Shown piece by piece: positions 1 through 64,000 of a DNA stretch of 64,000 nt. The position numbers and the translations under genes are program-made. The notes beneath the pieces were generated by a model. It was not told where the DNA came from. It searched no databases and saw only the letters and a program-made list of their open reading frames with translations. The DNA is from Streptomyces sp. NBC_01750 (GTDB taxonomy: Bacteria; Actinomycetota; Actinomycetes; Streptomycetales; Streptomycetaceae), in contig NZ_CP109137.1 of NCBI RefSeq assembly GCF_035918095.1, positions 2,544,001-2,608,000 of the forward strand. The letters run 5' to 3'. Every line of letters starts with the position of its first letter. The stretch's first letter is position 1.

Positions 1-438
1 GTGCTGAGCTTCGTGCCCTGGGGCCCCAAGGGGCTCTCGCTCGATCTCATGCGGCGTGACCGGGGCTCCGAGAACGGCCTGATGGAATTCATGGTCATCG
101 AGCTCCTGCAGCGCGCGAGGGAGATCGGGATCACTCAGGTGTCATTGAACTTCGCGATGTTCAGATCGGTCTTCGAACGTGGCTCGAAGCTCGGCGCCGG
201 TCCGGTACTGAGACTGTGGCGCTCGCTCCTCAGCTTCTTCTCCCGCTGGTGGCAGATCGAGTCGCTGTACCGCGCCAATGCCAAGTACCGACCGATCTGG
301 GAGCCACGTTTCATGCTCTTCGAAAAGAGCGCCGACCTGCTGCGCATCGGCCTGGCGGCAGGCCGCGCCGAGGGCTTCCTCGAGGCGCCGGGACTGCCCA
401 AGTGGCTGCACCGCAGACACCTGGAGACCAAGCGTTGA
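1..438 (+). CDS. C-terminal part of a DUF2156 / LPG-synthase-like lysyltransferase protein (5' truncated by window)
   Basis: Only the last 145 residues are present. They resemble the C-terminal acyltransferase-like domain (DUF2156) shared by MprF-type phosphatidylglycerol lysyltransferases and actinobacterial Lys[18 protein letters not shown], then [22 protein letters not shown] and [15 protein letters not shown], which is the usual order at the end of this domain. In the family it uses aminoacyl-tRNA to modify lipid head groups at the inner face of the membrane; whether this protein does so cannot be told without the N-terminus, where the membrane part would lie. The stop codon overlaps the start of the next gene (TTGA), so the two are probably co-translated. 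Confidence 0.75.
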
Positions 439-1145
439 ACACGGTGAGCGCGTTCGCCCGCTGTGAGTGGGGGCCGCTGTACGTGACCGTGCGCAGGGCA
501 CTCGTCACGAGGAAGTGGCGGGCGATCCCGATGACGCTCGGGGCGGTCTGTCTCACGGCCCTGTTCCAGTTGGTGCAGAACCAGTCCTGGGGCTTCGGCC
601 CGGTGCGCAACCTCGGCTTCGTGAAGGCCGATGACCCACTCTGGCTGGCGTTGCTGCGTACCCCGCTGTCGCTGTTCGTCCCGGCGCTGGATCTGCCGGT
701 GTGGGGTGCGCTGGCACAGGTCCTGCTGGTCTTCGGGATCGCGGAGATCACTCTGGGCCGGTGGCGGACGCTGGTGATCGCGTATGTGTCGACGCTGGCC
801 GGCACGACGTACGCACGGATCGGTGTCTCACTCGACCCCGAGGGCCTCTTCGGGCTTCCCCCTTCGGACGCCGTGGTCGTCGACACCGGCCCGTCGGCGG
901 CGGTCGTCGGCCTCGCGGTCTTCGTCTGCTGGCGCTACCGGGCCTGGTGCACGGCGGTGCTGGTGGCCGTATTGATGGTCGGCGAGGTGCTCTTCAAGAA
1001 CAATCTCGCGGGCAAGGAGCATCTGGCGGCGATCGCGGCGGTGCTGGCGGTGTGCGGGCTTTCGGCGCTGCGCCGACGGCTGCGGCTCAGGCGTCAGCGT
1101 TTGCGCACCGGAAGCCGGTCGGGAGCCCCGCCGATCAGGTCCTGA
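435..1145 (+). CDS. Rhomboid-like integral membrane protein
   Basis: A 236-residue polytopic protein with about six hydrophobic segments. Two pieces recall the rhomboid catalytic dyad: GPSAAVVG (Ser in place of the usual GxSG context) near residue 150 and EHLAAIAAV near residue 200 (the His of the last helix). The second Gly of GxSG is missing, so it may be an inactive rhomboid relative of the type common in Streptomyces. The TTG start overlaps the upstream stop codon and has a GGAG eight bases upstream; a GTG at 444 is an alternative. The 3' end overlaps the convergent membrane gene by 52 bases. The coupling suggests that it works beside the lysyltransferase-like protein; that is inference. 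Confidence 0.65.
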
Positions 1146-1849
1146 AGTTTGCGGCGCGGCCGGTCCCAGCGGCGGTCGTGGTGGAAGGAGCGCAGCCCGG
1201 CCCTGGCGCGCGCCTTGGGCCGGTTGCGGTAGAAGCGGCGGGCCCAGGGCGAGCCGGGCCGGGCCAGCCGTAGCGCACCGAAGATCGCCACGAACGGGAT
1301 GAGCGTGCCGATGAGCGCCATCCGCAGCTTGCCCTTGAAGAGCGCGATGATCACGAAGAGGAAGTTGAACGCCAGCGTCAGGATCAGCGAGGCGCGGTCC
1401 TGGCGTTCGTCGGGAGTGAGCTGGTCCACGCCGAGCGGCGAGAAGCCGCCGAGTGCCAGCAGCGCCAGGGCCGAGGCGATCACCACGACCTCCACGCTCT
1501 GCCGGCCCTGCTCGGTCCAGTAGACGTCGTCGAGATGGAGGATGAGCGCGAACTCGTCGAGCACGAGGCCCGCGCCGATCCCGAAGAGGATCGCGAAGAC
1601 CACTGCGGCGGGGCCGTCCCGGCCGTTGCCGACCGCCCCGAAGCCGCCGATCACGACCAGGATGACGCCGGGGACGACATGGTGGATGTGCATGCCGCCG
1701 GGCGTGATGTTCTTGAACGGCCCCCGGCCTGCCCTGATCAGCCGGGTGACCGTGCGCGTCACCAGGAAGGTGAGCATGAAGGAGGCCAGCGCGAGCAGCA
1801 TCGGGAGCTTCCCCGGCTCGACGATGTTGCGGTAAAACCAGTGACCCAT
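1094..1849 (-). CDS. Conserved actinobacterial integral membrane protein
   Basis: About 251 residues with five to six likely membrane segments and a basic C-terminal tail (RRFYRNRPKARARAG). A conserved patch, GGMHIHHVVPG, followed by LDEFALILHLDDVYW, places His, Asp and Glu residues near membrane borders and could bind a metal. I recognise the family only as a conserved hypothetical membrane protein of actinobacteria; no function is assigned. The ATG at 1849 (MGHWFYRN) has GGGAG upstream; a longer reading to 1882 lacks a ribosome site. It is convergent with the rhomboid-like gene and divergent from cobS. Confidence 0.6.
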   Translation of the reverse strand: MGHWFYRNIVEPGKLPMLLALASFMLTFLVTRTVTRLIRAGRGPFKNITPGGMHIHHVVPGVILVVIGGFGAVGNGRDGPAAVVFAILFGIGAGLVLDEFALILHLDDVYWTEQGRQSVEVVVIASALALLALGGFSPLGVDQLTPDERQDRASLILTLAFNFLFVIIALFKGKLRMALIGTLIPFVAIFGALRLARPGSPWARRFYRNRPKARARAGLRSFHHDRRWDRPRRKLQDLIGGAPDRLPVRKR

Positions 1850-1966
1850 GCCACCCGCTCCCGATTCGCGCGTTATGCGCAACTTACCGTCAGTCCGGCC
1901 GGGCTACCCTTCGCGCGATACTGCGCTCACCCGGTGGACGACCGCCGGCCCCCGGTGAAGGACTCC

Positions 1967-2731
1967 ATGGACGGCATACGTTTCGCCTTCGGCACGCTGA
2001 CCGTGCTCCCGGTCCGCGTCACCCGCTGGGACCGTGCGGCGGCACGCGACGGAATGCTCTGCGCGCCGCTGGCCGGACTGGTGGTCGGCGTGTTCGCGGC
2101 GGCTCTAGGCGGGTTGCTGATGCTGCTGGGCTCGGGCCCGCTGCTCGCGGCGGTGGCCACGGCCGCCGTCCCCGCAGCCCTCACCCGCGGCCTCCATCTG
2201 GACGGTCTCGCGGACACGGCCGACGGCCTCGGCAGTGGCAAGCCCGCCGAGGACGCACTGCGGATCATGAAGCAGTCGGACATCGGCCCGTTCGGGGTCA
2301 TCACCCTGCTGTTCGTGCTGCTCACCCAATGCGCGGCACTGACCGGGCTGTACGGGCAGAGCTGGGCGCACGGCGCGGTCGCGGCGGCGGTCTCCGGGGT
2401 CACCGCCCGCCTCGCCCTCACCCTCGCGTCCCGCACGGGCGTGCCGGCGGCCCGCCCGGAAGGCCTCGGTGCGGCGGTCGCGGAAGTCGTTCCGGTACCC
2501 GTCGCACTGGCCGTGGCCGCGGTGGTCACCGCGGTCTGCGCGGCGGCGGGCACCCTCTTCGGCGCGTACGGCGCAGTGCACCACGCACTGGCGGTGGCAG
2601 CCGGACTCGTCGCGGCGCATCTGCTGCTGCGCCACTGCGTTCGCCGCTTCGGCGGGGTGACGGGCGATGTGTTCGGCGCGCTGGCCGAGACGGCGGCGAC
2701 GGCGGCGCTCGTCGTGCTGGTGCTCGGCTAG
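1967..2731 (+). CDS. cobS: Adenosylcobinamide-GDP ribazoletransferase (cobalamin synthase)
   Basis: A 254-residue membrane enzyme that joins adenosylcobinamide-GDP to alpha-ribazole in the last part of coenzyme B12 synthesis. It carries the family signatures RGLHLDGLADTADGLG (acidic, near residue 76) and GGVTGDVFGA near the C-terminus, within about six hydrophobic helices; length is normal for CobS. The ATG at 1967 is chosen because GAAGGA lies six bases upstream and the product begins MDGIRFAFGTLTVLPV, typical of streptomycete CobS. No other cob gene and no cobalamin riboswitch is visible in the flanks here. The gene ends within a few bases of the convergent GH114 gene. Confidence 0.93.
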   Translation: MDGIRFAFGTLTVLPVRVTRWDRAAARDGMLCAPLAGLVVGVFAAALGGLLMLLGSGPLLAAVATAAVPAALTRGLHLDGLADTADGLGSGKPAEDALRIMKQSDIGPFGVITLLFVLLTQCAALTGLYGQSWAHGAVAAAVSGVTARLALTLASRTGVPAARPEGLGAAVAEVVPVPVALAVAAVVTAVCAAAGTLFGAYGAVHHALAVAAGLVAAHLLLRHCVRRFGGVTGDVFGALAETAATAALVVLVLG

Positions 2732-3624
2732 GTTTCACCCTTCCGTGGCCCTCGGGCGGGCGCCCGCGCGCTGTGTGGTCCTCCGGCTCCGAGTGTCCCC
2801 CGGCTCCAGCAGGGCTTGCGCCACACCCCGAGCTCGTACTTCTTCAGCATCGAGCTCAGCTTCAGCCGCCGGGTCTCGGCACAGAAGTCGCCGGTGTCCA
2901 GCTCGTACTCGACATGAAAGACCGCCTTGCCCGCGCGGATGAACGGTGTCAGCGCCTCGCACTCGTCGTGCTCCGCGCACTGCTCGTTGACCGCGAAGTC
3001 GAAGTCCCCCACCAGCTGCGGGATCTGGTCGAGATCGTTCTTGAGGCCGACGGCCAGGCCCCGGTCGTGGGCGAGGCCGGCGATCGTGCGGTTGTAGCGG
3101 AGCTGGTCGGCGGCGGTGACGGGGAAGCCGGTGCGGTTGGCGTACGCGTCCATGTTGTCGGGCTCGACGGCGTCGAAGCCCTTGTCCCGGCACATGTCCA
3201 TGCGCTCGGCCATGAGCGGTCCGAGGATGTCCGTACGCCGGATGTCGAGCCAGCGCTCACCGTCCCAGCCGTTGCCGCGGCCGAGGACCTCCTTGGGGAA
3301 CTTCGCCGCGTCCGGGCGGAAGTCCTCCCAGGCGCCGGTGGAGAGATAGCAGATGACCTTGCGGCCGCGGCGGTGCAGATCGGCGACGGCGGACTTCGGG
3401 TGGTCGAAGCCGTCGATGTCGTACACCGGTACGTCCACGGTCGGGTCGAGACGGCCGCTGAGCTGCCACTGCCAGGCCATTCCCGGCTCCGGCTGCCAGC
3501 GGTCGGCAGGCGGCTTCCCGTCGGAATGGGTGGTACAGCCCGCCGGCAGCAGGACAAGCAGCACGAGCACCGGGAGTACCCGTCTCGCCGAGCGTACGTG
3601 TGTCACCGGGCGTACGCGTCTCAC
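2728..3624 (-). CDS. GH114 endo-alpha-1,4-polygalactosaminidase-like lipoprotein
   Basis: About 298 residues. A basic N-terminus and hydrophobic stretch end in the lipobox LPAGC (Cys30), predicting a lipoprotein on the outer face of the membrane. The remainder is a full GH114 domain: MAWQWQLSG, VPVYDIDGFD, VICYLSTGAWEDFRP, then GFDAVEPDNMDAYANRTGF, with the acidic residues expected at the active site, and DFDFAVNEQCAEHDEC and VFHVEYE. GH114 enzymes (fungal Ega3) cut alpha-1,4-linked galactosamine polymers; PelA carries a related hydrolase domain. The GTG at 3624 overlaps the upstream stop codon (GTGA), indicating coupling; GTG 3606 is an alternative. It is the last gene of the five-gene locus. 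Substrate is inferred from family and neighbours. Confidence 0.88.
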   Translation of the reverse strand: MRRVRPVTHVRSARRVLPVLVLLVLLPAGCTTHSDGKPPADRWQPEPGMAWQWQLSGRLDPTVDVPVYDIDGFDHPKSAVADLHRRGRKVICYLSTGAWEDFRPDAAKFPKEVLGRGNGWDGERWLDIRRTDILGPLMAERMDMCRDKGFDAVEPDNMDAYANRTGFPVTAADQLRYNRTIAGLAHDRGLAVGLKNDLDQIPQLVGDFDFAVNEQCAEHDECEALTPFIRAGKAVFHVEYELDTGDFCAETRRLKLSSMLKKYELGVWRKPCWSRGTLGAGGPHSARAPARGPRKGET

Positions 3625-4268
3625 CGGGACGGCTCCAGTGCGGACGGGAGGGTGCTCCAGGGGTGGGCCCCGGCTCCCGGGACAAGGCAGTGGACGGCGG
3701 CAGCGGCGCGGGCTTCTGGCGGGGCCGCGTACACCAGATGGCAGAACCGCTCCGGCGGGTGGGCCGCAGTCCACAGCGGGACGATCAGGCTGCGGTAGGT
3801 GTCCCAGGGGCCCTCGAACGTGACCAGCAGCTCGGCGAGTTCCGTGTAGGCCGGGTCGGGGTGGACACCGTGGTTGAGGACGAGCGTGCGGGCTCCCACC
3901 GCGCGGGCGGCGACGGCGAGGCGGCGGTAGTGGGGCAGCGCGTCGGGGTCCGCGGATGCCTGGTCGAGGAAGGCACCGTCCGCGCCGTACCAGTCGCGGT
4001 GGCGCAGCAGATCCCGTACGACGGCGGCGTGCGGGCGGCGCGCGTAGTCGGTGTCGACGTAGCCGAGGACCCGGACCCCGGCCCCGCGCAGCCGCTCCGC
4101 GACCGCCGCGAACTCCGGGTCGGCGGCCGCGCCGGGGCCACTGGCGGGGTTGATCACCACGCCGTAGAGCCGGGGCGCGGCGGCGATGAGCGTGTCCCAG
4201 GCTTCGGGCTGCTCGGCGGGATGCTCGTAGTACGGCACCAGCAGTCTCTTCACAAAACCGTTCCTCAT
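3621..4268 (-). CDS. Spherulation-specific family 4 (spherulin-4 / Sph3, GH135-like) protein
   Basis: A 215-residue single-domain protein of the spherulin-4 family. Recognisable stretches are LLVPYYEHP at the start, GVVINPASGPG, VLGYVDTDYARR, DGAFLDQASADPDALP and LLVTFEGPWDTY; the conserved Asp and Glu in these match the acidic residues of GH135 glycosidases such as Aspergillus Sph3, which acts on galactosaminogalactan. Unlike Sph3, no signal peptide or membrane anchor is visible (MRNGFVKRLLVPYY), so it appears cytoplasmic. The start overlaps the upstream stop codon (ATGA) and its own stop overlaps the GH114 start. Role in polymer editing is inference from family and context. Confidence 0.85.
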   Translation of the reverse strand: MRNGFVKRLLVPYYEHPAEQPEAWDTLIAAAPRLYGVVINPASGPGAAADPEFAAVAERLRGAGVRVLGYVDTDYARRPHAAVVRDLLRHRDWYGADGAFLDQASADPDALPHYRRLAVAARAVGARTLVLNHGVHPDPAYTELAELLVTFEGPWDTYRSLIVPLWTAAHPPERFCHLVYAAPPEARAAAAVHCLVPGAGAHPWSTLPSALEPSR

Positions 4269-5875
4269 ACGCGGTGGGCGCTCGCACGGCCCAGCAGAAC
4301 ACAGACCATCCCCGCCAGCAGCACCGCCGCCACCGCCGCGACAACGAGCCCGACAAGCCCAGGGCCGCCCGTGCCGGTGAGCAGTGCCAGCGCCTGCGCC
4401 AGGGCCGCAGCCACGCACACCGCGGCCGCGCGGAGCACCGCGCCGAACGACTGGAGCAGCAGCCCGGTCCACAGCACTGTCCCTATGAGCAGCAGGGTGG
4501 CAAGACGCCCGCCGCCGAGCGCGGGGGCGTCGGGCCACAGCACCGTCCCCGCGACGGCGAGGACGAACAGAACGGTGAGATATCCGGCGAGACACTCGGC
4601 GAGCACGGCGGCGGAGCCCCGCCGGAAGGCGCGTGACGTGGTGCTCGCGCGCAGCCCGGCGAGGCTCCCGCCGCGGAAGCGGTGCAGCAGCCATTCGGCC
4701 GGCCCCATGCTGAGCGTCAGCGCTACGGCGGAGGGCGCGGAGACGACCGCGCCGGGTCCGCCGGCGAGGACATCGCCGAGTGCGGTGTAGAGGACGAGGA
4801 CGCCGGTGCCGAGCCCGAAGAGCCCGTACGGGAGGGAGGCGGCGACGCGGGGAGCGGCCCGCGTGTCCCGGCGGCGCGGCCGTGTCCTCCATGGCCGGAC
4901 GGGCTGGATTTTCCCGCCCGTCCGGCGGGAAGATCCGTCCGCGCCGGCGGCGATCGGCCCGGCCGGAGATGATGAAGACAGGCCCCTCCTCCGCCGGTTG
5001 AGGAGCGGGGTTCGGGGCGAAGCCCCGGAAGGGGGCTGCCGCTCCCGCGAACCCGGGATGCATCGCGCCAGCGTGCCCCCCGCCAGCACCACCGCGCACA
5101 CCAGCGACAGCAGCAGCAAGCCCGTCCGCAGCGATACCGCCAGGTCGTACGACAGTGCCAGTGCGGCACCCGCCGTCATCGGTAACAGTGCGCAGAACAG
5201 CGCCCGTTCGCGGCCCATGACCAACAGGACCGTCGCCGCCGCCAGATAGAGCGCCTGGGCCGACGCGAACGCCGCCGCGGGCCACTCGCCGGGGCCTGAC
5301 GACACCGCCGCCGCGATCGCCGCCGTCGCCGAGCCCAGCAGCGCGCCCGCCGGAGCGCCCGTCAGCAGCGCGCGGGCGGCCGCTTCGCGGTCGCCCAGGC
5401 CCAGCCAGGAGTAGGCGCGGTGCGAGAACGCCTGGTTCCACACCCAGCCGGTCAGCGCGCCCGCGAGCAGCGGGGCCAGGCCCGCGCCCCGCAGCAGCGG
5501 TGCTCCCAGCACGTAGGCAAGGCCCGGCAGCGCGAAGACGAGGCCGCGCAACAGGCAGCCGAGCAGCCCCACGTGCCAGGGGTCGACGGGCGGGCCGGGC
5601 GGCTCGGAATAGCGGCGCGGGATCCGGGCGTACAGCTCTTCGGCGAGCGTGAAGGAGTCCTCGCGGCCGTATGTGAGGCGAATGTGGTCGTCCGTCATGC
5701 CGTCGGACTCGAGGATCGCGGCGATCTCGTCCGGATGGACGGCCGCCGCGACCACCTCCTCCAGACGGACCGCGAGTTCCTCCAGCGGATCGGCGGCGCG
5801 GCCGCCCCGCTGCCGGGGCAGCACCGGCAGCGTGTCGACCTGTTGGCCGGGTCCCTGCCAGAGCGGCCCGCTCAT
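4265..5875 (-). CDS. Large integral membrane protein of the exopolysaccharide locus, with in-frame repeat insertion
   Basis: About 536 residues. An N-terminal soluble part of roughly 100 residues (EELAVRLEEVVAAAVHPDEIAAILESDG) precedes two membrane blocks of about five to six helices each. Between them, residues about 275-335 form an Arg/Ser/Pro-rich stretch encoded by a Streptomyces-type palindromic repeat, so this loop is probably an insertion and not an ancestral domain. The start overlaps the PelF-like stop codon (ATGA). By position it may serve as export or assembly partner of the glycosyltransferase, the job done by PelG in Pel loci, but I see no sequence likeness to PelG. Function inferred from context only. 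Confidence 0.75.
   Translation of the reverse strand: MSGPLWQGPGQQVDTLPVLPRQRGGRAADPLEELAVRLEEVVAAAVHPDEIAAILESDGMTDDHIRLTYGREDSFTLAEELYARIPRRYSEPPGPPVDPWHVGLLGCLLRGLVFALPGLAYVLGAPLLRGAGLAPLLAGALTGWVWNQAFSHRAYSWLGLGDREAAARALLTGAPAGALLGSATAAIAAAVSSGPGEWPAAAFASAQALYLAAATVLLVMGRERALFCALLPMTAGAALALSYDLAVSLRTGLLLLSLVCAVVLAGGTLARCIPGSRERQPPSGASPRTPLLNRRRRGLSSSSPAGPIAAGADGSSRRTGGKIQPVRPWRTRPRRRDTRAAPRVAASLPYGLFGLGTGVLVLYTALGDVLAGGPGAVVSAPSAVALTLSMGPAEWLLHRFRGGSLAGLRASTTSRAFRRGSAAVLAECLAGYLTVLFVLAVAGTVLWPDAPALGGGRLATLLLIGTVLWTGLLLQSFGAVLRAAAVCVAAALAQALALLTGTGGPGLVGLVVAAVAAVLLAGMVCVLLGRASAHRV
4868..5050 (-). repeat. Palindromic Streptomyces-type repeat inserted in the membrane protein gene
   Basis: This stretch contains an inverted repeat around 4911-4935 (TTCCCGCC facing GGCGGGAA) and the phrase CCTCCGCCGGTTGAGGAGC followed by GGGGCGAAGCCCC, a type of wording I know from dispersed intergenic repeats in Streptomyces genomes. 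It keeps the reading frame open and adds about 60 low-complexity residues (LLNRRRRGLSSSS and neighbours) to a protein otherwise made of membrane helices. Confidence 0.55.
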
Positions 5876-7323
5876 CCCAGCGCCCACTCGGTGGCCTGCC
5901 GGATGTCCGCGTCCTCAGCCCCGGGCAGACCCTCCGCCAGCTCGAGGTAGATACGCCGGAAACCGTCCACCGAGCGGCGCAGCGTGAACTGGTCCACGAC
6001 CCGCTGCCGCGCGCGCCCGCCAAGACCGGCCCGCCGTTCGGGGTCCCGCAGCAGGCCCATAGTCGCCTCCGCCATCAGCGCGGGCTCGCGCGGCGGCACC
6101 ACAAGCCCTGTGTCACCGACCGCTTCCCGTACTCCGCCCACGTCCGTGGAGACCGTGGCGCGGCCGCACGACATCGCCTCGATCAGTGAGAACGGGAACC
6201 CTTCGCTGATGCTGGAGAGCAGCACCACGCTTCCCGAGGCGTAGGCGCGCGACACATCGCTGACGCGCCCCTCCCAGCTGATGCCGTCCACGACGCCCAG
6301 TTCCGCGGCGAGTTTCTCCAGCCGTGTCCGGTACGCCTCGCCGCCCGCCGGCACGCCGCCGAACAACCGCAACCGCACCTCGGGCAGTTCGGCGCGGACC
6401 ATGGCGTACGCCCGGATCAGCGTCTCCAGGTCCTTGATCGGGTCGATCCGTCCGGCCCAGGAGATCGTCGGCACGTCCGGCTCGGGACCCGCCTGCGGGA
6501 AGGCGTGCGGGTCGACGCCGTTGTAAACGGTGCGGATACGGTCCGCGGGCGCCCCGCCCCGCTCCTCCCACCGCCGGTTGTACTGATTGCAGGGCGTGAT
6601 CAGATCGGCGCGCCGGTAGCCCAGCGAGTTGAGCTCCCGGTAGAAGCCCAGCATCAGCGCCTTGACCGGCGCGCGCTGCGCCTCGGCGCGGTAGCCGAGG
6701 TAGCGCTCGCGCAGATAGATGCCGTGCTCGGTGAGCAGGAACGGCACACCCTCGAAGCGCTGCGCGGCCAGCGCGGGCAGCGTGGCGAGCCCCGCGCTGA
6801 CGGCGTGCGCGATCGAGTCGTCCGGTATCCGTACCGCCAGCGGCCGCAGCGCGTGCTCCAGCAGATCGGTGGCGGTCAGCGCGTCGTGCACGGTCGGCCG
6901 GGACGCGGATATCTCCAGATGCGGCATGGTCCAGATCCACATCAGCGAGCGCAGTACGGACTCCGAGCGCAGTGCCTCCGACAGCTGTCCCGCGCGGGCC
7001 AGCAGCGCCAGTTCGTACAGTCCCGCGCCGAAGTCGCAGCCCGCCGACGGGTCGAGTATTGACAGCAGGAAGCTTTCGTAGATGTCGGTGAAGCGGCGCC
7101 GCTTCCGCCCGAAGAGGGGCCGGCGCCGCCCCGGCACCGGCCCCCATAGAGGGAAGGCCGAGTGCCGGTAGACATTCGACGGCAGCTCCCAGGTGACCGG
7201 CTCACGGCCGGTGCCGGTGAGGGCGACGACATTGAAGTCGACCTCCGGCATTCCGCGTACGAGCTGGTCGCACCAGGTCGACACACCCCCGTGGACGTGT
7301 GGATAGGTGCCTTCGGTGAGCAT
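5872..7323 (-). CDS. PelF-like GT4 family glycosyltransferase
   Basis: 483 residues from the ATG. The N-terminus LTEGTYPHVHGGVSTWCDQL, the middle LLTEHGIYLRERYLGYR and YNGVDPHAF, the WAGRIDPIKDLETLIRAY motif and the C-terminal GT4 acceptor/donor region SISEGFPFSLIEAMSCGRATVSTDVGGVREAVG are diagnostic of the PelF branch of GT4. PelF is a cytoplasmic enzyme that polymerises N-acetylhexosamine from UDP-sugar in Pel synthesis; the GT4 part of fungal Gtb3 is comparable. The ATG at 7323 cuts the usual first beta strand short. An in-frame CTG (7347) or ATT (7350) follows a strong AGGGGGG and would restore it, so the true start may be a rare codon. It lies just downstream of the deacetylase gene. Confidence 0.9.
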   Translation of the reverse strand: MLTEGTYPHVHGGVSTWCDQLVRGMPEVDFNVVALTGTGREPVTWELPSNVYRHSAFPLWGPVPGRRRPLFGRKRRRFTDIYESFLLSILDPSAGCDFGAGLYELALLARAGQLSEALRSESVLRSLMWIWTMPHLEISASRPTVHDALTATDLLEHALRPLAVRIPDDSIAHAVSAGLATLPALAAQRFEGVPFLLTEHGIYLRERYLGYRAEAQRAPVKALMLGFYRELNSLGYRRADLITPCNQYNRRWEERGGAPADRIRTVYNGVDPHAFPQAGPEPDVPTISWAGRIDPIKDLETLIRAYAMVRAELPEVRLRLFGGVPAGGEAYRTRLEKLAAELGVVDGISWEGRVSDVSRAYASGSVVLLSSISEGFPFSLIEAMSCGRATVSTDVGGVREAVGDTGLVVPPREPALMAEATMGLLRDPERRAGLGGRARQRVVDQFTLRRSVDGFRRIYLELAEGLPGAEDADIRQATEWALG

Positions 7324-7387
7324 GGTGACATGACTGCCGCGGCTCAGAATGTTGTCCCCCCTGGACAGCGATGACGGTCGGCTGCGC

Positions 7388-9442
7388 TCAGACCGGGAGC
7401 TTGAGCGTGACGGCCGACTGGAGCAGCTCGGGCGAGGTCCAGGCCGAGCGTGCTCCCGCGTACGGAGTCCCGAACACAGCCGTGCCCACCAACAGTTGCT
7501 TACGGGTGCCTTCCGGCGCGGTGACGGGCGCGGTCACACCCGAGGGCGCCTGCACGGTGACAGTGGCGCCGATGCGGTACGCGGTCACCCTGCCGTCCGC
7601 GAGCGCCTTGTTCCAGGCGGCCCGGCGCTGAAGCTCCGTACCGGCGTCGCGCTGGCTCGGGTTGACGAGCGGGGCGCTGTCGGCGAACAGCGCGCGGTAG
7701 TCGGCCAGCACCTTGTCGAGCACCGGGTAGAGGATGCGCTCCTCGGCAAGGTTGGACTGGTGGACGTAGTGCGGCCGCGGGTCGTTGGCGATGACATGGC
7801 TCAGCGCGGTACGGGCCTCCTGCGGCACGATGTACGAGGCGTAGCCGGTGGCGGTGTCCAGTGGCTCGGCCAGGCAGGTGGAGGCGGGGTTCGTCTCGCA
7901 GACGCCGCTGCCCCCGTCGCCCTCGGCGGTGTAGATCCAGTTGTACTCGTCCGCCATCTCGGCCGCGGTGCCGACGTTGTAGTACACGTTCATCGGGTGG
8001 CGCGGCACGGTCAGCGCCGCTCCGGCCTTCCGCTGCTGCGGCTCGCGGGAGTTGTCGCTGGCGACCCACTTCACGCCGTTGTCGGCCAGCGCCCCGGCGA
8101 GGTTCGGATTGTCCTGGGGCTGCTGCGGCAGGGTCATGAGACCGGAGTGCTCGCCGGTGACCAGCTCGGTGCGGTCGGTCGGGATGCCCTTGCCGACGGC
8201 CCAGTTGTAGTTGTCGCGGATCTGCGCGGAGATGTCGGCCCGGCTCGTCCACCGGGTGTTGCCCGTGGTGTCCTTGGCGCACTGCCACGGCACGACCGAG
8301 ACGTCCTGGACACAGCCGAGGAAGAGGTGCGTATAGGTGTGGTTGACCCAGCGGTACTGCGCGCGGTCGGCCACCAGCTGTGCGGCGAGCGCGTCGGTGC
8401 CGCCGTGCTCGGTCTTCCACTCCTCGCCGGCGCCCGCGTTGTAGACCATGTCGAGAGTGAATCCGCTGGTCTGCTGCCACTGCCTGGCGTACTGCGCGTC
8501 GGCGGCGGTCATCCGGATGTCGGTGGTGGTCTCCTCGCCCCCGTCGCCACAGTCGATGTCGCCGGGCGTGCAGTTGCGGTCCTTGTCCCAGCGGGCGTCG
8601 GGCGCGAAGACGTCGTCGACGTGCACGGAGAAGTAGCTGCGACTCTGGCCGAGGTGGATGCCCTGGGTGAGCCATTCGACGATGCCGCGGGCCAGTACCC
8701 GGAACTGCCGCTGGTACTGGTTGTAGGCGAACGTGACGACCAGCTCGCTGCGTCCGTCGTGGGCGTACTCGCCGACCAGGCTGCCGCGGGCGGCGCCGTC
8801 GCCGACCGGTGTGTCGAGATAGCTGGTGAAGCCTTCCCTGGGCTTGCCGGCGAAGCCGTAACTCTCGGCGACCAGAGCGGAGTTGTCCTCGAACCGGACC
8901 GGCCCGTCGAGATAGCCGAAGGGACCTGTACGCCCGGCGGCGGTGACCGCGCTCTGCGCGCCGTCGAGCACCCCCGCGTAGCCGCCGTTGTCGACGTACT
9001 CGAGACCGACACCCGGATGGGACCACGTGTAGGCGTCGACCTGGCGGATGCCGAAGGTCCGCTCGTACGCGAAGAGCGCGGCGTTCTCCGCTGCTCCGGC
9101 AGTCGAGTCCGCGCCGAACGGATCCTCGTCGGGGACGACGATGCCCTGGTACTTGGCTCGCGGCCGGCCGCTCACGGTGTCGCTGAGAAAGGCGGCGTCG
9201 ACGACGGGACGCCCCGGATCGTCGAGGCGCACCGTCCGGTACGGCACCCCGGTGTCCTTCAGCTCCGAGACGATCGCCCCGACCGCGCCGCCTCCGTCGT
9301 CGACGACGAGTACCGTCAGATCGATGCGCGGCGCCGGCGCGGCGGCAGCTGCCGCGACCGACGACGGAACGGCCGTCGCCAGTACTCCGGCGGCCAGTGC
9401 CACCGCGGCCGATCTGCCCGCGCGCAGTCCGTGGAACCCCAT
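7388..9442 (-). CDS. Secreted polysaccharide deacetylase, Agd3 / CE18-like
   Basis: 684 residues with a clear Sec signal peptide (MGFHGLRAGRSAAVALAAG, then an Ala-rich h/c region). After an N-terminal domain (IDLTVLVVDDGG; FGIRQVDAYTWSHPG) comes the catalytic-looking part: YFSVHVDDVFAPD supplies an Asp pair and WVNHTYTHLFLGC a His-x3-His motif, the metal-binding layout of NodB-type deacetylases; a C-terminal domain follows. Overall order and the Cys-rich CTPGDIDCGDG loop recall fungal Agd3, which deacetylates galactosaminogalactan outside the cell. The ATG at 9442 follows GGGGGGAAG. It is the first gene of the minus-strand polysaccharide locus and is divergent from pepA. CE18 membership is by eye and needs a profile search. 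Confidence 0.8.
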   Translation of the reverse strand: MGFHGLRAGRSAAVALAAGVLATAVPSSVAAAAAAPAPRIDLTVLVVDDGGGAVGAIVSELKDTGVPYRTVRLDDPGRPVVDAAFLSDTVSGRPRAKYQGIVVPDEDPFGADSTAGAAENAALFAYERTFGIRQVDAYTWSHPGVGLEYVDNGGYAGVLDGAQSAVTAAGRTGPFGYLDGPVRFEDNSALVAESYGFAGKPREGFTSYLDTPVGDGAARGSLVGEYAHDGRSELVVTFAYNQYQRQFRVLARGIVEWLTQGIHLGQSRSYFSVHVDDVFAPDARWDKDRNCTPGDIDCGDGGEETTTDIRMTAADAQYARQWQQTSGFTLDMVYNAGAGEEWKTEHGGTDALAAQLVADRAQYRWVNHTYTHLFLGCVQDVSVVPWQCAKDTTGNTRWTSRADISAQIRDNYNWAVGKGIPTDRTELVTGEHSGLMTLPQQPQDNPNLAGALADNGVKWVASDNSREPQQRKAGAALTVPRHPMNVYYNVGTAAEMADEYNWIYTAEGDGGSGVCETNPASTCLAEPLDTATGYASYIVPQEARTALSHVIANDPRPHYVHQSNLAEERILYPVLDKVLADYRALFADSAPLVNPSQRDAGTELQRRAAWNKALADGRVTAYRIGATVTVQAPSGVTAPVTAPEGTRKQLLVGTAVFGTPYAGARSAWTSPELLQSAVTLKLPV

Positions 9443-9716
9443 GACTTCCCCCCTCGCACGATCCCTCGGCACACAGAAGCATGCGGAGGACCTGTGGAGA
9501 TGATGCAAAGAAGCCCCTCGCTCCCTTGCCTGAACGACGTGAGTGTGACTGAGGTCTCGCCGGAGTTCGCGAAAACATGAAAGAGACGCCACGGACGAGT
9601 GAATTGCCGCCGCCGTGAGCGAAACATGTGACCGCGCGTAGGCTCTTGTCCGGCGTGGGATGTCGATCCATCCCCTTCTACGGCCCTGGACTCAACGGAA
9701 GCGAGATTTCACCACC

Positions 9717-11285
9717 GTGACTGCTCTCACTCTCAGCACTGCCGGAGCGGCGACACTGCGCGCGGACGCCCTCGTCGTCGGCGTCGCGAAGGGCGCCAAG
9801 GGGCCGGTCGTCGCGCCGGGCGCCGAGGCCGTGGACAAGGCGTTCGACGGAAAACTCGCCGCCGTCCTGGAGACCCTCGGCGCCACCGGTGGCGAGGGCG
9901 AAGTGACCAAGCTCCCCGCACCGGCCGGCCTCAAGACCCCGGTCGTCCTCGCGGTCGGGCTCGGCCCGGTCCCGGAGAAGGACGAGTCGTACGACGCCGA
10001 GGCGCTGCGCCGTGCCGCGGGTGCCGCGGCCCGTGCGCTGACCGGTTCGAAGAAGGCCGCCTTCGCCCTGCCGGTCGAGGCGGCCGAGGACGCGGAGGCC
10101 ATCGCGGAGGGCGCTCTGCTCGGCGCCTACGCCTTCACCGCGTACCGGAGCGGCGAGAAGGACGCGAAGAACTCGAAGAACGGCGGGGGCACCTCCCAGG
10201 CCGGAGGCTCCGGGGGAGGCGCGAAGCTGCCCCTCGGCGAGATCGCCCTGCTCGGCGCGAAGCCGCGCGACAAGGCGTACAAGGCGGCGGCCGAGCGTGC
10301 GATCGCGCTGACCGAGGAGATCAACCGCGCCCGCGACCTGGTCAACACCCCGCCGAACGACCTCTACCCCGAGTCCTTCGCCGCCGTGGCCACCGCCGCC
10401 GGCAAGGAGCACGGCATCAAGGTGCAGGTCTTCGACGAGAAGGCGCTGGCCAAGGGCGGCTTCGGCGGCATCCTCGGCGTCGGCCAGGGTTCGCAGAACC
10501 CGCCGCGTCTGGTGAAGCTCTCCTACACCCACTCCAAGGCGGCCAAGAACCTGGCGCTGGTGGGCAAGGGCATCACCTACGACTCGGGCGGCATCTCCCT
10601 GAAGCCGGCCGGTCACAACGAGACGATGAAGTGCGACATGAGCGGCGCGGCCGCGGTGTTCGCCGCTGTCGTCGCGGCCGCCCGGCTCGGCCTCGCGGTC
10701 AACATCACCGGCTGGCTGGCGCTCGCCGAGAACATGCCGTCCGGTTCGGCCACCCGCCCGGGTGACGTACTGCGCATGTACAGCGGCAAGACGGTCGAGG
10801 TGCTCAACACCGACGCCGAGGGCCGCCTGGTGCTCGGGGACGCGCTCACCAAGGCGTCCGAGGAGAACCCGGACGCGATCGTCGATGTGGCGACGCTGAC
10901 CGGCGCGATGGTGATGGCGCTGGGCAACCGCACCTTCGGCATCATGGCGAACGACGACGCGTTCCGTACCTCGATCCACGAGATCGCGGAGGAGGTCGGC
11001 GAGCAGTCCTGGCCGATGCCGCTCCCCGCCGAGCTGCGCAAGGGCATGGACTCCCCGACCGCCGACATCGCCAACATGGGCGAGCGGATGGGCGGCGGCC
11101 TGGTGGCCGGTCTGTTCCTGCAGGAGTTCGTGGGCGAGGGCATCACCTGGGCCCACCTGGACATCGCGGGCCCGGCCTTCCACGAGGGTGCGCCGTACGG
11201 CTACACCCCCAAGGGCGGCACCGGCTCCGCCATCCGCACGCTGGTCAAGCTCGCCGAGCGCACCGCCGCCGGCGACCTGGGCTGA
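9717..11285 (+). CDS. pepA: Leucyl aminopeptidase (M17 family)
   Basis: 522 residues. The C-terminal catalytic domain has the M17 two-metal site: LVGKGITYDSGGISLKP (Lys and Asp ligands), MKCDMSGAAAV, and NTDAEGRLVLGDAL (Asp, Glu, Arg). The N-terminal macro-like domain is present, with a Gly/Lys-rich loop near residue 160 (KDAKNSKNGGG) not usual in enterobacterial PepA. The enzyme removes N-terminal amino acids from peptides in the cytoplasm and forms hexamers in other bacteria. The GTG start at 9717 fits the family N-terminus (TALTLSTAGAATLRADALVVG). A strong terminator follows, so it is probably monocistronic. Confidence 0.93.
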   Translation: MTALTLSTAGAATLRADALVVGVAKGAKGPVVAPGAEAVDKAFDGKLAAVLETLGATGGEGEVTKLPAPAGLKTPVVLAVGLGPVPEKDESYDAEALRRAAGAAARALTGSKKAAFALPVEAAEDAEAIAEGALLGAYAFTAYRSGEKDAKNSKNGGGTSQAGGSGGGAKLPLGEIALLGAKPRDKAYKAAAERAIALTEEINRARDLVNTPPNDLYPESFAAVATAAGKEHGIKVQVFDEKALAKGGFGGILGVGQGSQNPPRLVKLSYTHSKAAKNLALVGKGITYDSGGISLKPAGHNETMKCDMSGAAAVFAAVVAAARLGLAVNITGWLALAENMPSGSATRPGDVLRMYSGKTVEVLNTDAEGRLVLGDALTKASEENPDAIVDVATLTGAMVMALGNRTFGIMANDDAFRTSIHEIAEEVGEQSWPMPLPAELRKGMDSPTADIANMGERMGGGLVAGLFLQEFVGEGITWAHLDIAGPAFHEGAPYGYTPKGGTGSAIRTLVKLAERTAAGDLG

Positions 11286-11292
11286 GGACGGG

Positions 11293-11330
11293 CACCGACG
11301 GCCCCGGGCATACGCCCGGGGCCGTCGGTG
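11293..11330 (+). terminator. Rho-independent-type terminator of pepA
   Basis: A perfect 17-bp stem (CACCGACGGCCCCGGGC and its complement) with a four-base loop, eight bases after the pepA stop codon and followed by TTTCCCCC. Confidence 0.85.
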
Positions 11331-11355
11331 TTTCCCCCTTCGCTTTCTACGAAAT

Positions 11356-11371
11356 CCGTACATTCGTACGG
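11356..11371. promoter_or_regulatory. Palindrome CCGTACATTCGTACGG upstream of lpdA
   Basis: A six-base inverted repeat with four-base centre in the 11336-11567 leader region of lpdA. A near copy (CCGCACATTCGTAAGG, 12981-12996) sits just before sucB, overlapping its ribosome site. The repetition before two genes of the same complex is suggestive of a shared control site but could be chance. Confidence 0.3.
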
Positions 11372-11567
11372 GCCAGTAACTCCTTGGGGCGGTGCGTCAT
11401 GCGTCTCACACCCCGGCCCCGCGTCCCGCCTCCCGTCAACAAGTGCGAAGATGGGTTCTCGGCAGGACAGGGCCCCCACCACAGGGCCGAAAATACAGCG
11501 GCCGAACACCAGCCGCCGCCCGGTCGTCGACGACCGGCGACCGGCGCACATGCATGGAGGACGTGAC

Positions 11568-12956
11568 GTGGCGAACGACGCCAGCACCGTTTTCGACCTA
11601 GTGATCCTCGGCGGTGGTAGCGGCGGTTACGCTGCGGCGCTGCGTGGAGCTCAGCTGGGCCTGGACGTCGCCCTGATCGAGAAGGGCAAGGTCGGCGGCA
11701 CCTGCCTGCACAACGGATGCATCCCGACGAAGGCACTGCTGCACGCCGGCGAGATCGCCGACCAGGCACGTGAGGCCGACCAGTTCGGTGTCAAGGCCAC
11801 CTTCGAGGGCATCGACATCAAGGCCGTCCACAAGTACAAGGACGAGGTGATCTCGGGGCTCTACAAGGGTCTCCAGGGTCTGATCGCCTCCCGCAAGGTC
11901 ACCTACATCGAGGGCGAGGGCCGACTGTCCTCCCCCACCTCCGTCGACGTCAACGGCCAGCGTGTCCAGGGCCGCCACGTCCTTCTCGCCACCGGCTCCG
12001 TACCGAAGTCGCTGCCGGGCCTGGAGATCGACGGAAACCGCATCATCTCCTCGGACCACGCGCTGACGCTGGACCGCGTCCCGCAGTCCGCGATCGTGCT
12101 GGGCGGCGGCGTCATCGGCGTCGAGTTCGCCTCCGCGTGGAAGTCCTTCGGCACCGATGTCACGGTCATCGAGGGTCTGAAGCACCTCGTGCCGGTCGAG
12201 GACGAGAGCAGCTCCAAGCTTCTTGAGCGCGCGTTCCGCAAGCGCGGCATCAAGTTCAACCTGGGCACCTTCTTCGAGAAGGCCGAGTACACCCAGGACG
12301 GCATCCGCGTCACCCTCGCGGACGGCAAGACCTTCGACGCCGAGTTGCTGCTGGTCGCGGTCGGCCGTGGCCCGGTCTCCGCCGGTCTCGGTTACGAGGA
12401 GCAGGGCGTCGCGATGGACCGCGGCTATGTCCTGGTCGACGAGTACATGCAGACCAACGTGCCGACGATCTCGGCGGTCGGCGACCTCGTCCCGACGCTC
12501 CAGCTCGCGCATGTCGGCTTCGCTGAGGGCATCCTGGTCGCGGAGCGGCTGGCAGGTCTGAAGACCGTTCCGATCGACTACGACGGTGTGCCGCGGGTGA
12601 CGTACTGCCACCCGGAGGTCGCCTCCGTCGGTATCACCGAGGCCAAGGCCAAGGAGATCTACGGGGCCGACAAGGTCGTCGCTCTGAAGTACAACCTCGC
12701 CGGCAACGGCAAGAGCAAGATCCTCAAGACCGCGGGCGAGATCAAGCTCGTCCAGGTCAAGGACGGTGCCGTGGTCGGCGTCCACATGGTCGGTGACCGT
12801 ATGGGCGAGCAGGTCGGCGAGGCTCAGCTCATCTACAACTGGGAGGCTCTGCCGGCCGAGGTCGCGCAGCTGATCCACGCGCACCCGACGCAGAGCGAGG
12901 CGCTCGGCGAGGCCCACCTGGCCCTGGCCGGCAAGCCCTTGCACTCCCATGACTAG
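11568..12956 (+). CDS. lpdA: Dihydrolipoyl dehydrogenase (E3)
   Basis: 462 residues, the flavoprotein E3 that re-oxidises dihydrolipoyl groups of the 2-oxoacid dehydrogenase complexes with NAD+. The FAD motif is VILGGGSGGYAAA, the redox disulfide GGTCLHNGCIPTKALLH, the NAD motif VLGGGVIGVEFA, and the C-terminal His-Glu pair is in HAHPTQSEALGEAH. The GTG at 11568 has GGAGG seven bases upstream. It is followed after 53 bases by the E2 gene, with no terminator between, so lpdA-sucB should be one operon; aceE (E1) lies 3 kb further. Confidence 0.95.
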   Translation: MANDASTVFDLVILGGGSGGYAAALRGAQLGLDVALIEKGKVGGTCLHNGCIPTKALLHAGEIADQAREADQFGVKATFEGIDIKAVHKYKDEVISGLYKGLQGLIASRKVTYIEGEGRLSSPTSVDVNGQRVQGRHVLLATGSVPKSLPGLEIDGNRIISSDHALTLDRVPQSAIVLGGGVIGVEFASAWKSFGTDVTVIEGLKHLVPVEDESSSKLLERAFRKRGIKFNLGTFFEKAEYTQDGIRVTLADGKTFDAELLLVAVGRGPVSAGLGYEEQGVAMDRGYVLVDEYMQTNVPTISAVGDLVPTLQLAHVGFAEGILVAERLAGLKTVPIDYDGVPRVTYCHPEVASVGITEAKAKEIYGADKVVALKYNLAGNGKSKILKTAGEIKLVQVKDGAVVGVHMVGDRMGEQVGEAQLIYNWEALPAEVAQLIHAHPTQSEALGEAHLALAGKPLHSHD

Positions 12957-13009
12957 TAGTCCCGGGCGCGACGACCACTTCCGCACATTCGTAAGGAGCA
13001 ACTGAAACC

Positions 13010-14791
13010 ATGGCGGTTTCCGTAACCCTTCCGGCGCTCGGCGAGAGCGTCACCGAGGGCACTGTCACCCGCTGGCTGAAGGCCGAGGGAGAGCGCGTCG
13101 AGGCCGACGAGCCGCTGCTCGAGGTGTCGACCGACAAGGTCGACACCGAGATCCCCGCCCCGGCTGCCGGCATCCTCGCGTCCATCAAGGTCGCCGAGGA
13201 CGAAACCGTTGAGGTCGGCGCCGAGCTGGCCGTCATCGACGACGGCACGGGCGCGCCCGCTGCCGCTCCGGCCCCGGCTGCTGCCGAGACCGAGACCGCG
13301 GTGGCCCAGGCCCCCGCCGCTCCGGCCCCGGTCGCGGAGGCCCCCGCGGCTCCCGCTCCGGCCGCCGAGCCCGCTCCGGCCCCCGCCCCCGCGGGCGGCG
13401 CCACCGGTACCGACGTCGTCCTTCCCGCGCTCGGCGAGAGCGTCACCGAGGGCACCGTCACCCGCTGGCTCAAGGAGGTCGGCGAGTCCGTCGAGGCCGA
13501 CGAGCCGCTGCTCGAGGTCTCCACGGACAAGGTCGACACCGAGATCCCCGCCCCGGCCTCCGGTGTGCTGCTGGAGATCGTGGTGGCCGAGGACGAGACC
13601 GCCGAGGTCGGCGCCAAGCTGGCAGTGATCGGCGCCCCTGGTGCCGCGCCTGCCGCCGCGCCCGCTCCGGCTGCCCCGGCCCCCGCTGCTGCTCCGGCAC
13701 CGGCCCCGGCCCCGGCAGCCCCTGCGGCTCCCGCGGCCCCGGCCGCGCCTGCTGCTCCGGCACCGGCCCCGGCAGCCGCTCCGGCGCCCGCCCCGGCCCC
13801 GGTTGCCGCTCCGGCCCCGGTTGCCGCTCCGGCCCCGGTGACTCCGGCCGCCCCCGCCGGTGACGACGGCGCGTACGTGACCCCCCTGGTCCGTAAGCTC
13901 GCCGCCGAGAACGGCGTGGACCTCTCCGCGGTCAAGGGCACCGGCGTCGGTGGCCGTATCCGCAAGCAGGACGTCGTCGCCGCCGCGGAGGCCGCCAAGG
14001 CCGCCGCTCCGGCCCCGGCCGCCGCCGCTCCGGCCGCCGTCTCGAAGGCCCCGGCCCTCGAGACGTCGCCGCTGCGCGGTCAGACGGTCAAGATGACCCG
14101 CATGCGCAAGGTCATCGGCGACAACATGATGAAGGCGCTGCACTCGCAGGCCCAGCTGACCTCGGTCGTCGAGGTCGACATCACCAAGCTGATGAAGCTG
14201 CGCAACCAGGCCAAGGACGCGTTCGCCGCTCGCGAGGGCGTCAAGCTCTCCCCGATGCCGTTCTTCGTGAGGGCCGCGGCCCAGGCGCTGAAGGCCTACC
14301 CGGTCGTCAACGCCCGGATCAACGAGGACGAGGGCACCATCACCTACTTCGACACCGAGAACATCGGTATCGCGGTGGACTCCGAGAAGGGTCTGATGAC
14401 GCCGGTCATCAAGGGTGCCGGCGACCTCAACCTCGCCGGTGTCGCCAAGAAGACGGCGGAGCTGGCGGGCAAGGTCCGTGGCAACAAGATCACCCCGGAC
14501 GAGCTCTCCGGTGCGACCTTCACCATCAGCAACACCGGCTCGCGCGGTGCGCTGTTCGACACGGTCATCGTGCCGCCGAACCAGGTCGCCATCCTGGGCA
14601 TCGGCGCCACCGTCAAGCGCCCGGCGGTCATCGAGACCGCCGAGGGCACCGTCATCGGCATCCGTGACATGACGTACCTGGCTCTCTCCTACGACCACCG
14701 CCTGGTGGACGGCGCCGACGCGGCCCGCTACCTGACGGCCGTCAAGGCGATCCTGGAGGCGGGCGAGTTCGAGGTCGAGCTCGGCCTGTAA
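13010..14791 (+). CDS. sucB: Dihydrolipoyl acyltransferase (E2) with two lipoyl domains
   Basis: 593 residues. Two nearly identical lipoyl domains (about residues 1-78 and 140-215), each with the lipoylation Lys in [10 protein letters not shown], are joined by long Ala/Pro linkers. A peripheral-subunit-binding domain ([21 protein letters not shown], around 290-325) precedes the catalytic domain, which ends in [15 protein letters not shown] with the active-site His and Asp. In actinobacteria this SucB/AceF type E2 is shared by pyruvate and 2-oxoglutarate dehydrogenases, fitting the nearby aceE. The lipoyl groups would be supplied by LipB/LipA encoded further along this window. AAGGAG is found eleven bases before the ATG. 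The linker DNA is highly repetitive (GCTCCGGCCCCG). Confidence 0.93.
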
Positions 14792-14802
14792 AGCTCACCA
14801 GC

Positions 14803-14852
14803 AGTACGGCAGTGCCCCGTCCGGAACTCTCCGGGCGGGGCACTGCCGTACT
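14803..14852 (+). terminator. Terminator after sucB
   Basis: A 17-bp stem (AGTACGGCAGTGCCCCG and complement) enclosing a small inner TCCGG/CCGGA stem, eleven bases after the sucB stop codon. It ends the lpdA-sucB unit. Confidence 0.85.
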
Positions 14853-14951
14853 CGCGAGGACTCATCAGGCCTGCTCCGGCGCACCCTTGGGCAGCCTGCC
14901 GACAACGGCCGCCGTATTGTCAGGGGTGCCTGTCGCCCCGGAGGAGCACTC

Positions 14952-15575
14952 ATGACCCCGCCCGTCATCCACTCGCTGCGCGAACAGATCCGCGAGCACA
15001 TCGTGGAGGGGATCGTCAGCGGCCGCTGGAAGCCCGGGGAGCGGATCGTCGAGCGGCGGATCGCCACCGAGCTGGAGGTCTCCCAGACGCCGGTGCGCGA
15101 GGCTCTGCGCGAGCTGGAGAGTCTGCGGCTGATCGAGTCCGCGCCCAACAAGGGCGTACGCGTGCGCAATCTCACCGCCGCCGATCTCGAGGAGAGTTAT
15201 CCGGTGCGGGCCGGGCTCGAGCAGATCGCCGCCGAACTGGCGGCCGCGCGGCTGGCCCAGGACTGTTCCGCGCTGGAGCCTCATGTGGCCGCGCTGTACG
15301 AGGCGGACCGGGCCGGTGACTCGGCCGCGCAGGTGCGGCACACCGTCGGCTTCCATCGGGAGCTGGTGCGGGCCGCCGGGAACAGCGTGCTGCTGCACAC
15401 CTGGGAGGGGCTCGGCATCGAGGTGTTCACGGCGCTGTCGATCCGGTGGCTCGGCACGGTGCAGAAGTCGTACGCCGAGGAGCACCAGGCTCTGGTCGAG
15501 GCGTTCCGGCGCCAGGACCCGGAGATCGGCCCGCTGGTGAAGGCCCACGTCCTGGGCTGCGCCCCGCGCGCCTGA
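14952..15575 (+). CDS. GntR-family (FadR/FCD subfamily) transcriptional regulator
   Basis: 207 residues. N-terminal winged helix (IHSLREQIREHIVEGIVSG; RIATELEVSQTPVREALREL, residues 5-65) of the GntR type, then an all-helical FCD ligand domain. In the FCD family a metal is held by Asp and His; HTVGFHRELVRAAGN and an EEH near the end are candidates. The GGAGGAG site before ATG 14952 is strong. It lies between the E2 and E1 genes of the pyruvate dehydrogenase system and upstream of the aceE promoter palindrome, so control of aceE by a carboxylic-acid signal is a reasonable guess. Confidence 0.85.
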   Translation: MTPPVIHSLREQIREHIVEGIVSGRWKPGERIVERRIATELEVSQTPVREALRELESLRLIESAPNKGVRVRNLTAADLEESYPVRAGLEQIAAELAAARLAQDCSALEPHVAALYEADRAGDSAAQVRHTVGFHRELVRAAGNSVLLHTWEGLGIEVFTALSIRWLGTVQKSYAEEHQALVEAFRRQDPEIGPLVKAHVLGCAPRA

Positions 15576-15939
15576 CCGGGCACCGCGCATCTCCGACGGC
15601 TCCATCACCGGCCCCGGCGCAACGCGCCGGACCGCGGCTCCGCCCCGGCCCCCGCGCCTCGATCGCCTGCGGGGCCTGACAATCCCGGGCACGTGGGGCC
15701 TGGGACTCACCCTCGCCGGAACGCCCCATACGCCCCGCTTCGCGGCGACACCCTGTGCCCCATTTCGCGGCACTGGATGCCAATTTCCCGCCAAGCTTTG
15801 ATCGATCATCGATCAGGGACTTACAGTTGGCGCCGGGTTCACCAACCTTCCCCCTGACTGCGTCGGGGGTACCCCCAGCCCTGTCCTGCCAGACAAGGCT
15901 CCTTGTCTCCACCCCCCTCCTGTCCGGAAGGCGGCGATC
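15576..15939 (+). promoter_or_regulatory. aceE upstream region: operator-like palindrome, promoter and leader hairpins
   Basis: A 17-bp perfect palindrome, TGATCGAT-C-ATCGATCA (15799-15815), covers a -35-like TTGATC (15798-15803); 18 bases on is TACAGT (15822-15827), matching the TAnnnT -10 of the main sigma factor. Downstream in the presumed leader are a GGGGGTACCCCC palindrome (15865-15876) and AGACAAGG-CT-CCTTGTCT (15891-15908) shortly before the ribosome site GGAAGGCGG. The 5' half of the interval holds nothing I recognise. The repressor is unknown; the GntR protein encoded upstream is one candidate. Confidence 0.55.
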
Positions 15940-18618
15940 ATGACCGACCCCGTAGGCAAGCTTCCGAGCGAGCTCGACCAGCTCCCGGATCGTGATGCCG
16001 AAGAAACCGCCGAGTGGGCGGCATCCCTCGACGCCGTCACCGAGCACGCAGGACCTCACCGCGCCGCGTATCTGATGCGCCGCACCCTTCAGCACGCCGA
16101 GAGGGCCGGTGTCCCCGTGCCCCGGCTGCTGGAGACGGACTACGTCAACACCATCCCCACCTCCGCCGAGCCCGCTTTCGACGGCGACGAGGCGATGGAA
16201 GCCCGGATCACCGCATGGAACCGCTGGAACGCGGCCGCCATGGTCACCCGCGGCTCCCGCTTCGGCGTCGGCGGGCACATCGCCACCTTCGCCTCCGCCG
16301 CCTGGCTCTACGAGACCGGCTTCAACCACTTCTTCCGCGGCAAGGAAGGCGACGGCTCGGGCGACCAGCTCTACATCCAGGGCCACGCCTCGCCCGGCAT
16401 CTACGCCCGCGCCTTCCTCGACGGCCGCCTGTCCGAGCAGCAGCTCGACAACTTCCGGCAGGAGGCGGGCGGCAACGGACTACCGTCCTACCCGCACCCG
16501 CGCCGGCTGCCCTGGCTGTGGGAGTTCCCCACGGTCTCCATGGGCCTCGGCCCGCTCTCCGCGATCTACCAGGCGCGCTTCAACCGCTATCTGGCCAACC
16601 GCGGCATCAAGGACACCGCGGGCTCGCATGTCTGGGCCTTCCTCGGTGACGGCGAGATGGACGAACCCGAGTCGACCGCCGCCCTCGCCCTCGCGGCCCG
16701 TGAGCGGCTCGACAACCTGACCTTCGTCATCAACTGCAATCTGCAGCGCCTCGACGGTCCGGTCCGTGCCAACTTCCGTGTGGTGCAGGAGCTGGAGGCC
16801 CAGTTCCGCGGCGCCGGCTGGAACGTCATCAAGACACTGTGGGGCTCCGCCTGGGACGAGCTGTTCCGGCTCGACACCACGGGTGCGCTGGTGCGCAGGC
16901 TGCGCGAGGTGCCGGACGCCCAGTTCCAGACGTATGCGACGCGTGATGTGGCGTACATCCGCGAGCACTTCTTCGGCGCCGAACCCGCGCTCGTCGAGCT
17001 GGCGAAGCTGCTCGGCGACGCGAAGATCGCCGAGTGCTTCTACACCTCCCGCGGTGGCCACGAGGCCCGCAAGGTGTACGCGGCGTACAGGGCGGCGGTC
17101 GAGCACAAGGGCGCGCCGACCGTGATCCTCGCGCAGACGGTGAAGGGCTACACGCTCGGCAAGGGCTTCGAGTCGAAGAACGCCAACCACCAGATGAAGA
17201 AACTGACCGTCGACGAGTTCAAGGGCATGCGGGATCTGCTCGGACTCCCGATCCCGGACAGTGCCTTCGCCGACGGCCTGGTGCCCTACGGCCACCCCGG
17301 CGCCGACTCCCCCGAGGTCCGCTATCTGACCGAGCGCCGCGCGGCACTCGGCGGTCCGGCCCCGGCCCGCCGGGTGCAGGCCGTGGCACTGCCCGAGCCG
17401 GAGGAGCGCGGCTTCAAGGCGCTCGAAAAGGGCTCCGGCAAGCAGGAGATGGCCACCACCATGGCCTTCGTACGCCTGGTGAAGGACCTGATGCGGGACA
17501 AGGAGACCGGCAAGCGCTGGGTTCCGATCGTCCCGGACGAGGCCCGCACCTTCGGCATGGAGTCACTCTTCCCCTCGGCCGGCATCTACTCCCCGCTGGG
17601 CCAGACGTACGAACCGGTCGACCGCGACCAGTTGATGTACTACAAGGAGGCCAAGGACGGCCAGATCCTCAACGAGGGGATCACCGAGGCCGGCGCCATG
17701 GCCGACTTCATCGCCGCCGCCACGTCGTACGCGACGCACGGCGAGCCGATGATCCCGTTCTACATCTTCTACTCGATGTTCGGCTGGCAGCGCACGGCCG
17801 ACCAGATGTGGCAGCTCGCCGACCAGCTCGGCAAGGGCTTCATCGTCGGCGCGACCGCCGGCCGTACGACGCTCACCGGCGAGGGCCTGCAGCACGCGGA
17901 CGGCCATTCGCAGCTGATCGCGGCCACGAACCCGGCATCGCTCAACTACGACCCGGCCTTCGGGTACGAGATCGCCGTCATCGTCAAGGACGGCCTGCGC
18001 CGGATGTACGGCCAGGCACCCGAGGACAACGAGAACGTCTTCTACTACCTGACGGTCTACAACGAGCCGAAGCCGCAGCCCCCGATGCCGGAGGGTGTCG
18101 AGGAGGGGATCCTGCGCGGTCTCTACCGCTTCAAGGAGGGCGTGGCCACGTCCGCGGACTCGCCGCGGCTGCAGCTGCTGGCCTCCGGCACGGCGATCCA
18201 CTGGGCCCTCGAGGCGCAGGAACTGCTCACCGCCGACTGGGGAGTCACGGCCGATGTCTGGTCCGCGACCTCCTGGGGCGAGCTGCGGCGTGACGCGCTG
18301 GAGTGCGACGAGGCGCTGCTGCGCGGCGAGCAGCGCATTCCGTACGTGACCCAGGCGCTGGAGGGTGCTCCGGGCCCGGTGCTCGCGGTCAGCGACTGGA
18401 TGCGCCAGGTCCCGGACCAGATCAGCCAGTGGGTCGAGCAGGACTACTCCTCGCTCGGCACGGACGGTTTCGGTCTCTCCGACACCCGTGACGCGGCCCG
18501 CCGCCACTTCGGCGTCGACGCCCGGTCGATCACGGTCGCGGCGCTGGCCCAGCTGGCCAAGCGCGGCGAGGTGCCTGCGTCGGCCGTGAAGGAAGCGCGC
18601 GAGCGCTACGGCCTGTAG
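15940..18618 (+). CDS. aceE: Pyruvate dehydrogenase E1 component, homodimeric type
   Basis: 892 residues, the usual length of the single-chain AceE. The thiamine diphosphate site is visible as [14 protein letters not shown] followed by [14 protein letters not shown] (GDG...N), and the N-terminal substrate region as [27 protein letters not shown]. The enzyme decarboxylates pyruvate and passes the acetyl group to the lipoyl domains of E2. It acts in the cytoplasm with SucB/LpdA encoded upstream. GGAAGGCGG precedes the ATG. It has its own promoter region and terminator and is probably transcribed alone. Confidence 0.95.
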
Positions 18619-18637
18619 CAGGCCTGAGCAACCCCCG

Positions 18638-18667
18638 GCGACCCCCCGACGGCCGCCGGGGGGTCGC
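18638..18667 (+). terminator. Terminator after aceE
   Basis: GCGACCCCCC and GGGGGGTCGC form a 10-bp stem around a ten-base loop, 20 bases after the aceE stop codon. Confidence 0.75.
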
Positions 18668-18802
18668 GTATGACGAGGACGCGCCGGGGGCGACGGCGCA
18701 AACCTGGTGCACGCGGGGTGCACGGTCGCTGCCGGCCGGGCACCCGGCCCGGGATGACCGAACCCCAGGAGCCGCTCGCCCGAGCTGCGCAATGATGGAG
18801 GC

Positions 18803-19768
18803 ATGCGTGCTGCCCGGCTGATCAAGATGGTGCTGCTGCTCCAGGCCAGGCCCTCCATGACCGGCGCGGAGCTGGCGCGGGAACTTCAGGTGTCGGAGCG
18901 GACCATCACCCGGGACGCCCTCGCACTCTCGGAGGCCGGTGTCCCGGTCTACGCCGACCGGGGCCGGGCCGGCGGCTACCGGCTGGTCGGCGGCTACCGC
19001 ACCCGGCTCACCGGGCTCGGGCGCAGTGAGGCCGAGGCCCTCTTCCTCTCCGGGCTCCCGGGCGCGCTGCGGGAGATGGGGCTCGAGGACGCGGCGTCCG
19101 CGGCACGTCTGAAGGTGTCCGCGGCGCTGCTGCCGTCGCTCAGGGACGCCTCCGATTCGGCGGCGCAGCGGTTCCATCTGGACGCGCCCGGCTGGTACCA
19201 GGAGCCCAAGACGCCGGAGCTGCTGCCCGCGGTCGCCGAGGCGGTCTGGGACGACCGCCGTATCAAGGCCCGATACCGACGCCGGGACGCCGAGGTGGAA
19301 CGAGAATTGGAGCCGTACGGACTCGTTCTCAAGGCAGGCGTCTGGTACCTGTGCGCCCGCGCCCGCACGGCCTTCCGGGTGTACCGGATCGACCGGTTCA
19401 CGGCGGTGGACATGGACGGCCAACTCTTCGACCGCGACGAGGACTTCGACCTGCCAGCCTTCTGGGAGGACCGAGCGGCCCGGTTCGTACGCTCCATCCT
19501 CCGCGCCGAGGTGGTGGTCCGGGTCACTGAGGAAGGCGCGCGGCGGCTGCCGTATGTCACGGACCGGGCAGCGGCCCGCGAGGCGCTGGCGGCGGCGGAA
19601 GGGCCGGACGGGCAGGGCCGGATGACGCTCACTCTGCCGGTGGAGTCCCATGAGGTGGCGTACGGGCAGCTGTTCGCGCTGGGCCCGGACGTGGAGCTCC
19701 TGGAACCGCCGGAGCTGCGTGCGCTGTTCGCCGATTCGTCGGAGCGGGCGGCCCGGCTCTACAGGTAG
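18803..19768 (+). CDS. WYL-domain transcriptional regulator (HTH + WYL)
   Basis: 321 residues. The N-terminal HTH_11 domain (LIKMVLLLQARPSMTGAELAREL, then VSERTITRDALALSEAGVPVYADRG) is followed by the WYL domain (RIKARYRR..., VLKAGVWYLCARARTAFRVYRIDRFT) and its C-terminal extension (VRVTEEGARRLPYV). WYL proteins sense small molecules or nucleic acids and often regulate an adjacent gene; here the convergent SDR gene ends five bases away, a common pairing in Streptomyces. The ATG at 18803 follows ATGGAGGC. Confidence 0.88.
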   Translation: MRAARLIKMVLLLQARPSMTGAELARELQVSERTITRDALALSEAGVPVYADRGRAGGYRLVGGYRTRLTGLGRSEAEALFLSGLPGALREMGLEDAASAARLKVSAALLPSLRDASDSAAQRFHLDAPGWYQEPKTPELLPAVAEAVWDDRRIKARYRRRDAEVERELEPYGLVLKAGVWYLCARARTAFRVYRIDRFTAVDMDGQLFDRDEDFDLPAFWEDRAARFVRSILRAEVVVRVTEEGARRLPYVTDRAAAREALAAAEGPDGQGRMTLTLPVESHEVAYGQLFALGPDVELLEPPELRALFADSSERAARLYR

Positions 19769-19773
19769 CCGCG

Positions 19774-20691
19774 CTATCTGTAATCCGTCAAGGAGGGTTC
19801 CGCTCCCACCGCCTCCTGCAGCATGAAGGCCCAGACGTCCGGCCGGCTGCCGTCCGTGTCCGTGAAGCCGTATACCTTCGCCAGCTGCCCGCTGTCGAGC
19901 GACCGGCCGCTCCAGCGGGCCCGTTCCGGGTCCGCGGCGAGCGCCGCGACGGCCCGGCCGGTGTAGTCCGGCGTCTCGGAGAGTGCCCAGTGCGCCTGCT
20001 TCGCGATCGCGTCGCGCCAGGTCTCCTCCGTGACGCCCATGATGTCGAGCATCTCCTCGGAGCGGATGAAGCCCGGGGTGACCGCCACCGCCGTGCCGCC
20101 GACGCTCTTCAGTTCCTCGCCGAGGATGAAGGCCATCCGGATCGGGGCGTTCTTGGCGAGGTCGTAGTAGAAGTTCTCCCGGAAGCGCGTGTTCCACTCG
20201 GCCGTGCCGTCGGTGACCTCGACGACCAGACCGCCGGGCTGCCGCACCATCAGGGGAAGCGCGATGCTGCTGGTGATGATGTGGCTCTTCGCGCCGAGTT
20301 CGAGCATCCGCAGCCCGCGGTCCAGGTCGACGTCCCACATCTTCGTGTTGAAGTCGAGCAGGTGGTTGCCGCCCCAGATGTCGTTGACCAGGATGTCGAG
20401 CCGGCCGTGATCCCTCTCGATCCGCTCGACCAGCGCCCGTACCTGCTCCGGCTCCAGATGGTCCGTCGGTACGGCGACGGCCTCGCCACCCGCCGCCGTG
20501 ACCAGTTCCGCCGTCTCCTCGATGGTCTCGGTCGCCCGGCCGACCTCGCTGACCTGCGCGCGGGTGGTCCGTCCCGTCACATACACGGTCGCGCCCGCGG
20601 CGCCCAGCTGTACGGCGATGGCCCGGCCCGCGCCCCGGGTCGCGCCGGCGACCAGTGCGATTTTCCCTGCCAGTGGTGTGTCCGTCGTCAT
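19774..20691 (-). CDS. Short-chain dehydrogenase/reductase (SDR)
   Basis: 305 residues with a Rossmann NAD(P) motif (ALVAGATRGAGRAIAVQLG), the NTVYVTGR-type acid/basic cofactor region (VYVTGRTTR, suggesting NADP) and the structural IDILVNDIWGG motif. The catalytic region is unusual: ITSSIALPL gives the Ser, and YYDLAKNAP carries Tyr-x3-Lys. The C-terminus is longer than in classical SDRs. The substrate is unknown. It is convergent with the WYL regulator, which may control it. Starts at MTTDTPLAGK; no strong ribosome site is seen. Confidence 0.8.
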   Translation of the reverse strand: MTTDTPLAGKIALVAGATRGAGRAIAVQLGAAGATVYVTGRTTRAQVSEVGRATETIEETAELVTAAGGEAVAVPTDHLEPEQVRALVERIERDHGRLDILVNDIWGGNHLLDFNTKMWDVDLDRGLRMLELGAKSHIITSSIALPLMVRQPGGLVVEVTDGTAEWNTRFRENFYYDLAKNAPIRMAFILGEELKSVGGTAVAVTPGFIRSEEMLDIMGVTEETWRDAIAKQAHWALSETPDYTGRAVAALAADPERARWSGRSLDSGQLAKVYGFTDTDGSRPDVWAFMLQEAVGAEPSLTDYR

Positions 20692-20802
20692 ACGCCGACC
20701 GTCGCACGTATACCCGACATCCTCTGTCCGCCATTCGAAAGAGTCAGCATTTCGGCGGCTCCGCGTGCGCCGCCCCCCGCCAACCACGATGCTTGTCCCG
20801 TG

Positions 20803-21324
20803 ATGGACGAGACGGAGTTCTGGGAGATCATCGACAGCACCCGCGAGGCCGCCGAGGGCGACCCCGAGGACCATGCCGATCTGCTGGTCGAGCGGCTGCT
20901 GCAGCTCGACCCCGACTCCGTGCTGGACTTCGCCCGGCACTTCGAGGCGCGCTACAACCGCGCGTACCGCTGGGATCTGTGGGGTGCGGCCGCCGTGCTG
21001 CTCGCCGGTGCCAGCGACGACGCCTTCGACTACTTCCGCTGCTGGCTGATCGGGCAGGGCCGGGAGATCTTCGAGGGCGCGCTGCACGACCCGGACTCGC
21101 TGGCCGAGCTGCTGGACGAGTTCGACGAGGACATCGACGGGGACGGCGAGGAGCTGGGGTACGCGGCGGACGAGGCGTACGAGCAGCTCACCGGTGTGGT
21201 GGCACCGGATCTGGGGATCCCGCCGCAGACCGCCGAGCCGCTGGGCACGCCGTTCGACTTCGACGACGACGCGGCTCTGGCGCAACGTTTCCCCCGGCTC
21301 TGGGAGCGCTTCGGAAACGTGTGA
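20803..21324 (+). CDS. DUF4240 domain protein
   Basis: 173 acidic residues with the DUF4240 pattern: MDETEFWEIIDSTR at the start, RYNRAYRWDLWGAAAVLLAGASDDAFDYFRCWLIGQG in the middle (in pieces), and a very acidic LDEFDEDIDGDGEELGY region. Similar domains are found in phage-conflict and immunity-type proteins, but no role is established here. A GTG directly before the ATG is in frame and could be used. It is a single gene, divergent from the SDR and convergent with the GNAT gene. Confidence 0.75.
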   Translation: MDETEFWEIIDSTREAAEGDPEDHADLLVERLLQLDPDSVLDFARHFEARYNRAYRWDLWGAAAVLLAGASDDAFDYFRCWLIGQGREIFEGALHDPDSLAELLDEFDEDIDGDGEELGYAADEAYEQLTGVVAPDLGIPPQTAEPLGTPFDFDDDAALAQRFPRLWERFGNV

Positions 21325-21333
21325 GAACGGTCC

Positions 21334-21843
21334 TCAGAGGGTGAGGCTGCGGCCCATCATCACATCGTCGACGTACCGCCCTTCCAGCCAGAACTCCCCC
21401 GGCAGTACGCCCTCGACCGCGAAGCCCTCCGACTCGTACAGCGTGCGGGCCGGCGTGTTGTGTCCGAGCACCCGCAGCGTCATCCGGACCGCGCCCTGGC
21501 GGCGCGCCTCGTCGAACGACGCCCGCAGCAGCGCTCGCGCGATGCCGCGGCCGCGCGCGTGTCCGGCCACGGCGAGGCCCTGGATCTGCCGCACATGCCG
21601 GTTGCAGGCGAGCGGGGTGGGCGGGATCAGCCGGATGTAGCCGGTGATCGTGCCGTCACCGTCCTCGGCGATGTCCTCAGCGACCAGGAAGTCCTCGGGC
21701 CGGTGGTTCGCATCGAAGAAAGGGTCGTACGGCGGCTTCGGCCTCGGCTGCACGGCGTGCAGCGGCGACCAGGTGTCCCGGTCGAGCGCACCGAGCGCTG
21801 CTTCGTCGGTGTGACGTGCGGGGCGTATGTGCGACAGGGACAT
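21334..21843 (-). CDS. GNAT-family N-acetyltransferase
   Basis: 169 residues with a GNAT fold: beta-strand GYIRLIPP, acetyl-CoA loop IQGLAVAGHARGRGIARALL (Q/RxxGxA type: ARGRGIA) and the C-terminal LGHNTPARTLYESEGF motif. Acceptor unknown. It starts at ATG 21843; a GTG nine bases upstream is possible, and neither has a clear ribosome site. Divergent from the epimerase gene with only 45 bases between. Confidence 0.85.
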   Translation of the reverse strand: MSLSHIRPARHTDEAALGALDRDTWSPLHAVQPRPKPPYDPFFDANHRPEDFLVAEDIAEDGDGTITGYIRLIPPTPLACNRHVRQIQGLAVAGHARGRGIARALLRASFDEARRQGAVRMTLRVLGHNTPARTLYESEGFAVEGVLPGEFWLEGRYVDDVMMGRSLTL

Positions 21844-21888
21844 GGGCGTCACTGTGCCACGGGGCCGCGCGGGGGCAGGATGGGGGCC

Positions 21889-22779
21889 ATGCGGATCGCG
21901 GTCACCGGTTCCACCGGACTCATCGGTACGGCACTCGTGCGCTCGCTGCGCACCGACGGGCACGAGGTGGTGCGCCTGGTGCGGCGACCCGCGCGGGCCG
22001 GGGACGAGGTGGAGTGGGACCCGCACCGGCAGTACGTCGACGTGGCCGGCCTGGTGGGCTGCGAGGGCGTGGTGAATCTCGCCGGGGCCGGTGTCGGTGC
22101 GCGCCGCTGGACGGATGCGTACCGCAAGGAGATCCGGGACAGCCGGGTGCTCGGCACGGCGGCGATCGCTGAGGCCGTCGCCACACTGGACGTACCTCCG
22201 AGGGTGCTGGTCTGCGGGAGCGCCGTCGGCTACTACGGCGACACCGGGGAGCGTGCGGTGGACGAGGGTGCGCCGGCCGGGGACGGGTTCCTGTCGAAGA
22301 TGTGCGTGGAGTGGGAGGAGGCGGCGGCCCCGGCCGAGGAGGCGGGCGTGCGGACCGCCTTCGCGCGTACCGGTCTTGTGGTGGCCCGCAAGGGCGGCGC
22401 GTGGGGCCGGATGTTCCCGCTCTTCAAAGCGGGCCTCGGCGGGCGGCTGGGCAACGGCCGGCAGTACTGGAGCTTCATCGCCCTGCATGACGAGGTCGCG
22501 GCGCTGCGGCACATCCTCGACACCGAGTCTCTGTCGGGGCCGGTGAATCTCACGGCCCCTGACCCGGTCACCAACAGCGAGGTGACGGCGGCGATGGGCC
22601 GGGCGCTGCACCGGCCGACGGTGTTCGCCGTCCCCGCGCCCGCGCTGCGGATCGCGCTGGGCGAGCTGGCCGGGGACATTCTGAGCAGCCAGCGGGTGCT
22701 GCCGGCCCGGCTGCTGGAGTCGGGCTTCTCGTTCGCCTTTCCGGGCATCGACGAGGCGGTCGGCGCGGCGCTGCGGTAG
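21889..22779 (+). CDS. TIGR01777-family NAD-dependent epimerase/oxidoreductase (YfcH-like)
   Basis: 296 residues. Rossmann motif MRIAVTGSTGLIGTALVRSL, the family's VVNLAGAGVGARRWTDAYRKEIRDSR, and the C-terminal DUF1731 part (VPAPALRIALGELAGDILSSQRVLPARLLESGF). The extended-SDR Tyr-x3-Lys is replaced (SAVGYYGDTGE present, Lys absent at the usual place), as generally in this family, whose reaction is not settled. A second ATG nine bases upstream (21880) is in frame. Confidence 0.88.
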   Translation: MRIAVTGSTGLIGTALVRSLRTDGHEVVRLVRRPARAGDEVEWDPHRQYVDVAGLVGCEGVVNLAGAGVGARRWTDAYRKEIRDSRVLGTAAIAEAVATLDVPPRVLVCGSAVGYYGDTGERAVDEGAPAGDGFLSKMCVEWEEAAAPAEEAGVRTAFARTGLVVARKGGAWGRMFPLFKAGLGGRLGNGRQYWSFIALHDEVAALRHILDTESLSGPVNLTAPDPVTNSEVTAAMGRALHRPTVFAVPAPALRIALGELAGDILSSQRVLPARLLESGFSFAFPGIDEAVGAALR

Positions 22780-22950
22780 CGCCTTGCGGCCGGCCGGCCG
22801 CCGTGTGCGCCCCCGCGCTCCGGTGCTCCACGGCGTGCGCGACTCGCGGTACGGCGACGGCTCCCTAGTCTCGGTCCGAACTCGGGTATTCCGGGGGCAT
22901 GGTGGGGGCATGAGCCTCCCACCAGCCGCGCCGACCTCGGGGAGGGGCAC

Positions 22951-24276
22951 GTGCTCAGCAGCGCTCACCATGCGGATGTCGTCATCGTCGGGGCCGGGAT
23001 CGCCGGTCTCTCGGCGGCTCATCAACTGACCAGCGCAGGCGTCTCGGTCAGCGTTCTGGAGGCCGCCCCTCATGTGGGCGGACGGATGGCCACCCAGCAG
23101 ATCGACGGTTTCCGGCTCGACCGCATAGGCCAGTTGCTCAACACCTCGTATCCGGAGCTGCGTCGCTCGGCGGGGCTCGGCGATGTCGTCCTGCGGCCCT
23201 TCTCGCCCGGTGTGCTCGTGCACAGTGGAGGGCGGCTCCGGCGGACCGGTGAAGCGGGGAGCGCACGGCGGGGGTCCCCCCACGCCCTGCGGGGCGTAGG
23301 GGGCGCATTCACCGTGGCGCGCGCCCTCGCGAGCGCCCCCCGGCCGCTCGACCAGGCCCGGCTCGGCGCATCTCTCGCCCGCCTCGCCGCCACTCCCGTG
23401 GAGCGCCTTCTCGCCCGCCCCGAGCGGCCCACCGCGAACTCGCTCTGCGCCCGCGGCCTCCCGGCCCGTACGGTCCACGGCTTCCTGCGCCCGCTGCTCT
23501 CGGCGCTGCTCTGCGACCCGGCGCTGGACACCTCCAGCCGGTGCGCCGATCTGGCGCTGCGCGGCTTCGCGCGCGGCCGGATGTGCGTCCCCGAAGGCGG
23601 TGCCGCGGCGCTGCCCGAGCGGCTGGCGGCGTCGCTGCCGTCCGGCACCGTACATACCGGGGTGTGGGTCACCGACGCCTCGATCACGCAGGTCACGACC
23701 AAGGAGTACGGCGACATCGGCTGCCGTGCCCTGGTGCTGGCCACCGGCGCCCGCGCGGCCGCGGAGCTCCTTCCGGGCCTGCGCGTACCGCCCTTCCACC
23801 CCGTGACGGTCCTTCACCACACGGCGCCCGCGCCGCCGCTGAGCGACCCGGCGCTCCTGCTGGACGCGGACCACGGCGGTCCCGTCTCGCACACGGCGGT
23901 GATGAGCGAGGTCGATCCGTCGCGCGCCCCGCACGGCCGCGTACTGATCTCGTCGACCGTGCTCGGGACTCCTCCGCCGGATCTGGACCGCACCGTCCGC
24001 ACCCACCTCGCCACGCTCTATGGCACGCCCACGGACGACTGGGAACTGCTCGCCGTCCACCACGACCCGGAGGCGGTGCCAGCGATGCCGCCGCCGCACG
24101 ATCTGCGCCGTCCGGTGCGGCTGCTGTCCGGCCTCTACGTCTGCGGCGACCACCGCGACACGAGCACGGTCCAGGGCGCGCTCTTCTCGGGCCGCCGGGC
24201 CGCGGACGCGATCCTGCGCGACTTCGGCCTCCAGCAGCCCGGGTACGAAACGGTCGCGCTCTCGGCGGTCGCCTAG
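22951..24276 (+). CDS. FAD-dependent amine-oxidase/phytoene-dehydrogenase-like oxidoreductase
   Basis: 441 residues with the dinucleotide-binding start VVIVGAGIAGLSAAHQL, the downstream GGR motif (HVGGRMATQQIDGFRLDRIGQ) and a C-terminal FAD site GLYVCGDHRDTSTVQGALFSGRRAA. Such proteins oxidise or isomerise lipophilic substrates; none is predicted. An Arg/Pro/Gly-rich loop near residues 100-118 (RRTGEAGSARRGSPHALRG) is encoded by a small GC palindrome at 23274-23304 and may be a repeat insertion. GTG 22951 follows GGGGAGGGG. Confidence 0.82.
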   Translation: MLSSAHHADVVIVGAGIAGLSAAHQLTSAGVSVSVLEAAPHVGGRMATQQIDGFRLDRIGQLLNTSYPELRRSAGLGDVVLRPFSPGVLVHSGGRLRRTGEAGSARRGSPHALRGVGGAFTVARALASAPRPLDQARLGASLARLAATPVERLLARPERPTANSLCARGLPARTVHGFLRPLLSALLCDPALDTSSRCADLALRGFARGRMCVPEGGAAALPERLAASLPSGTVHTGVWVTDASITQVTTKEYGDIGCRALVLATGARAAAELLPGLRVPPFHPVTVLHHTAPAPPLSDPALLLDADHGGPVSHTAVMSEVDPSRAPHGRVLISSTVLGTPPPDLDRTVRTHLATLYGTPTDDWELLAVHHDPEAVPAMPPPHDLRRPVRLLSGLYVCGDHRDTSTVQGALFSGRRAADAILRDFGLQQPGYETVALSAVA

Positions 24277-24291
24277 GCCGGCACCATCAGG

Positions 24292-24360
24292 CCCCGTCCG
24301 CGATCGCGGACGGGGTCCGGGGCTGAACCCGGGGGCCCGCCCCGGACCCCGGGTTCAGCC
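24292..24360. terminator. Double hairpin terminator between convergent genes
   Basis: Two stems in a row: the perfect palindrome CCCCGTCCGCGA-TCGCGGACGGGG (24292-24315) and GGCTGAACCCGGGG / CCCCGGGTTCAGCC (24321-24334 with 24347-24360). It can serve the FAD oxidoreductase gene on + and the NsdA-like gene on -; the second stem reaches into the stop codon of the latter. Confidence 0.75.
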
Positions 24361-25815
24361 CAGCGCGGCGACCCGGTCGCGATAGTTCCGTACCGCCGCC
24401 GCGTCCCGGTACGGCTCGAGCCGCCGCTCGAATTCGCGTACGTACTCCACCGCCCGCGCCGACCGCATCTCCGACACCTGCAGCGCCGCCTCCGCCCCCA
24501 GCGCGCATGCCTGGTCCAGCTCGCCCAGTCCGAGCCGGGCGGAGGCCAGCACCACGCGGCAGAAGAGGCGGCTGCGCGCGAACGCCGGGGCGCGCAGCTG
24601 GAGCGAGCGCTCGGCATGCTGCACCGCCGGCCGGTACTGCTGCAGATCCCGGTGGCAGTGCCCGAATTCGTCGGCGAGCTGCGCCTCGTCGAAGAATCGC
24701 GCCCAGTGCGGCACATCGTCGCCGGGCCGCGCCGTCTCCAGCGCCCGCTCCGCCCGTACGAGCGAGGCCGTACACGCCCGCGCCTCGCCCAGCACGCCGT
24801 GCCCGCGCGCCTCGACGGAGTGCAGCAGCGCCTGCACCACCGGCGGAGCCGCCGAGCCGACTCCCTGCTGGGCGACGCGTGTCAGCTGCACCGCTTCGCG
24901 TCCATGCCCCAGATAGACCGCCTGCCGGCTCATGGTCACCAGCACATACGCGCCGTATGCCCGATCGCCCGCCGCCTGGGAGAGCCGCAGCGCCTGGACG
25001 AAGTAGCGCTGGGCGAGGCCGTGGGCCGCGATGTCGTACGAGGTCCAGCCGGCCAGCCGGGTCAGATCGGCCGCCGCGGCGAACAGCCGCCGCCCGGTCA
25101 CCTCCCCGTAGGTGCCGCGCAGCATCGGCTCGGCCTCGTGCTCGAGATAGCGCACCAGCGCCTGCCTGGCGTGCCCGCCGCCGTAGGCGTGGTCGAGGGT
25201 CCGGAACAGCTCGCCGACCGAGCGCAGCGCCGCGATGTCGCCGCTGGAGACCTTCTGGCCGGGGCCCCGGTCCGTGCCGCGCTGCCGTGGGACGGCGATC
25301 CTGCCCTGGGCGGGGATACGGGCGGTCCCGTTCTGGACCGCGTCCGCCCGGCGCTCGTCGGCCCGGCTCACCCGCTCGTCGGCCCGGCCGATCAGCCAGT
25401 CCCTGCTCGGCACCACGAGCCCGGCCGGAGTGAAGGCGATCTTCCGCAGCTCCGCGTGGCTGCCGGAGTCCTTGCGCCACAGGCCGCTCACGATGTCCAC
25501 GGCCTCCTCGGGCGTGGCCGCGAACTCCAGACCGGCGTAGACGGGCGCACAGGCGTCCAGACCCAGGTCCTGCGCCGAGAGCCGGCGGCCGAGCCGCCGT
25601 GTGAACACCTCGGCGATCAGGGCGGGGGTCGTGCCGCGAGGCTGCTGGCCGCGCAGCCAGCGGGTCACGGAGGTCTTGTCGTAGCGCAGATCCAGGCCGT
25701 GCTCGAGGCCGAGCTGGTCCACTCTGCGGGCTAGGCCTGCGTTGGAGAATCCGGCTTCTGCGATGAGCGCGGCGAGCTGTCGGTTGGGGATGCGCTGCGG
25801 AGGTCGTTCCGTCAT
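24355..25815 (-). CDS. NsdA-like regulator: N-terminal HTH with TPR-like repeats
   Basis: 486 residues. The N-terminus (RQLAALIAEAGFSNAGLARRV; TSVTRWLRGQQPRGTTP) is a Cro/XRE-like DNA-binding segment of the kind in NsdA and related streptomycete proteins; helical repeats with TPR character follow from about residue 190 (RYFVQALRLSQAAGDRAYGAYVL; VVQALLHSVEARGHGVLGEA). NsdA homologues delay differentiation and antibiotic production in Streptomyces; several paralogues exist per genome, so the exact role here is open. It is divergent from lipB across 249 bases. Confidence 0.75.
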   Translation of the reverse strand: MTERPPQRIPNRQLAALIAEAGFSNAGLARRVDQLGLEHGLDLRYDKTSVTRWLRGQQPRGTTPALIAEVFTRRLGRRLSAQDLGLDACAPVYAGLEFAATPEEAVDIVSGLWRKDSGSHAELRKIAFTPAGLVVPSRDWLIGRADERVSRADERRADAVQNGTARIPAQGRIAVPRQRGTDRGPGQKVSSGDIAALRSVGELFRTLDHAYGGGHARQALVRYLEHEAEPMLRGTYGEVTGRRLFAAAADLTRLAGWTSYDIAAHGLAQRYFVQALRLSQAAGDRAYGAYVLVTMSRQAVYLGHGREAVQLTRVAQQGVGSAAPPVVQALLHSVEARGHGVLGEARACTASLVRAERALETARPGDDVPHWARFFDEAQLADEFGHCHRDLQQYRPAVQHAERSLQLRAPAFARSRLFCRVVLASARLGLGELDQACALGAEAALQVSEMRSARAVEYVREFERRLEPYRDAAAVRNYRDRVAALG

Positions 25816-26064
25816 CAGCTGTGCGGTCTCCTGCCTTCCGGGCCTGGAGCAGCCCTCATGGAACGGCGCGAATTTAGCCGCCCCTACGGCTCGGCCCGCC
25901 AGCTTCGCCCCACATTCATCCGATCGTGTGAGGATTGGGGACGTCGCTGACAGGCGCCGCGTGACCGGGAACTGCCCGGCACCTGCCCGGCCGCCGTTTC
26001 CGGAGCCGCCGTACAGTGGCTAGGCGCGATGAGTGCAGGGTGAAGGTTCTAGGGAGGCACAGCC

Positions 26065-26859
26065 GTGAGTGAGCTGCGGTTCGTCCAACTGGGGTTCGGC
26101 GAGGAAGCCGTCGAGTACCAGGAGGCGTGGCAGAAGCAGCGCGAGGTCCACGCCGCCCGCTTCGCCGACGAGATCGAGGACACCTGCCTGCTCCTCGAGC
26201 ACCCGCCCGTCTATACGGCGGGCCGGCGCACGGCGGAGAGCGAACGCCCTCTGGACGGCACTCCCGTCGTCGACGTCGACCGCGGCGGCAAGATCACCTG
26301 GCACGGCCCCGGCCAGCTGGTCGGCTACCCGATCCTGAAACTGCCGCGCCCGGTGGACGTCATCGCGCATGTACGCCGGCTCGAGGACGCGCTGATCCTG
26401 ACCTGCGCGGAGTTCGGCCTGGAGACCAGCCGGGTCGAGGGCCGCAGCGGCGTATGGGTCCTCGGCGACCCGGTCGAGCAGCGTCCGGCGATCGGCGGTC
26501 TCTCGCTCCACTTCGACCCGCGGCTGCAGGACGAGGAGTTCGACCCGCGGCTGAACGGCCCGGAGTACGCCCCCTCCAACGCCGGCCAGCGCCGCGAGGA
26601 CCGCAAGCTCGCCGCGATCGGCATCCGTATCGCCAAGGGCGTCTCGATGCACGGCTTCGCGATCAATGTGAACCCGGACAACACCTGGTTCGACAGGATC
26701 GTGCCGTGCGGCATCCGGGACGCGGGCGTGACCTCGCTCTCGTACGAACTGGGCCGCGAGATCACCATCGCCGAGGTTCTCCCGGTCATCGAGAAGCATC
26801 TCCGCGACGTCCTGGAGAACGCCGAACCGCGGCCGCGGGCCGTCGGGGCAGCCGTCTAG
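26065..26859 (+). CDS. lipB: Octanoyl-[ACP]:protein N-octanoyltransferase
   Basis: 264 residues. LipB moves octanoate from acyl carrier protein to the target lysine of lipoyl domains. Diagnostic segments are [33 protein letters not shown], the catalytic Lys in [11 protein letters not shown] and the catalytic Cys in [14 protein letters not shown]. The C-terminal extension is ordinary for actinobacteria. GTG 26065 follows GGGAGG. lipA follows after about 100 bases, so the two steps of lipoate formation are together; the acceptor E2 is encoded at 13010 in this window. Confidence 0.96.
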
Positions 26860-26961
26860 GGAATGCGCCCCTCTGGCCAAGGGTTGGCCAGACGTAAGGC
26901 CACACAAATAACGGGCGTACCCTGGTGTCCGCCGAAGAATCGAAGTCGTAGGGAGCCGGAC

Positions 26962-27927
26962 GTGTCCGCAGTCGCACCCGACGGACGCAAGATGCTGCGC
27001 CTCGAGGTCCGGAACAGCCAGACCCCCATCGAGCGCAAGCCCGAGTGGATCAAGACCCGGGCGAAGATGGGGCCCGAGTACACCCAGATGCAGAAGCTCG
27101 TGAAGAGCGAGGGCCTGCACACGGTGTGCCAGGAGGCCGGCTGTCCGAACATCTACGAGTGCTGGGAAGACCGCGAGGCGACCTTCCTCATCGGCGGCGA
27201 CCAGTGCACCCGGCGCTGCGACTTCTGCCAGATCGACACCGGCAAGCCCGCCGCGCTCGATCTCGACGAGCCGCGCCGCGTGGGCGAGTCGGTCGTCACG
27301 ATGGACCTGAACTACGCCACGATCACCGGTGTCGCGCGCGACGACCTGGAGGACGGCGGCGCCTGGCTGTACGCGGAGACGGTGCGCCGGATCCACGCGA
27401 TGACGTCGGAGCGCGAGGCGGGCCGTACGAAGGTCGAGCTCCTCATCCCCGACTTCAACGCGGTGCCGGAGCAGCTGGCCGAGGTCTTCTCCTCGCGCCC
27501 CGAGGTGCTCGCGCACAACGTCGAGACCGTGCCGCGGATCTTCAAGCGGATCCGCCCCGGTTTCCGTTACGAGCGATCGCTCGAGGTGATCACGCGCGCC
27601 CGCGAGGCGGGCCTGGTCACAAAGTCGAACCTCATCCTCGGCATGGGCGAGGAGCGTGAAGAGGTCAGCGAGGCACTGCAGCACCTGTACGACGCCGGCT
27701 GCGAGCTGATCACGATCACGCAGTATCTGCGTCCTTCGGTACGCCACCACCCGGTCGAGCGCTGGGTGAAGCCGCACGAGTTCGTGGAGCTCAAGGAGGA
27801 GGCCGAGGAGATCGGCTTCTCCGGTGTGATGTCGGGGCCGCTGGTCCGTTCCTCGTACCGCGCGGGCCGGCTGTACCAGCAGGCGATGGAGCGGCGGGGT
27901 GCCGTGACCGCCCCGCAGACTGTGTGA
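26962..27927 (+). CDS. lipA: Lipoyl synthase (radical SAM)
   Basis: 321 residues. Inserts two sulfur atoms into the octanoyl chain on the lipoyl domain. Both cluster motifs are present: auxiliary cluster [12 protein letters not shown] (C-x4-C-x5-C) near residue 55, and radical [11 protein letters not shown] (C-x3-C-x2-C) near residue 85; the C-terminal RSSY needed for auxiliary-cluster ligation is in [11 protein letters not shown]. The GTG at 26962 follows GGGAGCCGG and gives the usual N-terminus ([21 protein letters not shown]). Confidence 0.96.
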
Positions 27928-27964
27928 ATTCAGGCACAAGCAACTACCGCTGAGTAATCAGCGA

Positions 27965-28018
27965 CTGACGCGGCGCATGCCCTCCCCGCAGGTCGGGGCG
28001 GTGTATGGGCCGCGTCAG
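27965..28018 (+). terminator. Hairpin after lipA
   Basis: CTGACGCGGC (27965-27974) pairs with GCCGCGTCAG (28009-28018); an inner CCCCGC/GCGGGG-like pairing strengthens it. It lies about 40 bases after the lipA stop codon. Confidence 0.7.
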
Positions 28019-28053
28019 CGTTTGCGGATGGCGCATAAAGGTTTCATCGGTGT

Positions 28054-28082
28054 TTGACCGCTCGGTCATGCACTGGTAACAC
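28054..28082 (+). promoter_or_regulatory. Candidate main-sigma-factor promoter upstream of the 69-residue gene
   Basis: TTGACC (28054-28059), 17-base spacer, TAACAC (28077-28082): five of six at -35 and a moderate -10. It lies about 115 bases before the start of the small gene. Confidence 0.45.
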
Positions 28083-28199
28083 CAATCAGTGACATTGGGT
28101 CTACGCACAGCACTCACCGCTCACGGCACCGCAGTGCACCGCACCGCACTGCAGCGCTTCCACTCATCGTCGACGCTCACCCTTAGGGGGACCTCAACC

Positions 28200-28409
28200 A
28201 TGCAGGCCGCGCCGGTACGTCCCGTACGCGCTACCGCCATTCCGTCCGTCACCGATGCTCTGCGCGCCATGGAGTCGCTGCTCCTGGGCGGCGGACAGCG
28301 CACTGCCCGCCGGAACGCATGGACGGCGGTCCTCGAAGACCGGCGCCGGGCCAAGGACAGGGTCGAGGCGCAGCATGTACTGGAGGGTGTGGCCGGCCGC
28401 ACTTCCTAG
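28200..28409 (+). CDS. Small conserved streptomycete protein, 69 residues
   Basis: A basic, mainly helical peptide (ALRAMESLLLGGGQRTARRNAWTAVLEDRRRAKDRVEAQ in pieces) with no signal sequence or known motif. It is supported by AGGGGG before the ATG, a promoter-like sequence upstream, and its position between lipA and the DUF4191 gene, where I recall a small gene in other streptomycetes. Function unknown. Confidence 0.65.
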   Translation: MQAAPVRPVRATAIPSVTDALRAMESLLLGGGQRTARRNAWTAVLEDRRRAKDRVEAQHVLEGVAGRTS

Positions 28410-28428
28410 GCCACGTAAACTTCCAGAC

Positions 28429-29136
28429 ATGGCGAGGAAGGCAAACTCCGACAGCACTGACGCTGCTGCGAACACTGGGCGACTGAAGCAGATCGCTCTG
28501 ACGTACAAGATGACCCGAAAGGCCGATTCCAAGATCGGTCTTGTCCTAGCGGCTGTGGGAATCGTCACCTTCGGTGTCTTCCTCGCCATCGGCTTCTTGA
28601 TCGACCACCCCGTTTATCTGGGCATCCTCGGCTTCCTGCTGGCCTTCCTCGCGATGGCGATCGTCTTCGGACGCCGTGCCGAGCGAGCGGCCTTCGGGCA
28701 GATGGAGGGCCAGCCGGGCGCGGCGGCCGCGGTGCTGCAGAACGTGGGACGCGGCTGGAGCACGACCCCGGCGGTGGCGATGAACCGCAGCCAGGACGTG
28801 GTGCACCGGGCGGTGGGCAAGGCCGGCATCGTCCTGGTGGCGGAAGGTAACCCGAACCGGTTGAAAACGCTGCTGGCAGCCGAGAAGAAAAAGATGGCGC
28901 GCATCGTCCTGGACGTACCGGTGCACGACATCATCGTCGGCGACGGCGAGGGCCAGGTGCCGCTGAAGAAGGTGCGCACCACGATGCTGAAGCTGCCGCG
29001 GGTGCTCAGCGGACCGCAGGTCACGGCGGCCAACGACCGGCTGCGGGCGATGGGCGACCTGATGAGCAATATGCCGCTGCCGAAGGGTCCGATGCCGAAG
29101 GGCACGCGGATGCCTCGCGGCGGAAAGCAGCGCTGA
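28429..29136 (+). CDS. DUF4191 membrane protein
   Basis: 235 residues with two adjacent membrane helices (IGLVLAAVGIVTFGVFLAIGFL and VYLGILGFLLAFLAMAIVFG) after a charged N-terminus, then a cytoplasmic part containing the conserved GQPGAAAAVLQNVGRGWSTTP and KKKMARIVLDVPVHDIIVGDGEGQVPL. The tail is Pro/Lys/Gly-rich. The family is conserved in actinobacteria beside lipA and glnA but has no assigned function. It probably shares the transcript of the 69-residue gene 20 bases upstream. Confidence 0.88.
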   Translation: MARKANSDSTDAAANTGRLKQIALTYKMTRKADSKIGLVLAAVGIVTFGVFLAIGFLIDHPVYLGILGFLLAFLAMAIVFGRRAERAAFGQMEGQPGAAAAVLQNVGRGWSTTPAVAMNRSQDVVHRAVGKAGIVLVAEGNPNRLKTLLAAEKKKMARIVLDVPVHDIIVGDGEGQVPLKKVRTTMLKLPRVLSGPQVTAANDRLRAMGDLMSNMPLPKGPMPKGTRMPRGGKQR

Positions 29137-29151
29137 CCTACGACAGACACG

Positions 29152-29187
29152 GAGGCGGCCCCGGACGTACGCGTCCGGGGCCGCCTC
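29152..29187. terminator. Terminator after the DUF4191 gene
   Basis: A perfect 16-bp stem (GAGGCGGCCCCGGACG and complement) with a TACG loop, 15 bases after the stop codon; the convergent RDD gene ends 52 bases beyond it. Confidence 0.85.
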
Positions 29188-29238
29188 ACTCTGTCTCGCC
29201 GCTCGTGTTGCCGGTCTTTCCCGTCTTCTCGCTCGCCT

Positions 29239-29706
29239 CTAGATCCGCACCTGTACGGCGCGGGCGAGGCGGTCGTGCAGCCCGCGCCCGTCGCGGTCCC
29301 AGATGAGCGCCGGGATCGCGACGCAGAGCAGCAGGCTCCGCAGGAGAACCCGGACGATCCCGAGCCGGCCGCCGCCTTCGGCGACGACGCGCAGACCGAA
29401 GATCCGCTTGCCGGGGGTGAAACCGACCGAGCCCACGGTCAGCACACTGAGTACGAGGAAGATGCTGAGCGCCCAGTTTCCGACGGCCTGCCGGTCACCA
29501 TTCGCGAGCAGCCCGTATGCGATCAGGAGGCAGAGCCCCCAGTCGACGAAGACGGCGCCGAACCGCCGCCCGAGGGGGGCGATGGAGCCCGGCCCCGCCT
29601 CCGGCAGGCCGAGCCGCTCGCCCCGGTGACCGAAGTCGGCGCCCATGTCCTCGGCCGCCGCGCGGGGCCCGGAGAGCCACGATCCGATTGCTTGCCTGTT
29701 GTCCAC
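29239..29706 (-). CDS. RDD-family membrane protein
   Basis: 155 residues. The RDD domain shows as LGRRFGAVFVDWGLCLLIAYGLL (the Arg and Asp of the first helix), a second helix LSIFLVLSVLTVGSVGFTPGKRIFGLRVV, and a third with ALIWDRDGRGLHDRLARAVQV. A soluble N-terminus of about 45 residues precedes them. Transport function is proposed for the family, with no substrate known. The GTG start at 29706 is divergent from glnA. Confidence 0.85.
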   Translation of the reverse strand: MDNRQAIGSWLSGPRAAAEDMGADFGHRGERLGLPEAGPGSIAPLGRRFGAVFVDWGLCLLIAYGLLANGDRQAVGNWALSIFLVLSVLTVGSVGFTPGKRIFGLRVVAEGGGRLGIVRVLLRSLLLCVAIPALIWDRDGRGLHDRLARAVQVRI

Positions 29707-29778
29707 CCGTACACGGTACTGCGCCCGGTTTCACCCACCTGCGGGCGGGGCCGTGACGCGGCACCGACCCTGGTCCGG

Positions 29779-29816
29779 TTAACTTCGGCGAAACAAATGG
29801 GTCATGCTGGAGAAAT
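29779..29816 (+). promoter_or_regulatory. Tandem GlnR boxes upstream of glnA
   Basis: Four half-sites with exact six-base spacers: TTAAC (29779), GAAAC (29790), GTCAT (29801) and GAAAT (29812). The consensus is gTnAC-n6-GaAAC repeated. GlnR is the global nitrogen regulator of Streptomyces and is known to bind this promoter in S. coelicolor. The array lies about 100 bases before the glnA start codon. Confidence 0.8.
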
Positions 29817-29914
29817 CCCGTCTGCCTATCGTCGGGTCCAGCGTGTGCCACCGCACTGGCCGCACGACCGAGCTGCAACCCCGCCCCTCCCGGGTCGGGA
29901 GTAGGAGGAGTTGG

Positions 29915-31324
29915 ATGTTCCAGAACGCCGACGACGCGAAGAAGTTCATCGCCGACGAAGACGTGAAGTTCGTCGATGTCCGGTTCTGCGACCTGCCTGG
30001 TGTGATGCAGCACTTCACCATCCCGGCAAAGGCGTTCGACCCGGCCGAGGAGCTGGCCTTCGACGGCTCGTCGATCCGCGGATTCCAGGCCATCCACGAG
30101 TCCGACATGGCGCTCCGCGCGGACCTGTCGACCGCCCGTGTCGACCCCTTCCGGCGCGACAAGACGGTCAACATCAACTTCTTCATCCACGACCCGATCA
30201 CGGGCGAGCAGTACAGCCGCGACCCGCGCAACATCGCCAAGAAGGCCGAGGCGTACCTCGCCTCCACCGGCATCGCGGACACCGCGTACTTCGGCCCCGA
30301 GGCCGAGTTCTACGTCTTCGACAGCGTCCGCTTCGAGACCAAGGCGAACGAGGCCTTTTATCACATCGATTCCGAGGCCGGCGCCTGGAACACCGGTGCG
30401 ATCGAGGACAACCGCGGCTACAAGGTCCGCTACAAGGGCGGCTACTTCCCGGCCCCGCCGGTCGACCACTTCGCCGACCTGCGCGCCGAGATCTCCCTGG
30501 AGCTGGAGGCCTCGGGCCTCCAGGTCGAGCGCCAGCACCACGAGGTGGGTACCGCCGGCCAGGCCGAGATCAACTACAAGTTCAACACGCTGCTCGCCGC
30601 GGCCGACGACCTGATGCTCTTCAAGTACATCGTGAAGAACGTCGCGTGGCGCAACGGCAAGACCGCGACCTTCATGCCGAAGCCGATCTTCGGCGACAAC
30701 GGCTCGGGCATGCACGTCCACCAGTCCCTGTGGCAGGGCGGCGTCCCGCTGTTCTACGACGAGCAGGGCTACGCGGGCCTGTCGGACACCGCCCGCTACT
30801 ACATCGGCGGCATCCTGAAGCACGCGCCGTCGCTGCTGGCGTTCACGAACCCGACGGTGAACTCGTACCACCGCCTGGTCCCCGGCTTCGAGGCCCCGGT
30901 CAACCTGGTCTACTCGCAGCGCAACCGCTCCGCTGCGATGCGTATCCCGATCACGGGCTCGAACCCGAAGGCCAAGCGCGTCGAGTTCCGCGCCCCGGAC
31001 CCGTCGTCGAACCCGTACCTGGCGTTCTCGGCGCTTCTGCTCGCGGGCCTCGACGGTGTGAAGAACAAGATCGAGCCGGCCGAGCCGATCGACAAGGACC
31101 TCTACGAGCTGGCCCCGGACGAGCACGCGGGCGTCCCGCAGGTCCCGACCTCGCTCCCGGCGGTGCTGGAAGCGCTGGAGGCGGACAACGAGTACCTGCA
31201 GGCCGGCGGGGTCTTCACGTCGGACCTGATCGAGACGTGGATCGACTACAAGCGGACGCACGAGATCGCGCCGATCCAGCTGCGGCCGCACCCGCACGAG
31301 TTCGAGCTCTACTTCGACATCTAA
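29915..31324 (+). CDS. glnA: Glutamine synthetase type I
   Basis: 469 residues; makes glutamine from glutamate, ammonia and ATP as a dodecamer. The beta-grasp start ([24 protein letters not shown]), the metal/ATP site [11 protein letters not shown], the flap region [25 protein letters not shown], and the adenylylation Tyr in [10 protein letters not shown] all agree with the GSI-beta subgroup regulated by GlnE. GGAGGAG stands before ATG 29915. It is controlled by the GlnR boxes upstream and terminated by a hairpin 157 bases after the stop codon. Confidence 0.97.
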
Positions 31325-31480
31325 AGATCAGGTCCGGGCGACCTGGGCGGGAATCCTGAAAACATGTGTTGACCTGCGAAAACACTACTCAGCAATGCTC
31401 GCTGTTCCCGCTTGCTTTCCGCCCCCTTGTGCACCGCGTGTGCACCGCCCGACCGATCCTCTGACGTAGCGTCAGTTATA

Positions 31481-31517
31481 GTGAGGCCGCCACTCCCCAT
31501 CGGGGTGGCGGCCTCAC
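31481..31517 (+). terminator. Terminator downstream of glnA
   Basis: GTGAGGCCGCCAC and GTGGCGGCCTCAC form a 13-bp stem, with a further CCCC/GGGG pairing in the loop, followed by TCGTTTTA. A small CTGACG-TAG-CGTCAG palindrome stands just before it. Confidence 0.8.
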
Positions 31518-31986
31518 TCGTTTTATGGCGCGGCCGCACCCGAGACCTACTCACGTGGGCCTGCAAGGTCGTGACGGGTGATGAGCCATGATCACGTCCG
31601 ATCCGGTTTCACCTGGTCAGAGGATTGCAGGGTTCGACCGTGTGACGTCCGATCCAGCGGGTGCTGAGCCGTCCGCCCACGCATCGCTCACGCAGAGAGG
31701 CACGCTGACCAGGCCGTTAAGCACGTGCGCAGCACAACTCTGACAGCGTCACCCAGCGCCCCACTCAGCACTGCCGGTTGTCGCACTCAACGGCCAGGAA
31801 CCGACTGCGCAGTTGACCAAGGGTTGGGCTGGGCCCTAGCAGACGCTCAAGCGAGTCAGTCGTACGCCGAAGGCTTGTTCCCGTCATTCTGCGCGATCTA
31901 CCTCCGGAGCCTGAGAGCCTCTGGCACGCTGCTAAGGCAAGAGAACTGCGTGGACTGATGCTCGGCCGAGCGTCTCGGAGGGGCCC
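31518..31986. other. Gene-poor, lower-GC interval at the start of the accessory region
   Basis: No convincing gene. It contains an 11-base direct repeat ACGTCCGATCC (31594 and 31645) and the ribosome site GGAGGGG of the HEPN gene at its right end. A 77-residue open frame (31725-31958) has no ribosome site or recognisable features. I looked for a tRNA or att-like end here because the composition changes, and saw none. Confidence 0.5.
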
Positions 31987-32889
31987 ATGGAATGGTTCTT
32001 AGGACCAGGCATCGCTCTACTGGCGGCCTTCGCCGCATATGGCGCATGGAGGCTCTACAGAGAAGCCCATGAGAAACGACGTGGCTCACATGCTCCGCCA
32101 CGGCCACCTGAGCAAATTCTGCTGGATGCCTACAGGCAAGCCCTACGCGCGGTGGGCGACAATGCATGGCTAGCAACGGAGGATGCTGGAAGGGGGCAGC
32201 TCACCGACCTCCACGCGCGCTGGGACGAGGTCCACAAGAGAGAGCTGCCGACGAAGCAACCCTCCCCCGCACACCACGCACAGCTAAGCCGTCGCGAACC
32301 CCGCGAAGTACATCCGGTCCTGAGGCGGTCCACGGTTCCGCCCTCTGCACTCGATCTCCTCGCGCAGGCCCATTCGGGACTCAAAGACGCATCAACCATT
32401 GAAGATTCGAATTCACGGTATGCGGCCGCCCACCTCGCTGCTTTGCGGACCGCTGCTGCAGTTCTAGCAACCCGGGGACGTCCTGAAGGCACTCCGCGTC
32501 GCCGAAATCGAATCAGGAGCGCGTGGGAAGTACTACCTGAGATAGCCCCCGAGTTGGCAGATTGGAGCGCCTTATTTGCTTCCGGCGCGAGACGTAGAGC
32601 CCGGGCGGAGGCTGGAATTGAGAATGCAGCCACGCAGAGGGACGCCGACGAAATAATGCGCGATGCGTCGATGTTCCTCCGACTGGTCGAGCGAATGCTC
32701 GTAGCACCAAAGCCTGATCAGCCAACCTCGATTGACCTGATCGAATTGACAGAAAATCGCGACGCAAACACGGCAGTACGACACCTGTCGGAGGGCTTCG
32801 ACGATCTGTTCAGAGCCCTAGGGCCACCACCTCCCGGGCTGAGGCAGAAGCAAACTGTGGGCGATGGCGGCGGGGGAACTGAGCGATGA
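31987..32889 (+). CDS. Membrane-anchored protein with SAV_6107-like HEPN domain
   Basis: 300 residues. An N-terminal membrane helix (LGPGIALLAAFAAYGAW) is followed by about 80 linker residues, then a domain from about 105 to 240 reading VHPVLRR, ALDLLAQAHSGLKDA, YAAAHLAALRTAAAVLATRGRPE, RIRSAWEVLPEIAPEL, WSALFASGARRRARAEAGI and MFLRLVERML, which I recognise as the SAV_6107-like HEPN family of actinobacteria. Those proteins are usually about 170 residues and soluble; the anchor and tail here are extra. No classical RxxxxH RNase motif is obvious. GC is low for this genome and TTA codons are present (Leu5; another in SALFASG), so it should depend on the bldA tRNA. It overlaps the next gene by four bases. 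Confidence 0.75.
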   Translation: MEWFLGPGIALLAAFAAYGAWRLYREAHEKRRGSHAPPRPPEQILLDAYRQALRAVGDNAWLATEDAGRGQLTDLHARWDEVHKRELPTKQPSPAHHAQLSRREPREVHPVLRRSTVPPSALDLLAQAHSGLKDASTIEDSNSRYAAAHLAALRTAAAVLATRGRPEGTPRRRNRIRSAWEVLPEIAPELADWSALFASGARRRARAEAGIENAATQRDADEIMRDASMFLRLVERMLVAPKPDQPTSIDLIELTENRDANTAVRHLSEGFDDLFRALGPPPPGLRQKQTVGDGGGGTER

Positions 32890-33347
32890 CGCGTGAGGCT
32901 TCGAACATACCGCGGCACGAGCAGACTGGCCTTGATATTGCCATGCAGTGGGCGGATCTACCCGCTGAGCACTTGCAGGTAGCCCTCAAAGCACTAGAGC
33001 CCCAACTGCGCCGTGAGCACGAGTTGAGAATGGCGCAACAATCCGCTCTTCAACAGATGCAACTGGAGAGCCTCCGCCTCGAAACTCGGGAGAGGACAGC
33101 TCGACGGTCTCACTTCCTGCTAATTACTGGCCTAGTGGCAGGATTTCTACTTAGCGCAGGAATGCTTGTCGCGGCAGTACTGGTGGGAATGCAGGGGCAT
33201 GTTGGACTGGCTTCGATGCTATCCGGCCCCAGCGTATTAGCTCTTGCGTCGCTGTTCGTATTACGCCGATCCGATGCTGCCCAAACTCGGGCGGTGGCGC
33301 GAGCACAAGCCAATACAATCCAAGCTGCAGCGCCCCCTCCGCCGTGA
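32886..33347 (+). CDS. Two-helix membrane protein partner of the HEPN gene
   Basis: 153 residues. An N-terminal amphipathic/coiled segment (LKALEPQLRREHELRMAQQS; MQLESLRLETRERTARRS) precedes two membrane helices (FLLITGLVAGFLLSAGMLVAAVL and ASMLSGPSVLALASLFVL), ending in a short Ala/Pro tail. The layout recalls small DUF2335-like membrane proteins, with no clear match. Start ATG overlaps the HEPN stop (ATGA), so the two are translated together. Low GC and a TTA codon (in SVLALAS) as in the partner gene. Function unknown; the pair may form a membrane-bound toxin or defence unit. Confidence 0.65.
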   Translation: MTREASNIPRHEQTGLDIAMQWADLPAEHLQVALKALEPQLRREHELRMAQQSALQQMQLESLRLETRERTARRSHFLLITGLVAGFLLSAGMLVAAVLVGMQGHVGLASMLSGPSVLALASLFVLRRSDAAQTRAVARAQANTIQAAAPPPP

Positions 33348-33469
33348 CCTTCCAGGAGTTTTCCCGGCTGTCGTGACCTGGACGGAATCCAATTCTGAGG
33401 ACCGGGGTCCACTGTCGGTGCGGCGAACCTGCCTTCGGGCCCGGCCCTTCACCGGTCAGGTCCCGTCGG

Positions 33470-33970
33470 TCACCAACCGTCGAGGGAAACCTCCGGGCCA
33501 TCGTTGAGATAGCGGTGCAAGGCGCTGGCCGTCGTGTCCACGAACTCCTCGGGGATGGCCGCGGCATCGACCCAGCGGACCTGCGCATGCTTGTGCGGCT
33601 CGCAGTTCTCGGGTTCCCCGGTCCACTCATGAGCGGCGAAAACGACCGTGAGGAAGCCGTTGGGCGCCTCGACTCCCCACGCCCCGTGGATGATGTGGGC
33701 GACCATCAGCGCCTCCGGCTTCACCGTCAGCGCGGTCTCCTCGTACAGCTCCCGCACCGCAGTCTCAGTGATCGGCTCGCCGGGTTCGCTCTTGCCGACG
33801 GGGAGGTCCCACTTGCCCTGGGCGAACTTGGCGTCCTGGCTGCGCTGGAGGAGGACGACGCGGTTGGTGGCCTTGTCGTGGACGATGACAGCAGCGACCA
33901 GCAGGGTCATGGATTCGAGGGCGGGCTTGAGGGCTTTGGGCTGCTGTTCGTCGGTTGTCGGCTGAGCCAC
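33470..33970 (-). CDS. NUDIX hydrolase
   Basis: 166 residues. The Nudix box is GKSEPGEPITETAVRELYEETAL, given here in parts: G-x5-E-x7-RELYEE-x-A-L, differing from consensus only by Ala for Gly. LLQRSQDAKFAQGKWDLPVG upstream is typical of nucleotide-diphosphate pyrophosphohydrolases. The substrate cannot be predicted. The GTG start has GAAGGGAAG; it lies 33 bases after the HTH-TPR gene and should be in its operon. Confidence 0.9.
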   Translation of the reverse strand: MAQPTTDEQQPKALKPALESMTLLVAAVIVHDKATNRVVLLQRSQDAKFAQGKWDLPVGKSEPGEPITETAVRELYEETALTVKPEALMVAHIIHGAWGVEAPNGFLTVVFAAHEWTGEPENCEPHKHAQVRWVDAAAIPEEFVDTTASALHRYLNDGPEVSLDGW

Positions 33971-34003
33971 GATCTTCCCTTCGTCGGCCGGTTTGTTGGC
34001 AGC

Positions 34004-35362
34004 TTAGGCGAGTGCTTCGCGTGCGCGGCGGGTGAGTTCCGCGGCTCCGGGGACGCCGCGACGGTGGTAGACGGCGAGGGTGGATCTGAGCGACGTGATG
34101 GCCTTGCGGGTGCGGTCGGAGGTCATGCCCTCCATCAACGTCAGCGCTTGGGACCAGGCGGCGACGGCTTCGTCGGCGCGGGTCTGTGCGGCCAGGCTGT
34201 CGCCGAGATCGGCGTACGTGAGGGCGTGGACGCGCTTGTACTTCTCCGGGTCCCAATGGGTGAGCGCATCGCGGTGCTGCTGTTCGGTGCCGACGTGGTC
34301 GGCGAGGTCGGTCAGGGTGCGGGCGGTGTGGCTGGCGACGGTGCCGGCGGCCGGGCCGCTGACGCGGGAGTAGCTCGGCTGCGGGCCATCCTCGCGGAGC
34401 AGGGCGTCTTCCGCTGCGAGTAGGGCGCGGGCGGCGTGCGGCCTCTCGCCGGTGGCTGCGTAGGCGCGGGCGTGGGTGATGTGGAGCAGGGCCTCGGTCT
34501 GGCCGTCGATGTGGCCGAGTCCGCCGGCGAGCGCGGCTTCGGCGAGGTCGATGCAGTGGTGGGGCTGTTTGAGGCTGAGGGCCTGGTGGGCCAGGGCGCG
34601 CATCATCCAGGCGGCGTGGCCGTGCGGGTCCGCCTCGCAGGCGAGCTGGTAGCCGACTTGGTAGTAACGCTGGGCGGCGCCCTCCTGGCCGAGGTCGTGG
34701 TGCTTCCAGCCTGCCAGGTAGGCGAGTTCGGCGACCGCGCCGAAGGCGGCCCGGCGTAAGACTTCGGTTGGGAAGCGGGCGCGGAGCATGGGGGCTGCGG
34801 TGTCGGCGAGGTAGGCGGTCACGGTGGTCAGGCCGTGGCCTCCGCCCAGGCGTTCGTCGGCGGCGCTGAAGGCGACAGTGATCTGGCGTACGACGTCCAC
34901 GTCCTCCGCTCCCACCAGGGCCGTGCCGGTGCGGGCGCGGAGCATGCGGGCGGTGGCTTCATGGTCGTACGCGAGGGGCATGGCGACGCCGGCAGTGGTG
35001 AACGCGGCAATAGCGAGGAAGCGGCGGCGTTCGACATCGGCGCGGCCGAGGTCCGTTGCGGCAAGGACCGGGTCCGGATCTGATTCGTCGGCCGTGGATT
35101 CCGGTGCGGCCAGGCCGAGCTCGACTTGAGTGATGGTCCTGTGCGACCGGCGGGAGAGGGCTTCGGCAAGGTACTGGCCGGTCCTCCCGGTGGGCTGGCG
35201 AGCTCCACTTACCCAGTGCGAGATGGCCGACTTGTTGGTCTGCAGCATCTCGCCGTTCTCCGCGGCGACGCGGCGGACGTCCTTGGCCAGGGCCTCGAAG
35301 GTGCAGCCGACGGCCTCGATGGTCTCGCGCAGACGGGAGTTGGGCTCTCTCGGCGCTGCCAC
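34004..35362 (-). CDS. HTH-TPR transcriptional regulator of the accessory cassette
   Basis: 452 residues. An XRE-like HTH (SRLRETIEAVGCTFEALAKDV; TNKSAISHWVSGARQPTGRT; residues 8-65) is followed by a linker with AAFTTAGVAMPLAYDHEA and a helical TPR array to the end (YYQVGYQLACEADPHGHAAWM; ALLHITHARAYAATGERPHAA; YADLGDSLAAQTRADEAVAAW). This plan is common in actinobacterial regulators controlling an adjacent divergent operon, here the unknown/APH/methyltransferase/HAD genes. GTG start with GGAGCGGAGG. Confidence 0.82.
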   Translation of the reverse strand: MAAPREPNSRLRETIEAVGCTFEALAKDVRRVAAENGEMLQTNKSAISHWVSGARQPTGRTGQYLAEALSRRSHRTITQVELGLAAPESTADESDPDPVLAATDLGRADVERRRFLAIAAFTTAGVAMPLAYDHEATARMLRARTGTALVGAEDVDVVRQITVAFSAADERLGGGHGLTTVTAYLADTAAPMLRARFPTEVLRRAAFGAVAELAYLAGWKHHDLGQEGAAQRYYQVGYQLACEADPHGHAAWMMRALAHQALSLKQPHHCIDLAEAALAGGLGHIDGQTEALLHITHARAYAATGERPHAARALLAAEDALLREDGPQPSYSRVSGPAAGTVASHTARTLTDLADHVGTEQQHRDALTHWDPEKYKRVHALTYADLGDSLAAQTRADEAVAAWSQALTLMEGMTSDRTRKAITSLRSTLAVYHRRGVPGAAELTRRAREALA

Positions 35363-35537
35363 GACCGCCTCCGCTCCGGGGCTGTAAACCGCGTATACCG
35401 CTTGGCCTGCCCTTCACCGTACCCACTGAGGGTGACCGGCGGTTCACTAATCATCAGCCGCCCGGAACGGTTCTACATCCGACCGTGAATCCAGGCTCCC
35501 CACTTGGCCGAGCGGCCCCAAGTTCCGTACGCCCGAT

Positions 35538-35569
35538 CCGGGTTCGGGCATTCCTGTGCCCGAACCCGG
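35538..35569 (+). promoter_or_regulatory. Leader hairpin before the 35592 gene
   Basis: CCGGGTTCGGGCA and TGCCCGAACCCGG form a perfect 13-bp inverted repeat with a TTCCTG loop, 22 bases before the start codon, in the divergent intergenic region. It may be an attenuator or the operator of the HTH-TPR protein. Confidence 0.5.
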
Positions 35570-35591
35570 CCGATCAGAGACGGAGACCCCG

Positions 35592-36332
35592 GTGACCATC
35601 ATCGACACCACCGCCACGACCACGGCGATCACAGTCGCGCTGCCCGAGGCATTCGACGAGCGCTGGAGCCGCCTGCCCGGCATCCAGGTCGAAGGCCGGC
35701 GCATCACCATCGACCCGGCAGAGTACTTCTTCCGCTTCGAGTCCAACACCTGGCTCGTCGCCGACTGGGAGCTCGTCAAGTCCCAGCTCCTGGAGGCAGA
35801 CGAGACCACAGAGAGTGCGGTCGAGCAGCTCGCCCTCGACTTCATCAAGGCCCACGCCACCTCCACCTCGGATGCGGCCCGTGTCCTGGCCACCGCGTAC
35901 GAGGTGTACGCCTACCTGTTCCGCGTGCCGCAGATCACCGCCAGCCACCTGCGCATGCTGCGCGAGGCGGCCACGCTGATGGCCCTGAACAAGGTCGAGC
36001 TGGACGGGCACATCTCGAACGTCGGCCCGTGCTGGTTCTTCCCCGCTGCCACCTCCGTCGTCTTCGACCTGGACGACGAGACCGGCGGGATGCTCGACGA
36101 GGTCTACCACGGCGGCTGGTTCAACGAGCACCGCCGCATCGAAGCCATCAAGGCCCACTCCGCGCTCGGCGGACGCCTTGTGCACGGCTGCCAGTCCGTG
36201 CCGGATCAGTCCGGCGGCGTCGTCGCACCCTACGGTGCGTCGATGGCCAAATTCCGTGACGACCTTGCCCAGTTCAAGGCCGGATGGATCGAGCAGGTCT
36301 ACGCCCACCGCGTGAGCGACCCCGCCGCCTAA
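35592..36332 (+). CDS. Uncharacterised protein, first gene of the divergent cassette
   Basis: 246 residues, not recognised. No signal peptide or membrane helix. Notable pieces are GRRITIDPAEYFFRFESNTWLVADWELVK (in parts), LDGHISNVGPCWFFPAATSVVFDLDDE, GGWFNEHRRIEAIKAHSALG and, near the end, PYGASMAKFRDDLAQFKAGWIEQVY. The C-terminal third reads like a helical domain. GTG 35592 has GGAG six bases upstream. It is followed by a hairpin and the APH-like gene, and shares its control region with the HTH-TPR regulator. Confidence 0.7.
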   Translation: MTIIDTTATTTAITVALPEAFDERWSRLPGIQVEGRRITIDPAEYFFRFESNTWLVADWELVKSQLLEADETTESAVEQLALDFIKAHATSTSDAARVLATAYEVYAYLFRVPQITASHLRMLREAATLMALNKVELDGHISNVGPCWFFPAATSVVFDLDDETGGMLDEVYHGGWFNEHRRIEAIKAHSALGGRLVHGCQSVPDQSGGVVAPYGASMAKFRDDLAQFKAGWIEQVYAHRVSDPAA

Positions 36333-36345
36333 CACCCGACCAGGC

Positions 36346-36379
36346 TCCGGGGCGGGCCGGCCACCTAGCCCGCCCCGGA
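36346..36379 (+). terminator. Intercistronic hairpin
   Basis: TCCGGGGCGGG and CCCGCCCCGGA form an 11-bp stem with a twelve-base loop between the unknown gene and the APH-like gene. It has no T-tract and may be an attenuator or an mRNA-stabilising structure instead of a full stop. Confidence 0.5.
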
Positions 36380-36403
36380 CGCCACCAATCCACGGAGCCC
36401 TCC

Positions 36404-37315
36404 ATGGACGAGAAGCTGACCACCGAACTCCTGACCCACCTGTGCGCGGTCAAGGGGCTGCCCCTGCCCGAGCGCGCCGAAGTGCGGGTGTGGTCGATGT
36501 CCGGCGTCGAACGCGTCACCTTTCCCGACCGCACGACCGCCATCTTCAAGTACGCCAAGCAGCCCTTCGACAACGAAGCCCAAGCCCTGCGCCTGGCCCA
36601 CACCCTCGGCGTCCCCGTCCCCGAACTGCGCGCGACGGCGATCCTGGACAGCTGCCTCGGCATGCTTCTCGAAGACCTCGGCGCCCCTACCCGCGAGGCG
36701 GATGACCTCGACGGTGTCGCTGCGGCCGTGGTCCTCCACGACACCCGCACCGCGCCAGCCCTGTCTCTGCTCGATGAGGGGCGCCTGAGCGGCCTGCCCG
36801 TGCGTGCCGCCCAGCACCTTGACCAGCTCCGCGCCACCGACCGCTGGCCAGACACCGCCGACATCGCAGACATGCTCGACCAGATCGCCAAGGCCGCTGG
36901 CTCCCGAGCCACCGGCACCACGCTCGCCCCGTTCGGCTGGGTGCACTCCGAGTTCCACCCCACCAGCCTCCACATCGGGGATCACGGCTGGCGTCTACTC
37001 GACTTCGCCCGTGCTTTCACCGGCCCCGGCCTGCTCGACCTCGCCTCCTACCACGGCACCACCGACGCGCCGAGCCCCATCCGACTGCGGGTGTTCCTGG
37101 AGCAGTACGTCACCGCAGGCGGCCACGAGGACGCCCTCGCCGCCCGGGGCGGCCTGGCGGCCGAGGCATGGGCCTTGGGCTGGCACCGCATGTGGGCAGT
37201 GGAGTGGTTCATGGACCAGGCCATTCGCTGGATCAACGACCCGGCCAAGGACCCCGCGTACATCCCCGTCGTCCGCCGCCACCTGAACGACGTGGTCCAG
37301 CTCCTGGAGGTCTAG
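36404..37315 (+). CDS. Aminoglycoside-phosphotransferase-fold protein with degenerate catalytic loop
   Basis: 303 residues with the kinase-like APH fold: N-lobe Lys in TTAIFKYAKQPF, GMLLEDLGAPT, catalytic-loop equivalent HSEFHPTSLHI and metal-site RLLDFARAFTGPGLLDLASY. Functional APH proteins have HxDxxxxN in the loop; here it is His-Ser-Glu with Ser in place of Asn, so phosphotransfer may be impaired or altered, while the DFA Asp is kept. GGAG stands before ATG 36404. The stop codon abuts the GTG of the methyltransferase gene directly, indicating coupling. Confidence 0.8.
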   Translation: MDEKLTTELLTHLCAVKGLPLPERAEVRVWSMSGVERVTFPDRTTAIFKYAKQPFDNEAQALRLAHTLGVPVPELRATAILDSCLGMLLEDLGAPTREADDLDGVAAAVVLHDTRTAPALSLLDEGRLSGLPVRAAQHLDQLRATDRWPDTADIADMLDQIAKAAGSRATGTTLAPFGWVHSEFHPTSLHIGDHGWRLLDFARAFTGPGLLDLASYHGTTDAPSPIRLRVFLEQYVTAGGHEDALAARGGLAAEAWALGWHRMWAVEWFMDQAIRWINDPAKDPAYIPVVRRHLNDVVQLLEV

Positions 37316-38080
37316 GTGCTCGCCCAGGTCTCCCCTTGGTACGCCCACGCTGCCCAGCGCATAGCCGCTGCTCCCGCCCACGCGTTCACCGCACCGACCC
37401 GGATGGAATGGAGCACCCACCCGGGCCTCGGTCCCGGCGCCGAGATTCTCGGCCCGGACCTGCGCCGCAAGCGCATCCTGGAGTTGGGCTGCGGCCCCGG
37501 CCACAACGTAGCCCACCTCGCGAAAGGCCATGAGGCCCGCGTCACCGGCGTGGACCTGGTCGGGCTCCAGATACGCCGTGCCCGCTCCCACTACGGACAC
37601 ATCGACGGCGCCACGTTCGCCGCCGACCACGCACTGCACCACCTGCAGGCCACCGGCCAGACCTTCGACGCGATCTACTCCGTCTTCGGCGCCATCGGCC
37701 TCGTAGACCCCGAACTCCTGCTCGCCGCCATTTCGCGCCGCCTGAAGCCGGGCGGTGTCCTGGCTTTCTCCGTCCCGCACCCGGCATGGGCTGGAAGACA
37801 TCCATCCGCTGACGATCGTCCGCGCGAGGACTACGTCACCATGCCCGACCACACCCGACTACCCATCGCCCGATGGGAGTTCGACGCCCACCGCTGGGGC
37901 GCCCACCTCGCCCGGACCGGCCTGCGCATCACGGCAGCTCTGGAGCTTCGCCACCCGCGCCGCGACTCGTGGCCGACCACCCTGCTGATCACCACCCGCA
38001 AACGCCCCGGAGGCACCGATGACCCTGCCCTACCTGCTGCTGGACATCGACGGCGTCCTCATACCGTTCCCGGCTGCTGA
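37316..38080 (+). CDS. Class I SAM-dependent methyltransferase
   Basis: 254 residues. SAM motif I is ILELGCGPGHNVAHLA near residue 47, acidic motif II VTGVDLVG, and post-motif FDAIYSVFGAIGLVDPELLLAAISRRLKPGGVLAFSVPHP in pieces. The acceptor is unknown. The start is immediately adjacent to the preceding stop; the 3' end overlaps the HAD gene by 62 bases in another frame, an unusually long overlap, so the last 20 residues (Arg/Pro-rich) may be a recent read-on. Confidence 0.87.
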   Translation: MLAQVSPWYAHAAQRIAAAPAHAFTAPTRMEWSTHPGLGPGAEILGPDLRRKRILELGCGPGHNVAHLAKGHEARVTGVDLVGLQIRRARSHYGHIDGATFAADHALHHLQATGQTFDAIYSVFGAIGLVDPELLLAAISRRLKPGGVLAFSVPHPAWAGRHPSADDRPREDYVTMPDHTRLPIARWEFDAHRWGAHLARTGLRITAALELRHPRRDSWPTTLLITTRKRPGGTDDPALPAAGHRRRPHTVPGC

Positions 38081-38576
38081 CGGCAGCACACCGCCCACCC
38101 ATGCCCGCCACACCGTCCTGCCCACCGGTCGGCACCTCAACGACCCTGTTCACGTCTGGCTCGACCCGAACCACGGCGGCCTCCTCACCGCCCTCCTGAC
38201 CAGCGGCCTCGTCATCCCCGTGTGGTGCACGAGTTGGTGCAAGGACGCGACCACGATCATCGGGCCCCTCCTTGGCCTGCCCGACTTCCCCTACCTCGAC
38301 CTCCCCCGCCCCCAGATCACCACCAGCCACCCGAACGGCTACCTCTGGAAACGCGACCATGTCGACCCTTGGATCGGCAGAAACCCCGTCGTCTGGATCG
38401 ACGACGACTTCACCGCCCTCGACCACATCTGGGCCGCTGAACGCATCTCCCGCGGCGATCCGACGCTGCTGGTGCAGCCCGACCCGTACGCCGGCCTCCA
38501 ACCGGACCACCTGACTCTGGTCCGAGAGTGGGCCGCTCGCCTTCGGGAGACGCGAGAGGCTGCCGACGCCGCGTAG
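38019..38576 (+). CDS. HAD-family protein of the Swiss-Army-Knife RNA-repair type (HAD_SAK)
   Basis: 185 residues. Motif I is LLLDIDGVLIPF, motif II lies in VWCTSWCKDA (Thr/Ser), and the terminal acidic motif is VVWIDDDFTAL; the short cap and the W-rich context match the HAD domain described in Swiss-Army-Knife RNA-repair proteins, also found alone in actinobacteria. A polynucleotide 5'/3' phosphatase role is possible but unproven. GGAGG precedes ATG 38019, inside the methyltransferase gene. It is the last gene of the divergent cassette and is followed by a hairpin terminator. Confidence 0.78.
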   Translation: MTLPYLLLDIDGVLIPFPAADGSTPPTHARHTVLPTGRHLNDPVHVWLDPNHGGLLTALLTSGLVIPVWCTSWCKDATTIIGPLLGLPDFPYLDLPRPQITTSHPNGYLWKRDHVDPWIGRNPVVWIDDDFTALDHIWAAERISRGDPTLLVQPDPYAGLQPDHLTLVREWAARLRETREAADAA

Positions 38577-38724
38577 TCTTTCGGGCGCGTGGGCGCAGGC
38601 TCATTTTTCGAACAGGTCCGGTCGCCACTCTCTGATGTCTGCCTCGAGTTTGCCGTCACGTACGTCGCCGAGTGCGGCCGCGTATCCGATCTCGATGGCA
38701 CAAGCGAACCCCGGGCCGTCTGTG

Positions 38725-38771
38725 GGCCGTCGGCCGTGCTCTTCCCTCGCCGGAAGGCACGGCCGACGGCC
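38725..38771. terminator. Bidirectional hairpin between cassette and acyltransferase gene
   Basis: GGCCGTCGGCCGTGC (38725-38739) and GCACGGCCGACGGCC (38757-38771) form a perfect 15-bp stem. It lies between the convergent HAD and acyltransferase genes. Confidence 0.75.
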
Positions 38772-38792
38772 GTTCTGTGCGCCCGGTCCGGA

Positions 38793-40604
38793 TCAGTCCT
38801 CGGACCGCTCGGACGCCAGCAGTTCCCGCAGTTCGCCCACCGCCTCACGCAGCCGGTCCGCGAACGTCCGCATCTGGTCGGCCACCGCCAGCGGTGTGCT
38901 CAGATAGATGTTGAACCTCTCGGGCAGCAGCACATAGGCCACGCCGATGCAGCGGCTGCTGGTCGAGCCGAAACCGAAGTACTGGATGTTCTCGGACGGC
39001 GCGGAGCTCGTGCTCAGGTAGTCGTCCCGCATCGTGAGCCAGCCCGGCGTCCGGTACAGCGCAGGCTGCTCCGTCACGCCCAGCTCCGCCCCGCGCCGGC
39101 GCTGGATCAGCTCCAGCTCCCACAGGTGCTGCTCGGGCGCCTGCCCGTTCTGGCACTCCTTCGCTCGCGCCACATGCTTCTCGGCGGCGGCCCGGAACGC
39201 GGCGCGCCGGGTCTGCGCATTCGCCGCAGGGTCGTCCATCGCCGCCACGAACTCCTGCGCCTCCGGGGTGACGACGCGCATCGCCTCCGTCCGCCCGCGG
39301 CGGTACTGCAAGGTGGCGATCGACTCGTACGTGGCGCCCAGGTGCCCCTTGGCCCGCTGATGGGCGAGCTGGTAGGCGACCTGGACAAACGCGTCCGGAG
39401 AGACCCGAAGCGCCTTGGCCGCCTTGCTGCCGAAGTCCTCGAACGACACCGTGCCGGTCGCGGTGGCCGCCCCGTACGCCGCGAAGGCGTCGGCGGCGGA
39501 GCGCACCTGAGCCCGCAGGACGTCGTCCAGCTCGAACACGACCGGCGCCAGCGTCGGCAGACCCTGCGGACGGGCTCCGGACTGCCGGGACTGTTCCTCG
39601 GCCGGGGCGCTGAGCAAGGCGTCGGTGAAGCTGAGGATGGTGGTCCCGTCCAGCTCGCAGTGCTCGACGTTGATGCCCGCCCGGCCGTCGGCGAAGACGA
39701 TGAAGGACACGGCCTTGTCGAACCAGCGGTTGCCGCGGTCGCCGTACAGCAACTGGTCGCAGGTCTCCTGGGTGTCCGCGGGTGCGAAGTCCTCCAGTGC
39801 GACGCAGAACAGCGCGGTCTCGACGTCGTCCAGTGCGTCGGCGTTACGGGGGTGACAGGCGAGGAGGGACTCCCGGGCTGCCGCCCACTCCGCGCGCGCC
39901 ATGGTGGTGAGGTGGCCCACCGAGGTGTCCGCGGCGGCCGGCTCGGCGCCGGCCTTCATCACGGCCCGCAGCCCCGCCTCGAGGTCGTCCAGGCTGTGCG
40001 GGACACCGCCCGGACCGAATACGTCCAGCTTGAACATGCCGCCCCGGAAGAACACCACGATGTGCCGTGCCTCGGACGGGCCTGGCCACTCCTCGGTGTA
40101 GGGGCTGCGGACGGTGTCCTGCTGCGCGCCGGGAATCCGGGTGGCGGAGAACAGGAACTTGTTCTGCACCATCGACTGGGGCCGCCCGCGCTGCGCCACC
40201 GGCACAATGAGCCCCTGATCGAGCTTCCGCTTGTAGTTGACGGCCCCGGCGATGAGCCCGGCTGCCCGCTCCACCTGCGCCTGGCCCGAATCCTTGAAGA
40301 GGAAGAAGAAGTTGGCGTTGAGCGCGATCCGGTCCCGGCGGCCCAGGTAGCGGTACGGCCAGAAGGTGTCGAGCCAGCTGTCTACGCCCTTGGTGGCGTC
40401 GTACGCCTCCAGCGCCGCGTGCAGCGCCCGGCCGGGGCCGTCGGGCCGGAGGAAGGCGGCGACCTCCGCTTCGGTCGCCGCCAGCTCGTCGGCGGTCAGC
40501 AGCGGAGCGCACCAGGCGAGAAACCTCTCGCAGCTCGCTTCCAGCGTAGGCAGCGGAATGCGCGGCAGGCTGTCCTCCTGAGCGAAGGTCGCGATGTCTG
40601 CCAT
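38793..40604 (-). CDS. Choline/carnitine-type O-acyltransferase
   Basis: About 603 residues, the usual size of the family. It shows LPRIPLPTLEASCERFLAW at the N-terminus, WLDTFWPYRYLGRRDRIALNANFFFLF in pieces, the catalytic His in GINVEHCELDG, and the C-terminal FGFGSTSSRCIGVAYVLLPERFNIYLST substrate/CoA region in pieces. These enzymes move acyl groups between CoA and the hydroxyl of carnitine or choline and are mostly eukaryotic. No signal or membrane segment. ATG 40604 has AGGGA too close; a TTG at 40619 with GAGAG upstream may be the real start. Last gene of the three-gene operon, 13-28 bases after the methyltransferase gene. Confidence 0.85.
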   Translation of the reverse strand: MADIATFAQEDSLPRIPLPTLEASCERFLAWCAPLLTADELAATEAEVAAFLRPDGPGRALHAALEAYDATKGVDSWLDTFWPYRYLGRRDRIALNANFFFLFKDSGQAQVERAAGLIAGAVNYKRKLDQGLIVPVAQRGRPQSMVQNKFLFSATRIPGAQQDTVRSPYTEEWPGPSEARHIVVFFRGGMFKLDVFGPGGVPHSLDDLEAGLRAVMKAGAEPAAADTSVGHLTTMARAEWAAARESLLACHPRNADALDDVETALFCVALEDFAPADTQETCDQLLYGDRGNRWFDKAVSFIVFADGRAGINVEHCELDGTTILSFTDALLSAPAEEQSRQSGARPQGLPTLAPVVFELDDVLRAQVRSAADAFAAYGAATATGTVSFEDFGSKAAKALRVSPDAFVQVAYQLAHQRAKGHLGATYESIATLQYRRGRTEAMRVVTPEAQEFVAAMDDPAANAQTRRAAFRAAAEKHVARAKECQNGQAPEQHLWELELIQRRRGAELGVTEQPALYRTPGWLTMRDDYLSTSSAPSENIQYFGFGSTSSRCIGVAYVLLPERFNIYLSTPLAVADQMRTFADRLREAVGELRELLASERSED

Positions 40605-40632
40605 TCCCTGACTGTTCAAATCTGCTCTCGAT

Positions 40633-41556
40633 TCAGATCGTGGGGGCGGTGGATTCCTCGCGGGCGGCGAGGCCCCCGTTCGGAGGGCCTGATGTGCCGT
40701 ACGGGCGGGAGAGGTAGAGCTGTGCGTAGAGCCAGCCTTCCGCCTCCAGGCCCTGCGCATCCACCCCTGCGGCCGACATTCTGTCCAGCACGAGCGCCTG
40801 CTCCTGCGGGGAGGCGAACCGCCGTTGTTTGAAAACCCCTTCGACACGGATGGTCCGGTATCCCAGTCCTGCCAGCGCGCTCTCGACGGGGTCGAACGGG
40901 AACATCCGCAGCACGAAGTGCGCCATCCAGGGCAGGCGGTCGCCCTGCGCCCGGACGACGCGCATAAGTGTCCGCTCGGTGACATAGCCGAGGCAGCCCG
41001 TCGATATCACCAGGTCCGTCCCGGCGAACTGGGCGCGCTGCCGCGGTGTCGGCTCGTGCGCTTCCAGGTCGGCGTGCACCGCGTCGTCGAGGAACCCGGC
41101 CTCGAGCGCGTAGGACAACGCGCTGCCCGAGGTGTCCAGGCCGACGAAGCGGATGCCGTGGGCGGGTTGGCGCGACCGGGACAGCTCCCGGTCCCGCGCC
41201 AGCAGGGCCGCACGAGTCACGGTCCCGGTCTCCACGCCGCCCACCGACTCGGTCTCCGCGTCGCCCAGCGCGTCGGCGTCGCCGTCCGCGCCGCAGTAGC
41301 GCGCGTACAGCTCGTCCATCGTCGCGTCGTACTTCAGCAGGGCGGCGTTGATTCCGTACGAGCAGCCTATGTCCAGCACTTTCGGCACGTCGACGTGCTG
41401 GGACTCCCGGTACTCCTTGATGAGCTTCGCGAAGTAGGGCTTGGCCAGTTGTGGAACGCAGTAACCGAGCGGGCGCAGCACGCTGAAATAGCTGCGCGGA
41501 TCGGGCTGGGTGTAGATGTGGTCGAGCGAGACTTTTCCGGTCGCGTCGAAACGCAC
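40633..41556 (-). CDS. SAM-dependent methyltransferase of the acyltransferase operon
   Basis: 307 residues. SAM site KVLDIGCSYGINAALLKYD near residue 60, then an unusual insertion rich in Asp/Glu (YCGADGDADALGDAETES) and the acidic motif RFVGLDTSGSALSYALEAG; DLVISTGCLGYVTE corresponds to motif IV. The N-terminus (HIYTQPDPRSYFSVLRPLGYCVPQLAKPYF, in pieces) is shared with a family I know only from biosynthetic clusters. GTG 41556 has GAGGAG. N- or O-methylation of a small molecule is likely; substrate inferred only from neighbours. Confidence 0.78.
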   Translation of the reverse strand: MRFDATGKVSLDHIYTQPDPRSYFSVLRPLGYCVPQLAKPYFAKLIKEYRESQHVDVPKVLDIGCSYGINAALLKYDATMDELYARYCGADGDADALGDAETESVGGVETGTVTRAALLARDRELSRSRQPAHGIRFVGLDTSGSALSYALEAGFLDDAVHADLEAHEPTPRQRAQFAGTDLVISTGCLGYVTERTLMRVVRAQGDRLPWMAHFVLRMFPFDPVESALAGLGYRTIRVEGVFKQRRFASPQEQALVLDRMSAAGVDAQGLEAEGWLYAQLYLSRPYGTSGPPNGGLAAREESTAPTI

Positions 41557-41625
41557 AGGGCTTACTCCTCGGTGGATCTCAGCGTGGGAAAACGGCCTGC
41601 GGCGACTGCACGTCCTCGCCGCTCG

Positions 41626-42495
41626 CTAATCCAGCAGTCGGTCGCCCCGGACGGCCCGGCCCTCGGCCGCCAGGTGCTCGGGCAGCACCCGGCCGAAGAG
41701 CTGCCGGGTCCGTGCCACGCTTCCGATGACGCCGGGGCGCTCGCTGTACGCGAATATCGCGGAGTGGCGCGCGACCTCGCCCCGCACGGGGCTCACCCGG
41801 TGCAGCGAGTAGCGGCCCTTGAACAGCTGCAGGTCACCAGGTTGCAGGGAGAGCCGTCTGGTCAACCGCTCGCCCCGGCCGTCCAGTACGTCCCGGACGT
41901 CGTCGAATCTCTCGTCGTGCGCGGACCTGATGTTCGGGCAGTACTCGAAGACGCCGCCGGCCTGCGCCTGCCGGGTGAGCATGCTCACGGTGAATTCGTT
42001 GGTGTCGAAGTGCCAGGGGTGCTCCATGCCCGGCGCGACGACGTTGAGAACCAGCCCGGAGAGCGGGTCCGCCAGCTCGTGCAGGTGCGGCAGTCCGAAG
42101 CAGCGGGCGACGAAGCGCTGGAACACCGGGTGGGAATAGAGCAGGCTGATGAGGGAGTCCGCGGGGATGCGGTCCCGCGCCACGAACGCGTTGCCCCGCT
42201 CGAAGCTCGTCCGGCCCGGGTGGTCCTCCGGCAGGGCCGAGTCCACCGCGATGTTGTAGACGTTGACCGTTTCGACGTCGAAGTGCGCCCGGGGGGCGAT
42301 GGCCGAGCACTCCTCTTGCAGGACATCTCGGAGCGACGGACGGATGAAGTCCGGCAGCACGGTGCAGCCGAGAGTCGACAATTCGCGCTGGGCACGGGCA
42401 ACCACGGCCTGTCCCTCGGCGCTCTCGATTTCCGGCAGGGGATAGCGAGCCGTGTCGACCACCTGGTCGAGCGTCATGGCTTCCAGAGTGCTCAT
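41626..42495 (-). CDS. Fe(II)/2-oxoglutarate-dependent oxygenase
   Basis: 289 residues with a double-stranded beta-helix layout. The iron ligands are His-x-Asp in HPWHFDTNEFT and the distal His in YSLHRVSPVRGE, followed by a 2OG-binding Arg (ARHSAIFAYSERPG). The sequence recalls the family that includes free-amino-acid halogenases of the BesD/HalD type, but the retained Asp argues for hydroxylation and against halogenation. GGAGAGGA precedes ATG 42495. First gene of the operon; with the methyltransferase and the acyltransferase it suggests synthesis of a hydroxylated, methylated, acylated small molecule. Confidence 0.8.
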   Translation of the reverse strand: MSTLEAMTLDQVVDTARYPLPEIESAEGQAVVARAQRELSTLGCTVLPDFIRPSLRDVLQEECSAIAPRAHFDVETVNVYNIAVDSALPEDHPGRTSFERGNAFVARDRIPADSLISLLYSHPVFQRFVARCFGLPHLHELADPLSGLVLNVVAPGMEHPWHFDTNEFTVSMLTRQAQAGGVFEYCPNIRSAHDERFDDVRDVLDGRGERLTRRLSLQPGDLQLFKGRYSLHRVSPVRGEVARHSAIFAYSERPGVIGSVARTRQLFGRVLPEHLAAEGRAVRGDRLLD

Positions 42496-42683
42496 TCGAT
42501 CCTCTCCACGTGCGGGCAGACCGTTTCGAGCCGGATGCCGCCGTCCGCCGCGCGTCTCCGTCTCCGACGCCCCAGCGGGGCGACCGATGCGGTCCGCGTG
42601 CCGTCCGGTCCTCACGCTCGGCTCTTCAGCAACTCCATGGGGGAGTACCACAGTTGAAGTTCCCACAGCACCGCCGCATTGTC

Positions 42684-42697
42684 TGTGACACGTCACA
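42684..42697. promoter_or_regulatory. Palindrome TGTGAC-AC-GTCACA before the oxygenase operon
   Basis: A perfect six-base inverted repeat with two-base centre, in the 244-base interval (42496-42739) between the HxlR gene and the oxygenase gene. It is a candidate operator for the operon; its protein is unknown. The remainder of the interval holds no gene I can support. Confidence 0.45.
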
Positions 42698-42739
42698 CTG
42701 TGCCGATGCGGCATACTCACTCCGCCCTGAAGTCACCGG

Positions 42740-43114
42740 TTACTCAGCGGGGCATGCCCAGGACTGCGGCGGGCGGGCGTCCACCGCGACCGCGAGTATG
42801 TTCTCCCGTCCCCAAGCACCCAGCGGCGCCAGCGCGTCATTGAGCGAGACGCCGAGCGAGGTCAGCGAGTACTCGACGCGAGGCGGCACCTCGGCGTGGA
42901 CCACGCGATGCACAATGCCGTCCGCCTCCAGCTCCCGCAGATGGGAGGAGAGGACCTTCTCGGTCACGCCAGGCACCAGCCTGCGCAGTTCCCCGAAGCG
43001 GCATGTCTGTTGGTTGAGCGCCCAGAGGATCAGTACCTTCCACTTCCCGCCGACCACGTCCATCGCCGCGTCGATCCCGCAGACGTACGCCCCCGGTCTC
43101 CCCAACTTCCCCAC
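42740..43114 (-). CDS. HxlR-family transcriptional regulator
   Basis: 124 residues from GTG 43114. The winged-helix core is complete: VCGIDAAMDVVGGKWKVLILWAL, RFGELRRLVPGVTEKVLSSHLREL, EADGIVHRVVHAEVPPRVEYSLTSLG. The GTG is chosen because GGAAGGGG lies upstream and the protein then starts just before the domain; an ATG at 43246 would add 44 unlike residues. HxlR members often respond to aldehydes, quinones or redox state through Cys; one Cys is in the first helix and one after helix 2. It lies upstream of the oxygenase operon in the same direction and divergent from the GNAT gene. Confidence 0.85.
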   Translation of the reverse strand: MGKLGRPGAYVCGIDAAMDVVGGKWKVLILWALNQQTCRFGELRRLVPGVTEKVLSSHLRELEADGIVHRVVHAEVPPRVEYSLTSLGVSLNDALAPLGAWGRENILAVAVDARPPQSWACPAE

Positions 43115-43271
43115 GCCCCACCCCTTCCGCCTGCTCGCTCGCCCTGGCCAACCACCCACTTCGGAGCGCGTACTTGATCGCTTCGGGGCCCGCGACAAGC
43201 CTAATCGGTAGGGCTGACACAGCCCGTGCGTCCACTGGTCGTCCACTGGTCGTCCACCGAGGGAAATGTAA

Positions 43272-43307
43272 TTGCACTAGTGCAAAATAAAATTGCCGCT
43301 AGTGCAG
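43272..43307. promoter_or_regulatory. Operator-like palindrome pair between HxlR and GNAT genes
   Basis: A perfect 14-bp palindrome TTGCACTAGTGCAA (43272-43285) is followed after seven bases by a degenerate copy TTGCCGCTAGTGCAG (43293-43307). The surrounding DNA is strikingly AT-rich for this genome. The pair lies just before the GNAT start and upstream of the divergent HxlR gene; HxlR is the natural candidate ligand. Confidence 0.6.
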
Positions 43308-43328
43308 AAAGGAGCTACCGTTCGAGCC

Positions 43329-43922
43329 ATGCCAGCCAAGACACCTGTGTCCGTGACACTGACCGGCCGCCATGTGCGCCTCGAACCGTTGACGATGGAG
43401 CATCTCGGCGACCTCTTCGCCGCGGGCGGCAAAGACGACGAGGTCTGGCGCTGGCAGGGCGGGCCGACGCCGCGTACGCGGGACGAACTCGGTTTCAAGC
43501 TCGGCGAACTGCTTGAAGCCGCGGAACACGGCACGTACATACCGTTCGCCGTCATCCGTCGCGCGACCGGCCGGGCGGTCGGCTGGACCACCTTCATGGA
43601 CATCGACGCGGAGAACGAGCGTCTGGAGATCGGCTGGACCTGGTACGGGCGCGCGTCCTGGCGCACGGAGGTCAACACCGAGGCGAAACTGCTGTTGCTG
43701 ACGCACGCCTTCGAGGATCTGGGCATGGGGCGTGTCCAGTTGAAGACGGACCATATGAACCAACGGTCGCAGGCCGCCATCGCGCGTCTGGGGGCCCAGC
43801 TCGAGGGTGTGCTGCGCCGCCACCGCCGGCGCCCCGACGGTACGTGGCGGGACACCGTCTACTTCTCGCTCCTCGCGGAGGAGTGGCCGGCCGCGAAGGC
43901 GCGCCTCGGCGCCCGGATCTGA
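43329..43922 (+). CDS. GNAT-family N-acetyltransferase (RimJ/RimL type)
   Basis: 197 residues. It starts VTLTGRHVRLEPLTMEHLGDL and has IPFAVIRRATGRAVGWTTFMDID, LEIGWTWYG, NTEAKLLLLTHAFEDLGMGRVQLKTD and NQRSQAAIARLGAQLEGVLRRH, the usual order in the RimJ/RimL branch, which acetylates protein N-termini or antibiotics. ATG 43329 is chosen over 43293 to match the family start. It is preceded by the palindrome pair, so expression is probably controlled by the divergent HxlR protein. Confidence 0.85.
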   Translation: MPAKTPVSVTLTGRHVRLEPLTMEHLGDLFAAGGKDDEVWRWQGGPTPRTRDELGFKLGELLEAAEHGTYIPFAVIRRATGRAVGWTTFMDIDAENERLEIGWTWYGRASWRTEVNTEAKLLLLTHAFEDLGMGRVQLKTDHMNQRSQAAIARLGAQLEGVLRRHRRRPDGTWRDTVYFSLLAEEWPAAKARLGARI

Positions 43923-44068
43923 CCCGCCGGGTCGCGAGGCGGCGACCGGCCGGGGACGGCGCCGTCTCTCGGCCCGGCGCAACGGCCTGCGCCTCTTCCC
44001 TCACGGGCGCGGCCCGTCGGGGTGATCGTCTCGCCGGAAGCCGCCGCACGCACGTACGATCGACCGGC

Positions 44069-44911
44069 ATGGGGATCACTGTGCAGAATCTGACGTACTA
44101 CCCGGTGAAGGGCTGTGCCGGTACGGAAGTCGACTCCGCCCGGGTCGGCGAGACGGGGCTCGAGCACGACCGCACCTTCATGGTCGTCGACGCCGCGGAC
44201 GGTACGTTCCGCAGTCAGCGCACGCTGCCTGCCATGGCCGCGATCCGGCCCGGGATCGTCGACGGGGGTGCGTCGCTGCGGCTGTCCGCCGACGGGGTCG
44301 AGAGCGTACTGCTGGAGGCCGACCCGGACGGCGAGCGGCGGCCGGTGAGGATGTTCGGGCGGGCCATCGGGCAGGGCGCGGATCAGGGGGGCGCCGCCGC
44401 GGAGTGGTTCTCCGAGGTGCTGGGGGTGAAGTCCCGGCTGGTGCGGGTGCCTTCGGACTTCGACCGGGACGGCTGGGGCGAGACGCCGGGCAAGGTCGGG
44501 TTCGCGGACGCGCATGCGGTGCTGGTGGCGTCCCAGGCGTCGTTGGACGGGCTGAACGCGCGGATCGCGGAGCGTGGCGCGGCTCCGGTGCCGATGGACC
44601 GCTTCCGGCCGAACATCGTCCTCGACGGCTGCACGGAGCCGCACGCCGAGGACGGGATGCGACGGCTGGAGATCGGGACCGTCCGGCTCGCCTACGCGGT
44701 CCGGGCGATGCGCTGCAGTGTCCCCATGGTCGACCAGCTCACAGGGCTCCGCGCCGGTCCCGAGCCGATCCGTACGCTCGCGGCGTACCGACGGGAGCCG
44801 GAGTACGAGAACAAGGTCAGCTTCGGTATGAAGGCGGCCGTCCTGCGGCACGGGACGCTGAGCATCGGCGATGCGGCACTGGCGACGTGGGCGGCCGGGG
44901 CGGCCGTCTGA
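44069..44911 (+). CDS. MOSC domain protein (mARC/YcbX-like)
   Basis: 280 residues. N-terminal MOSC beta-barrel (VQNLTYYPVKGCAGTEVDSARV; GLEHDRTFMVVDA) and C-terminal MOSC domain with PMDRFRPNIVLDGC, the probable molybdenum-ligating Cys in AMRCSVPMVDQLTG, and FGMKAAVLRHGTLSIGD at the end. Such proteins bind molybdenum cofactor and reduce N-hydroxylated compounds in the mARC branch. No partner reductase is adjacent. ATG 44069. Confidence 0.88.
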   Translation: MGITVQNLTYYPVKGCAGTEVDSARVGETGLEHDRTFMVVDAADGTFRSQRTLPAMAAIRPGIVDGGASLRLSADGVESVLLEADPDGERRPVRMFGRAIGQGADQGGAAAEWFSEVLGVKSRLVRVPSDFDRDGWGETPGKVGFADAHAVLVASQASLDGLNARIAERGAAPVPMDRFRPNIVLDGCTEPHAEDGMRRLEIGTVRLAYAVRAMRCSVPMVDQLTGLRAGPEPIRTLAAYRREPEYENKVSFGMKAAVLRHGTLSIGDAALATWAAGAAV

Positions 44912-44933
44912 GCGATCGCCCCGGGCGCGTGGG

Positions 44934-46268
44934 TCAGCAGGGCGGAGCGGGCTTGCTGTAGGTCGTATTGCTGGGTGTGGCCACGTAGTAGTCCGAGACG
45001 TAGCGGCCGTTGTCGAGTCGGTCCCAGATCTTGGTGGTGCCGACCGCCGAGCCTGCCTGCTGGCAGACCACCCACGCCAGGGACCCGTTGGGCGACGTGC
45101 CACGGACGGCGGACGAGGTGCCGGCGCCAGTGTGCTCGGCGAGGCCGCTGGTCGCGGTGGTCTGGTAGGGGTACGTGCAGCGCGGCAGCGGGGCGCTGTA
45201 GCCGGTGTTGGACGGGGTGCTGACGTAGTAGTCGGTGACGTAGGTTCCGTCCGAGAGCTTGTCCCATACGGCGGTGGTGCCGACGGCGGAACCGGGCGCC
45301 TGGCACACCACCTTGAGGGCGGACCCGGGCGCGTACGACGTGGAGACCGGGTAGCCCGTCGAGGGGCCGGTGCGGGCGTGCAGCGCGGTGGAGCTCGTCG
45401 CCGTGTAGGTGTACGCCACGGTGGCGACCGGCGCGTCGAGCCGGTCGGTGTCGATGTTGAGAGTGACGCCGCCGTAGGTCTCGTCATGGTCGCCCTTGAA
45501 CTGCTTGGCTCGCTGGTGGACCGCCCAGTTGGAGTCGGCGATGCCGGTCCAGCCCTTCAGCGAGTCGACCTCGTCGAAGCGGGCGATCCACAGCGCGTCG
45601 GGACGGGCGTAGGAGGTGGAGGTGAAGACGTCGGAGAGCTGCTTCGCCCCGAGGTTGAGGTTCATGTAGACGCCCGACACATAGCCGAGCCGGTGCAGTT
45701 CCTTCGTCCAGGCGGAGACGAAGGCCAGCACTCCGGTCCGGCATGTGGCGTCGGTCTGCGTGTAGTGCTCGATGTCGTTGTAGAGGGCGCTGCCGGGCTG
45801 CATGCCGAGCGCCTCCGCCGCGGCGACGGCGTCGGCGGCCGCCGCGGTGCCCTGGCCCTTGGCGGTCGCGGCGGCCCGGCTGATCTTGGCGTCGGTGGGT
45901 TTACCTCCGCAAGGCGGTTGCAGGCCCTTGTAGATGGGCAGCAGACGCCAGTTGAGCGCCGACACGGACGCCACCCACGACGCGGTCAGTGCCGGTTGGG
46001 CGCAGGTGCGGCTTATGCCGCCGATGTACACACCCACAGCCCGGTACGGGGATGCGCTCCACGCCTGGATGACGGACAGCGGCGGCGCTGTGCAGGTGTC
46101 GAAGGCCAGTCCCGAGTAGCGGGTTGCGCTCGCTCCCACGGGATAGGGGACCGACGTCGCCGGTTCGGCGGCGGCGGGCGGGGCGAAGGTGAGCGAGGTG
46201 CCGGCGCCGAGTACGCCGGCGGCCAGGAAGGCGAGGAATCGACGAAGGACGCGGTGCGGATGAGACAT
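44934..46268 (-). CDS. Secreted DUF1906 (GH25-like) hydrolase with two SH3-like repeats
   Basis: 444 residues. Signal peptide MSHPHRVLRRFLAFLAAGVLGAG ending near AAEPAT. The DUF1906 glycosidase-like barrel runs about 45-265 (YSGLAFDTCTAPP; RAVGVYIGGISRTCAQ; LLPIYKGLQPPC; GSALYNDIEHY; SGVYMNLNLGAKQ; ALWIARFDE; NIDTDRLD). Two C-terminal repeats of about 75 residues follow, each with LxxRTGPST-like opening and VCQAPGSAVGTTAVWDKLSDGTYVTDYYV-like core, suggesting wall binding. It probably acts on peptidoglycan or another wall polymer. GGGGGAG precedes ATG 46268. Confidence 0.82.
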   Translation of the reverse strand: MSHPHRVLRRFLAFLAAGVLGAGTSLTFAPPAAAEPATSVPYPVGASATRYSGLAFDTCTAPPLSVIQAWSASPYRAVGVYIGGISRTCAQPALTASWVASVSALNWRLLPIYKGLQPPCGGKPTDAKISRAAATAKGQGTAAAADAVAAAEALGMQPGSALYNDIEHYTQTDATCRTGVLAFVSAWTKELHRLGYVSGVYMNLNLGAKQLSDVFTSTSYARPDALWIARFDEVDSLKGWTGIADSNWAVHQRAKQFKGDHDETYGGVTLNIDTDRLDAPVATVAYTYTATSSTALHARTGPSTGYPVSTSYAPGSALKVVCQAPGSAVGTTAVWDKLSDGTYVTDYYVSTPSNTGYSAPLPRCTYPYQTTATSGLAEHTGAGTSSAVRGTSPNGSLAWVVCQQAGSAVGTTKIWDRLDNGRYVSDYYVATPSNTTYSKPAPPC

Positions 46269-46452
46269 GTCTCCCCCCGGGGCGGCTCGAACCGAATGGG
46301 TCCAGAATGCCCCAGTCTGCGCCAACTGCACCCCTCGCCACACGGGTTGTTACGAGGAACCTGTGGTCGGTCGAGACCCGTGGCGGACAGGCGGCGCGGG
46401 TGCCCCATGCGTCACGTAGGGACGTCCGGCTGTGCCGGTTCCCGCGGACGCG

Positions 46453-46495
46453 GGCGTCCCGCTGCCGTCACCTCGGGTGACGGCAGCGGGACGCC
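46453..46495 (-). terminator. Strong hairpin terminator
   Basis: A perfect 20-bp stem (GGCGTCCCGCTGCCGTCACC and complement) with a three-base loop. It lies downstream of the 89-residue gene (minus strand) and upstream of the DUF1906 gene. Confidence 0.8.
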
Positions 46496-46513
46496 GTTGT
46501 TCAGATGTTCAGT

Positions 46514-46560
46514 TTGTTCGGTCAATTGCGCTTGTTCGGTTACTTGCGCTTGTTCGGTCT
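46514..46560. repeat. Three 18-base direct repeats beginning TTGTTCGGT
   Basis: TTGTTCGGTCAATTGCGC, TTGTTCGGTTACTTGCGC and a partial TTGTTCGGTCTG start at 46514, 46532 and 46550. They fill the space between the stop codon of the 89-residue gene and its terminator. Purpose unknown; slippage-prone. Confidence 0.7.
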
Positions 46561-46562
46561 GT

Positions 46563-46832
46563 TCAGCGGCCGTAGCGGATCAGTGCCCGCACCATCCGGC
46601 ACGTCGTGTCGGACGGCGGGTGGACTCCGATGCGCTCCGCCGTCGCATGTATCTTGCGGTTGTCCGCGGTCGCCGGGTGATAGACGCCGGAGTCGAGCAG
46701 AGCGATCGCCAGGCGCATGGCCTTCAGTCGGCGATTGTGCGACACATACCACTCGCGCGGCTGTCCGGCCGGCAGTGCCTTCTTCTTCAGCGGCTTGTAC
46801 ACGGGCTTCGTCGTGAGTGTGGCAACGGCCAT
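46563..46832 (-). CDS. Small conserved basic protein, 89 residues
   Basis: Starts MAVATLTTKPVYKPLKKKAL and continues PREWYVSHNRRLKAMRLAIALL and HATAERIGVHPPSDTTCRMVRALIRYG. It is basic with no signal or membrane segment and one Cys. An AGGAGG site before the ATG makes it a real gene. The family is not known to me; the Arg/Lys-rich helices would suit nucleic-acid binding. Divergent from the ArsC-like gene; followed by direct repeats and a strong terminator. Confidence 0.7.
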   Translation of the reverse strand: MAVATLTTKPVYKPLKKKALPAGQPREWYVSHNRRLKAMRLAIALLDSGVYHPATADNRKIHATAERIGVHPPSDTTCRMVRALIRYGR

Positions 46833-46953
46833 CGGCAACCTCCTGGCACGGTGGCGGGACCATCCCGAACTACTGTCCATTCTACTGCCCACCACTGACA
46901 ATCGCCGCTGGCCAGACGGTGTTTGCGAGGGGGCGAGCCAGTACTGTGGGGGC

Positions 46954-47316
46954 ATGGAGATCTGGATCAATCCGGCCTGTTCCAAGTGCCGCAGCGCCAT
47001 CGACCTTCTCGACGAGGAGGGCGCCACGTACACCGTCCGCCGCTATCTGGAGGACGTGCCGAGCGCAGAGGAGATCCGGGCTGTCCTCGGGCGGCTCGGG
47101 CTCGAGCCGTGGGACATCACGCGTACCCAGGAGGCTGCGGCGAAGGAGCTGGGGCTCAAGGACTGGGCGCGCGACGACGGTTCGCGGGAGCGGTGGATCA
47201 CGGCGCTCGCGCAGCACCCCAAGCTGATCCAGCGGCCGATCATCACGGCCGAGGACGGGACGGCCGTCGTGGCGCGTACGGACGAGGCGGTAAGGGGCGC
47301 GCTCGGCCGGTCCTAG
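46954..47316 (+). CDS. ArsC/Spx-family thioredoxin-fold protein
   Basis: 120 residues. The start MEIWINPACSKCRSAIDLLDEEG has the ArsC-type Cys (CSKC). YTVRRYLEDVPSAEEI, PWDITRTQEAAAKELGL and LIQRPIITAEDGTAVVART follow the glutaredoxin-coupled arsenate reductase pattern with its conserved Arg region (QRPI). No other ars gene is near, so an arsenate role is uncertain. The stop overlaps that of the convergent TetR gene by four bases. Confidence 0.85.
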   Translation: MEIWINPACSKCRSAIDLLDEEGATYTVRRYLEDVPSAEEIRAVLGRLGLEPWDITRTQEAAAKELGLKDWARDDGSRERWITALAQHPKLIQRPIITAEDGTAVVARTDEAVRGALGRS

Positions 47317-47936
47317 GGCGCCGGGCTCGACCTGCCGTTGAAGACTCCGGCGCGGGCGGCATGGTAGGCGGCTTCGGCGCCGGCGTGGACGAGGCGGGCG
47401 TCGATGGGGCGGCGGTTGATGAGGAGCCGGTAGTAGAAGGGCGCGCTCAGCGCGGCGATGACGTCTGTGGCGTCGGTGTCCGGGGAGAGTTCGCCGCGGT
47501 CGATCGCGCGCCGCACGAGCTGGGTGACGTGCTCGGTGCGGCCCGCGAACGCGTCATGGACGATCTGTGCGACCTGTGGGTCGTGGGCGGCCGCCGCGAC
47601 GATTCCCTCGATGAGGTTGCGGTTGCGCGGGGTGGCGTGGAAGTCGGCGATCACCTGGGCCAGTTGGTGCAGGTCCTGCCGGAAGTCTCCCGTGTCGGGG
47701 GTCGGGATGGTTGTGCTGTGCTGGGCCAGCAGATCGCCGATGACACCTTCGACGGTGCGCCAGCGCCGGCGGATGGTCGAGACGTGGACTCCGGAGCGCT
47801 GCGCGAGCTTGTCCAGGGTGAGCGCGCCGAACCCGTGCGCGTCGAGCTCTTCGAAGGCGGCGGCCAGCACGGCCGCGCGGGTGCGGGCCGTCCGCCCGCC
47901 GGGACGGGCCGAGCCGTGAGGTGGTCGCTCTGTCAT
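47313..47936 (-). CDS. TetR-family transcriptional regulator
   Basis: 207 residues. HTH region ARTRAAVLAAAFEELDAHGFGALTLDKLAQRSGVHVSTIRRRW (in pieces, residues 17-60), then a helical ligand domain of the TetR_C_16 kind (FHATPRNRNLIEGIVAAA; AFAGRTEHVTQLVRRAIDRGEL; FYYRLLINRRPIDA). Target not evident; the 256 bases upstream (47937-48192) hold no gene I can support. Confidence 0.88.
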   Translation of the reverse strand: MTERPPHGSARPGGRTARTRAAVLAAAFEELDAHGFGALTLDKLAQRSGVHVSTIRRRWRTVEGVIGDLLAQHSTTIPTPDTGDFRQDLHQLAQVIADFHATPRNRNLIEGIVAAAAHDPQVAQIVHDAFAGRTEHVTQLVRRAIDRGELSPDTDATDVIAALSAPFYYRLLINRRPIDARLVHAGAEAAYHAARAGVFNGRSSPAP

Positions 47937-48192
47937 GGTCCTGGGCTGCCTGGTGGGTGGGTGGGCCGGCTTGCGTCCCGCTCAACCTAATGGGCACCAG
48001 ACCTGCACGTCCCCTTCGCCTGCCTCGTCAGCCGCCCGGGAAGTCCCCGATCCGGTGATCCGGCCCGGCGGGGGCCTCGAGCGGGAGGGCGCGGTGGGTG
48101 GAGCCCGCCGGGATCACGGGCTCCACCTCGGGTGGTTCTGAACGGCTCCCGCGCATCGGGCTCACCTCTGCGGACTCACCGCCCACCGGCCC

Positions 48193-48678
48193 TCAGCGCT
48201 CGTCCGTGCCCGGCACCTTGCCCGTGGCCAGCGCGATCCGGTTCCAGGTGTTGATGGTGAGGATCAGGGCGAGCAGGTGAGCCAGCTCCTGCTCCTCGAA
48301 GTGCGCCGCCGCATGCGCGTACACCGCGTCGGGCACTCCGCCGTCCGCGACCAGGGTGACCGCCTCGGTCAGGGCGAGTGCCGCCTGCTCCTTCTCCGTG
48401 AAGAAGTGCTTCGCCTCCCGCCAGAGGCCGGTCATGTGCAGGCGCTCCTCGCTCTCGCCCGCCTTGCGCGCGTCGGTGGTGTGCATGTGCAGGCAGTACG
48501 CGCAGTGGTTGAGCTGCGAGGAGCGGACCTGGACCAGTTCGACCAGCGTCGGGTCCAGGCCTTCGCGGGCCGCTGCATCCAGGCCGATCACGGCGCGGAA
48601 GGCTTTCGGGGCCAGCTTCGCGAAGTTGACGCGGGCGGTGGTGCGGCCGGTGGTCGGGTTGATCTCTGTCGTCGTCAT
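48193..48678 (-). CDS. Carboxymuconolactone decarboxylase / AhpD-like protein
   Basis: 161 residues with the AhpD-type motif LNHCAYCLHMHTTDARKAGES (CxxC plus His, in parts) near residue 58, preceded by LDPTLVELVQVRSSQ and followed by LTEAVTLVADGG and ALILTINTWNRIALATG. The pair of Cys supports peroxidase or disulfide-reductase activity. It is divergent from the MocR-type regulator gene, 47 bases away, an arrangement that usually means direct control by that regulator. Confidence 0.9.
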   Translation of the reverse strand: MTTTEINPTTGRTTARVNFAKLAPKAFRAVIGLDAAAREGLDPTLVELVQVRSSQLNHCAYCLHMHTTDARKAGESEERLHMTGLWREAKHFFTEKEQAALALTEAVTLVADGGVPDAVYAHAAAHFEEQELAHLLALILTINTWNRIALATGKVPGTDER

Positions 48679-48725
48679 GTGTACGAATCTAGAAGCTCAA
48701 GCGACCGGTGACGGGGTGCATTTCA

Positions 48726-50159
48726 GTGGCAGAAACATGGGTCAATTCGGCGGAGATCCTAGGTGCGGATCTGCATCTGGAGCTGACGGGTCCGGGCAGT
48801 CGGCGCGCCGCTCTGATGCGGGCCCTGCGCGAGGGCGTCCGGAGCGGGCGGCTGGCCCCCGACACGAAGCTGCCGCCCTACCGCTCCCTCGCCGCCGACC
48901 TCGGGATCGCCCGTAACACCGTCGCCGACGCGTACGCCGAGCTGGTCGCCGAGGGGTGGCTCACCGCGCGCCAGGGTTCCGGGACCCGGGTCGCGCATCT
49001 GGCCTCCCCGCCGCAGGGCAGGAGAAGGGGTGCTCCCGTACCCGGGCAGCGCACCGCGGCCAGGACCGTCCGGCCGGCGTACGACCTCGTACAGGGGCAG
49101 CCCGACCCCTCCGTCTTTCCGCGCGGTGCTTGGCTCGCCTCCGCGCGGCGGGCGCTGACCGCCGCGCCGCACGATGCCTTCGGGCCCGGCGATCCGCGTG
49201 GACGGCCCGAGCTGCGGGAGGCGCTGGCCGGGTATCTGGCCCGGGTGCGTGGGGTGCGGACCGATCCGCGGCGGATCGTCGTCTGCTCCGGGACCGCACA
49301 TGCGCTGCGGCTGATGGCGGCGGTCGCGGGCGGCCGGTGGGCCGTGGAGTCGTACGGGCTGCCCTTCCACCGCGGGCTGCTGGCGGACGGCGGCGTACGC
49401 ACCACTCCCCTGCCGATCGATGAAAACGGCGCCCGGACAAGCGAGTTGGGCACGGTGGACGCCGTGCTGCTGACTCCCGCGCACCAGTTCCCGACCGGCG
49501 GTCCGTTGCATCCGGCGCGGCGCGCCGCCGTCGTGGACTGGGCGCGGTCGACGGGTGGGCTGGTTCTGGAGGACGACTACGACGGCGAGTTCCGCTACGA
49601 CCGCCGGCCGGTGGGGGCGGTGCAGAGCCTCGATCCCGACCGGGTGGTGCTGATGGGGTCGGTGAGCAAGAGCCTCTCCCCTTCCCTCCGCATCGGCTGG
49701 ATGGTGTTGCCCGAGCATCTGGTGGCGGCGGTGGTGGCGGCGAAGGGTGCGCGCGAGCAGTGGTCGAGCGCCACGGAGCAGCTCACTCTCGCGGACTTCA
49801 TCACCTCGGGGGCGTACGACCGTCATGTGCGCAAGATGCGGCAGCGCCACCGGCGCCGGCGCGACCAGTTGGTGTCGGTCCTGGCGGAGCGGGCGCCGCA
49901 GGTGCGGGTGACCGGGATCGCGGCGGGGCTGCACGCCGTGCTCGAACTTCCGGCGGGGTCCGAGCGGGCGGTGCTTAAAGCGGCGGCCTGGCAGGGGCTC
50001 GCCGTCGAGGGGCTCGCCGGCTACCGGCACGCCGACTTTCCCGCGGACGGGCGGGACGGACTGGTCGTCGGTTACGCGACGCCGCCGGAGCACATCTACG
50101 CCGCGGCGCTGGACGCGCTGTGCCGGGCGCTACCACCCGATGAGCAGCAACAACCTTAA
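48726..50159 (+). CDS. MocR/PdxR-type regulator (GntR HTH + class I aminotransferase domain)
   Basis: 477 residues. Winged helix of the GntR type at residues about 20-90 (ALMRALREGVRSGRLAPDTKLPPYRSLAADLGIARNTVADAYAELVAEGWL, in pieces), a flexible linker, and an aminotransferase-fold domain with EDDYDGEFRYDRRP and the PLP Lys in GSVSKSLSPSLRIGW. MocR proteins sense PLP or amino compounds. The GTG at 48726 lacks a strong ribosome site. The divergent AhpD-like gene is the likely target. Confidence 0.88.
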   Translation: MAETWVNSAEILGADLHLELTGPGSRRAALMRALREGVRSGRLAPDTKLPPYRSLAADLGIARNTVADAYAELVAEGWLTARQGSGTRVAHLASPPQGRRRGAPVPGQRTAARTVRPAYDLVQGQPDPSVFPRGAWLASARRALTAAPHDAFGPGDPRGRPELREALAGYLARVRGVRTDPRRIVVCSGTAHALRLMAAVAGGRWAVESYGLPFHRGLLADGGVRTTPLPIDENGARTSELGTVDAVLLTPAHQFPTGGPLHPARRAAVVDWARSTGGLVLEDDYDGEFRYDRRPVGAVQSLDPDRVVLMGSVSKSLSPSLRIGWMVLPEHLVAAVVAAKGAREQWSSATEQLTLADFITSGAYDRHVRKMRQRHRRRRDQLVSVLAERAPQVRVTGIAAGLHAVLELPAGSERAVLKAAAWQGLAVEGLAGYRHADFPADGRDGLVVGYATPPEHIYAAALDALCRALPPDEQQQP

Positions 50160-50254
50160 GGAAAGTTAAGGAAGTTGTAGGTGAGACCGCTGAGAAGAAC
50201 GGAATTGCTACTCGTACGTAACGGCACACGGAACCGACCCGACAGGAGCCCCAC

Positions 50255-50962
50255 GTGTCGCGCAAGAAGACCCTCAGCGGGAAGAAGAAGATCGCTCTGC
50301 TCGTCGGCGCCGCCGCCCTCGCGGGCGGTACGGCAATTGTCATGACCGGTACCAGTCAGGCGTCGGTGGCCTGCGACGGACTGGTCACCGCCCTGCAGAA
50401 CAACGAGAAGTTCATCGCCGACCAGCGTGCCAATCCGGATGCTCAGTCCGAGGCACGGATCGCCAACCGGCAGGCCGTCATCGAGCAGATCAAGCGGCAG
50501 CAGGCCGCTTCCGGTTGTGAGGTGGGCGCGGGAGCGGGTGGTGGCGAGGCCGCGGAGCAGCCCGCCGCGCCCCCGGCCGCGGAGCAGCCCCCCGCGGACG
50601 ACCAGGCAGGCGGCGACCAGGCAGGCGGCGACCAGGGCGCCGGCAACCAGGCAGGCGGCGACCAGGCAGGCGACCAAGCGGGCGGCGACCAGGCAGGCGA
50701 CCAGGGCAACGCCGGCGAGGTCGTCTGCGCCGGCTCGACCGTGACGCTCTCCGGTGAGGGCGGCGCCCCCGCCGCCTCCAGCAACCAATTCCCGGTCGGC
50801 ACCACCCTCAAGGTGACCAACCTCGACAACAACAAGTCGACGACCGTCAAGGTCGCCTCCGTCTCCGGCAGCTGCGCCCTGCTGAACAACGCGGCCTTCG
50901 AGCAGGTCCGCGAGCCCGGCAAGTTCCTCATCCGCAAGGCGCGGATCGAGCGCGTCGGCTGA
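50255..50962 (+). CDS. Secreted protein with DQAGG repeats and C-terminal double-psi-barrel-like domain
   Basis: 235 residues. Signal peptide (MSRKKTLSGKKKIALLVGAAALAGGTAIVM, in parts) and a short mature N-domain (ACDGLVTALQNNEKFIADQ) precede an acidic repeat of GGDQA units (residues about 112-150), then VVCAGSTVTLSGEGG, NQFPVGTTLKVTNLDNNKSTTVKV and FLIRKARIERVG, similar to RlpA/expansin-like barrels. The four Cys would be oxidised outside the cell. Overall design resembles the protein at the right end of the window. Role in the wall is inference. Confidence 0.75.
   Translation: MSRKKTLSGKKKIALLVGAAALAGGTAIVMTGTSQASVACDGLVTALQNNEKFIADQRANPDAQSEARIANRQAVIEQIKRQQAASGCEVGAGAGGGEAAEQPAAPPAAEQPPADDQAGGDQAGGDQGAGNQAGGDQAGDQAGGDQAGDQGNAGEVVCAGSTVTLSGEGGAPAASSNQFPVGTTLKVTNLDNNKSTTVKVASVSGSCALLNNAAFEQVREPGKFLIRKARIERVG
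50599..50709 (+). repeat. Coding tandem repeat (GGCGACCAGGCA units)
   Basis: Units of 12-15 bases encoding GDQA/GGDQA, in about seven imperfect copies inside the secreted-protein gene. Likely to vary in copy number between strains. Confidence 0.8.
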
Positions 50963-50974
50963 CACCGACGGATT

Positions 50975-51014
50975 CCGGGACGGTGCCGTTCTCCTGCGTA
51001 CGGCACCGTCCCGG
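50975..51014. terminator. Terminator between the secreted protein and Gfo/Idh genes
   Basis: CCGGGACGGTGCCGT and ACGGCACCGTCCCGG form a perfect 15-bp stem with a ten-base loop, twelve bases after the stop codon; usable from both convergent genes. Confidence 0.85.
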
Positions 51015-51043
51015 CCACCGCGCTCACCACCTGAGCCGCGGCC

Positions 51044-51958
51044 CTAACCACGCCGCAGAAGCTCCGCCTCCGCCTCCGCCAGGATCTCGGTGAGCCGCAG
51101 CCCGAACCGTACGTCGCAGTCGTGTGGCCGCCCCGTCCGTGCCGACTCCAGCAGCGCGTCGACGGCCGTATGGAACGAGCCGACCGCGTCGCCCCAGGCC
51201 GGGAGCACCGCCGTCCCCTGGTCACCGACGAATTCGATGCTCACCCCCGAGGCCTTCACCGGCGCGCTCAGGCCCAGCGTCGCCGTGCTCGACGCCCCGG
51301 ACACGTGCCGCAGCACCAGATGCGCGGTGTCGACCGGGCCACGAGCCGCGGCCACCTCCGTCACATCGCCGAGCACCGGCAGCAGTACGGACAGCACATG
51401 CGGGCCGACATCCCACAGCCCACCCTTCTCGCGCCGCCAGGGCGAAGCCGCGTACGGGCTGTCCTCGCCGGATCCGTACAGCGAACCGAGCCACCGCGCA
51501 TGGGCTGTGAACCAGCCGTCCACCGCCGCCTGTTCGGCGATCCAGGGCGCGGTTTCGGCGGCGTGGCGCAAAGTGCAGAACACCACCGACGCGACCCCGG
51601 CCAGCTCCGCCGCCTCCGCCGTCTCACGCGCTCCGGCCACCGTCGTCGCGACCGGCTTGTCCAGCAACAGGTGGCAGCCGGCCGCGGCCGCCCGGGCCGC
51701 GAGCGGCGCCTGGACGTCCGGCGGCAGCGCGAAGGCCACCGCGTCGCAGGCGGCGAAGAGCGCGTCGATTCCGTCGTCGCCGGAGTACACCGCCGTGTCA
51801 TGGGCTGCGGCGAGCGCGGCGGCCGCCTCGGGCCGCCTCCCCCACACGCCGGCGAGCTCGACATCCGGATGGGCGGCGAGCGCGGGGGCCTGGGTGCGCT
51901 CCGCCCAGGGTCCGGTACCCAGGAGTCCGACACGCAGCTGCTTCGCGGGCTTCGTCAT
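51044..51958 (-). CDS. Gfo/Idh/MocA-family oxidoreductase
   Basis: 304 residues. N-terminal Rossmann domain (LRVGLLGTGPWAERTQAPALAAHPDVELAGVWGRR, in pieces) and the family's catalytic EKP equivalent, here LLLDKPVATTVAGARE, with Asp for Glu. The C-terminal domain contains GGLWDVGPHVLSVLLPVLGD, supplying the conserved Gly-x-His. It probably acts on a sugar or cyclitol with NAD(P). Divergent from glnII; no sugar genes nearby. Confidence 0.88.
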   Translation of the reverse strand: MTKPAKQLRVGLLGTGPWAERTQAPALAAHPDVELAGVWGRRPEAAAALAAAHDTAVYSGDDGIDALFAACDAVAFALPPDVQAPLAARAAAAGCHLLLDKPVATTVAGARETAEAAELAGVASVVFCTLRHAAETAPWIAEQAAVDGWFTAHARWLGSLYGSGEDSPYAASPWRREKGGLWDVGPHVLSVLLPVLGDVTEVAAARGPVDTAHLVLRHVSGASSTATLGLSAPVKASGVSIEFVGDQGTAVLPAWGDAVGSFHTAVDALLESARTGRPHDCDVRFGLRLTEILAEAEAELLRRG

Positions 51959-52190
51959 GCCGCCCAGTGTGCCCCGTGCAGAAAATCACCCGCGACGTCC
52001 CGAACAGGGCTGCGCCTTCTCGGCCCCGTCGGGGCGAGTGTCCCGCTGAACCCCGTATACGACGCGGCCTCCCGGCTCTCCGCCGGATCCGTGCCGCGGG
52101 CTTGGAGTCCCTGCTCGGCGAGCGCGGACGCACGCTCGCGGCCGCGGCCGAACTCGCTCACCGACGGACACGACCGGCCATCGGCGCGGC

Positions 52191-52228
52191 GTAACGTGGG
52201 GTTCACAAATGGGCAACGGTCGGGAAAT
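52191..52228 (+). promoter_or_regulatory. Tandem GlnR boxes upstream of glnII
   Basis: Half-sites GTAAC (52191), TTCAC (52202), GCAAC (52213) and GAAAT (52224) are separated by exactly six bases each, as in the gTnAC-n6-GaAAC double box. The array lies 55 bases before the glnII start codon, so it probably overlaps or adjoins the promoter. Confidence 0.75.
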
Positions 52229-52282
52229 CCCGGATTGCGAAGCTGCGCGGCATACCGCTGCACCCGCAAAGGATGAGGCCCC

Positions 52283-53302
52283 GTGACCTTCAAGGCTGAG
52301 TACATCTGGATCGACGGCACCGAGCCGACCGCCAAGCTTCGCTCGAAGACGAAGATACTGACGGACGGGGCGGAGCTGCCCATCTGGGGCTTCGACGGGT
52401 CCAGCACCAACCAGGCCAAGGGGCATGCGTCCGACCGCGTGCTCAAGCCGGTCTTCTCCTGTCCGGACCCGATCCGCGGCGGCGACGACGTCCTGGTGAT
52501 GTGTGAGGTCCTCAACACCGACATGACTCCGCACGCCTCCAACACCCGCGCGGCGCTCGCCGAGGTCTCGGAGAAGTTCGCCGCCCAGGAGCCGATCTTC
52601 GGTATCGAGCAGGAGTACACCTTCTTCAAGGGCTCCCGCCCGCTGGGCTTCCCCGAGGGCGGCTTCCCGGCCGCGCAGGGCGGCTACTACTGCGGTGTCG
52701 GCGCCGACGAGATCTTCGGCCGTGACGTCGTCGAGGCCCACCTGGAGAACTGCCTGAAGGCGGGCCTCGGCATCTCCGGTATCAACGCCGAGGTCATGCC
52801 CGGCCAGTGGGAGTTCCAGGTCGGACCGCTGGCTCCGCTGGAGGTCTCCGACCAGCTGTGGATCGCGCGCTGGCTGCTGTACCGCACCGCCGAGGACTTC
52901 GAGGTCTCCGCGACGCTCGACCCGAAGCCGGTGAAGGGCGACTGGAACGGCGCGGGCGCGCACACCAACTTCTCCACCAAGGCGATGCGCGAGGGCTACG
53001 ACGCGATCATCACCGCCTGCGAGTCGCTGGGCGAGGGCTCCAAGCCGCTCGACCACGTCAAGAACTACGGTGCGGGCATCGACGACCGCCTCACCGGTCT
53101 GCACGAGACGGCCCCGTGGAACGAGTACAGCTACGGCGTCTCCGACCGTGGCGCCTCGGTCCGTATCCCGTGGCAGGTCGAGCAGGACGGCAAGGGTTAC
53201 ATCGAGGACCGCCGCCCGAACGCCAACGTCGACCCGTACGTGGTGACGCGGCTGATCGTCGACACCTGCTGCGCCGCGCTGGAGAAGGCCGGCCAGGTCT
53301 GA
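52283..53302 (+). CDS. glnII: Glutamine synthetase type II (eukaryotic-like)
   Basis: 339 residues. The start MTFKAEYIWIDGTEPTAKLRSKTKI, the GFDGSSTNQAKG motif, the metal site FGIEQEYTFFKG, NAEVMPGQWEFQVGP, WNGAGAHTNFSTKAMR and GVSDRGASVRIP are those of GSII. It is heat-labile and unadenylylated in Streptomyces, where it accompanies GlnA. The GTG start at 52283 follows AAAGGATGAGG. It is under a double GlnR box and followed by a hairpin. Confidence 0.96.
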   Translation: MTFKAEYIWIDGTEPTAKLRSKTKILTDGAELPIWGFDGSSTNQAKGHASDRVLKPVFSCPDPIRGGDDVLVMCEVLNTDMTPHASNTRAALAEVSEKFAAQEPIFGIEQEYTFFKGSRPLGFPEGGFPAAQGGYYCGVGADEIFGRDVVEAHLENCLKAGLGISGINAEVMPGQWEFQVGPLAPLEVSDQLWIARWLLYRTAEDFEVSATLDPKPVKGDWNGAGAHTNFSTKAMREGYDAIITACESLGEGSKPLDHVKNYGAGIDDRLTGLHETAPWNEYSYGVSDRGASVRIPWQVEQDGKGYIEDRRPNANVDPYVVTRLIVDTCCAALEKAGQV

Positions 53303-53326
53303 TCGCGCTGCCGTGCCGCACACACG

Positions 53327-53359
53327 AGGGCGTCCGCCGGTCCCGCCGGTGGGCGCCCT
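53327..53359 (+). terminator. Hairpin after glnII
   Basis: AGGGCGTCCGCCGG (53327-53340) pairs with CCGGTGGGCGCCCT (53346-53359) through 12 Watson-Crick and two weaker pairs, 24 bases after the stop codon. Confidence 0.6.
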
Positions 53360-53498
53360 TCGGCATGCCGGCGCCCTTTCGCGAGAGGGTTTTCTTCGGC
53401 GTGGATCGCGCCAGGTGACCGTCAGGTCGGTGTCAACGTCCGTATCAACGTGCGGAAGGCCACTGCTGCCGCCGGACGACATCTGCTTCAATGGGGAC

Positions 53499-53618
53499 AT
53501 GGCCAGCTTCCAGCACATCGCGACAGGTCGCAGCGACCTTGAGCCGTTCTGGCCTTCCCGGCAGCACCATGACTTCGACCGGGTGTGTTGCCGCGCGGTG
53601 AACGCGCAGGCCCTCTAA
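53499..53618 (+). CDS. 39-residue putative leader peptide
   Basis: MASFQHIATGRSDLEPFWPS, then RQHHDFDRVCCRAVNAQAL. The closing pattern HHDFDRVCC resembles the HxDLxRVxxxxCR ending of the short leader peptides found before sulfur and cysteine genes in actinobacteria, with two adjacent Cys codons near the end. GGGGAC precedes the ATG. It is 90 bases upstream of the winged-helix gene. Translation may sense cysteinyl-tRNA and control the next gene; I see no strong terminator in the gap, so coupling or ribosome pausing is as likely as attenuation. Confidence 0.55.
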   Translation: MASFQHIATGRSDLEPFWPSRQHHDFDRVCCRAVNAQAL

Positions 53619-53708
53619 AGCCGCTCATCCCGGTCTTCGGCCAGCGCGCACGACGTACGTCCGTCTCATCGACTCGACGACTCCTCCGCGCGAAAGAGCT
53701 GACCTCTC

Positions 53709-54326
53709 ATGGCGAACTCCCGTTCCTTCTCCGCCGTCTCCGCCGTCTCCGCCGTCTCCGCCGTCCCCGCTGCGACCGCCGTCAACCAGTATCCGATCAG
53801 CCCGGGCCGGCACCGGCTGCGTGCCGTCGACCGGGACGAGGTCGTGACCACCGCGCAGGTGGTGGACTTCCTTCCGCCGGGTGCCACATGGCTGCCCGCG
53901 CCCCAGCACACTCTGCCCACACTGCCGGATCAGCCGCCGATGATCGGCTACCTCGTTCTCGTACCGGCCGATCAGCAGCCGCCGTCCGCTCTGGCGCCGT
54001 CCGCCCTGGTGCCGTCCGTCGCGCCGGCCCAGGCCCAGGAGGGCGCCGGACCGGTCTCCATCGACAGCGTCCAGCGCACCGCCCTGGTGGACGGGCAGGC
54101 GCTGGATCTGACCTACCTCGAGTTCGAGCTGCTCGCGCACCTGGTGGCGCATCCGCACCGGGTGCACACCCGCGACCAGTTGGTGACCACCGTCTGGGGT
54201 TACGGGCATGTGGGCGACGGCCGGACCGTCGACGTCCATGTGGCCCGGCTGCGGCGCAAGCTGGGCGCCGAGCACCGCCGTACGATCCAGACCGTACGGC
54301 GGGTCGGCTACAAGTACGCGCCCTGA
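53709..54326 (+). CDS. Stand-alone OmpR-type winged-helix protein without receiver domain
   Basis: 205 residues. The C-terminal 95 residues form an OmpR/PhoB-type DNA-binding domain: LDLTYLEFELLAHLVAHPHRVHTRDQLVTTVWGYG (in pieces), RTVDVHVARLRRKLG and TIQTVRRVGYKYAP. The N-terminal 100 residues hold no phosphoacceptor receiver; they start with four SAV repeats and have a PATAVNQYPISPGRHRLRAVDRDEV segment. It is thus an orphan regulator whose signal is unknown. It follows the Cys-containing leader peptide. Confidence 0.82.
   Translation: MANSRSFSAVSAVSAVSAVPAATAVNQYPISPGRHRLRAVDRDEVVTTAQVVDFLPPGATWLPAPQHTLPTLPDQPPMIGYLVLVPADQQPPSALAPSALVPSVAPAQAQEGAGPVSIDSVQRTALVDGQALDLTYLEFELLAHLVAHPHRVHTRDQLVTTVWGYGHVGDGRTVDVHVARLRRKLGAEHRRTIQTVRRVGYKYAP
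53730..53765 (+). repeat. Four perfect 9-base tandem repeats (TCCGCCGTC)
   Basis: Encode Ser-Ala-Val four times at residues 8-19 of the winged-helix protein. In-frame unit, so copy changes would lengthen or shorten the N-terminus without frameshift. Confidence 0.9.
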
Positions 54327-54336
54327 GCAGTCCGCA

Positions 54337-54372
54337 CGGAGCCCTGCCTGCCCGACGGCAGGCGGGGCTCCG
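54337..54372 (+). terminator. Terminator after the winged-helix gene
   Basis: CGGAGCCCTGCCTG (54337-54350) pairs with CAGGCGGGGCTCCG (54359-54372), 14 pairs with one G-T, eleven bases after the stop codon. Confidence 0.75.
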
Positions 54373-54381
54373 TCGTGTCCC

Positions 54382-54473
54382 GGGGCGTGTTTGAGAAGCA
54401 GCGCCGTTCGCCCCCAGGGCTGGGGTCCCCCCCCGGACGAAGTCCAGGGGGAGGGACTTGTGGAACACGCCCC
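54382..54473 (-). repeat. Stop-codon-linked hairpin repeat, copy A
   Basis: Ends are the inverted repeat GGGGCGTGTT / AACACGCCCC. Inside, read from the PepSY gene, is CCCCCTGGACTTCGTCCGGGGG, described here in parts: a GGAC-TTCG-like tetraloop hairpin flanked by C and G runs. The element begins on the PepSY stop codon (CTAG). Copies B and C have the same relation to their genes. Confidence 0.7.
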
Positions 54474-55885
54474 TAGCCGGTCCGCCCGCGGAACCGGGGC
54501 ACGGCGGCCAGCGTGATGTCGAGGGCCAGGAACAGCAGCAGGCTGACGCCGAGCATCGGTACGAACCAGCCGATCAGCCCGGTGGCCGCGGCTATCGGCA
54601 GCAGCGCCGGCAGCGGCACCTTGCGCCATGCTCCGCGCGGCATCGGCCGGCCGACGCTCAGCCTGCGCTCCTTCGTCGGCCTGCGCAGCCACCACATCCG
54701 GTAGCCCCACACGATCAGCAGGATGAGGGCGAGCGCGAGCGCGGCCAGCGCCAGCTGGTTGGCGAGGCCGAGGAAGACACCGGTGTGGGCGTCGATGCCG
54801 AAGCGGGTCAGTTTGGCGAGAAGCGGGTAGTCGGCAAAGCGCAGTTCGTCGATGACCTTGCCGTTGGACGGGTCGACGGCGACCGAGTCGAGATGGACGG
54901 GGAACTGGGTGTCCCTCTCCTTGACGACATAGCCGTTGCCCTCCTCCGGGAGGGTCACCGTGATCTTCGTGTCGACTCCCGCGGCGCGTGCGGAGGCGAC
55001 GGCCCTGTCGATGCCGACGTCCGCGCCCTGGTGCGCGCCGCCGTGGCCGCTGCCGTGGCCCTCGTGTCCGCCGCCCGTGCCGCCGGCTCCCTCGAGGGTC
55101 GCGGAGACGGTGGGCGTGGCGCCGCCGAGCTGGTCCTGGACCGCGCCGATGTTCTCGCCCGCGTAGCGCGACCAGGTCAGTCCGGTGGCGGAGAGCAGTA
55201 CGAGCCCGGTCACGGCCCACAGTCCGACCGAGCCGTGCCAGGAGAGGGTCCTGCGGCGGCCCTTGGCGCCGCGCTGGGGGACGAACAGGGCGCGCTTCGT
55301 CGTACGCCTGCGGCCGAGCCAGAGCAGCAGTCCGCCGAGAGCGACGACCCAGAGCCAGCTGGCGGCCATTTCGCTGTAGTTACGGCCGAGGTCGCCCAGG
55401 TGCAGATCGCGGTGGAGCTGGTCGAGCCAGGTGCGCAGCGGGAGGGCGCCCGAACCGCCGTAGGAGGTCAGCTCGCCCCGCACCTGTGCGGTGTACGGAT
55501 CCACGAAGACGGCGAGGGACTTGCCTTCCTCGATGTCGGGGGTGGTCATCAGGACGCGAGTGGTCGCGCCGTCCTCGTTCGAGGGCCAGACGGCGGTCAC
55601 CGTGCCCTCGGGTCGGGCCTTGCGGGCGGCTTCGACCTGGGTGCCGAGCGGGAGGGCGCGGTCGCCGACCGGTACCTCGAGCTCATGGCTGTAGAGAATC
55701 TTCTCGGCCTGGAAGGAGAGGGCGTAGAGCAGTCCGCTGGCGGCGGCGATCAGGAGCAGCGGCGCGATGAGCAGGCCGGCGTAGAAGTGGAGCCGGAGGA
55801 TGAGGGGGCGCAGTGAGCTCCAGGTGGATCCCGATCCGGTCTCCGGTGGATTCTCGGTGTTCTGCGCGGGGGCGTCAATGGCCAT
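54473..55885 (-). CDS. PepSY-associated membrane protein with His-rich loop
   Basis: 470 residues with about five membrane helices: LILRLHFYAGLLIAPLLLIAAASG (PepSY_TM start), a periplasmic PepSY-like part with DPYTAQVRGELTS and LHRDLHLGDLG, helices WLWVVALGGLLLWLG, GSVGLWAVTGLVLLSATGL, a second extracellular part and C-terminal helices. A loop near residue 270 is very rich in His and Gly (GGGHEGHGSGHGGAHQG), a likely metal-binding site. Related proteins are iron-siderophore reductases or copper-handling proteins. The downstream neighbour on the transcript is the repeat element; upstream is another His-bearing membrane gene. Confidence 0.85.
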   Translation of the reverse strand: MAIDAPAQNTENPPETGSGSTWSSLRPLILRLHFYAGLLIAPLLLIAAASGLLYALSFQAEKILYSHELEVPVGDRALPLGTQVEAARKARPEGTVTAVWPSNEDGATTRVLMTTPDIEEGKSLAVFVDPYTAQVRGELTSYGGSGALPLRTWLDQLHRDLHLGDLGRNYSEMAASWLWVVALGGLLLWLGRRRTTKRALFVPQRGAKGRRRTLSWHGSVGLWAVTGLVLLSATGLTWSRYAGENIGAVQDQLGGATPTVSATLEGAGGTGGGHEGHGSGHGGAHQGADVGIDRAVASARAAGVDTKITVTLPEEGNGYVVKERDTQFPVHLDSVAVDPSNGKVIDELRFADYPLLAKLTRFGIDAHTGVFLGLANQLALAALALALILLIVWGYRMWWLRRPTKERRLSVGRPMPRGAWRKVPLPALLPIAAATGLIGWFVPMLGVSLLLFLALDITLAAVPRFRGRTG

Positions 55886-55930
55886 GGTGTTCCTAGGGAG
55901 TTGGCGTCGACATGGGGAACCGGCCCCAGG

Positions 55931-56542
55931 TCAGACGGCTGCTCCGGGGGCCGTGGCGCGGGGTACGGGGAAAGCGGGCGGGCCGCGGCGCACCAGGGTG
56001 TGGGCGAGTACGACGCCGGGGAGCCGGAGGGTGCGGGACGGCCGGGGACGCGCCGGGGGCCGCGGGGCTTCGGGCATCCGGACGGCGGTCAGCAGCAGCC
56101 GCAGTGGAGTGAAGGCGAGGGTGCCGATGGCGTGGGCGAGCCGGAAGAACGCGGCCTCGCCGCGGGCCAGCCAGAGCGCGCAGACGGCCGCGGCGAGCAG
56201 GTGGGCGGCGAGCATGCCGGCATCCGCGTCCATCACCGCAGTGGCGGGCTCGTACTGCGGATGGTGGTGGTGCTGCCCGGCCGTGGCTCCGCCGGCTCCG
56301 GAGAAGATCAGATGCAGCGTGGCCTGTACGGCGAGCAGGCCGGTGCCGATGGTCGGTACGCCGCGGCGCCGCCCGCCGGCGAGCCAGCCCGCGGTCCCGG
56401 TCGCGGCGAAGGCGGCGAGCAGCGCGGTGAACGGGATGTGATCCGCCGGCATACGCGCATGCGCGACGGCGGCCAGAATGACGGACACCGCCGCGAAGAG
56501 CGCGGCCCGAAGGGCGCGCATCGGCGACCGGGCATCTGTCAT
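55931..56542 (-). CDS. Integral membrane protein with HHHH motif, paired with PepSY protein
   Basis: 203 residues with four to five membrane helices (LRAALFAAVSVILAAVAHARMP; IPFTALLAAFAATGTAGWLAGG; GMLAAHLLAAAVCALWLARGEA). After the third helix is AGQHHHHPQYEP, a likely metal ligand. The C-terminal 45 residues are Arg/Pro-rich. It lies 45 bases upstream of the PepSY gene on the same strand, so both are probably expressed together for metal (copper or iron) handling. Function inferred from residues and context. Confidence 0.7.
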   Translation of the reverse strand: MTDARSPMRALRAALFAAVSVILAAVAHARMPADHIPFTALLAAFAATGTAGWLAGGRRRGVPTIGTGLLAVQATLHLIFSGAGGATAGQHHHHPQYEPATAVMDADAGMLAAHLLAAAVCALWLARGEAAFFRLAHAIGTLAFTPLRLLLTAVRMPEAPRPPARPRPSRTLRLPGVVLAHTLVRRGPPAFPVPRATAPGAAV

Positions 56543-56654
56543 GGTCTGCACATGTTGCCATCCCGGGGCCCAGGTCCGGGAGGGGCCTGCGTTCGCTTCC
56601 ACTGGCAGCGGAATCTCTTTCGTCCCGAGCGTCCCGGCAGGCAGAGTCACGGGT

Positions 56655-57650
56655 ATGAGACTTCTGGTTCTGGGGGGTACGGAGTTCGCGGGCCGTGCGG
56701 TGGTCGAGTCTGCCCTTGCGCGCGGCTGGGAGGTGACGGTCTTCCATCGCGGGCGGCACGAAGCACCGGCGGGTGTCACCTCGTTGCTCGGCGACCGCAC
56801 GGCGCCGGACGGGCTCGCGGCGCTCGCGGAGGGCGAGTGGGACGTGGTCGTCGACACCTGGTCGGCCGCGCCGTCGGTGGTACGGGACGCGGCCCGGCTG
56901 CTGGCGGGGCGGGTCGGTCGCTATGTCTATGTATCGAGCTGCTCGGTGTACGCCTGGCCGCCCGCGGCCGGCAACGACGAGACCGGTCCGGTGGTGGAGG
57001 CCTCACCCGACGCGGTCGAAGTCCCGTACGCGGAGGCCAAGCGTGGCGGAGAGCTGGCGGTGCTGGACTCGTTCGGCGAGGAGCGTTCGCTGCTGGTGCG
57101 GGTGGGGCTAATCATCGGCCCGTGGGAGAACATCGGCCGACTGCCGTGGTGGCTGCGGCGGATGGCCCGCGGCGGCCCGGTGCTGGCGCCGGGTCCGCGG
57201 GACACCCCGCTGCAGTACATCGACGTACGCGACCTCGCGGAGTGGATACTCGATGCGTCGGTACGGGGCCTGAGCGGCCCGTACAACCTGGTGAGCGAGC
57301 AGGGCCACACGACCATCGGCGAACTGCTGGAGGCGTGTGCGCGAGCCACCGGCTCGGACGCGGAACTGCGCTGGACGTCCCCGGAGGCGATCCTGACGGC
57401 AGGCATCGAACCCTGGACGGACCTCCCGATCTGGATCCCGCGGGAGCCGCAGCCGGAGCTCCACCGCGCGATCCACCAAGTGAATGTCACCAAGGCGCTT
57501 GCCGCGGGCCTGAGTTGCCGTCCGCCCACGGACACGGTGACGGACACCTGGACCTGGCTCCAGTCCATCGGCGGCACCCCTCCCCAGCGACCGGACCGCC
57601 CGGTGCTGGGCCTGGACCCGGCTGTCGAGGCGAAGGTGCTGGGGCTGTAG
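56655..57650 (+). CDS. NAD-dependent epimerase/dehydratase family protein
   Basis: 331 residues. Rossmann motif MRLLVLGGTEFAGRAVVESAL, atypical SDR/isoflavone-reductase-like, VYVSSCSVYAWPP, and PYAEAKRGGELAVLDSF in which the Tyr-x3-Lys site reads YAEAK. LQYIDVRDLAEWILDA and GPYNLVSEQGHTTIGELLEA follow as in sugar-nucleotide epimerases acting on modified substrates. Gene stands alone; substrate not predicted. Confidence 0.85.
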   Translation: MRLLVLGGTEFAGRAVVESALARGWEVTVFHRGRHEAPAGVTSLLGDRTAPDGLAALAEGEWDVVVDTWSAAPSVVRDAARLLAGRVGRYVYVSSCSVYAWPPAAGNDETGPVVEASPDAVEVPYAEAKRGGELAVLDSFGEERSLLVRVGLIIGPWENIGRLPWWLRRMARGGPVLAPGPRDTPLQYIDVRDLAEWILDASVRGLSGPYNLVSEQGHTTIGELLEACARATGSDAELRWTSPEAILTAGIEPWTDLPIWIPREPQPELHRAIHQVNVTKALAAGLSCRPPTDTVTDTWTWLQSIGGTPPQRPDRPVLGLDPAVEAKVLGL

Positions 57651-58060
57651 GTGACAGCGCCGGCCGGGCGGGACGGGCCACAGTCCCGCACCGTCAAGGC
57701 GGCGCCCTGCAGGACCAAGTCCGCAGCGGGCACGGGGCCGCGCATGCCCGTCGCCGGGGCACGAATCCGCTGAGGATCCGCCGGACGGACGGCCTGCGGA
57801 TCGGCCTGCGGATCGGTCGGGGGATCAGTCTGGGGGATCGGCCTGCGGACAGGCCTGTCACGGCAGTTGAGGCACAGGCCCGCATCGCCGGCGAGCGGGT
57901 GCGGCCCGACCGGGTCACGCCGGGCGACGGTCCCGCCGTCCGAAGCGGTTCGCCGGGCACCGCGGCGCGAAGCCGCCGCAACCGAGGGGGCGGGGGGACG
58001 CCGTCACCCGGCCCGACAGGCCCGCGCCTCCGGCGCGGGCCTGTTTCGGTGTCGTCACCT
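57651..58060. other. Intergenic interval with 12-base tandem repeats
   Basis: No gene supported. From 57791 to about 57850 there are four to five units of GGCCTGCGGATC and variants (GGTCGGGGGATC, AGTCTGGGGGATC). The rest is GC-rich with no recognisable signal until repeat copy B. Confidence 0.6.
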
Positions 58061-58125
58061 GCCCCGGGGCTGGGGGGTCCCCCCGGACGAAGTCCAGGGG
58101 GACGGACTTCTTCCACACGCCCCTA
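58061..58125 (-). repeat. Stop-codon-linked hairpin repeat, copy B
   Basis: Shares with copy A the run CCCCCGGACGAAGTCCAGGGGG (given in halves: CCCCCGGACGA and AGTCCAGGGGG) and the end CACGCCCCTAG that overlaps the MMPL stop codon. The outer left repeat seen in copy A is missing. Confidence 0.7.
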
Positions 58126-60294
58126 GCGGCCCGCGCTCACCGGTGCCGGCCGGCGGCCCTGCGGCGCCGGCCGCACGTCCGACTCGCCGTGTTCCAGCTG
58201 CGGCAGCCACCTCAGACCCCTCGGCGTGCGCCAGTTCCGCTCGCCCAGCAGCGCCATCACCGACGGCAGCAGGACCATCCGTACGATCGTCGCGTCCAGC
58301 AGCACCGCCACCGCCAGGCCCACGCCCATCTGCTGCATGTCCTGCATGGACAGCGTTCCGAAGACCGCGAACACCGCCACCATGATCGCCGCCGCGCCCG
58401 TCACCGCGCCCGCCGTGCGGCGGATGCCCTCGCTGATCGCCGCGCGCGTGTCCTTCCCGCTGTCACGCGCTTCGCGGATCCGCGACACCACGAATACGTG
58501 GTAGTCCATCGACAGACCGAACAGCACCACCAGGACGAACAGCGGCAGCCAGCCCTCGATGGCGCCCACCGACTCCGCACCGAGCGCCGACGCCCCCCAG
58601 CCGTACTGGAAGACGGCGACCATGACGCCGTACGCGGCCGCCACCGAGAGCAGGTTGAGCAGGATCGACGTCAGCGCGATGACGTACGACCGGAAGCAGA
58701 ACAGCATCAGCAGGAACGTCACCGCCGCGATGAACGCGAAGACCGGCACGATGCCGCGCTTCAGCTGGTCGTTGAAGTCGACGGACCCCGCCAGCTCGCC
58801 GCCCACATGCACCTGCGCCCCGGTCCCGGCGAACGCCGCGGGCACCCGCTTCTCGCGCAGGTCCGCCAGCGCGTTCTTGGAGCGGTCGTCGCTGCCGTTG
58901 CCGGCCAGCGCCACCTCGATCTCCGCGATGTTCCGCGCCTTGTGCACCGTCACTTTGTCGGTCGTCGCGTCGAACTTCGCGAGCGCACCCCGCATCCGCT
59001 CGGAGTCGATGTCGTCGGCCTTCACGACCACCCGTGCCGGCTCCGGACCGCCGGGGAACGCCTCGGTGATCTTCTTGTACGCGACGGTCAGGGCGGCGTC
59101 GGAGCCGAACTGCTTCTCCATCCCGAGCTGTTCGGTCTTCATGCCCAGCGCGGGCGCCGCGAGCACCAGCAGCACGGCGACCGCGCCGAACGCGAACAGC
59201 TTCGGCCTGGCCAGTACGGGCCCGAGTACCGCGCCCGCCACCGCGCCGCTCTCGTGCGCGCCCTTCTTGCCGCGCCGGTTCAGGAACGGAATCCGTCCCG
59301 CGTCGATCCGGGCCCCGAGCCAGGACAGCAGCGCCGGCAGCACCGTCACCGAGCCGAGCATCGCGATGAAGACAACGATGATCGTGGCCAGCGCGAAGCC
59401 CTTGAAGAGCATCAGCCCGGACAGGAACATCCCGGCCATCGCCAGCATCACGGTCACACCGGAGACGAGGACGGCCCGCCCGCTGGTCGCGGCAGCGATC
59501 CGCAGCGCGGTCTCGGCGTCGTGCCCGGCGGCCCGCTCGTCACGCTCGCGCCGCAGATAGAAGAGGCAGTAGTCGACGCCGACCGCCAGCCCCATCAGGA
59601 ACATCACGGAGTAGGTGGTCTGGAAGAGGTGCAACTGGTGACTGGCCAGCGAGAGCAGGCCGAAGGCCGCCATGCACGCGGTCAGCGCGAGAACGACCGG
59701 CAGCAGCGCCGCGACGACGGCCCCGAAGGCTACGAGCAGAATGCCGAGCGCCAGCGGTACGGCGGTGAACTCGGCCTTCTGGAAGTCCTCGGCGAGCAGA
59801 TCGCCCAGCCACTTCTCCGAGCTGGCCTGCCCGAACTGATGGATCTCGACGCCCTGTTGGGCCTTGTCCGTGTCCCGTACGGCGTCGAGCACGGGCTGCA
59901 CACGGTCCGCCGCCGTCTTCGAGTCGCCCTTGATCTGGAAGCGGATCAGCGCTTCCCTGCCGTTCTCGGAGGCGAGCGGAGCCTCGATCTTCTGTGCCTC
60001 GCCCGTCTTCTCGATGGCCACGGCCAGCTCGCGCGCCGCGTCCTTCCAGCCGCCGGCCGTCCCGCTGCTGACCAGGACCAGCTCGCCGGCCGGCTGAACC
60101 AGGCCGGCGTCGTCGAGGATCTTCTGGGCTCGTGCGGAGTCGCCGGTGTTCTGCTCGGACTGGGACATCTCGACCATGCCCGACGCCCCGCCGACGGCCG
60201 TGGCCAGGACGACGAAGAGCAGCCAGCCGATGATCGCCGTTTTGCGGTGGTGTGCGCTCCACACACCGATACGTGTCGCGAGGTTACGCCGCAT
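58123..60294 (-). CDS. MMPL/RND-family transporter
   Basis: 723 residues, twelve-helix RND plan in two halves. Helix 1 is KTAIIGWLLFVVLATAVGG; the large extracytoplasmic domain 1 is about 45-185; helices follow with the family's GVDYCLFYLRRERDE and LSMDYHVFVVSRIREA motifs, the Asp-Tyr pairs thought to carry the proton relay. The tail is short. Actinobacterial MMPL proteins export lipids or small hydrophobic compounds. GGGGGAG precedes the ATG. It is divergent from a two-component system that probably controls it. Confidence 0.92.
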   Translation of the reverse strand: MRRNLATRIGVWSAHHRKTAIIGWLLFVVLATAVGGASGMVEMSQSEQNTGDSARAQKILDDAGLVQPAGELVLVSSGTAGGWKDAARELAVAIEKTGEAQKIEAPLASENGREALIRFQIKGDSKTAADRVQPVLDAVRDTDKAQQGVEIHQFGQASSEKWLGDLLAEDFQKAEFTAVPLALGILLVAFGAVVAALLPVVLALTACMAAFGLLSLASHQLHLFQTTYSVMFLMGLAVGVDYCLFYLRRERDERAAGHDAETALRIAAATSGRAVLVSGVTVMLAMAGMFLSGLMLFKGFALATIIVVFIAMLGSVTVLPALLSWLGARIDAGRIPFLNRRGKKGAHESGAVAGAVLGPVLARPKLFAFGAVAVLLVLAAPALGMKTEQLGMEKQFGSDAALTVAYKKITEAFPGGPEPARVVVKADDIDSERMRGALAKFDATTDKVTVHKARNIAEIEVALAGNGSDDRSKNALADLREKRVPAAFAGTGAQVHVGGELAGSVDFNDQLKRGIVPVFAFIAAVTFLLMLFCFRSYVIALTSILLNLLSVAAAYGVMVAVFQYGWGASALGAESVGAIEGWLPLFVLVVLFGLSMDYHVFVVSRIREARDSGKDTRAAISEGIRRTAGAVTGAAAIMVAVFAVFGTLSMQDMQQMGVGLAVAVLLDATIVRMVLLPSVMALLGERNWRTPRGLRWLPQLEHGESDVRPAPQGRRPAPVSAGR

Positions 60295-60512
60295 GGCGTT
60301 TCTCCCCCATTGGTAAGCGCCGGATGAGTCGAGTACGACCCTAGAAATCCGCGCCCCGCCGTCCCAGCCGTCAAGGCCCCCTTCCGCGGAGACGAAAGGC
60401 GAGTACAGGGGGGTGGTGCCAGGTACACCCCCAGTTGGTGTCCGGGCCCAGTGCCGTGACAAACCGGCACCGGCCACACTGGTGTCCGGGAACGGACAAC
60501 GAGGGGAATCCG

Positions 60513-61781
60513 ATGAACGCGACGAAGGCACGTGCCGCGGTGCTGGCCGGCGCACAGGGACTTGCGCTGGCACTGATGGCGCTGGTCGGCTCGGTCACGG
60601 TCTTCGTCCTGGCGGTGGTCTCCATCACGCTCGTCCCGATCGGTGTGGGTGTCTTCACCACACCCGCCGTTCTGCACCTGGTGCGGGCCCACGCCAACAG
60701 GCGGCGGCTGCTGGCTGCCCAGTGGTCCTCGGTACGCATCCCCCTCCCGTACCGCCCCTTCCCCCGCGATATGCGCACCGGCATCACCGGCCGGGTCGAG
60801 CGCTGCACGCTGATGCTGAAAGACCCTGCGACGTGGCGCGATATGCAGTGGCTGGTGGTGGACATGACGGCGGGGGCCGTCGTCGCGATCTTCCCTCCTG
60901 CGCTGGTGCTGGAGGGCGTCTTCGGGCTGCTGCTGCCGGCCGGGCTGTGGCAGCCGATCGTCAGTGCGAGCGGCACCTACTGGTACTCGTTCGTCCCGGT
61001 CACCGGCTGGGGCACGGCCGGTCTGGCCGCGCTGCTCGGTCTGGTCTGGCTGACCGTCGCCATGAACGCCGGCGGGCTGCTGATCCGCACCCATTTCAGG
61101 CTCACCCGCGCCATGCTCGCCCCGAACCTCGACCTCGAGCTCGAGCAGCGCATCGACCGCCTCACCGAGACCCGTCACGACGCCCTGGACACCTCGGCAG
61201 CCGAACTGCGCCGTATCGAGCGGGATCTGCACGACGGAGCACAGGCCCGGCTGGTCGCCATGGGAATGAACCTGGGCGCCATCGAGGCGCTCATCGAAAA
61301 GGATCCGGCGCAGGCCAAGGAGCTCATCTCCAGCGCCCGCAAGTCCTCCGCCGAGGCGCTGACCGAACTGCGCGACCTGGTCCGCGGCATCCACCCGCCC
61401 GTGCTGGCGGAACGGGGCCTCGGCGACGCGGTCAAGGCCCTGGCGCTGCGGCTGCCGGTCATGACCGAGGTGGACGTGGAGCTGTCCGGCCGGGTGGACG
61501 CGCCGGTCGAGTCGGCGGCGTACTTCGCGGTCAGCGAGGCTCTCACCAACGCGGTCAAGCACTCGGGCGCGGAACGGTTCTGGGTCGACGTCAGCCACTC
61601 GGGCGGCTCGCTGCGTATCGCGGTCACCGACAACGGCAGGGGCGGCGCCACCATCGGAACCGGCTCCGGCCTGAGCGGTATCGAACGCCGGCTCGGCACA
61701 TTTGACGGCGTCCTGGCCGTCAGCAGTCCCGCAGGCGGTCCCACCATGGTCACCATGGAGATCCCTTGCGAGTTGTCCTAG
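60513..61781 (+). CDS. Sensor histidine kinase (HisKA_3 type)
   Basis: 422 residues. Four N-terminal membrane helices in a putative sensor domain (QGLALALMALVGSVTVFVLAVV; MTAGAVVAIFPPALVLEGVFG; AGLAALLGLVWLTVAMNAG), the phospho-His in RRIERDLHDGAQARLVAMGMN, and an HATPase domain with SEALTNAVKHSGA, VTDNGRGG and GSGLSGIERRLG. Ten-to-one spacing to the response regulator gene (80 bases). It is divergent from the MMPL gene and probably senses membrane stress or an exported compound. Confidence 0.92.
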   Translation: MNATKARAAVLAGAQGLALALMALVGSVTVFVLAVVSITLVPIGVGVFTTPAVLHLVRAHANRRRLLAAQWSSVRIPLPYRPFPRDMRTGITGRVERCTLMLKDPATWRDMQWLVVDMTAGAVVAIFPPALVLEGVFGLLLPAGLWQPIVSASGTYWYSFVPVTGWGTAGLAALLGLVWLTVAMNAGGLLIRTHFRLTRAMLAPNLDLELEQRIDRLTETRHDALDTSAAELRRIERDLHDGAQARLVAMGMNLGAIEALIEKDPAQAKELISSARKSSAEALTELRDLVRGIHPPVLAERGLGDAVKALALRLPVMTEVDVELSGRVDAPVESAAYFAVSEALTNAVKHSGAERFWVDVSHSGGSLRIAVTDNGRGGATIGTGSGLSGIERRLGTFDGVLAVSSPAGGPTMVTMEIPCELS

Positions 61782-61861
61782 CGGGCGCGGATCATTGACG
61801 TGCGACGGCATGCCGGCCGGCCGCAGTCCGGCGAGCGGCACCGCAGCCGACAACCCTGAAG

Positions 61862-62530
61862 ATGGAGCCCCCCTTGCGCGTTGTCCTGGCCGAAGATCTG
61901 TTCCTGTTGCGTGACGGCCTGGTCCGCATGCTCGAGGCTTACGACTTCGAGATCCTGGCCGCCGTGGAGAGCGGGCCCGAACTCACCAAAGCGCTCGCGG
62001 AGCTGGAGCCGGACGTCGCCGTCGTCGATGTCCGGCTCCCGCCGTCGCACACGGACGAGGGTCTGCAGTGCGCCCTGGCGGCGCGGCGGGCCAGACCCGG
62101 GCTGCCGGTGCTCGTGCTCTCCCAGCATGTGGAGCAGTTGTACGCGCGTGAGCTGCTGGCGGACGGAAACGGCGGGGTCGGCTATCTCCTCAAGGACCGC
62201 GTCTTCGACGCGGAGCAGTTCATCGACGCGGTACGGCGGGTGGCCGCCGGCGGTACGGCGATGGATCCGCAGGTGATCTCGCAGCTGCTCTCGCGGCGGG
62301 CGCAGGACAAGCCGATGGGCGGACTGACCCCGCGCGAGCTGGAGGTCATGGAGCTGATGGCGCAAGGCCGTTCCAATGCCGCGATCGCGGGGCAGCTGGT
62401 GGTCACGGAGCGGGCGGTGGCCAAGCACACCTCGAACATCTTCGGGAAGCTGGATCTGCCGGTGTCGGACGACGACAACCGCCGGGTGCTGGCGGTTCTG
62501 GCGTATCTGGACCGCGGCCAGTTGCAGTGA
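61862..62530 (+). CDS. LuxR/NarL-type response regulator
   Basis: 222 residues. Receiver domain with acidic pair LAEDL, phosphoacceptor Asp in VAVVDVRLPP, and GYLLKDRVFD; C-terminal HTH LTPRELEVMELMAQGRSNAAIAGQLVVTERAVAKHTSNIFGKL in pieces. Pairs with the kinase just upstream; the MMPL operon is the natural target. The stop codon is followed at once by repeat copy C. Confidence 0.93.
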   Translation: MEPPLRVVLAEDLFLLRDGLVRMLEAYDFEILAAVESGPELTKALAELEPDVAVVDVRLPPSHTDEGLQCALAARRARPGLPVLVLSQHVEQLYARELLADGNGGVGYLLKDRVFDAEQFIDAVRRVAAGGTAMDPQVISQLLSRRAQDKPMGGLTPRELEVMELMAQGRSNAAIAGQLVVTERAVAKHTSNIFGKLDLPVSDDDNRRVLAVLAYLDRGQLQ

Positions 62531-62536
62531 TCCGCA

Positions 62537-62615
62537 GCGTTTTCGAGAAGTCCCTCCCCCGGACTTCGTCCGGGGCCCCCAGCCCGGCGGGCGGACGGCA
62601 CCACTTCTGAAACGC
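62537..62615 (+). repeat. Stop-codon-linked hairpin repeat, copy C
   Basis: Inverted ends GCGTTTTCGAGAAGT and ACTTCTGAAACGC enclose CCCCCGGACTTCGTCCGGGG, a C/G stem capped by a CTTCG loop. It starts seven bases after the response-regulator stop codon, in the same gene-relative orientation as copies A and B. Confidence 0.7.
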
Positions 62616-62625
62616 GGGGCGGCCC

Positions 62626-63159
62626 TCAGGCCTCGTACTCCGTGAGGTCGATCGCATAGACGCTCAGCGGGAAGCCGTACTGCGGGTGCGTCGTCTGGCG
62701 CACCAGCTCCATGCCGAGCTTGCGGATCACATTCTCCGATGCCTCGTGGCCGGTCCGCGCGATGCTGACCACGCGGTCCAGGCCGCGGTCCTGGAGCGCG
62801 AACTCCAGTGAGGCGTGGGCGGCTTCGGAGGCGTACCCCTGGCCCCAGAACTGGCGGCCGAGCCGCCAGCCGATCTCCACCACGGGCAGCACCTCCGGCA
62901 GGAACTCAGGGACGGACAGGCCCACGAAGCCTGCCAGTTCGCCCGAGGCGAGGAGCTCGACGGCGAAGAGGCCGAAGCCCTCCTCGTCCCACTCCTCCTC
63001 CCATCGCTCGATGTCCTCGGCGGTCTGCTCGAGATCGCGGACCGAGCCGTCGCCGATCCACTCCATGACCTCCGGGTCCGCGTTGATCTCGGCCATCGGG
63101 GCAAGGTCGTCCTCGTGCCAGCGGCGGAGGAGGAGTCGGGGAGTCTGGATCTCGGTCAT
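62626..63159 (-). CDS. GNAT-family N-acetyltransferase (RimJ/RimL type)
   Basis: 177 residues: IQTPRLLLRRWHEDDLAPMAEINADPEVMEWIGDG (in pieces), GLFAVELLASGELAGFVGLSVPEF, the acetyl-CoA region VEIGWRLGRQFWGQGYASEAAHA (in pieces) and VSIARTGHEASENVIRKLGMELV. The acceptor is unknown. The ATG at 63159 matches the family start; an in-frame ATG nine bases upstream exists. Confidence 0.88.
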   Translation of the reverse strand: MTEIQTPRLLLRRWHEDDLAPMAEINADPEVMEWIGDGSVRDLEQTAEDIERWEEEWDEEGFGLFAVELLASGELAGFVGLSVPEFLPEVLPVVEIGWRLGRQFWGQGYASEAAHASLEFALQDRGLDRVVSIARTGHEASENVIRKLGMELVRQTTHPQYGFPLSVYAIDLTEYEA

Positions 63160-63356
63160 GGGCCCCATCCTGCCATCCGCGGGCGCGTCCGACTTCAGCG
63201 CAATACGACGGTTTTGCTGATGGAGAATTCTACGAATTCCCGATCCGGAACCACGCGGCTTGAACACCCCATGAGCCACACCCGTATGGAACGACGCGCT
63301 TCTCCCTCAGCCGGTACCCCCCTAACCCACACCCGGCGACGAAGCAGAGGAGTTCC

Positions 63357-64000
63357 ATGGGACACGCAACGAGAAAACGCTCGACGCTGGCGAACAGGGC
63401 GATCGTCGCCTCCGCCGCATTGATCCTGGGCGGGGGTGGGCTGGTCGCGGTCAATGTGTATGCATCCGCGGGCGAAAACCATTCCGGTCAGGGCTCCGAG
63501 TGGACCAAGAAAGCCGGGCAGGGGCAGCAGGTGTCCACCATCGACTGCCCCGAAGTCGCGAACGACCTCCCGGACGTGCCGCCCCAGGCACGCCAGGAAG
63601 TCGACGGTGAGCTGGCCAAGATGGACAGCCAGATCACCGACGCGTACAAGAGATTCGCCGACCAGAAGCAGCAGGTCGAGAGCGATCCCCAATTCGGCAA
63701 GAACGCCATCCTGAATCCCCTCAGGGACAAGCGGCGGGCGAGCATCGACCGGATTGCCACGGCCATCGGCCGGAACGCCCAGCGTCCGCAGGGCATGGAA
63801 GACCTCGCCGATTGCTCGCTTCAGGCCGACGACCCCAACGGGCAGGACGACGGCCAGGGTGACGCAGGCGGCCAGGCCGACGGGAACGACGGCGCCGGGC
63901 AGGGTGACACCGGCCAGGACGGTGGTCAGAATGGTGACCAGAATGGCGGCCAGGACAACGGTCAGGGCGGTGACCAGGGCAATGGCCAGGGTCAGGGCGA
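63357..64000 (+). CDS. Secreted protein with Gln/Gly/Asp-rich tail (3' truncated by window)
   Basis: At least 214 residues, open to the end of the window. Signal peptide MGHATRKRSTLANRAIVASAA with a Gly/Val h-region, mature part with STIDCPEVANDLPDVPPQARQE, KMDSQITDAYKRFADQKQQV and LADCSLQADDPN (two Cys), then repeats of GQ, GD, DGGQNGDQNGGQ. GAGGAG precedes the ATG. The helical, two-Cys domain followed by a Q/G/D-rich region is analogous to the protein at 50255. Secreted; function unknown. Confidence 0.75.
   Translation, partial: MGHATRKRSTLANRAIVASAALILGGGGLVAVNVYASAGENHSGQGSEWTKKAGQGQQVSTIDCPEVANDLPDVPPQARQEVDGELAKMDSQITDAYKRFADQKQQVESDPQFGKNAILNPLRDKRRASIDRIATAIGRNAQRPQGMEDLADCSLQADDPNGQDDGQGDAGGQADGNDGAGQGDTGQDGGQNGDQNGGQDNGQGGDQGNGQGQG

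What the first reader, a model, noticed from the sequence alone, without database searches (positions are those of the whole stretch)
2728..9442. Bacterial counterpart of the fungal galactosaminogalactan cluster (GH114 + spherulin-4 + GT4/PelF + membrane protein + CE18-like deacetylase)
Five minus-strand genes, the lower four with stop/start overlaps or tight spacing, encode exactly the enzyme classes of the Aspergillus galactosaminogalactan cluster (Ega3 GH114, Sph3 GH135, Gtb3 GT4/membrane, Agd3 deacetylase), and also the split functions of PelA and PelF. Only the epimerase Uge3 is absent. This suggests that streptomycetes make a cationic, partly deacetylated galactosamine polymer by a route not described for them as far as I know.
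Basis: partly seen in the sequence, partly recalled or inferred. Interest (0 to 1): 0.85.

Follow-up and report, generated by a model that had tools for sequence, protein, structure and literature searches.

The report
Fungal-type GAG polymer operon in Streptomyces
A five-gene Streptomyces operon carries the same kinds of enzymes that moulds use to make a sticky, positively charged sugar polymer; this resemblance was already noted in print for some actinobacteria, but here one of its enzymes seems to work inside the cell instead of outside.

The parts
7388..9442 (-). Agd3-like (CE18-type) polysaccharide de-N-acetylase with signal-like N-terminus and CBM87-like domain, 684 aa; DD at 276-277, HxxxH at 368-372, EHSG from 431, HQSN from 561
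5872..7323 (-). PelF-type GT4 glycosyltransferase, 483 aa, presumed cytosolic polymerase
   Evidence: DUF3492 1.8e-54; NCBIfam PelF NF038011 158 bits, cut-off 100
4265..5875 (-). 12-helix membrane protein (6+6 around a variable linker, plus a conserved N-terminal helical domain, residues 30-84); MOP/MATE-fold transporter, PelG analogue
3621..4268 (-). Spherulin-4 / GH135-like TIM-barrel hydrolase, 215 aa, no signal peptide; D102 and E152 align with the Sph3 catalytic pair
   Evidence: PF12138 1.1e-30; Sph3 5c5g 6.6e-13; catalytic columns; no hydrophobic N-terminus
2728..3597 (-). GH114 endo-alpha-1,4-galactosaminidase-like, 289 aa, hydrophobic N-terminus ending in PAGC (lipobox-like, not matching the strict pattern used); possible GTG start at 3624
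   Evidence: PF03537 4.6e-86; Ega3 6oj1 3.7e-57; catalytic D and E columns kept in 24 of 24 sequences
9443..9659 (.). Divergent intergenic region between the operon and the next gene (pepA, leucyl aminopeptidase; name from recall)
   Evidence: Coordinates; promoter not tested

Best explanation
The operon makes, exports and partly de-N-acetylates a linear N-acetylhexosamine exopolymer, on the plan of fungal galactosaminogalactan. Shown by computation: gene set, folds, catalytic residues, co-occurrence. Inferred: (1) the cytosolic PelF-type GT4 polymerises UDP-HexNAc (most likely GalNAc); (2) the MOP-fold membrane protein moves the chain out, the two together filling the role of fungal Gtb3; (3) the Agd3-like enzyme, secreted, removes acetyl groups and makes the polymer cationic; (4) the GH114 enzyme, tethered outside, cuts deacetylated stretches; (5) the GH135-like enzyme has no export signal and so probably cuts the still acetylated nascent or stalled chain on the inner face. 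Step 5 agrees with published substrate preferences: Sph3 for acetylated, Ega3 for deacetylated polymer. The product most likely serves hyphal adhesion.
For: Families; Agd3 fold over all three domains and profile hit. A relative found with the same profile outside the class (L169) passes Agd3_CE (93.5 bits) and CBM87 (45.7) over the 27.6 cut-offs and sits beside PelF-type GT4 and PelG. Catalytic columns, window included: GH114 D and E 24/24; spherulin-4 D 34/34, E 33/34; deacetylase DD and HxxxH 37/39, HQ-N 38/39. Co-occurrence in 61 genomes: 32/32 with the A/B-class GT4 (63-100% identity) have the deacetylase, 0/28 without the deacetylase have that GT4; GH114 in 24/33 vs 6/28. Hydrophobic N-terminus, duplicates dropped: deacetylase 103/108, GH114 76/80, spherulin-4 0/107 in Streptomyces.
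Against: No biochemical or genetic data. The window deacetylase is under Pfam's cut-offs. No epimerase in the operon; the PelX-like one of the own genome does not co-occur. In spherulin-4 the glutamate next to the nucleophile (E167 in Sph3, recalled as important) is Q in 29 and R in 5 of 34. GH114 is missing in 9 of 33 deacetylase genomes and present in 6 of 28 without. One deacetylase genome (G047) has no A/B GT4. Species are related, so counts are not independent. Transporter function rests on a predicted fold.
Confidence: 0.7

Rival explanations
1. The operon makes a de-N-acetylated polymer of another amino sugar (GlcNAc, or a 6-deoxy-HexNAc), not galactosamine; the GAG resemblance lies in the machinery only.
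For: No PelX-type epimerase travels with the system. Sister class B loci carry, between membrane protein and spherulin-4, an SDR closest to LegB (444.5 bits, just under the 475 cut-off, L028) in which TSE aligns with TDE of a TDP-glucose 4,6-dehydratase (that this marks dehydratases is recalled), a nucleotidyltransferase and a second SDR (read in L028, L029, L190).
Against: The founding GH114, GH135 and CE18 enzymes act on GalN/GalNAc polymers (PMC12054363 and PMC7229062, passages); the own genome has four GalE proteins over the cut-off that might supply UDP-GalNAc (specificity not tested). The class A operon of the window has no such sugar genes.
Confidence: 0.25
2. A degradation or recycling locus for foreign GAG/Pel-like polymer (for example from fungi), not a synthesis locus.
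For: GH114 and an Agd3-like esterase outside the cell could degrade fungal GAG; an endo-galactosaminidase of S. griseus is cited in PMC7229062.
Against: A PelF-type glycosyltransferase and a flippase-fold protein are in the same operon, and the GT4 co-occurs with the deacetylase in 32 of 33 genomes. None of the five genes is an importer family or an exo-glycosidase by Pfam.
Confidence: 0.07
3. A true but divergent Pel system whose transporter has drifted beyond PelG recognition.
For: GT4 passes the PelF equivalog; the transporter lies next to GT4, where L169 and L170 have PelG, and has the MOP fold. Pel loci are reported for some actinobacteria (PMC7112168, PMC7112194, passages).
Against: No PF16933 match in the own genome; the deacetylase resembles Agd3, not PelA; hydrolases are GH114 and GH135-like, not GH166 as in PelA; no PelD among the five genes.
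Confidence: 0.2

Closest known systems
Aspergillus fumigatus galactosaminogalactan cluster (uge3, sph3, gtb3, ega3, agd3)
   Same: GH114, GH135-like, GT4-type polymerase with a membrane part, Agd3-fold deacetylase in one cluster; catalytic residues kept
   Different: No epimerase gene; polymerase and membrane protein are two genes (that Gtb3 joins both parts was not tested); spherulin-4 without export signal
Bacterial Agd3 operons of Bamford et al. 2020 (PMC7229062, section 13 read in full, other passages seen)
   Same: Cytoplasmic GT, multi-span membrane protein, Agd3 homologue, GH114, spherulin-4 in some Actinobacteria: the window is an instance of this
   Different: The parts seen give no transporter fold, no localisation of the GH135 enzyme, no paralogue classes and no co-occurrence counts; supplementary lists were not seen
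Gram-positive Pel (pelDEADAFG; PMC7112168 and PMC13254593, passages)
   Same: PelF-type GT4, membrane transporter, polysaccharide deacetylase
   Different: No PelG match in the own genome and no PelD among the five genes; Agd3-like deacetylase instead of PelADA (classed CE26); extra GH114 and GH135-like enzymes
Streptomyces MatAB poly-beta-1,6-GlcNAc (PMC5972031, search listing only)
   Same: An exopolymer of hyphal adhesion in the same genus
   Different: Different polymer by its title; sequences not compared here

Membership tests
GAG-type biosynthetic cluster | Agd3-type three-domain deacetylase | tested here: met
GAG-type biosynthetic cluster | GH114 endo-galactosaminidase with catalytic D and E | tested here: met
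GAG-type biosynthetic cluster | GH135 Sph3-like enzyme with the catalytic D/E pair | tested here: met
   the residue after the nucleophile is Q or R in 34 of 34 instead of E
GAG-type biosynthetic cluster | Sph3 and Ega3 both membrane-bound on the outer face | tested here: not met
   Spherulin-4 lacks a hydrophobic N-terminus in 107 of 107 distinct Streptomyces copies; GH114 has one in 76 of 80. Prediction only
GAG-type biosynthetic cluster | Epimerase gene in the cluster | tested here: not met
   Five genes only; the unlinked PelX-like epimerase does not co-occur
GAG-type biosynthetic cluster | Product is partly deacetylated alpha-1,4-GalNAc polymer | not testable with these tools
   Needs chemistry
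CE18 / Pfam Agd3_CE | Score over the curated cut-off | tested here: not met
   19.0-19.3 vs 27.6 bits for the window protein; 20 of 29 relatives match at E 0.01 or better (best 9.2e-7); profile-linked L169 scores 93.5
CE18 / Pfam Agd3_CE | Catalytic motifs and CBM87-like N-domain | tested here: met
PelF GT4 | NF038011 equivalog cut-off | tested here: met
   158 vs 100 bits
Pel system | PelG (PF16933) | tested here: not met
   0 matches in the own genome; no Pfam match in the membrane protein
Pel system | PelD c-di-GMP receptor | not tested
   None among the five genes; the whole genome was not searched for it
MOP/MATE transporter fold | 12 helices in two bundles of six, alignable to MOP structures | tested here: met
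   (the listed rows are MATE, WzxE or MurJ entries, one titled only 'protein A'); Foldseek alone weak (E 7.8e-3)

The most novel reading that the evidence does not exclude
Streptomycetes split the GAG-type pathway across the membrane: the GH135 enzyme works in the cytosol on the acetylated nascent chain as a built-in chain cutter or proof-reader, while GH114 and the deacetylase work outside. A widespread minimal trio (GT4, flippase, cytosolic GH135; class C) makes a non-deacetylated polymer, the deacetylating classes A and B arose from that stock, and B has switched to a 6-deoxy-hexosamine polymer.
Probability: 0.3. Interest if true: 0.72.

Novelty: new variant of a known kind. Interest (0 to 1): 0.52.

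Why it matters
If right, many streptomycetes encode a mould-like cationic adhesive polymer, which bears on hyphal clumping in fermenters, on adhesion in soil and on the proposed bacterial origin of the fungal GAG cluster. The missing export signal of the GH135 enzyme makes the open question of what Sph3 does during synthesis directly testable in a tractable bacterium.

Tried and rejected
Considered and dropped: (a) the PelX-like epimerase L063 as the missing Uge3: best PDB match 6wjb (recalled as PelX), serine at the recalled gatekeeper position, but present in only 5 of 61 genomes without association. (b) Reciprocal loss as proof that classes A and B share a substrate: G016 keeps an intact deacetylase only at A, and GT4, membrane protein and spherulin-4 only at B; G404 keeps spherulin-4 at A and shows none at B. 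But G404 and G405 keep a deacetylase at B too, and class B is common anyway: 6 of 10 genomes with a complete A locus, 3 of 4 with a spherulin-less A locus (G034; G406 and G407 yes, G408 no). It stays an anecdote. (c) L166: the slot between spherulin-4 and GT4 holds a 458-aa ORF with several hydrophobic segments but no profile or Pfam similarity. (d) In the fold lists no PelG structure appears for the transporter; absence there excludes nothing. (e) One search found the spherulin-4 pattern in only 7 of 116 sequences, so that part was redone with another boundary, and all three proteins were recounted without duplicate loci. (f) In one search most GH114 rows carry an inside stop; for G006, G009 and the second own copy the alignment runs past the end of the ORF found, so I read these as the genes' own stops (others not checked). 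G058 counts as lacking GH114 although a partial hit lies at the end of L028. (g) Papers: rows listed (25 of 36; 20 of 99; 30 of 512; 9 of 9; 15 of 60; 20 of 98; 15 of 16; 8 of 70; 6 of 6) showed no experiment on this Streptomyces operon by title and abstract start; unlisted rows, most subscription journals and all supplements were not seen.
Full report
WHAT IS THERE. The five ORFs are real, co-directional and tightly spaced. Pfam and NCBIfam give GH114 (PF03537, 4.6e-86), spherulin-4 (PF12138, 1.1e-30), a GT4 with DUF3492 that passes the PelF equivalog (158 vs 100 bits), a deacetylase with only weak Agd3 matches (CBM87 23.0 and Agd3_CE 19.0 bits, cut-offs 27.6) and a membrane protein without any family. 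Solved relatives: Ega3 6oj1 (3.7e-57) and Sph3 5c5g (6.6e-13). The window lies in an 8.98-Mb genome.

CATALYTIC RESIDUES AND TOPOLOGY. PMC12054363 (passages) names Asp189/Glu247 in Ega3 and prints Asp196/Glu222 for Sph3. In the alignments the conserved D and E lie 58 and 56 residues apart, so I read the Sph3 nucleophile as Asp166. Both pairs map to conserved columns: GH114 24/24 and 24/24, spherulin-4 34/34 and 33/34; the residue after the Sph3 nucleophile is Q in 29 and R in 5 of 34. I then asked whether a hydrophobic 12-mer lies between a possible start and the first core strand. With duplicate loci dropped it does in 103 of 108 deacetylases and 76 of 80 GH114 proteins (71 with a lipobox pattern), but in 0 of 107 Streptomyces spherulin-4 proteins (A 80, B 16, C 11); 2 of 3 from other genera have one (before dropping, 109 of 115, 81 of 85 and 0 of 113). 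Eight deacetylases and three GH114 proteins without the boundary pattern were left out, the boundary for spherulin-4 was set differently, and loci not in my B or C lists were counted as A. PMC12054363 describes fungal Sph3 and Ega3 as membrane-bound, Sph3 as specific for fully acetylated polymer and acting where the chain leaves Gtb3, and Ega3 as specific for deacetylated stretches. A cytosolic Sph and an outer GH114 fit those preferences. In Neurospora the GH135 mutant stayed adherent while synthase and deacetylase mutants did not (PMC11356417, passages).

DISTRIBUTION. In 61 Streptomyces genomes the deacetylase occurs in 33 and the A/B-class GT4 (63-100% identity) in 32, all among the 33 (Fisher 1.5e-16, species not independent). 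GH114: 24 of 33 vs 6 of 28. Spherulin-4: 59 of 61. Of 80 named loci, 57 have all five genes in order; 8 have all but GH114 (one cut by its contig; in one, L085, the membrane-protein hit is on the other strand); 3 lack spherulin-4; 5 show deacetylase-GT4-membrane protein; 4 only deacetylase-GT4; 3 only the deacetylase with or without spherulin-4 (L073 cut by its contig, L106, L114). Across the phylum 11 of 346 genomes match: 5 of the same genus and 6 others. In 5 of those 6 a GT4 lies in the fetched stretch; L168 has none. So outside Streptomyces the system is rare.

THREE CLASSES. A GT4 tree of 49 rows supports A (window; 20 rows, 100/100), B (14 rows, 97/93), A+B (98/94) and C (9 rows, 100/100); some distant rows have long branches. 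B loci show 2.7-3.2 kb between the membrane-protein and spherulin-4 hits in 14 of 14 loci where both were seen. The genes there, read in L028, L029 and L190, are an SDR nearest to LegB (L028: 444.5 bits, cut-off 475), a nucleotidyltransferase (L028) and a second SDR (L029) (family searches). TSE of the first SDR aligns with TDE of a TDP-glucose 4,6-dehydratase (1r66), which I recall as the dehydratase rather than the epimerase signature. C is assigned by GT4 identity of 42-51% in 52 of 61 genomes; one further hit in that range (L044) was left out because it belongs to a divergent locus with its own deacetylase-like gene. Of 13 C loci read, 13 have the membrane protein, 11 spherulin-4, and none a deacetylase or GH114 within the 14-20 kb fetched. 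The own genome also has a C locus at 5.85 Mb (L046) and a remnant with GH114 and a deacetylase fragment at 7.67 Mb (L043).

PRECURSOR. The own genome has four GalE proteins over the cut-off and one SDR nearest to 6wjb in the PDB (recalled as PelX). That gene is in 5 of 61 genomes and not associated with the system. The monomer is therefore not settled.

KNOWN OR NEW. Bamford et al. 2020 (PMC7229062; section 13 in full; passages of abstract, introduction and discussion) report Agd3 homologues in 45 bacterial species. Of 35 in their tree, 30 lie in or near operons with carbohydrate enzymes; all operons have a cytoplasmic GT and a multi-span membrane protein, GH114 is highly consistent, spherulin-4 occurs in some Actinobacteria operons. 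The discussion cites galactosamine polysaccharides and an endo-galactosaminidase in Streptomyces. Pel loci in some actinobacteria are also in print (PMC7112168, PMC7112194, passages). The finding is thus an instance of a published prediction. The listed rows of nine paper searches (named in Tried and rejected) showed no experiment on this operon. The added points are the transporter fold, the missing export signal, the three classes, the tight GT4-deacetylase link and the lack of a linked epimerase; I did not see them in the parts of the papers that I read.

VERDICT. Observation confirmed; interpretation right in kind, overstated in novelty and in the identity of the sugar.

Noticed in passing
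L028:15906-18802; also L029, L190: Class B paralogous loci carry a LegB-like SDR, a nucleotidyltransferase and a second SDR between the membrane protein and the next hydrolase gene, pointing to a 6-deoxy amino sugar.
   Followed up: partly
L046 (own genome C1:5844001-5864000) and L178-L189: Class C: GT4, membrane protein and mostly spherulin-4 without deacetylase or GH114 nearby; GT4 of this identity range in 52 of 61 Streptomyces genomes; upstream of a moeZ-like gene (name from recall) in the own genome.
   Followed up: partly
L043:9286-10333 (own genome C1 about 7.668 Mb): Remnant cluster: a complete GH114 ORF beside a 144-aa fragment of an Agd3-like gene.
   Followed up: no
L042:9494-11614 (G047): Lone divergent Agd3-like protein that has lost both histidines of HxxxH and one aspartate of DD, in a genome without the A/B GT4: probable pseudo-enzyme.
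   Followed up: partly
L169:3887-13080 and L170: Actinobacterial pel-like loci with PelF-type GT4, PelG, an Agd3-type deacetylase (over Pfam's cut-offs in L169) and a spherulin-4 with hydrophobic N-terminus; L169 also has a GAF/GGDEF (PelD-like) protein upstream.
   Followed up: partly
L022 and L045 (G016); L106 and L190 (G404): Complementary gene losses between the A and B loci of one genome.
   Followed up: partly
window 4890-5060: The membrane protein's linker between its two helix bundles holds an insertion with a short inverted repeat (ggggcttcgcccc); the 20-mer at 5007-5026 occurs once in the window.
   Followed up: no
window 1097-1831: A small membrane protein without Pfam match recurs beyond the cobS-like gene (name from recall) in 54 of 80 named loci.
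   Followed up: no
own genome C1:4699724-4700695 (L063): PelX/WbgU/WbpP-like epimerase, rare in the genus (5 of 61 genomes).
   Followed up: yes
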